A stretch of DNA of 16,075 nt from Sphingobacteriales bacterium (lineage in GTDB: Bacteria; Bacteroidota; Bacteroidia; Chitinophagales; Chitinophagaceae): positions 1-16,075 of the forward strand of contig JAHEFC010000016.1 of the NCBI GenBank assembly GCA_024640385.1. The letters run 5' to 3'. Numbering within the stretch: the stretch's first letter is position 1; the number at the start of each line of letters is the position of its first letter. A program made the translations under genes and the position numbers. The notes under the pieces are model-generated. The model saw nothing but the letters and a program-made list of their open reading frames with translations, had not been told where the DNA came from and searched no databases. Of the stretch, positions 1 to 16,075 are shown in pieces.

Positions 1-521
1 CCCTCTGCACTTTCGCGGCCGCCTCTTCTTACGATCAATGGCACACGGGCTTCAAACTCAGTTTCTATCAATACTTTCGACTTCGGGGCAATCGGCTTAC
101 TCAGCACCACTTTCAGTATCGTTTCCTGCAGTTCTGTTTGCTGGGGTTTTCCATTCACCTTTACCAGGTTGAGCTTTTGGTAACCGGTTTCCTCCGGTTT
201 TAATCTGACGATCTTGTCTGCGATCTGAAAATCCCAATCTGTTTTATTGTCCACCACTCTTCGGCTGAGCTCCCTGTTCCGCACGTCCATCATGGAATTA
301 GGCTGAAATGCATTCCAGTACATGTGAAAAAAAAGCACCTTCAGCGAGTCAGGAGAATTGTTGGTGTATTCGATCACTTGTGTTCCCCTGATGATATTGG
401 TCTGCGCATCCAGCGCTACGTCCATCCTGTATTTCACCCGCTGTTGCCAATAACCCTGTGCAGATAATTGCAATGCAAAAAAACAAGCCAGTATGATCAA
501 CGAAAACATTTTTTTCAACAT
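1..521 (-). CDS. Secreted M1-family metallopeptidase, N-terminal part (runs off the left edge)
   Basis: This is the first 173 codons of a gene read leftwards from an ATG at 521; the rest lies outside the window. Residues 1-21 look like a signal peptide: two lysines, a hydrophobic stretch (about residues 5-19), and a likely cleavage near Ser-Ala-Gln. The mature protein begins GYWQQRVKYRMDVALDAQ and continues with VLFFHMYWNAFQPNSMMDV. This is the beta-rich N-terminal domain typical of Bacteroidota M1 (gluzincin) aminopeptidase-like proteins. The catalytic HExxH...E zinc site would lie beyond the edge, so activity cannot be checked. A second in-frame ATG at 509 is possible, but the one at 521 supplies the positively charged start of the signal peptide. 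A promoter-like TAATTTTG lies about 20 bp upstream, so the gene is probably transcribed separately from rsmI. Export to the periplasm or outside is inferred from the signal peptide. Confidence 0.8.
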   Translation of the reverse strand, partial: MLKKMFSLIILACFFALQLSAQGYWQQRVKYRMDVALDAQTNIIRGTQVIEYTNNSPDSLKVLFFHMYWNAFQPNSMMDVRNRELSRRVVDNKTDWDFQIADKIVRLKPEETGYQKLNLVKVNGKPQQTELQETILKVVLSKPIAPKSKVLIETEFEARVPLIVRRGGRESAE

Positions 522-541
522 TCCTGTTATTTATGGAGACG

Positions 542-549
542 CAAAATTA
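542..549 (-). promoter_or_regulatory. Candidate -7 element for the M1 peptidase gene
   Basis: On the minus strand this reads TAATTTTG, an exact match to the Bacteroidota -7 consensus TAnnTTTG, and lies 20 bp upstream of the ATG at 521. No good -33 TTTG was found at the usual 19-21 bp spacing. The call rests on the -7 match and on position in the 60-bp gap after rsmI. Confidence 0.45.
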
Positions 550-582
550 ATTCAACCTTTCAAAGAGGGAAGTTAAATAGCG

Positions 583-1248
583 CTAATCCTTACCTGCTAT
601 AACGATCACGATCTCGCCTTTTACCGTTTTTGAAGCGAAATGATCATGCACTTCCTTTAAACTGCCCCGGGCATTTTCTTCAAACTTTTTGGTGAGTTCG
701 CGGCTTACGCAACACATCCTGTTTTCACCAAACCAGGTGATGCAGTCTGCGAGTGTTTTTACCAACCGCATGGGTGACTCATAAAATACCATGGTCCGCT
801 CTTCTTCGGCCAGCCGGGTGAATAAAGTGTGCCTGCCTTTTTTCAGGGGAAGGAAGCCTTCAAAACAAAACCTGTTGATCGGCAGTCCGCTATTCACCAG
901 GGCCGGAACAAAAGCTGTGGCACCAGGAAGGCATTCCACTTTTACCCCTTTTTTGATACAGGCCCTTACCAACAGGAAGGCCGGATCTGAAATACCCGGC
1001 GTGCCCGCGTCTGTTAACAACGCGATCTGTTTCCCTGCCTCCAGCTGGTCTACCAGGTGGTCAACGATCTTGTGCTCGTTATGCTGATGATAGGGAGAAA
1101 GCGGCTTGTGAATATTATAATGGTTGAGGAGAACTGAAGATGTTCTTGTGTCTTCAGCCAGTATCAGGTCGGCCTGGTTAAGCACTTCAACCGCCCTGAA
1201 TGTCATATCACCCAGGTTACCTATTGGTGTTGGAACGATATACAACAT
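583..1248 (-). CDS. rsmI: 16S rRNA (cytidine1402-2'-O)-methyltransferase RsmI
   Basis: RsmI transfers a methyl group from S-adenosylmethionine to the 2'-OH of C1402 in the decoding centre of 16S rRNA. The protein of 221 residues carries the family motifs in order: VPTPIGNLGD near the start (5-14), AEDTR (31-35), the SAM-binding TDAGTPGISDP (79-89), the PGATAFVPAL loop (108-117) and FEGFLP.KKGRH (129-140). It is shorter than the E. coli enzyme of about 286 residues and lacks the C-terminal extension, as is common in this phylum. The ATG at 1248 is preferred: it gives the canonical MLYIVPTPIGNLGD start and lies 2 bp after the purS stop. A TTG at 1254 is in frame but would overlap purS. It is the last gene of the pepP-pssA-purS-rsmI cluster. 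Confidence 0.95.
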   Translation of the reverse strand: MLYIVPTPIGNLGDMTFRAVEVLNQADLILAEDTRTSSVLLNHYNIHKPLSPYHQHNEHKIVDHLVDQLEAGKQIALLTDAGTPGISDPAFLLVRACIKKGVKVECLPGATAFVPALVNSGLPINRFCFEGFLPLKKGRHTLFTRLAEEERTMVFYESPMRLVKTLADCITWFGENRMCCVSRELTKKFEENARGSLKEVHDHFASKTVKGEIVIVIAGKD

Positions 1249-1250
1249 GA

Positions 1251-1496
1251 TCAATCAATGCTGATCTCGTAGGACTCCATCACAGCATTGGCCAACAATT
1301 TTTTTGTAGCCTCTTCCGCGATCTTACCTGCTTCTTCTTTTGAAGCGGCATCCACCTGCAGGGTGATATGTTTTCCTATCCTTACATCTTCCACCGAACC
1401 AAGGCCCAGGTTATTCAGGCCGCCGAGCACTGCTTTTCCTTGCGGATCAAGCAATTCTTTCAGGGGCATTATATTGATATGAACTGAATAGGTCAT
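1251..1496 (-). CDS. purS: Phosphoribosylformylglycinamidine synthase subunit PurS
   Basis: PurS is the small subunit of the three-part FGAM synthase (PurL-PurQ-PurS), which converts FGAR to FGAM in purine synthesis. It is thought to help pass ammonia from PurQ to PurL. The protein is 81 residues, the usual size. It has the family pattern: a beta strand (YSVHINIMPL), the DPQGKAVLGGLNNLG helix start at about 17-31, then a second strand and helix (VRIGKHITLQVDA; EEAGKIAEEATKKLLAN). The ATG overlaps the pssA stop by 4 bp (ATGA), which suggests translational coupling. purL and purQ are not in the window. This is typical of organisms whose purL is the short form that needs PurS and PurQ. Confidence 0.93.
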   Translation of the reverse strand: MTYSVHINIMPLKELLDPQGKAVLGGLNNLGLGSVEDVRIGKHITLQVDAASKEEAGKIAEEATKKLLANAVMESYEISID

Positions 1497-2254
1497 GCGG
1501 TTTTATTTTGAGTGAGCAAAGATAAAAGAATATAAAGTATGAATATGACGGGAACCGCCATCCACTGAAACAGTATGGCAGTGACCAGGCCAACTCCTGC
1601 CAGCAGAAATTTCGGCCAGTTCTGCTTCAGGCTGTAATTGGTGAATTTAAGGCCCATCAGGGGAAGGGTGGATACCATCAGGTAACTGACCAGTCCAATG
1701 ATCACATACAACACCCATTTATTGAGCAGAAATTCCTGCACGCCAAAATAATTATACAAGGCGATCATCGGTATTGACGCGATCACCAATCCTCCCGCCG
1801 GAGCAGGTACGCCCTTGAAACCATATTTCTGCCCCGGATCGATATTAAAACGGGCCAGTCTCCAGGCTGTTGCTGCTGGCAGCAACAGCGCAGGCAGAAG
1901 AACATAAAAAGGGGTATCCAGGCCATCGGGCTCATAGGCATAAGAAAGGCGTAACATCTGGTACATGATCATCCCTGGAGCCACACCAAAACTTACCACG
2001 TCAGCAAGAGAATCCAGTTGCTTTCCCATTTCAGAGTCAGCCTTCATGATACGGGCCACAAAGCCGTCCAGGAAATCCACCACCGCTGCCATGAAAATAA
2101 AAAAAGCACCCCATTGGACCTTTTCAGGGAGATAGACTTTCCAGTCTTCCCCATTGAAATTCATGATCGACTCCCCAGGTTGGAGAATGAAAATGATCGC
2201 AATACAGCCAAAAACAAGATTAAGAAGAGTGAAAAGATTCGGGATATTCTTCAT
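1493..2254 (-). CDS. pssA: CDP-diacylglycerol--serine O-phosphatidyltransferase
   Basis: This membrane enzyme makes phosphatidylserine from CDP-diacylglycerol and serine, the precursor of phosphatidylethanolamine. The 253-residue protein carries the CDP-alcohol phosphotransferase signature D-x2-D-G-x2-A-R-x8-G-x3-D-x3-D, with D60, D63, G64, A67, R68, G77, D81 and D85; the aspartates bind the metal and D85 is the likely catalytic base. Several hydrophobic segments can be seen (about 7-25, 47-62, 118-133, 155-172, 180-200 and 215-248). The start MKNIPNLFTLLNL is typical of the serine-specific branch. The ATG follows the pepP stop by 10 bp, and the stop overlaps the purS start by 4 bp, which fits a shared transcript. 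Confidence 0.93.
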   Translation of the reverse strand: MKNIPNLFTLLNLVFGCIAIIFILQPGESIMNFNGEDWKVYLPEKVQWGAFFIFMAAVVDFLDGFVARIMKADSEMGKQLDSLADVVSFGVAPGMIMYQMLRLSYAYEPDGLDTPFYVLLPALLLPAATAWRLARFNIDPGQKYGFKGVPAPAGGLVIASIPMIALYNYFGVQEFLLNKWVLYVIIGLVSYLMVSTLPLMGLKFTNYSLKQNWPKFLLAGVGLVTAILFQWMAVPVIFILYILLSLLTQNKTA

Positions 2255-2264
2255 GTGGAGGGAT

Positions 2265-3557
2265 TCATTTTTTCTTCATCAATGATTCGATCTCTTCAAC
2301 CGTGATCGGTATGTTCTTCATGAGATCGATACTGCCGTTCCTTGTGATCCAGAAATTATTTTCGATCCTTACGCCCATCTGCTCTTCTTCGATATAGATA
2401 CCTGGTTCAATGGTAAACACCATTCCGGGTTTTATGGGTTCGGTTTTAGTACCCAGGTCATGAACATCGATCCCAAGATGGTGTGATATGCCATGATAGA
2501 GATATTTCCTGTAAGCCCTGTTTTCAGGGTCTTCATTTTTCACGTCAGACTTCCTGATCAGTCCGATCTTAAGAAACTGTTCAGTAGCCTTGTCTCCCAC
2601 TTTATCAGTATAGTCCATGATGGAAATGCCCGGTTTCAATATGCTCACACAATACCGGTGTATTTCAAGGCATGCATTATACACCTGTCTCTGGCGCTTG
2701 CTGAACTTTCCGTTGACAGGCACAGTACGCGTAAGATCTGCACAATATCCACCGTATTCAGCGCCAAAATCCATCAGCACCATTTCACCGTCCAGGCATT
2801 GTTCGCTGTTGGATACATAGTGCAGTATCCTTGCCCTGTCGCCACTCGCAATAATGGAACCATAGGCAGGTCCGGTAGCCCTGTTCCGCAGGAACTCGTG
2901 ATATATCTCTGCTTCTATCTCATATTCCCATACCCCTGGCCTGATGAAACCAAGTAAGCGCCGGAAGGTTTTATCAGTGATATCCATCGCCACTTTCATC
3001 ACTTCAACTTCTTTGGCAGATTTGATCTGCCTTAATTCCTTCATGATCCTAGCTGATCTCCGGTACTGGTGCAGGGGATACCTGGACTGCATTTCCTGTG
3101 CATAACGGTAATCCCTAACCGCAACCAGGTTTGCTTTCCTGTCATTCTCGTTGGTATTGAGATAGATGGTATCAGCAAGATGGATCATCGGCTGGAGTAA
3201 TCCATCCAGCACATCGAGCCAGGCAATGGTTTCGATACCGGAAATGGATGTTGCCTCTGCCTTTCTCAGTCTTTTGCCATCCCATTTTTCTTTCAGTTCA
3301 TTGGGCCTCACCAGAACCAGCACCTCCCTGAATTTCGGGTCTGGGTTGCCAGGAAACAGGATCAGCATGGTATCTTCCTGTTCTATGCCCGTGAGCCAAT
3401 AGAGGTCGGAATTCTGTTTGAACTTATAGAGTGCGTCACCATTGAGGGGTAATTCGTCGTTGCTATTGAAGACAGCTATGGAATTCTTTTCCATTTTGTC
3501 CACAAATTTTTTCCTGTTTTCGACAAAAATGGAAGGGTCAAGCGGCAGATATTTCAT
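2265..3557 (-). CDS. pepP: Xaa-Pro aminopeptidase (M24B family)
   Basis: Aminopeptidase P removes an N-terminal residue that precedes proline, using two metal ions. The 430-residue protein has an aminopeptidase P N-terminal domain (about 5-140) and a C-terminal pita-bread domain. The five metal ligands are recognisable: D263 in LMDFGAEYGG, D274 in CADLTRT, H359 in HGISHHLG, E384 in FTIEPGIY and E399 in GVRIEN. Companion histidines H355 and H366 (DVHDLG) are also present. An open reading frame continues upstream to 3812, but that extension is a translated heptamer repeat of KGERRK-like and SRLSP-like character. It gives 515 residues, much too long for the family. The ATG at 3557 yields MKYLPLDPSIFVENR, the expected start. 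The gene heads the pepP-pssA-purS-rsmI cluster. Confidence 0.93.
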   Translation of the reverse strand: MKYLPLDPSIFVENRKKFVDKMEKNSIAVFNSNDELPLNGDALYKFKQNSDLYWLTGIEQEDTMLILFPGNPDPKFREVLVLVRPNELKEKWDGKRLRKAEATSISGIETIAWLDVLDGLLQPMIHLADTIYLNTNENDRKANLVAVRDYRYAQEMQSRYPLHQYRRSARIMKELRQIKSAKEVEVMKVAMDITDKTFRRLLGFIRPGVWEYEIEAEIYHEFLRNRATGPAYGSIIASGDRARILHYVSNSEQCLDGEMVLMDFGAEYGGYCADLTRTVPVNGKFSKRQRQVYNACLEIHRYCVSILKPGISIMDYTDKVGDKATEQFLKIGLIRKSDVKNEDPENRAYRKYLYHGISHHLGIDVHDLGTKTEPIKPGMVFTIEPGIYIEEEQMGVRIENNFWITRNGSIDLMKNIPITVEEIESLMKKK

Positions 3558-3584
3558 ATGGCGCAAGATAAAGAAATATAAGAT

Positions 3585-3753
3585 GAGGCGAGGGGCGAGA
3601 GGTGAGAGGCGAGAGGTGGAAGGCGAGAGGCGAGAGGCGAGGGGCGAGGGGCGAGAGGTGGAAGGCAGCCCGTTGCATTTATTGATCGATGCCTTTCGCC
3701 TCTCGCCTCTCACCTTTCGCCTCTCGCCTTTCGCCTTTCGCCTTTCGCCTTTT
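3585..3753. repeat. Heptamer tandem array with inverted copy (period-7 element)
   Basis: The left arm (3585-3668) is 12 consecutive 7-bp units of consensus GRGGYGA. The first is GAGGCGA at 3585, the last a diverged AAGGCAG. After a 22-nt spacer (3669-3690) the right arm (3691-3753) has nine 7-bp units of consensus GCCTYTC, the reverse complement in rotated form. The stretch 3594-3624 matches the reverse complement of 3691-3721 at 28 of 31 positions. A transcript from either strand could fold into a long imperfect hairpin. The element ends 27 bp before the pepP start codon. The units encode no plausible protein; because 7 is not a multiple of 3, every frame gives the same 7-residue cycle. A function is not known to me. 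Confidence 0.9.
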
Positions 3754-3778
3754 AACTTCGCCTCTAATTCACGTATCT

Positions 3779-3812
3779 CAAAAAAATATCCCAATCCTTT
3801 CGATATTGGCAA
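3779..3812 (-). promoter_or_regulatory. Weak candidate promoter for the pepP operon
   Basis: On the minus strand a TTG (3812-3810) is followed by a 21-bp spacer and TATTTTTTTG (3788-3779). This resembles the TTTG / TAnnTTTG promoter, with two extra T residues in the T run. If real, the pepP transcript would begin near 3773 and carry the entire heptamer inverted repeat in its 5' leader. The other candidate, TATCTTG (3570-3564), lies so close to the ATG that the message would be nearly leaderless and the repeat untranscribed. Confidence 0.25.
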
Positions 3813-3833
3813 TTCAATCGCTGTCTGTCATTT

Positions 3834-3953
3834 TTAGCACTCGTTAGCAACATAAAAATTTAGATTTCATTCAACCTTGACGGCCATAACTTGGCAACGA
3901 GCTAACAATCGTTAGTATTTTTAGATTTCTCCAAAAACTAAAACCTATTAGCA
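3834..3953 (+). promoter_or_regulatory. Cluster of candidate operator sites upstream of pckA
   Basis: This AT-rich stretch lies 85-204 bp upstream of the pckA start. It has three TTAGCA copies (3834-3839, 3844-3849, 3948-3953), the first two exactly 10 bp apart. It also has an inverted repeat CTAAC-N4-GTTAG (3902-3915). A two-part direct repeat consists of CGTTAG followed by TTTAGATTTC (3842 and 3859; 3910 and 3920). Such spacing is compatible with binding by a transcription factor controlling this gluconeogenic gene. That role is inferred from position and symmetry only; no regulator family is identified. Apart from these sites and the heptamer element, nothing gene-like was seen in 3558-4037. 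Confidence 0.35.
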
Positions 3954-3985
3954 TAAATATTTAAATAATTGCCGGCATTTTGGCA

Positions 3986-4018
3986 TTTGTTTAAAGAAGT
4001 TTTAAATAATTACATTTG
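3986..4018 (+). promoter_or_regulatory. pckA promoter, Bacteroidota type
   Basis: A -33 TTTG (3986-3989), a 21-bp spacer and a -7 TACATTTG (4011-4018) match the Bacteroidota sigma-ABfr consensus TTTG-N19-21-TAnnTTTG. Transcription would begin near 4024, leaving a leader of about 14 nt before the ATG at 4038. The promoter lies inside the upstream extension of the reading frame, which supports the later start codon. Confidence 0.65.
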
Positions 4019-4037
4019 GCGCCTCATAAGAGTACCT

Positions 4038-5648
4038 ATGTCGATTCCGGATACTTTACAACTTATTCCCAGGCACAAGCTGATGCAGTTTGGGCTGAAG
4101 TATGCTGACGATATCCACTACCAGCTGGCGCCGGAAGAACTGGTCGAAGCAGTACTTCGCAACAGGCAGGGCGAACTGAGCAACACCGGTGCACTGGTGA
4201 TTAACACCGGAAAATTCACTGGCCGGTCTCCGAAAGACAAATTCATTGTCAGGGATCATATTACTGAGAACCTGGTGAACTGGAACGAGTTCTCCATTCC
4301 AATCTCTGAAAAGCATTTTGATATTGTTTTCAAAAAAGTCACTGATCACCTGGCTTCAAGGAAAGACCTCTGGATAAGGGACTGTTATGCCTGCGCCGAT
4401 CCTGAATTCAGGGTAAACTTGAGGGTGATCAACGAAAAGCCAGCCAATAATCTTTTTGCCTATAACATGTTTCTCAGGCCTAAGGATGAGGAACTGGAGG
4501 GCTTCACACCTGACTGGCATGTGTTCTCTGCCCCAGAACTCCAGCTTGATCCGGAAGAATGCGGCACCAGGCAGTCCAATGCCGCCCTGATCAGTTTCCG
4601 CCATCGCATGATCCTTATAGCCGGGACAGGTTATACAGGTGAAATGAAAAAAGGCATATTCACGGTGCTCAACCTGGTTCTGCCGGTTGAAAGAAATGTG
4701 CTCAGCATGCACTGCTCAGCCAACATGGGCCAAATGGGCGATACCGCTTTATTCTTCGGCCTGAGCGGTACAGGAAAAACAACACTGAGTGCAGACCCTT
4801 CCAGGCAACTGATCGGAGATGATGAACATGGATGGCACGATGGAGGCATATTTAATTTTGAAGGAGGTTGTTATGCCAAATGCATTGACCTCACTGAAGA
4901 AAAAGAGCCAGATATATACCAGGCCATCAGGCAGGGTGCTCTTGTAGAAAACACCCGGTTTTTTGAAGGCACCAACTCGATAGATTTCACTGACGCAGGC
5001 ATAACCGAAAACACAAGGGTGTCTTATCCCATCAGTTATATTCCCAATGCACTTGAACCTTCCGTAGGAGAACACCCGAAAAATATCTTTTTCCTCACCT
5101 GCGATGCCTATGGCGTGCTGCCTCCCATTTCAAAGCTGACACCGGAACAGGCCATGTACCAGTTCATCAGTGGCTATACGGCAAAAGTTGCCGGTACAGA
5201 AACAGGTGTGACCGAGCCGAAAGCCACGTTCAGCGCATGTTTTGGCGCACCATTCCTGCCATTGCATCCCGGCAGGTATGCGTCTATGTTGGGAGAAAAA
5301 ATGAAGACCCATAAGGTCAACGTCTGGCTTGTCAATACGGGATGGACGGGAGGTGCCTATGGCAAAGGAAAAAGAATGAAGCTTGACCTTACCAGGGCAA
5401 TGATCACTGCTGCACTGGAAGGGTTATTGGACGATGTTGAATATCGCCAGTTACCCGTTTTCAACCTTTCAATCCCCGTTTCCTGCCCTGGCGTACCTGC
5501 CGAATTGCTGGATCCAGAGGCAACATGGGAAGATAAAAATGCTTACGATATGCAAGCCAGGGCGCTTGCCGGTCTGTTCATAAAGAATTTCGTGAAATAT
5601 GCGAAGGACGTTGACAAAAACATCCTCACCGCATCTCCAACTCCTTAG
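4038..5648 (+). CDS. pckA: Phosphoenolpyruvate carboxykinase (ATP)
   Basis: PckA decarboxylates and phosphorylates oxaloacetate with ATP to give phosphoenolpyruvate, the entry step of gluconeogenesis. The 536-residue protein matches the ATP-dependent class (about 530-540). Visible motifs are GRSPKDKF (62-69, oxaloacetate binding), GYTGEMKKG (198-206) with the metal-ligand lysine, the histidine of SMHCSANMG (H225), the kinase-1a P-loop GLSGTGKTT (241-249), kinase-2 LIGDDEHGW (259-266) and the adenine-site RVSYPISYI (327-335). The ATG at 4038 is chosen over the farther in-frame ATG at 3969 because the promoter lies between them and MSIPDTL... gives the normal length. It is probably monocistronic: its own promoter is upstream and a strong terminator begins 27 bp after the stop. 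Confidence 0.97.
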   Translation: MSIPDTLQLIPRHKLMQFGLKYADDIHYQLAPEELVEAVLRNRQGELSNTGALVINTGKFTGRSPKDKFIVRDHITENLVNWNEFSIPISEKHFDIVFKKVTDHLASRKDLWIRDCYACADPEFRVNLRVINEKPANNLFAYNMFLRPKDEELEGFTPDWHVFSAPELQLDPEECGTRQSNAALISFRHRMILIAGTGYTGEMKKGIFTVLNLVLPVERNVLSMHCSANMGQMGDTALFFGLSGTGKTTLSADPSRQLIGDDEHGWHDGGIFNFEGGCYAKCIDLTEEKEPDIYQAIRQGALVENTRFFEGTNSIDFTDAGITENTRVSYPISYIPNALEPSVGEHPKNIFFLTCDAYGVLPPISKLTPEQAMYQFISGYTAKVAGTETGVTEPKATFSACFGAPFLPLHPGRYASMLGEKMKTHKVNVWLVNTGWTGGAYGKGKRMKLDLTRAMITAALEGLLDDVEYRQLPVFNLSIPVSCPGVPAELLDPEATWEDKNAYDMQARALAGLFIKNFVKYAKDVDKNILTASPTP

Positions 5649-5675
5649 CGGTCTTAATCGATTGTTTGCTTTAGC

Positions 5676-5707
5676 GACCCTGCTAGTCATAGCGGGGTCT
5701 TGTTTTT
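5676..5707 (+). terminator. Intrinsic terminator of pckA
   Basis: GACCCTGCTA (5676-5685) pairs with TAGCGGGGTC (5690-5699) as a 10-bp stem containing one T-G wobble, closed by the 4-nt loop GTCA. It is followed by TTGTTTTT. This is a classic rho-independent terminator for rightward transcription. The opposite strand lacks a T run after the stem, so it should act in one direction only. Confidence 0.88.
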
Positions 5708-5708
5708 A

Positions 5709-5804
5709 ATGTGGGGGGAATGTGATGAATGTGGTGAATGTGGTGAATGAAATGTGATAAATGTGCAATTCCCACATTCCCACATCCATCACATTTATCA
5801 CATT
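5709..5804. repeat. Nine-bp-period tandem array with inverted copy
   Basis: The left arm carries AATGTG anchors at 5709, 5719, 5728, 5737, 5751 and 5760, plus a broken AATGA at 5746, mostly 9 bp apart (AATGTGATG, AATGTGGTG). The right arm carries CACATT or CACATC at 5773, 5781, 5790 and 5799. The inner 15 bp of the left arm (5751-5765) are the perfect reverse complement of 5790-5804, with a 24-nt spacer between. The last unit abuts the TAG stop codon of the deoxynucleoside kinase gene (5805-5807). The element begins two bases after the pckA terminator. No T run follows the hairpin on the minus strand, so it is not a standard terminator for the kinase gene. Confidence 0.88.
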
Positions 5805-6440
5805 CTAAAACAGTCCGTAAAGCTGCGAATCAATCTTGCGAATGATTTCGCCCAGGTGCTCATCATTCTCCGCGAACTTATTCTTATCCACGTTGATCAC
5901 GAGCAGCGGACCTTCTTTATACCCTTCGATCCACTTGTTGTAGTATTCATTCAGCCTCTTGAGATAATCGAGGCGTATATTCTCTTCATATTCCCGGCCC
6001 CTTTTCTGTATCTGGCCCACCAGGGTTGGTACTGAAGCCTGCAGGTAGATCAGCATGTCCGGCGGTTGTATCATTTGTTTGAGGGTCTGGAAGAACTGGA
6101 AATAATTATCAAAATCCCTCTTGCTCATCAAACCCATTTCATGCAGGTTGGGCGCAAAAATATGCGCATCTTCATAAATGGTCCGATCCTGTATAACCGT
6201 TTCAGTTCCCCTCGAAATATCTACCAGTTGATTCAGCCTGCTGTTCAGAAAAAAAATCTGCAGATTGAAACTCCACCTTGGCATGTCTTCATAAAAGTCA
6301 AACAGGTAGGGGTTATGATCCACATCTTCAAACTGGGGAATCCAGCGGTAATGCTTGCTCAGCAGTTCGGTAAGGGTTGTTTTGCCCGCACCGATATTGC
6401 CGGCAATGGCAATATGTTTAGGTTTCTTAGCTTTCGCCAT
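5805..6440 (-). CDS. Deoxynucleoside kinase (dGK/dCK/dNK family)
   Basis: This cytosolic enzyme phosphorylates a deoxynucleoside with ATP in nucleotide salvage. The 211-residue protein has the P-loop GNIGAGKTT (14-22), a W/R substrate segment (MPRWSFNLQIFFLNSRL, 53-69), the QDRTIYED motif (84-91) with catalytic-site D85-R86 in place of the usual E-R-S, and the lid KRGREYE (146-152). These fit the deoxyadenosine/deoxyguanosine kinase branch, but the base preference cannot be settled by eye. The start MAKAKKPKHIAIAGNIG is the ATG at 6440. The gene lies 49 bp downstream of trpS on the same strand and may be cotranscribed. A near match to the -7 element (TATCTTTA, 6483-6476) is a weak alternative promoter. 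Confidence 0.88.
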   Translation of the reverse strand: MAKAKKPKHIAIAGNIGAGKTTLTELLSKHYRWIPQFEDVDHNPYLFDFYEDMPRWSFNLQIFFLNSRLNQLVDISRGTETVIQDRTIYEDAHIFAPNLHEMGLMSKRDFDNYFQFFQTLKQMIQPPDMLIYLQASVPTLVGQIQKRGREYEENIRLDYLKRLNEYYNKWIEGYKEGPLLVINVDKNKFAENDEHLGEIIRKIDSQLYGLF

Positions 6441-6489
6441 AAAAGATTCAGATAATTGTTAAGGCCAGAGGTTTTTAAAGATAAAGCTT

Positions 6490-7488
6490 TTAGTAATATT
6501 TAAGCCCAATAGCCTGGCGCACTATTTCCATGGTAGCAACAGCGCTTTTTCCCGCTTTCGCGGCTCCTTTCTCCATTACCTCCCTGAGGAGTGTATGGTT
6601 GTTCCTGATGGCTTCAGCTTTTTCGCGGATCGGAGCAATAAATTTCACCATGTCCTCGGCCAGCTGTTTTTTCATATCACCATATCTAATCGTGCAATTA
6701 TTATAATCTGATTCAAACTTTGCAGTCACCTCCTCAGCTGATACAAGCTTCATCAGTAGGAAGATATTCTCTATATAATCAGGCTTGGGTGAATTGGGTT
6801 CTGTTGGACCAGCATCTGTTTTAGCCTTCATCACTTTCTTCCTGATCAGCTCATCTTCATCGGCGAGGTAAATGGTAGCGTTCTGATTTTCGCTTTTACT
6901 CATTTTGCCCGTTCCGTCAAGACTGGGAACTTTTATAAGCTGTTCACCGTAGTTGAACGCCTTGGGTTCAGGGAAAACATCTCCATACCTGTGGTTGAAA
7001 CGGTTGGCAAAATTCCTGGCCATTTCAAGGTGTTGCTCCTGGTCTTTCCCCACCGGAACCAGGGTGGCCCTGTGAATAATAATGTCCGCCGCCTGCAACA
7101 CGGGGTAAGTAAGTAGCCCTGCATTGGCATTATCGGGCTGCTGCCGTACCTTCTCTTTAAATGTAGCTGTTTTCTCCAGTTCGCCCTTGTAGGCAAGCAT
7201 ATTAAGATAAAGGTAGAGTTCGGCGGTTTCGCGTATATGGCTCTGGCAGTACAATGCCGCTTTATCCGGGTCCAGCCCGCAAGCAATGTATTCAGCCAGT
7301 ACCCTGGTCACATGGTTCTTCAGTTCTTTTGTATCTGGGTGAGTAGTAAGCGAATGGAGGTCGGCCACCATAAAATAACAGGTGAACTCATCCTGCATCT
7401 TCACATAATTCTTTACCGCTCCAAAATAATTCCCCAGGTGCAGGAAACCCGTAGGGCGGATCCCGCTCATGACTATTGCATTTTCCAT
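6490..7488 (-). CDS. trpS: Tryptophanyl-tRNA synthetase
   Basis: TrpRS charges tRNA-Trp with tryptophan using ATP. The 332-residue protein is a class I synthetase. It has the HIGH-like HLGN (17-20) within SGIRPTGFLHLGN, the Trp/ATP-site segment VPVGKDQEQHLEMAR (144-158), and the KMSKS loop (195-199) in DGTGKMSKSE. Length and motif spacing match the bacterial enzyme. The ATG at 7488 follows a TATATTTG promoter element by only five bases. gatC diverges on the other side of a 112-bp intergenic region, and the deoxynucleoside kinase gene follows downstream on the same strand. Confidence 0.96.
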   Translation of the reverse strand: MENAIVMSGIRPTGFLHLGNYFGAVKNYVKMQDEFTCYFMVADLHSLTTHPDTKELKNHVTRVLAEYIACGLDPDKAALYCQSHIRETAELYLYLNMLAYKGELEKTATFKEKVRQQPDNANAGLLTYPVLQAADIIIHRATLVPVGKDQEQHLEMARNFANRFNHRYGDVFPEPKAFNYGEQLIKVPSLDGTGKMSKSENQNATIYLADEDELIRKKVMKAKTDAGPTEPNSPKPDYIENIFLLMKLVSAEEVTAKFESDYNNCTIRYGDMKKQLAEDMVKFIAPIREKAEAIRNNHTLLREVMEKGAAKAGKSAVATMEIVRQAIGLKYY

Positions 7489-7493
7489 GGCGG

Positions 7494-7501
7494 CAAATAT
7501 A
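7494..7501 (-). promoter_or_regulatory. Candidate -7 element of trpS, very close to the start codon
   Basis: The minus strand reads TATATTTG, an exact TAnnTTTG match, ending 5 bp before the ATG at 7488. Transcription normally begins 5-7 bp after this element, which would place the first nucleotide at or next to the start codon. No clear -33 TTTG is seen at the standard spacing. Confidence 0.45.
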
Positions 7502-7588
7502 AAGATATTGTGAGGATGCTTCCCTCAGCCAGTTGTAACAGGCTTTGACCATTTAGCACTATTAGTGAGTTATAAACCCCAATTCAGC

Positions 7589-7596
7589 TATTTTTG
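7589..7596 (+). promoter_or_regulatory. Candidate -7 element of gatC, very close to the start codon
   Basis: TATTTTTG matches TAnnTTTG exactly and ends 4 bp before the gatC ATG at 7601. A start site at the usual distance would make the message leaderless or nearly so. The -33 region has no strong TTTG at 19-21 bp. It mirrors the arrangement of trpS across the same intergenic region. Confidence 0.45.
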
Positions 7597-7600
7597 CACC

Positions 7601-7891
7601 ATGGAAGTGAACGACGAACTGGTTTCGCACCTTGCCAATTTAAGCCGGCTCCATTTCAACGAAGAAGAAAAGAATGAGATCAGGGAAGACCTCCAGAGGA
7701 TGATCAGTTTTGTGGACAAACTGAACGAACTCAATACGGAAGGCCTGGAACCGGTATTGCACATGAGTACGGAGGTCAACCGCCTTAGAACGGACCTGGT
7801 ACAAGGCTCAGTGACAGCTGAAGAGGCATTGAAGAATGCAACCGATCCTTATGGCCATTTTTTCACGGTACCCAAAGTGATCAGAAAATAA
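7601..7891 (+). CDS. gatC: Asp-tRNA(Asn)/Glu-tRNA(Gln) amidotransferase subunit C
   Basis: GatC is the small scaffold subunit of the GatCAB complex, which amidates mis-charged Glu-tRNA(Gln) or Asp-tRNA(Asn). The 96-residue protein matches the usual length of about 95. It shows the N-terminal helix VSHLANLSRLHFNEEEKNEI, the mid-region MISFVDKLNELNTEGLEPV, and the C-terminal segment FFTVPKVIRK, which corresponds to the conserved phenylalanine-x-VPKV(I/L) end. The frame is open to an ATG at 7565, but the ATG at 7601 gives the family start and follows a -7 element. gatA and gatB are not in the window. An ABC ATPase gene begins 9 bp after the stop, probably on the same transcript. Confidence 0.93.
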   Translation: MEVNDELVSHLANLSRLHFNEEEKNEIREDLQRMISFVDKLNELNTEGLEPVLHMSTEVNRLRTDLVQGSVTAEEALKNATDPYGHFFTVPKVIRK

Positions 7892-7900
7892 ATCAAGGCA

Positions 7901-8602
7901 ATGAGCCAGGTAATCAAGTTAGAAGATATCAAGAAAAGTTATTTCATGGGCCGGCAGGAGCTCCAGGTACTGAAAGGTATCAGCCTCTCCATCAACCGCA
8001 ATGAATATATAGCCCTTATGGGCCCCTCAGGATCCGGCAAGAGTACTTTGATGAATATACTCGGATGCCTGGACTCCCCCTCCAGCGGAAAATACATCCT
8101 GAACGGAAATGATGTAAGCATGATGGCCGATAATGAGCTTGCGGAAATCAGGAATAAGGAAATCGGATTTGTGTTTCAACAGTTCAACCTATTGCCCAGG
8201 TTGACAGCACTTGAAAATGTTGCCCTCCCCCTGGTGTACGCAGGTATTTCAAAAAAACAAAGAACTGAAATGGCCATGGAGGTGATCAGGAAAGTTGATC
8301 TGCTGGACAGAAGCCACCATAAACCCAATGAACTATCTGGAGGTCAGTGCCAGCGTGTTGCCATTGCCCGCGCACTGGTAAACAACCCATCTATCATTCT
8401 GGCCGATGAACCAACCGGCAACCTGGATACCAGAACTTCATATGAGATCATGAATATTTTCAGCAAGATCCATGAAGACGGAAATACTGTTGTGTTGGTT
8501 ACACACGAGGAAGACATTTCCAACTATGCCCACCGGGTGATCCGACTCCGGGACGGACTGGTGGAAACCGACAAGACCAAGCAATCCGTTTTAGCCGGCT
8601 GA
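7901..8602 (+). CDS. ABC transporter ATP-binding protein, MacB/LolD type
   Basis: This cytoplasmic ATPase would drive an FtsX-like or MacB-like membrane partner. The 233-residue protein has the Walker [10 protein letters not shown] (41-49), Q-loop in [10 protein letters not shown] (90-99), signature [15 protein letters not shown] (145-159), Walker B IILADEP (165-171), D-loop GNLD (173-176) and H-loop VTHEE (200-204). All residues needed for ATP hydrolysis are present. A cysteine (C150) replaces the common glutamine right after the LSGGQ core. No permease gene lies next to it, so the substrate is unknown; export of a peptide, lipoprotein or small toxic compound would fit the family. It lies 9 bp downstream of gatC, and the cobalamin adenosyltransferase gene follows after 66 bp. 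Confidence 0.92.
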
Positions 8603-8668
8603 CCGTATCTTTTTCAAATTCCGAACAAAAACAGGGTTTCAGGCATTAACCATGCAGGAACAACCGCT

Positions 8669-9229
8669 ATGTCAATGAAAATTTATACTAAAACTGGTGA
8701 TAAAGGTACTACGTCCCTGATCGGGGGCACCAAGGTGCCTAAATCCCATTTACGGATAGAAGCTTACGGCAGTATTGATGAACTCAATTCTTACCTTGGA
8801 CTTTGCAGGGACCTGGTGCAAGATGACCAGACCAGGAAAACCATACTGGAAATACAAGACAGGCTTTTTACCATTGGATCCTCCCTGGCCTGCGACCCTA
8901 TTAAGGAGCCCAAAATGAGGATCCCCGACCTCAGGGGAGAAGATATCCTACAACTGGAAAAGGAGATAGACAGGATGAACGACGTACTGCCTCCAATGAA
9001 GTCATTTATTTTGCCAGGCGGGCACCCGGTGGTGTCCCATCTCCATATAGCCAGGTGTGTGTGCAGAAGGTCTGAAAGGGCTTGTGTGAGGCTGGAGCTC
9101 GAAAGTCTTGAAGTTGACCCCTTGATACTTCAATACCTGAACAGGCTGAGCGATTATCTTTTTATGTTGGCCCGATATGCCGCACAGTTATTGAAGGTGG
9201 AGGAACTGCCCTGGAAAGCCAGGATTTAA
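8669..9229 (+). CDS. pduO: PduO-type ATP:cob(I)alamin adenosyltransferase
   Basis: The enzyme transfers the adenosyl group of ATP to cob(I)alamin and makes adenosylcobalamin. The 186-residue protein shows the family features in order: the ATP-binding N-terminus [14 protein letters not shown] (7-20), [15 protein letters not shown] (31-45), FILPGG (113-118), [15 protein letters not shown] (126-140) with the conserved arginines, and [15 protein letters not shown] (156-170). AGGA about 10 bp upstream may serve as a ribosome-binding site. An in-frame ATG at 8675 (MKIYTKTG) is an equally plausible start. The stop overlaps the stop of the convergent lolD gene by 4 bp. Adenosylcobalamin-dependent partners such as methylmalonyl-CoA mutase are not in the window. 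Confidence 0.93.
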
Positions 9230-9876
9230 ATAATGTTTCCGTCTTTCATGTGTATTACTCTGTCGCTCATACCGGCAAGTTCCTCATTGTGGGTAACTAT
9301 CAGGAAGGTCTGGTTGAACTCATTCCTTAATCGAATAAAAAGGTTGTGCAACTCTCTGGCATTGGCCGAATCGAGGTTTCCGGTTGGTTCATCAGCAAAT
9401 ACGATCCTGGGTTGATTGATCAAGGCCCTGGCTACCGCCACCCGCTGCTGTTCACCTCCCGATAGTGCCCCCGGCTTGTTCTGCATCCTGTCTTGCAAAC
9501 CCAAAAGCCCCAACAGCAACTTCGCCCTTTCCTCCACTTCTTTTTTCTTCTTACCCGCTATCCAGCCAGGTATAGAAACATTTTCTATGGCAGTGAACTC
9601 AGGTAGCAGATGATGGAATTGGAATACAAAGCCTATATTATCGTTCCTGAACTTCGCCAATGCCTTGCCCTGAAGCGTGTCGACCCGCCGGTCAGCAATA
9701 CTGATACTGCCCTCATCAGCCTGGTCAAGCGTACCCAAAATATGTAGCAAAGTGCTTTTACCTGCACCCGAGGAGCCCACAATACAAACAATTTCGCCGT
9801 CAGATACCGTAAGATCCACACCTTTCAGCACTTTCAGATCGCCATAGGACTTTACAATATTCTCAGCTTTAAGCAT
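9226..9876 (-). CDS. lolD: Lipoprotein-releasing ABC transporter ATPase LolD
   Basis: LolD powers the LolC/E-type complex that releases lipoproteins from the inner membrane for delivery to the outer membrane. The 216-residue protein has the Walker [10 protein letters not shown] (34-42) in the family-typical [21 protein letters not shown]-loop in [12 protein letters not shown] (84-94), signature [15 protein letters not shown] (138-152), Walker B IVFADEP (158-164), GNLDSANA (166-173) and H-loop VTHNEE (194-199). The frame is open upstream to 10014, but that extension is translated repeat-like DNA with no ABC homology. The ATG at 9876 gives [13 protein letters not shown], the expected start. The membrane subunit is not adjacent; Bacteroidota often encode it elsewhere. 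Another LolD/MacB-type ATPase is possible, but the motif wording favours LolD. Confidence 0.9.
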
Positions 9877-9900
9877 ATAAACAACAATCAAAAGGTTAAA

Positions 9901-9990
9901 CCTCCGCGTCTCTCTATCCTCTCGTCTCTGCGTTCCAACAAAAATGCACAAAAAAGCGACGCCGAGGAGAAGGGAGCCCCGGGAATGTGA
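9901..9990. repeat. Degenerate short-unit inverted repeat (possible period 8)
   Basis: A pyrimidine-rich run at 9901-9936 can be read as 8-bp steps (CCTCCGCG, TCTCTCTA, TCCTCTCG, TCTCTGCG). After an A-rich spacer comes a purine-rich run (9954-9977: GCGACGCC, GAGGAGAA, GGGAGCCC) that partly resembles its reverse complement but needs gaps. A small perfect inverted repeat, GAGAA-TTC-TTCTC, follows at 9980-9992. It lies 24 bp upstream of the lolD start, as the period-7 element does for pepP. It looks like a decayed member of the same class, but the match is much weaker than for the other three. Confidence 0.4.
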
Positions 9991-10039
9991 GAATTCTTCT
10001 CTTAGGTTCTCCAACTGCCATTTCCTGTTAATAATAGGA

Positions 10040-10070
10040 TTTGGTAATTCGGATACAAAAATTACTTTTG
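10040..10070 (+). promoter_or_regulatory. Promoter of the DUF2795-type gene
   Basis: TTTG (10040-10043), a 19-bp spacer and TACTTTTG (10063-10070) match the Bacteroidota promoter consensus in sequence and spacing. Transcription would start near 10076, giving a leader of about 17 nt before the ATG at 10093. This is the best promoter match in the window. Confidence 0.75.
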
Positions 10071-10092
10071 CGGAAATTTAAAGTGTTAACCG

Positions 10093-10314
10093 ATGTTTTG
10101 GACCCTAGAATTAGCCTCTTACCTTGAAGACGCACCGTGGCCCGCCACTAAAGATGAACTGATCGATTACTCCATCCGGAGTGGTGCACCTATCGAAGTG
10201 GTAGAAAACCTCCAGGAACTGGAAGATGAAGGCGAGATCTATGAAGGAATCGAAGACATTTGGCCAGATTATCCCAGCCAGGAAGACTTCTTTTTCAACG
10301 AAGATGAATACTGA
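10093..10314 (+). CDS. Small acidic DUF2795-type protein
   Basis: A 73-residue protein that I recognise as the short DUF2795-type protein widespread in Bacteroidota; its function is unknown. The core reads WPATKDELIDYSIRSGAP followed by VVENLQELEDEGEIYEGIEDIW (about 16-57). This matches the DUF2795 pattern of a helix with ELIDYA..xGAP, a second helix, and a Y.s..DiW motif. The C-terminus is very acidic (SQEDFFFNEDEY). There is no signal peptide or membrane segment, so it is probably cytosolic. It has its own strong promoter and diverges from lolD. Its TGA directly abuts the stop of the AsmA-like gene on the other strand, with no bases between. Confidence 0.85.
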   Translation: MFWTLELASYLEDAPWPATKDELIDYSIRSGAPIEVVENLQELEDEGEIYEGIEDIWPDYPSQEDFFFNEDEY

Positions 10315-13300
10315 TCAGAACAGGTCCGGGGGTAGGTCATATTTTCCCAGGCCCTTATAGAACTTCTTCACCTGCTTTCCATTTTTCTTTACGCCAAGGT
10401 TGGTCATCAAACCATTCAGTGACATTCTGGACCAGAAATTGAAGACTGATTTTTCTTTCAGCCTTTCTGTGTAAATGATCCCTGTGTTGTTGTTCCGGCT
10501 TTTAACAAACACATTGGCCAGCCAGGAAACTATACCCCGCTTTTTATTCTGTTCATTAAGCACCGAAACTTTCAGGTTATTATAGTTCATGTCCATGGAG
10601 CCGTATGCCAGATATTCATTGCCCTTTACCCTCATGGCTACACTCCGGATCAGTCCTTTATCTACCCTTACATTGTTAAGCGGGATCATAAGCCTGTTGA
10701 GTTCCTGCATTTCCATACCACCCATTCTCACAGTCATGAGGAATCCCTGGATACTATCTTCATAAGACTCCCTGTATAAAAATCTCAACTGTCCCCGTCC
10801 CATCAGCTTGCCGGTAATATCGATCCGTATACTGTCATCTCTCCTGATATCAAAATTCCTGATGTTAGTTACATACCCGTTCAACTCTGTAAAATAAATA
10901 GTTCCCTCCTTTTCCGTTTTCTCATCGATCACGTTATGCCAGATCACAGAATTATTCAGGTTAACGGAATCTACTTTCAGCGGAAATTTCATCCTGTTGA
11001 ACATCCTGGCCAGCATAGGCCTGTATTTCACGGTATCATCCGCCATTCTTTTATCACGCTCTACTTTGAAATCAAGCGGATCAATAGTAAGCTTTCTAAT
11101 ATATACCGTTGTATCCCTGTTGTAAATAACAGGCTTGAGATCATCGGCCCTCAACTTCCCCGTACTCAGTGTGATATAGTCTTTTTCAAAGGGCTGACCA
11201 GCAAAATATTCATCTCTTGGAATCCGGTTGAAAATATTAAGACTGTCCCAGCGCAGGAACGCTTCTTCCGTATTTACCTCAACATTATAAATTCCTATTT
11301 CTTCTTTTGGGGTATTGAATTTAAAACTTCCCGGCTGTATGGTGACTGGTGGAAGCTTCAACGCAGTCTGAATGATCGAATCTTTCTCTAATACCAGTCC
11401 TTTGACCTGCCCCAACTTGATTCCCCCTGTTTTGATCTCCATCGTATCGTTATCATGTATCCTGCCTACATCTACCGCACCAATGTCAAAATGTGCAATA
11501 CTCATCACGGGAGGCAGGCTGTCTTTCTTTAAAAAAGAAGTGATGGCTGTTGAATTAATACCTCCTTTGAAGATCTCTTTCAACCTGGTGCTCATTCTGA
11601 TGCCATCCAGTTCTGACCTTAGATTTTCAAATCTCAGGCTCTTGCTTTCCGTTGTCTTTTCCCATATCAGATTTTCACCTCTTATCGTTTCTCCACCTGT
11701 TATAATGTCGATCTGTTCATCCGGTCTGATCAGGCTTACATTGATCACTGGTTCATCAAGATTGAAATTGTAGACCTGGTAATATTGCAAAGACCCGCCC
11801 TCGTTTGTGCCCGCTTTTTTTCCTGCCTGAAGGGCAAGATTGATCTTAGGCCTGACCAGCGATAATTCGTCAAGTACAACTCTTGCGGGGTCCACATTCC
11901 TGAATTGCCCTTTGAAGTTTATCTCCTTTGTGGTCAGGTTCAGTTTCATGTCTGGCTTGTCTACGGTAATTTCCGCTTCATTTAATACAGAAAGACCCGC
12001 TGAATTCAAATCCGCTTCCCTGCTTTTTAAACTGAAATCAGGACTTTTAATGAAAATATCATCGGCAATTACTTTAGACTGTTCCCATTCATAAAAGCCC
12101 GGATGAATACTGTGCCCTATGATCACCGCAGAATTCACTAAAGCTTTCCCTTCCAGCTTACTGCTATTGAACCTGACCACAATATTCCCCAGGGTCATTG
12201 AATCCACCAGGCCCAGCAATTTGTTAGGATCCTCAATTGACCTGGCCTTCTTTCCTGAACTGTCAAGGTTTATGTCAAGCGTTCCGGATTCTACATCCAC
12301 ATGGCTGAAGTGCCAGACAACATCGTTTCCGAAAGGATTCAATTCGTCAGATGCCACTATGGTAACATTGTTCAGATCTGCACTTATCTTCCTGTGATTC
12401 AGGAAGCCCTGCACCCTGGCAAAATTCAGGACTTTGTTATTGTAATCAACGGCTCCTGCATATAACTGTAATTCCAATCTGGGGGTAATGAAGAAGAATC
12501 TCTTCATATTAACATCCCTGAAACTGGAAAGAAAGCTTTCCATATCGGGAGCTTTCAATGCCGCCCGGGTGAGGATCACAGCTGAGAACTCCCTGGTTCC
12601 CATAGAAACCCCGGTATCCTTGTTGTTCTGTACGGTCACTGTAGCATTGTTCAACACCATCTTTTCTACATCCACATAAGGCTTTAATTCTTTAAGACCC
12701 TCCAATGAAAATTCTGAACCCGGTTTTTGTGCAGGCAGTTTTTTGAGTGTGAGTTCCGGAGACTCCATTCTGATCTGCTTAATGGATGCTTTCTTGTCAA
12801 TCACTTCTTCCAGTGAAATTCCTTCAATGAACAAACTGGGTATGAAAAGTTTTGCTCCTTCTCCCAATTTGCTCCGACGGGTTGAAACGATCATGTAATT
12901 ATTAAGCTCCATCGTATTCCCCTTCACTTTCAGGTGTGAGAACGATGACTGGAATCGATTGTCTGATCCGCGATCCTGGAACTCACGTACACCCAGCCCA
13001 AGGTCGCCGACTTTGACCGGGTTTTTTCTTTCAGGACGAATGGACAGATCATTGATAACAAGGCTGTCGCCGATCAATGAATTATTCCTTTCCTGCCCGG
13101 GATTATTATTGATGATGGCTGCCCGGATATACTTTGCAGAGAAATGACTGATCTCAAGGTCTCCTATCACATCCCAGAATTTAAGTTTCTTCAGATCAAC
13201 AGTATCCGGCTGTCTTCTTTTTTGCTTTCTGTCTGCAGAAGATTCAAAATAAAGATTTCCATTGTTTGCGATCAGGGTATCCAGTTTAATGATACCTGAA

Positions 13301-14139
13301 TCGAGCCATGCCGGCCAGTCAATATTCCTGATACGTATCGTATCCAGCGCCACATCAAAACTGTCGCGCAATGGCAATGCCGAACGCTGGTTGATCTCAA
13401 ACTTGCCAACATCCACATAATGCGCCTGGTTGTCCCATTCGAAATAATCAACCTGCAGATTGAGCAGGCTGTCTGGGATCCTGAGCGCCGGATTTTTAAT
13501 TGAGAGTTTTATGTCGGCCCTGATCTGTTCTATATCGTTGGCATGAAATTCCGGAATCACCAGGTTATTGACACTGAGGTCTACGTGTTCAATATTGAAA
13601 TAGTTGGATTTTCCGGGGATGGGATAATACCTGAACGAGCCGTTCATGATATTGCATTGATCTACGCTTAGCGCATTCAGGAATTTCATGGCATTCGCCT
13701 GCATCCTGCTCACCTGCACATGCAACTCCGCTTCATCCTGTCTGCCTTTCCTGATCACATTCGTTCTGGCAACTACCGAAGGGTTGACTATCCTGATCTC
13801 ATTTACGGAAACGGCACTGTTGAGGAACAAAGGAAGGATCGATTCAAGGCTCAGGTACAGCGAGTCTACGGAGACTTCATATTCGTTATCCAGTCCCGGT
13901 TTAAGCGGAGCTAACCTGACTTTGCTGAGTTTGAGATATGGACTGAAATATTCAAATTTCAGGTGATGATAAGTAAGCTGGTATTCGCCATCAGAAAGTT
14001 GTTCTACCAGCGTTGGCAGTATCCTTTTGATCTGTGAGGTCACAAAAAAATGAATAGCAGAAAAAAACAGTATCGGTACCAATACTGCCAGCACCAGGGG
14101 GCGGAATTTTTTTCTTTTGCTATTCGTCTGATTATCCAA
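10315..14139 (-). CDS. Large AsmA-like (DUF748/YdbH-like) envelope protein
   Basis: A 1274-residue protein with a basic N-terminus (NSKRKKFRP), one transmembrane helix (about 13-33), and a long beta-rich periplasmic region. Repeated phrases of the kind VDSLYLSL..., VNEIRIVNPSV, IKQIRMESPELTLKK and LDELSLVRPKINLALQ recur at intervals, each a strand-turn-strand with a NP, SP or RP turn. This pattern is typical of AsmA/DUF748 proteins, whose members can form a hydrophobic groove thought to carry phospholipid between membranes. Family placement is by pattern, and lipid transport is inference. The start is a TTG at 14139: an in-frame stop occurs 13 codons upstream with no ATG between, and the next internal ATG comes near residue 148, past the membrane helix. 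The gene follows fabI and an inverted-repeat element on the same strand. Confidence 0.75.
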   Translation of the reverse strand: MDNQTNSKRKKFRPLVLAVLVPILFFSAIHFFVTSQIKRILPTLVEQLSDGEYQLTYHHLKFEYFSPYLKLSKVRLAPLKPGLDNEYEVSVDSLYLSLESILPLFLNSAVSVNEIRIVNPSVVARTNVIRKGRQDEAELHVQVSRMQANAMKFLNALSVDQCNIMNGSFRYYPIPGKSNYFNIEHVDLSVNNLVIPEFHANDIEQIRADIKLSIKNPALRIPDSLLNLQVDYFEWDNQAHYVDVGKFEINQRSALPLRDSFDVALDTIRIRNIDWPAWLDSGIIKLDTLIANNGNLYFESSADRKQKRRQPDTVDLKKLKFWDVIGDLEISHFSAKYIRAAIINNNPGQERNNSLIGDSLVINDLSIRPERKNPVKVGDLGLGVREFQDRGSDNRFQSSFSHLKVKGNTMELNNYMIVSTRRSKLGEGAKLFIPSLFIEGISLEEVIDKKASIKQIRMESPELTLKKLPAQKPGSEFSLEGLKELKPYVDVEKMVLNNATVTVQNNKDTGVSMGTREFSAVILTRAALKAPDMESFLSSFRDVNMKRFFFITPRLELQLYAGAVDYNNKVLNFARVQGFLNHRKISADLNNVTIVASDELNPFGNDVVWHFSHVDVESGTLDINLDSSGKKARSIEDPNKLLGLVDSMTLGNIVVRFNSSKLEGKALVNSAVIIGHSIHPGFYEWEQSKVIADDIFIKSPDFSLKSREADLNSAGLSVLNEAEITVDKPDMKLNLTTKEINFKGQFRNVDPARVVLDELSLVRPKINLALQAGKKAGTNEGGSLQYYQVYNFNLDEPVINVSLIRPDEQIDIITGGETIRGENLIWEKTTESKSLRFENLRSELDGIRMSTRLKEIFKGGINSTAITSFLKKDSLPPVMSIAHFDIGAVDVGRIHDNDTMEIKTGGIKLGQVKGLVLEKDSIIQTALKLPPVTIQPGSFKFNTPKEEIGIYNVEVNTEEAFLRWDSLNIFNRIPRDEYFAGQPFEKDYITLSTGKLRADDLKPVIYNRDTTVYIRKLTIDPLDFKVERDKRMADDTVKYRPMLARMFNRMKFPLKVDSVNLNNSVIWHNVIDEKTEKEGTIYFTELNGYVTNIRNFDIRRDDSIRIDITGKLMGRGQLRFLYRESYEDSIQGFLMTVRMGGMEMQELNRLMIPLNNVRVDKGLIRSVAMRVKGNEYLAYGSMDMNYNNLKVSVLNEQNKKRGIVSWLANVFVKSRNNNTGIIYTERLKEKSVFNFWSRMSLNGLMTNLGVKKNGKQVKKFYKGLGKYDLPPDLF

Positions 14140-14176
14140 ATGCGGTCTACTTGTAATTTGAAAGGTTTCGCATACT

Positions 14177-14206
14177 CAAATTACATCAATAATGCCGCCA
14201 ATGCAA
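14177..14206 (-). promoter_or_regulatory. Candidate promoter of the AsmA-like gene
   Basis: On the minus strand TTG (14206-14204), a 20-bp spacer and TAATTTG (14183-14177) approximate the Bacteroidota promoter, with one base missing between TA and TTTG. A start near 14170 would leave a leader of about 31 nt before the TTG start codon. It lies between the inverted-repeat element and the gene. Confidence 0.35.
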
Positions 14207-14220
14207 GAACAGGCCAATAT

Positions 14221-14312
14221 CAGAATGCCAGATAGCCAGAATGACAGAGAGGTAGAACTTCTGAATGTCAAACAATCCTTCCTCTCTTACTCTCCGGCTC
14301 TCTGGCCCTCTG
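14221..14312. repeat. Octamer tandem array with inverted copy (period-8 element)
   Basis: The left arm (14221-14252) is four 8-bp units: CAGAATGC, CAGATAGC, CAGAATGA, CAGAGAGG. After a 28-nt spacer, the right arm (14281-14312), read as reverse complement, is CAGAGGGC, CAGAGAGC, CGGAGAGT, AAGAGAGG. Both arms are exactly 32 bp and agree at 24 of 32 positions, unit for unit. The right arm ends two bases from the fabI stop codon (14315-14317). The element lies downstream of fabI and upstream of the candidate promoter of the AsmA-like gene. No T run follows, so it is not a typical terminator. Confidence 0.85.
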
Positions 14313-14314
14313 AA

Positions 14315-15124
14315 TTATTTCTCCATTTGGTTTATCACCGCTTCAGTCACTCCGGTGAAAGAGAAGCCGCCGTCGTGGAACAAATTCTGCATAGTGACCA
14401 TCCTCGTGAGATCCGAGAACATCGTCACACAATAGTTTGCACAGTCTTCTGCACTGGCATTTCCCAGGGGACTCATTTTCTCGGCATATGAGATGAATCC
14501 GTCGAATCCTTTAACGCCGCTTCCTGCCGTTGTTCGGGTGGGCGACTGGGAGATCGTATTCACCCTGACTTTTTTCCTGACGCCATAATGATATCCAAAG
14601 CTGCGGGTCACGCTTTCCAGGAGTGCCTTTGCATCAGCCATTTCATTATAGTCCGGGAATACTCTTTGTGCAGCAATATAGGTCAGGGCAACCACACTGC
14701 CACCTTCATTAAGGGCATCCAACTCCCAGGCGGTGCGGAGCACACGGTGGAGAGACATGGCTGAAATATCAAGGGTCTTTTGGTTGAAACCGTAATCCAT
14801 TTCTGTATAATGCTTGCCTTTCCTAACATTCAGGCTCATACCAATGGAATGAAGTACAAAATCAATTCCGCCGCCAAAATGTTTCATGGACTCTTCGAAG
14901 AGTTTTTTCAGGTCGTCCATATTCACAACATCGGCAGGTATTACAGGAGCATTGACCTGTTTTGCCAATTCGTTGATCTGGCCCATCCTGAGTGCAATTG
15001 GAGCATTGGTGAGTACCAGCTCCGCACCCTGCGCATGACATTGAATAGCGGTTTTCCATGCAATTGATTTTTCGTCAAGCGCACCGAAAATGATCCCTTT
15101 TTTTCCTTTAAGCAGTTGGTTCAT
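14315..15124 (-). CDS. fabI: Enoyl-[acyl-carrier-protein] reductase (NADH) FabI
   Basis: FabI reduces the trans-2-enoyl-ACP double bond, the last step of each fatty-acid elongation cycle, and is the target of triclosan in many bacteria. The 269-residue protein is an atypical short-chain dehydrogenase/reductase. It shows an N-terminal nucleotide-binding segment (GIIFGALDEKSIAW, 10-23), FVLHSIG (89-95), and the FabI-type catalytic tyrosines Y149 and Y159 with K166 (Tyr-x6-Lys), followed by VRVNTISQSPTRT (187-199). It is more distant from the E. coli enzyme in the substrate loop (96-125). The ATG at 15124 is 14 bp after a TACTTTTG element (15146-15139) and 40 bp after the recN stop. Confidence 0.92.
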   Translation of the reverse strand: MNQLLKGKKGIIFGALDEKSIAWKTAIQCHAQGAELVLTNAPIALRMGQINELAKQVNAPVIPADVVNMDDLKKLFEESMKHFGGGIDFVLHSIGMSLNVRKGKHYTEMDYGFNQKTLDISAMSLHRVLRTAWELDALNEGGSVVALTYIAAQRVFPDYNEMADAKALLESVTRSFGYHYGVRKKVRVNTISQSPTRTTAGSGVKGFDGFISYAEKMSPLGNASAEDCANYCVTMFSDLTRMVTMQNLFHDGGFSFTGVTEAVINQMEK

Positions 15125-15138
15125 AATAAGTCAAAATT

Positions 15139-15146
15139 CAAAAGTA
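15139..15146 (-). promoter_or_regulatory. Candidate -7 element of fabI
   Basis: The minus strand reads TACTTTTG, an exact TAnnTTTG match, 14 bp upstream of the fabI ATG in the 40-bp gap after recN. The same placement relative to the start is seen at pckA and the DUF2795-type gene. No TTTG was found at the -33 position, so read-through from recN may also contribute. Confidence 0.4.
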
Positions 15147-15164
15147 AAAAGTAAAAATAGCTAA

Positions 15165-16075
15165 TTATCCCGCACTAATCAGTTCTTTGGCACTTTCAAG
15201 GGCTGCCGGTGAAGGTTTTTCCCCGCTCATCATCCGGGCAATAAACTCTACCCTTTCTTCATCGTTAAGCCTCTTTAACTGGGTTCTGATGGCACCGTTC
15301 ATCTCTTTCTTATAAACAAAATAGTGAGAGTCAGCCCTGGCGGCTATCTGGGCCTGGTGTGTGATGGAGATCACCTGGTGGGAATGACCCATTTCTTTCA
15401 TGAGGATCCCGACCTGCTTCGCAGCTTCGCCACTGATACCAGTGTCTATCTCATCAAATATCATGAGCGGCATGGAAAGCGAACCAGCCACCAGTGTTTT
15501 AATGCATAACAGCAACCTGGAGAACTCGCCCCCGCTGCCCACTTTCCGTAAAGGCTCAAAACGGCCACTTTTATTGGCATCGAAAAGGAATTCAACTTTG
15601 TCGATACCGGAATTGTTCATGTCGGCCTTCTCCAATGAAACTTTTAAAATGGCATTAGGCATGCCCACCCGATTCAAAAGTTTTTTCACATTGGATTCAA
15701 GTTTTTCCACCACAGCACTCCTTCCTTTCGATAATGCATCAGCAAGATCAGAAGCATGCTTCAGCAAACGGTCATGTGCATTTTTCGCTTTTGCGATCTC
15801 ATCATCCAGGTTAAGTACCCTGCTTATATTCTCCCCTATCTGCCGCTGAACCTGCAACAACCCCTCTGTGTCTTTCACACTGTGTTTCTTCATCAGCTTA
15901 TAGCCAAGAGACAACCTGTCATTCACTTCATTCAACCTGGCAGCGTCCATGGAGATGCTTGCAGCCAGGTGATCCGCTTCCGCAGAAACATCTTTCAGTT
16001 CTATCTGTACAGAGCGCAGCCTGTCAGCAAGTGCCTGCAGATCCGGATGAAATTTTGATACCGATTCAAGTGATT
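15165..16075 (-). CDS. recN: DNA repair protein RecN, C-terminal part (runs off the right edge)
   Basis: RecN is an SMC-like ATPase that acts early at DNA double-strand breaks and supports RecA. About 302 C-terminal residues are visible; the N-terminal Walker A half lies outside. The visible part begins with a heptad-rich coiled coil (SLESVSKFHPDLQALADRL and onward). It continues through the returning helix to the C-terminal ATPase lobe: signature KVGSGGEFSRLLLCI, Walker B PLMIFDEIDTGISGE, and the SITHQAQIAA switch-histidine motif. The stop TAA is intact. The frame is open through the edge, so the internal ATG at 15950 is not the start. The signature GSGGEFSR is close to the usual ASGGELSR. 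Confidence 0.95.
   Translation of the reverse strand, partial: SLESVSKFHPDLQALADRLRSVQIELKDVSAEADHLAASISMDAARLNEVNDRLSLGYKLMKKHSVKDTEGLLQVQRQIGENISRVLNLDDEIAKAKNAHDRLLKHASDLADALSKGRSAVVEKLESNVKKLLNRVGMPNAILKVSLEKADMNNSGIDKVEFLFDANKSGRFEPLRKVGSGGEFSRLLLCIKTLVAGSLSMPLMIFDEIDTGISGEAAKQVGILMKEMGHSHQVISITHQAQIAARADSHYFVYKKEMNGAIRTQLKRLNDEERVEFIARMMSGEKPSPAALESAKELISAG

Follow-up and report, generated by a model that had tools for sequence, protein, structure and literature searches.

Short-unit tandem arrays at gene edges: members of a genome-wide set of small non-coding repeats in a Sphingobacteriales bacterium

The window, a stretch of 16,075 nucleotides from an uncultured Sphingobacteriales bacterium (assembly GCA_024640385.1, contig JAHEFC010000016.1; genome G000 below), raises the question how separate sites come to share one architecture, in which tandem units of 7, 8 or 9 bp are followed by a spacer and by the same units inverted, with unit sequences that look unrelated. 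The original prediction listed three such sites (A to C) with spacers of 22, 24 and 28 nt and a degenerate fourth that may belong (D), and favoured a generating mechanism over descent of one mobile sequence. TRF, an inverted-repeat search, a five-anchor scan and inspection by eye gave the following features.

3585..3667, plus strand: site A, left array, purine-rich, GRGGYGA, period 7, about 11 units (TRF, inverted repeats, five-anchor scan)
3690..3757, minus strand: site A, right array, pyrimidine-rich, inverted units (TRF and inverted repeats)
5711..5765, plus strand: site B, left array, AATGTGRTG, period 9 (TRF, inverted repeats, five-anchor scan)
5775..5805, minus strand: site B, right array, inverted, up to the dNK stop codon (inverted repeats)
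14222..14256, plus strand: site C, left arm of 35 nt, five AGA anchors with 5-nt linkers (five-anchor scan)
14277..14311, minus strand: site C, right arm of 35 nt, inverted (by eye, without a TRF or inverted-repeat call)
15126..15157, plus strand: site E, period 7, a single arm with AAAAGTC-family units, in the gap that separates FabI from the next gene (TRF and five-anchor scan)

Sites A, B and C were recovered as examples of one design, whereas site D (9901-9990) yielded no TRF array, no inverted repeat and no five-anchor arm. Read by eye, it runs from pyrimidine to purine, the reverse of the other sites. The period-7 arrays of site A (3585-3757) lie at 3585-3658 (TRF score 99) and 3691-3752 (score 96), and its inverted arms (3600-3667 and 3690-3757) are 81% complementary with 22 nt between them. 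Its left array exceeds the usual five-anchor arm length. Site B (5709-5805) combines a period-9 array (5718-5749, TRF score 57) with arms at 5751-5765 and 5790-5804 that are complementary at 15 of 15 positions and 24 nt apart. Site C was weak by TRF (scores 35 and 48) and missing from the inverted-repeat list; its left arm was picked up by the five-anchor scan at 14221-14256, and when the right arm is read by eye with AGA as the phase, two of its five anchors are off by one base. As both arms measure 35 nt in this phase, the spacer is 20 nt and not 28. The one-armed site E had been overlooked. Placement at gene edges was borne out: site A starts 27 bp from the start codon of a Xaa-Pro aminopeptidase gene (start taken at 3557), site B reaches as far as the dNK stop codon, and 3 bp separate site C from that of FabI. 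An Rfam search of the window at the gathering score returned no match.

Small non-coding repeats of this kind form a genome-wide population, of which the sites in the window are a part. TRF reported 84 rows in 465 kb of G000, chosen by contig number only and including the contig of the window, and none in the one Markov-shuffled copy used as control. Rows of period 7, 8 and 9 numbered 105, 36 and 17 per Mb, which supports the original prediction of one design with several unit lengths, and 50 of 92 arrays in this set had an inverted partner. A set of 521 kb, which served for placement, pairing, mirror tests, arm length, anchor variability, U-tracts, spacers and the five-anchor scan and includes contigs C82, C301, C63 and C255 chosen for their matches, contained 66, 41 and 13 five-anchor sites of period 7, 8 and 9 against 3, 4 and 3 in a single second-order Markov copy. 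The families GAGGCGA/AAAGGCG (site A), AATGTGRTG and CAGAGAGT (site C) all have further copies in G000. Since the units of the window are all members of dispersed families, the step from unlike sequences to an origin without descent does not hold at genome scale; a single window draws on several families, which is why its units seem to have nothing in common. AACCTGC, the most frequent family in G000, does not occur in the window; its pattern matched 520 times in G000 and once across all 29 relatives searched. Several families coexist in G000, and the commonest, but for one match, is private to it among these relatives. Arrays as such are present in many relatives, in line with the predicted occurrence in other Bacteroidota. 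Between rsmI and purS, 20 of 44 loci carry arrays, built from several unrelated units, and the gap is short in others.

A preferred arm length became apparent. Period-7 arrays peaked at exactly 31 nt (29 of 158, with 13 at 30 nt and 8 at 32 nt) and 22 of 58 period-8 arrays measured 35-37 nt; in G000 alone, 6 of 29 period-8 arrays were 30 nt long compared with 9 at 35-37 nt. The preferred arm is about 4p+3 nt, that is, five like triplets and four linkers of constant length, a rule that rests on periods p = 7 and 8, the data for period 9 being too few. In internal copies the anchors were 3-5 times less variable than the linkers (0.021-0.077 versus 0.114-0.231), with the phase picked within one base in favour of the anchors; linkers vary even inside one arm. 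The units AAAAGTC, AATTACG, AATTTGAA and AATTAGCG contain no GGG, and the families without any GG (AAAAGTC, AATTACG and AATTTGAA) still peak at four units plus anchor. As families without G-runs and of both periods share the length preference, the rule needs a cause other than G-quadruplex formation. The named loci were centred on pckA, so that orthologous elements are counted repeatedly (e.g. seven AATTACG loci), which touches the arm lengths and anchor variability given here as well as the polarity counts and mirror tests below.

The arms also have a fixed polarity: the purine-rich strand of each points from the gene edge into the gap, and two arms of one family frequently form an inverted pair. 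With polarity measured as purine excess plus G excess, neighbouring arrays were purine-rich then pyrimidine-rich (RY) in 81 cases and reversed (YR) in 3. The 74 homologous inverted pairs comprised 64 RY and 2 YR, and the 32 heterologous neighbour pairs 17 RY, 1 YR, 4 RR, 3 YY and 7 with an unclassed arm; loci L191-L220, which entered the polarity, unlike-arm and CAGGTTG variant-order tests, had been selected for perfect CAGGTTG runs. Eight of the 17 heterologous RY pairs are partly complementary (scores 13-23) and hence not clearly unlike. L055:18350, where we read the right arm as lying in a likely coding start, and L178:116, where the arm had paired with part of its own spacer, were set aside; L211 and L214 probably represent the same locus, split over two contig ends. 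Six clear unlike-arm RY loci (L171:4558, L184:1896, L211:1388, L085:17468, L091:13437 and L095:21400) stand against one of opposite order (L149:21012). Further unlike-arm cases were L177:18283, with an unclassed left arm, and, by eye, L201 and L215. In the 521 kb of G000 we counted 37 paired elements, and 38 of 71 placed sites were one-armed by the pairing threshold.

Spacers are site-specific: among 26 compared in G000, one pair was clearly shared apart from array pieces. Copying of spacers from DNA elsewhere was considered and set aside, as the 16 longest, compared with the 521 kb (about 13% of the genome), gave besides themselves array pieces and short matches with E values of 0.04 or more. 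Two spacers contain a separate terminator-like hairpin. Similar spacer cores, seen by eye in three TTGACGG elements, are the only hint of a shared interior.

In CAGGTTG arms the order of variant units TTG-TTA-TTG-TTG recurred in 5 of 19 (z=2.65, p=0.03), and pooled tests found mirrored variant order between paired arms (z=1.9, 3.7, 3.7 and 2.8), while pair by pair p<0.05 was reached in 1 of 66. Inverted complementarity beyond the arms into the flanks was not significant (2.88 of 10 versus 2.70 ± 0.16); foldback copying of host flank was rejected on this ground, and the AAAAATTT extension at L160, first read in this way, probably arose by chance or belongs to a terminator. Between orthologous sites, one-armed arrays vary in length (21 versus 63 bp between sister species, and 12 versus 50 bp), and slippage does seem to act on arrays once established. 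In a Flavihumibacter pair of 92% identity, the two flanks of 18 out of 19 arrays fell side by side in the other member, which also had arrays at these places; the comparisons made revealed no target-site duplication and no clean recent insertion with an empty and a filled site. An orthologous Chitinophaga stem is kept in seven loci, with 89.9% of cells paired; its covariation is weak, the number of doubly changed cells being reached by 19 of 500 shuffles and that of pairs with such a change by 234 of 500. By eye, the left arm of L117 is closer to its own right arm than the left arms of its orthologues are.

The median distance from an array to an adjacent stop codon was 6 bp (84 flanks) and to an adjacent start 37.5 bp (54 flanks), measured on crude longest-ORF gene calls that make 93% of the sequence 'coding', put 5 of 76 sites 'inside' ORFs and place even site A within one. 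Convergent gaps held arrays more often than expected (21 observed, 11.4 expected, p=0.006); arrays also occur between divergent genes. The sense strand is G-rich at 23 of 29 one-armed arrays beside a single stop codon. The idea that pairing simply follows from convergent gene order was rejected: paired sites made up 12 of the 21 in convergent gaps and 15 of the 39 in codirectional ones (Fisher p=0.19).

We tentatively read these elements as non-autonomous mobile repeats whose copied unit is the arm, moved by a putative enzyme, and give this reading a probability of roughly 0.4. Copying of whole arms is partly shown, since variant-unit order is partly shared between loci and mirrored within pairs. 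A trans-acting activity that handles five-anchor arms would copy them to gene edges, selection against gene damage would leave them at ORF edges, later slippage would lengthen single arms, and arm-to-arm correction would keep pairs alike. Such behaviour would be REPIN- or MITE-like, presumably without membership in either class. Against copied arms stand the failure of Y1 transposase and RVT_1 profile searches to find a mobilising enzyme, the lack of any target-site duplication or clean recent insertion in the comparisons, and the G000 spacers, which a mobile hairpin should bring along; the single pair significant in the mirror test, the one-armed share of G000 sites and its period-8 arrays of 30 nt also speak against it. 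Neither a transposase nor a catalogued family was found behind the arrays, a result that supports the original prediction. Hairpin-templated slippage, one of the mechanisms it had offered, is disfavoured as the sole generator by the preferred arm length, a few unlike-arm pairs and the lack of significant complementarity beyond the arms. A wider version, simple-sequence repeats with slippage favouring 7-9-nt units and quasi-palindrome template switching making the second arm, draws on the length changes of orthologous one-armed arrays, the mirrored variants and the L117 arms matched by eye; we consider it unlikely, given also the same unit at very many places. Equally doubtful is a selected arm serving as a putative five-site platform for an RNA- or DNA-binding protein on untranslated regions, with anchors, polarity and position kept by selection. 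Anchor conservation, stop-codon placement, the sense-strand G-richness of one-armed arrays and the kept Chitinophaga stem agree with such a platform, whereas several anchors per genome would call for several proteins, the commonest family is lineage-private and stem covariation is weak.

Inward purine polarity even with unlike arms, one-armed sites and site-specific spacers would all be accounted for by telomerase- or DRT10-like templated repeat addition at 3' break ends, both purine-extended and then joined; the 3-nt anchor plus linker also parallels the A-B-A' template of DRT10, as far as the available text of PMC12632851 describes it. This is nevertheless improbable: linkers vary within an arm, whole-arm variant order is partly conserved, clear heterologous cases are few, and RVT_1 had no match in G000 (94% complete) and in 7 of 15 other genomes, although divergent reverse transcriptases could escape the profile. 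A reverse-transcriptase or telomerase-like driver was rejected on the latter result. Slightly less probable still is the specific form in which arms would be scars of about four rounds of 3'-end addition at breaks beside genes, with 3-nt anchor realignment and a template in trans specific to each family. Its putative signature would be the five-anchor length, inward polarity including unlike arms and site-specific spacers. Were it true, bacteria of several phyla would possess a telomerase-like end-addition reaction other than a recognised reverse transcriptase. A RAYT transposase that moves REPINs or REPs is a very unlikely explanation. G000 has one RAYT-like gene (191 aa; NF047646 66.4 bits, below the cut-off of 80) flanked by tandem plus inverted repeats, but these are a different 15-mer. 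Of 18 further genomes, six that bear arrays (G033, G034, G035, G036, G037 and G073) had no Y1_Tnp match, and RAYT-length Y1 genes (about 180-190 aa) in G020 and G026 accompany one period-7 array each in small samples of 64 and 80 kb; RAYT was therefore rejected as a general driver. Bidirectional intrinsic terminators would fit long stems beside stop codons and their enrichment between convergent genes, yet six or more T in 8 nt followed at 0 of 74 G000 flanks and 1 of 78 in named loci, sites also lie between divergent genes, and two spacers hold terminator-like hairpins of their own. The missing U-tract after the stem led us to discard a role that we regard as having hardly any likelihood.

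How do the arrays compare with known systems? Like REPINs with their RAYTs, in the available text of PMC3116915 and PMC3733652, they are dispersed intergenic repeats without a gene of their own. REPs are described there as tagged, short single palindromes of 20-40 bp (PMC3733652), unlike arms that are tandem arrays and not palindromes by themselves; RAYT presence does not track arrays, and in place of a cognate gene flanked by the repeats we found the sole RAYT-like gene of G000 flanked by another 15-mer. The partly available account of Eco3DRT10 (PMC12632851) gives 9-nt repeats of anchor plus linker, a formal likeness only; its product is a protein-primed single-stranded cDNA, and RVT_1 was not found in G000. 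MITE copies share an interior, whereas G000 spacers are unrelated except for the similar cores of the three TTGACGG elements. Cyanobacterial STRR sequences are short tandem intergenic heptamers of several families and resemble the arrays in these respects. TAACTGA heptamers of Beggiatoaceae, some cyanobacteria and five Bacteroidetes (MacGregor 2015, PMC4679880, as far as its available text goes) likewise form patchy intergenic arrays near gene edges, with the difference that the Beggiatoa genome has a single unit, 1 inverted case in 170 sets and mostly positions upstream of start codons.

The closest published repeats, of a kind that has been little studied, are the dispersed intergenic G-rich heptamers GGGAATC of Xanthomonas and GGGGA(C/T)T of Nostoc, for which the available text of Rehm et al. 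(2015, PMC4692102) reports a four-unit preference, a tie to G-quadruplexes, no known function, and convergent pairs numbering 70 in Xcc, 75 in Xac and only a few in Nostoc. The tandem, intergenic and dispersed arrangement, the four-unit preference and convergent inverted pairs are common to both, and under-representation between divergent genes is also listed as a likeness. G-quadruplex-capable tracts are absent from the families AAAAGTC, AATTACG, AATTTGAA and AATTAGCG, and where that text follows one such unit type per genome, we see several families in each, periods 7, 8 and 9, some unlike-arm pairs and one gap filled by several families. New here are the arm-length peak, the polarity, the stop-codon proximity, the site-specific spacers and the rsmI/purS gap with its unrelated units. 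Preferred length, fixed polarity, exchangeable sequence and the same gap filled across genera make a sharp, testable pattern; the agent that counts to five must be an enzyme or a binding site under selection, and culturable Chitinophaga are a place to look for both.

Tandem arrays with inverted partners had been described at three sites of the window, together with a degenerate fourth. TRF, an inverted-repeat finder and a five-anchor scan supported the former (sites A to C), while the fourth, site D (9901-9990), had no support from any of the three. Site E was absent from the original prediction.

3585-3757, site A, tandem array with inverted partner
5711-5805, site B, tandem array with inverted partner
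14222-14311, site C, tandem array with inverted partner, right arm recognised by eye
15126-15157, site E, single-armed array with five anchors (AAAAGTC family), between FabI and the adjacent gene

Family searches assigned the genes near these sites to Xaa-Pro aminopeptidase (M24), PEP carboxykinase, deoxynucleoside kinase, enoyl-ACP reductase, RsmI and PurS. The window's own genome, G000, is 94% complete, with 585 contigs totalling 4.08 Mb. It is probably a member of the Chitinophagales: among named relatives of its pckA the best is a 'Sphingobacteriales' MAG (73%), and most of those next in rank are Chitinophagaceae.

In 465 kb of G000, TRF (score at least 40, at least 2.8 copies, period up to 20, overlapping rows unmerged) returned 84 rows, with 105, 36 and 17 per Mb at periods 7, 8 and 9 and none at periods 5, 6 and 10-13; one Markov copy of these 465 kb returned none. 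Two genomes of the same genus (200 kb each) lay below G000: at periods 7 and 9 G015 showed 25 and 5 rows per Mb, and G007 had none at periods 7-9. An inverted match (score at least 28, within 100 bp) accompanied 50 of 92 merged G000 arrays of period 6-10, and 9/92 reached score 28 in the best of 20 draws of a random-flank control. By the same measure, such matches were found for 0 of 12 arrays in G015 and G007 and for 61 of 149 at the named loci, a pckA-centred set counting orthologous elements more than once, in which 32 of 80 loci had no array.

Grouped by eye, the G000 units fall into period-7 families AACCTGC (the commonest), AAAAGTC, GAGGCGA and GGATTCC, period-8 families CAGAGAGT and AATTAGCG/AATCCGCC, and the period-9 family AATGTGRTG. 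With at most one mismatch, AACCTGC gave 246+274 overlapping matches in G000; of the other 29 of the 30 genomes searched, G002 had one match and the rest had none. Different families (AATTACG, AAGCTAC, TTGACGG, AATTTGAA, AATGTGCT, GTGAGAC) characterise other Chitinophagales. Loci L032 and L034 of G015 carry one-armed heptamer arrays AACCTAC/AACTTAC, one or two bases off AACCTGC, with up to 10.4 copies and no inverted pairs. Chitinophaga 11-mer arrays (AGACAGGAAGG; AGGAATAAAAC) occur at L278:12518 (G030) and L279:8756 and 14089 (G031), with units or lengths that differ between two species at the same site.

The recurring entity is the arm, a single tandem array, and not its unit or the complete hairpin. 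Among arrays of G000 and the named loci, those of period 7 (n=158) measured exactly 31 nt in 29 cases, 30 nt in 13 and 32 nt in 8, and those of period 8 (n=58) 35-37 nt in 22 and 30 nt in 7 (9 and 6 of 29 in G000 alone); period-9 arrays (n=19) were too few for judging a length preference. Shorter (19-27 nt) and longer (46-99 nt) arrays were also present. The arms read as five like triplets joined by four linkers, as in CAG-GTTG, AAA-GTCA, AAT-CCGG, AGG-CGAA, AAT-TACG and AGT-TGGC (31 nt) or AGA-GAGTC and AAT-TTGAA (35 nt), and internal copies varied by 0.02-0.08 per position in triplets versus 0.11-0.23 in linkers. The five-anchor scan, whose sole requirement was five matching triplets, found 66, 41 and 13 sites at periods 7, 8 and 9 in 521 kb of G000, a set including contigs chosen for hits, versus 3, 4 and 3 in a single Markov copy, with counts likewise raised at periods 4 (13 vs 6), 6 (20 vs 2) and 14 (17 vs 1).

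Spacers within one family were unrelated to each other among the 26 G000 spacers of at least 12 nt compared, and the sole clear sharing beyond array pieces was a terminator-like hairpin. This hairpin, AGGTTGTC...GACAACCT, is enclosed by different unit families at L152:4069-4124 and L178:180-248, its only two matches in 521 kb of G000. Unlike the G000 families, TTGACGG elements located at separate sites (L107:13466, L109:10078, L119:3882) have similar palindromic spacer cores; the core of L119 reads GTGCGAATTCGCAC, and the others deviate from it by one to three bases.

The two arms of a pair mostly match, though this is not obligatory, and the strand running into the gap is purine-rich. The left arm of 77 paired elements (orthologous loci included) had G > C in 65, G < C in 7 and a tie in 5, and had more purines in 68. 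Between arrays up to 120 bp apart, homologous inverted pairs (n=74) were purine-rich then pyrimidine-rich (RY) in 64, the reverse (YR) in 2 and unclassed in 8; pairs called heterologous (n=32) were RY in 17, YR in 1, RR in 4, YY in 3 and unclassed in 7. On recount, six clearly unlike-family loci were RY, among them L171:4558, L184:1896 and L211:1388 in G000, versus one YR. In one-armed arrays adjoining a single stop codon, the G-rich strand was the sense strand in 23/29; on our reading, three of the six exceptions also conform when judged by paired members of their families.

The 521 kb of G000 contained 76 sites. By crude ORF calls, 60 of them lay in gaps where at least one neighbouring gene ends; three others were at contig ends, 7 separated divergent genes and 5 fell within called ORFs. 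The adjacent stop codon was a median 6 bp away (84 flanks) and the adjacent start codon 37.5 bp (54 flanks). Compared with expectations from gene-pair counts, sites numbered 21 vs 11.4 in convergent, 39 vs 44.4 in codirectional and 7 vs 11.2 in divergent gaps (p=0.006); 12/21, 15/39 and 4/7 of these were paired.

One gap may hold different units. The gap that separates rsmI from the gene upstream of it, which is purS in the window and, by eye, elsewhere, was placed in 44 loci, and 20 had a period 7-9 array (TRF score at least 30, without a shuffled control): AATTACG in seven, AATTTGAA-like in four, AAGCTAC in three, GTACGAG-like in two, and GTTGAAC, ACATTTAC, CATCCGCA and CATTTGCA in one each. 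The gap is short in other loci, including L111, L090, L093, L095, L121, L123 and the window. In L109 and L119 the gap of site B is filled by TTGACGG arms, and in L107 it is empty. Between F. cheonanensis and F. fluminis (~92%), 18/19 arrays were placeable in the partner; paired arrays were equally long in both species (e.g. 26/26 and 51/51 nt), one of them with differing right-arm units, and most one-armed arrays changed in length (e.g. 21 vs 63 nt). Two Flavihumibacter species also differ in the length of a lysine-alanine-rich repeat gene, which we read as H1-like (L292:13440-13594, G033).

The likeliest account, to which we assign a probability of roughly 40%, is that a copied arm was moved by a putative activity. 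The order of variants is partly common to arms: TTG-TTA-TTG-TTG occurred in 5/19 four-unit CAGGTTG arms, with position-wise agreement of z=2.65 (p=0.03, n=19), although these loci were partly selected for perfect TTG runs, which should bias against the TTA variant. Within pairs, mirrored unit order exceeded composition expectation in pooled tests (z 1.9, 3.7, 3.7 and 2.8), although pair-by-pair tests, of low power, fell below 0.05 in 1/66. Among the rival accounts, slippage with quasi-palindrome correction is improbable. That the arms are selected, putative binding arrays seems similarly unlikely, and end addition highly improbable.

The candidate agents searched for were either ruled out or not detected. 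G000 has two Y1 transposases, one RAYT-like and flanked by its own 15-mer; Y1 transposase had no match in array-bearing G033, G034, G035, G036, G037 and G073. The RAYT-like gene (L244:1309-1884, minus strand, contig C82) lies between repeats at 1255-1303 and 1970-2040, whose unit CCTACCTCCAAGGTG is also tandem and inverted, with arms of ~29 nt by eye; further period-15 copies lie at L055:7522 and 9777. RVT_1 was present in six of 30 genomes, with none in G000, and, out of 15 further genomes, none in G032-G036, G069 and G072. No U-tract was found at array elements.

Among the matches listed in open-licence literature, no paper dealt with these Chitinophagales repeats. Rehm et al. (PMC4692102) tie a preference for four units to G-quadruplexes. 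Families without G-runs fall outside this G-quadruplex-based definition and are therefore not classed with the heptamers of Rehm et al., although they look similar to them in position, polarity and length.
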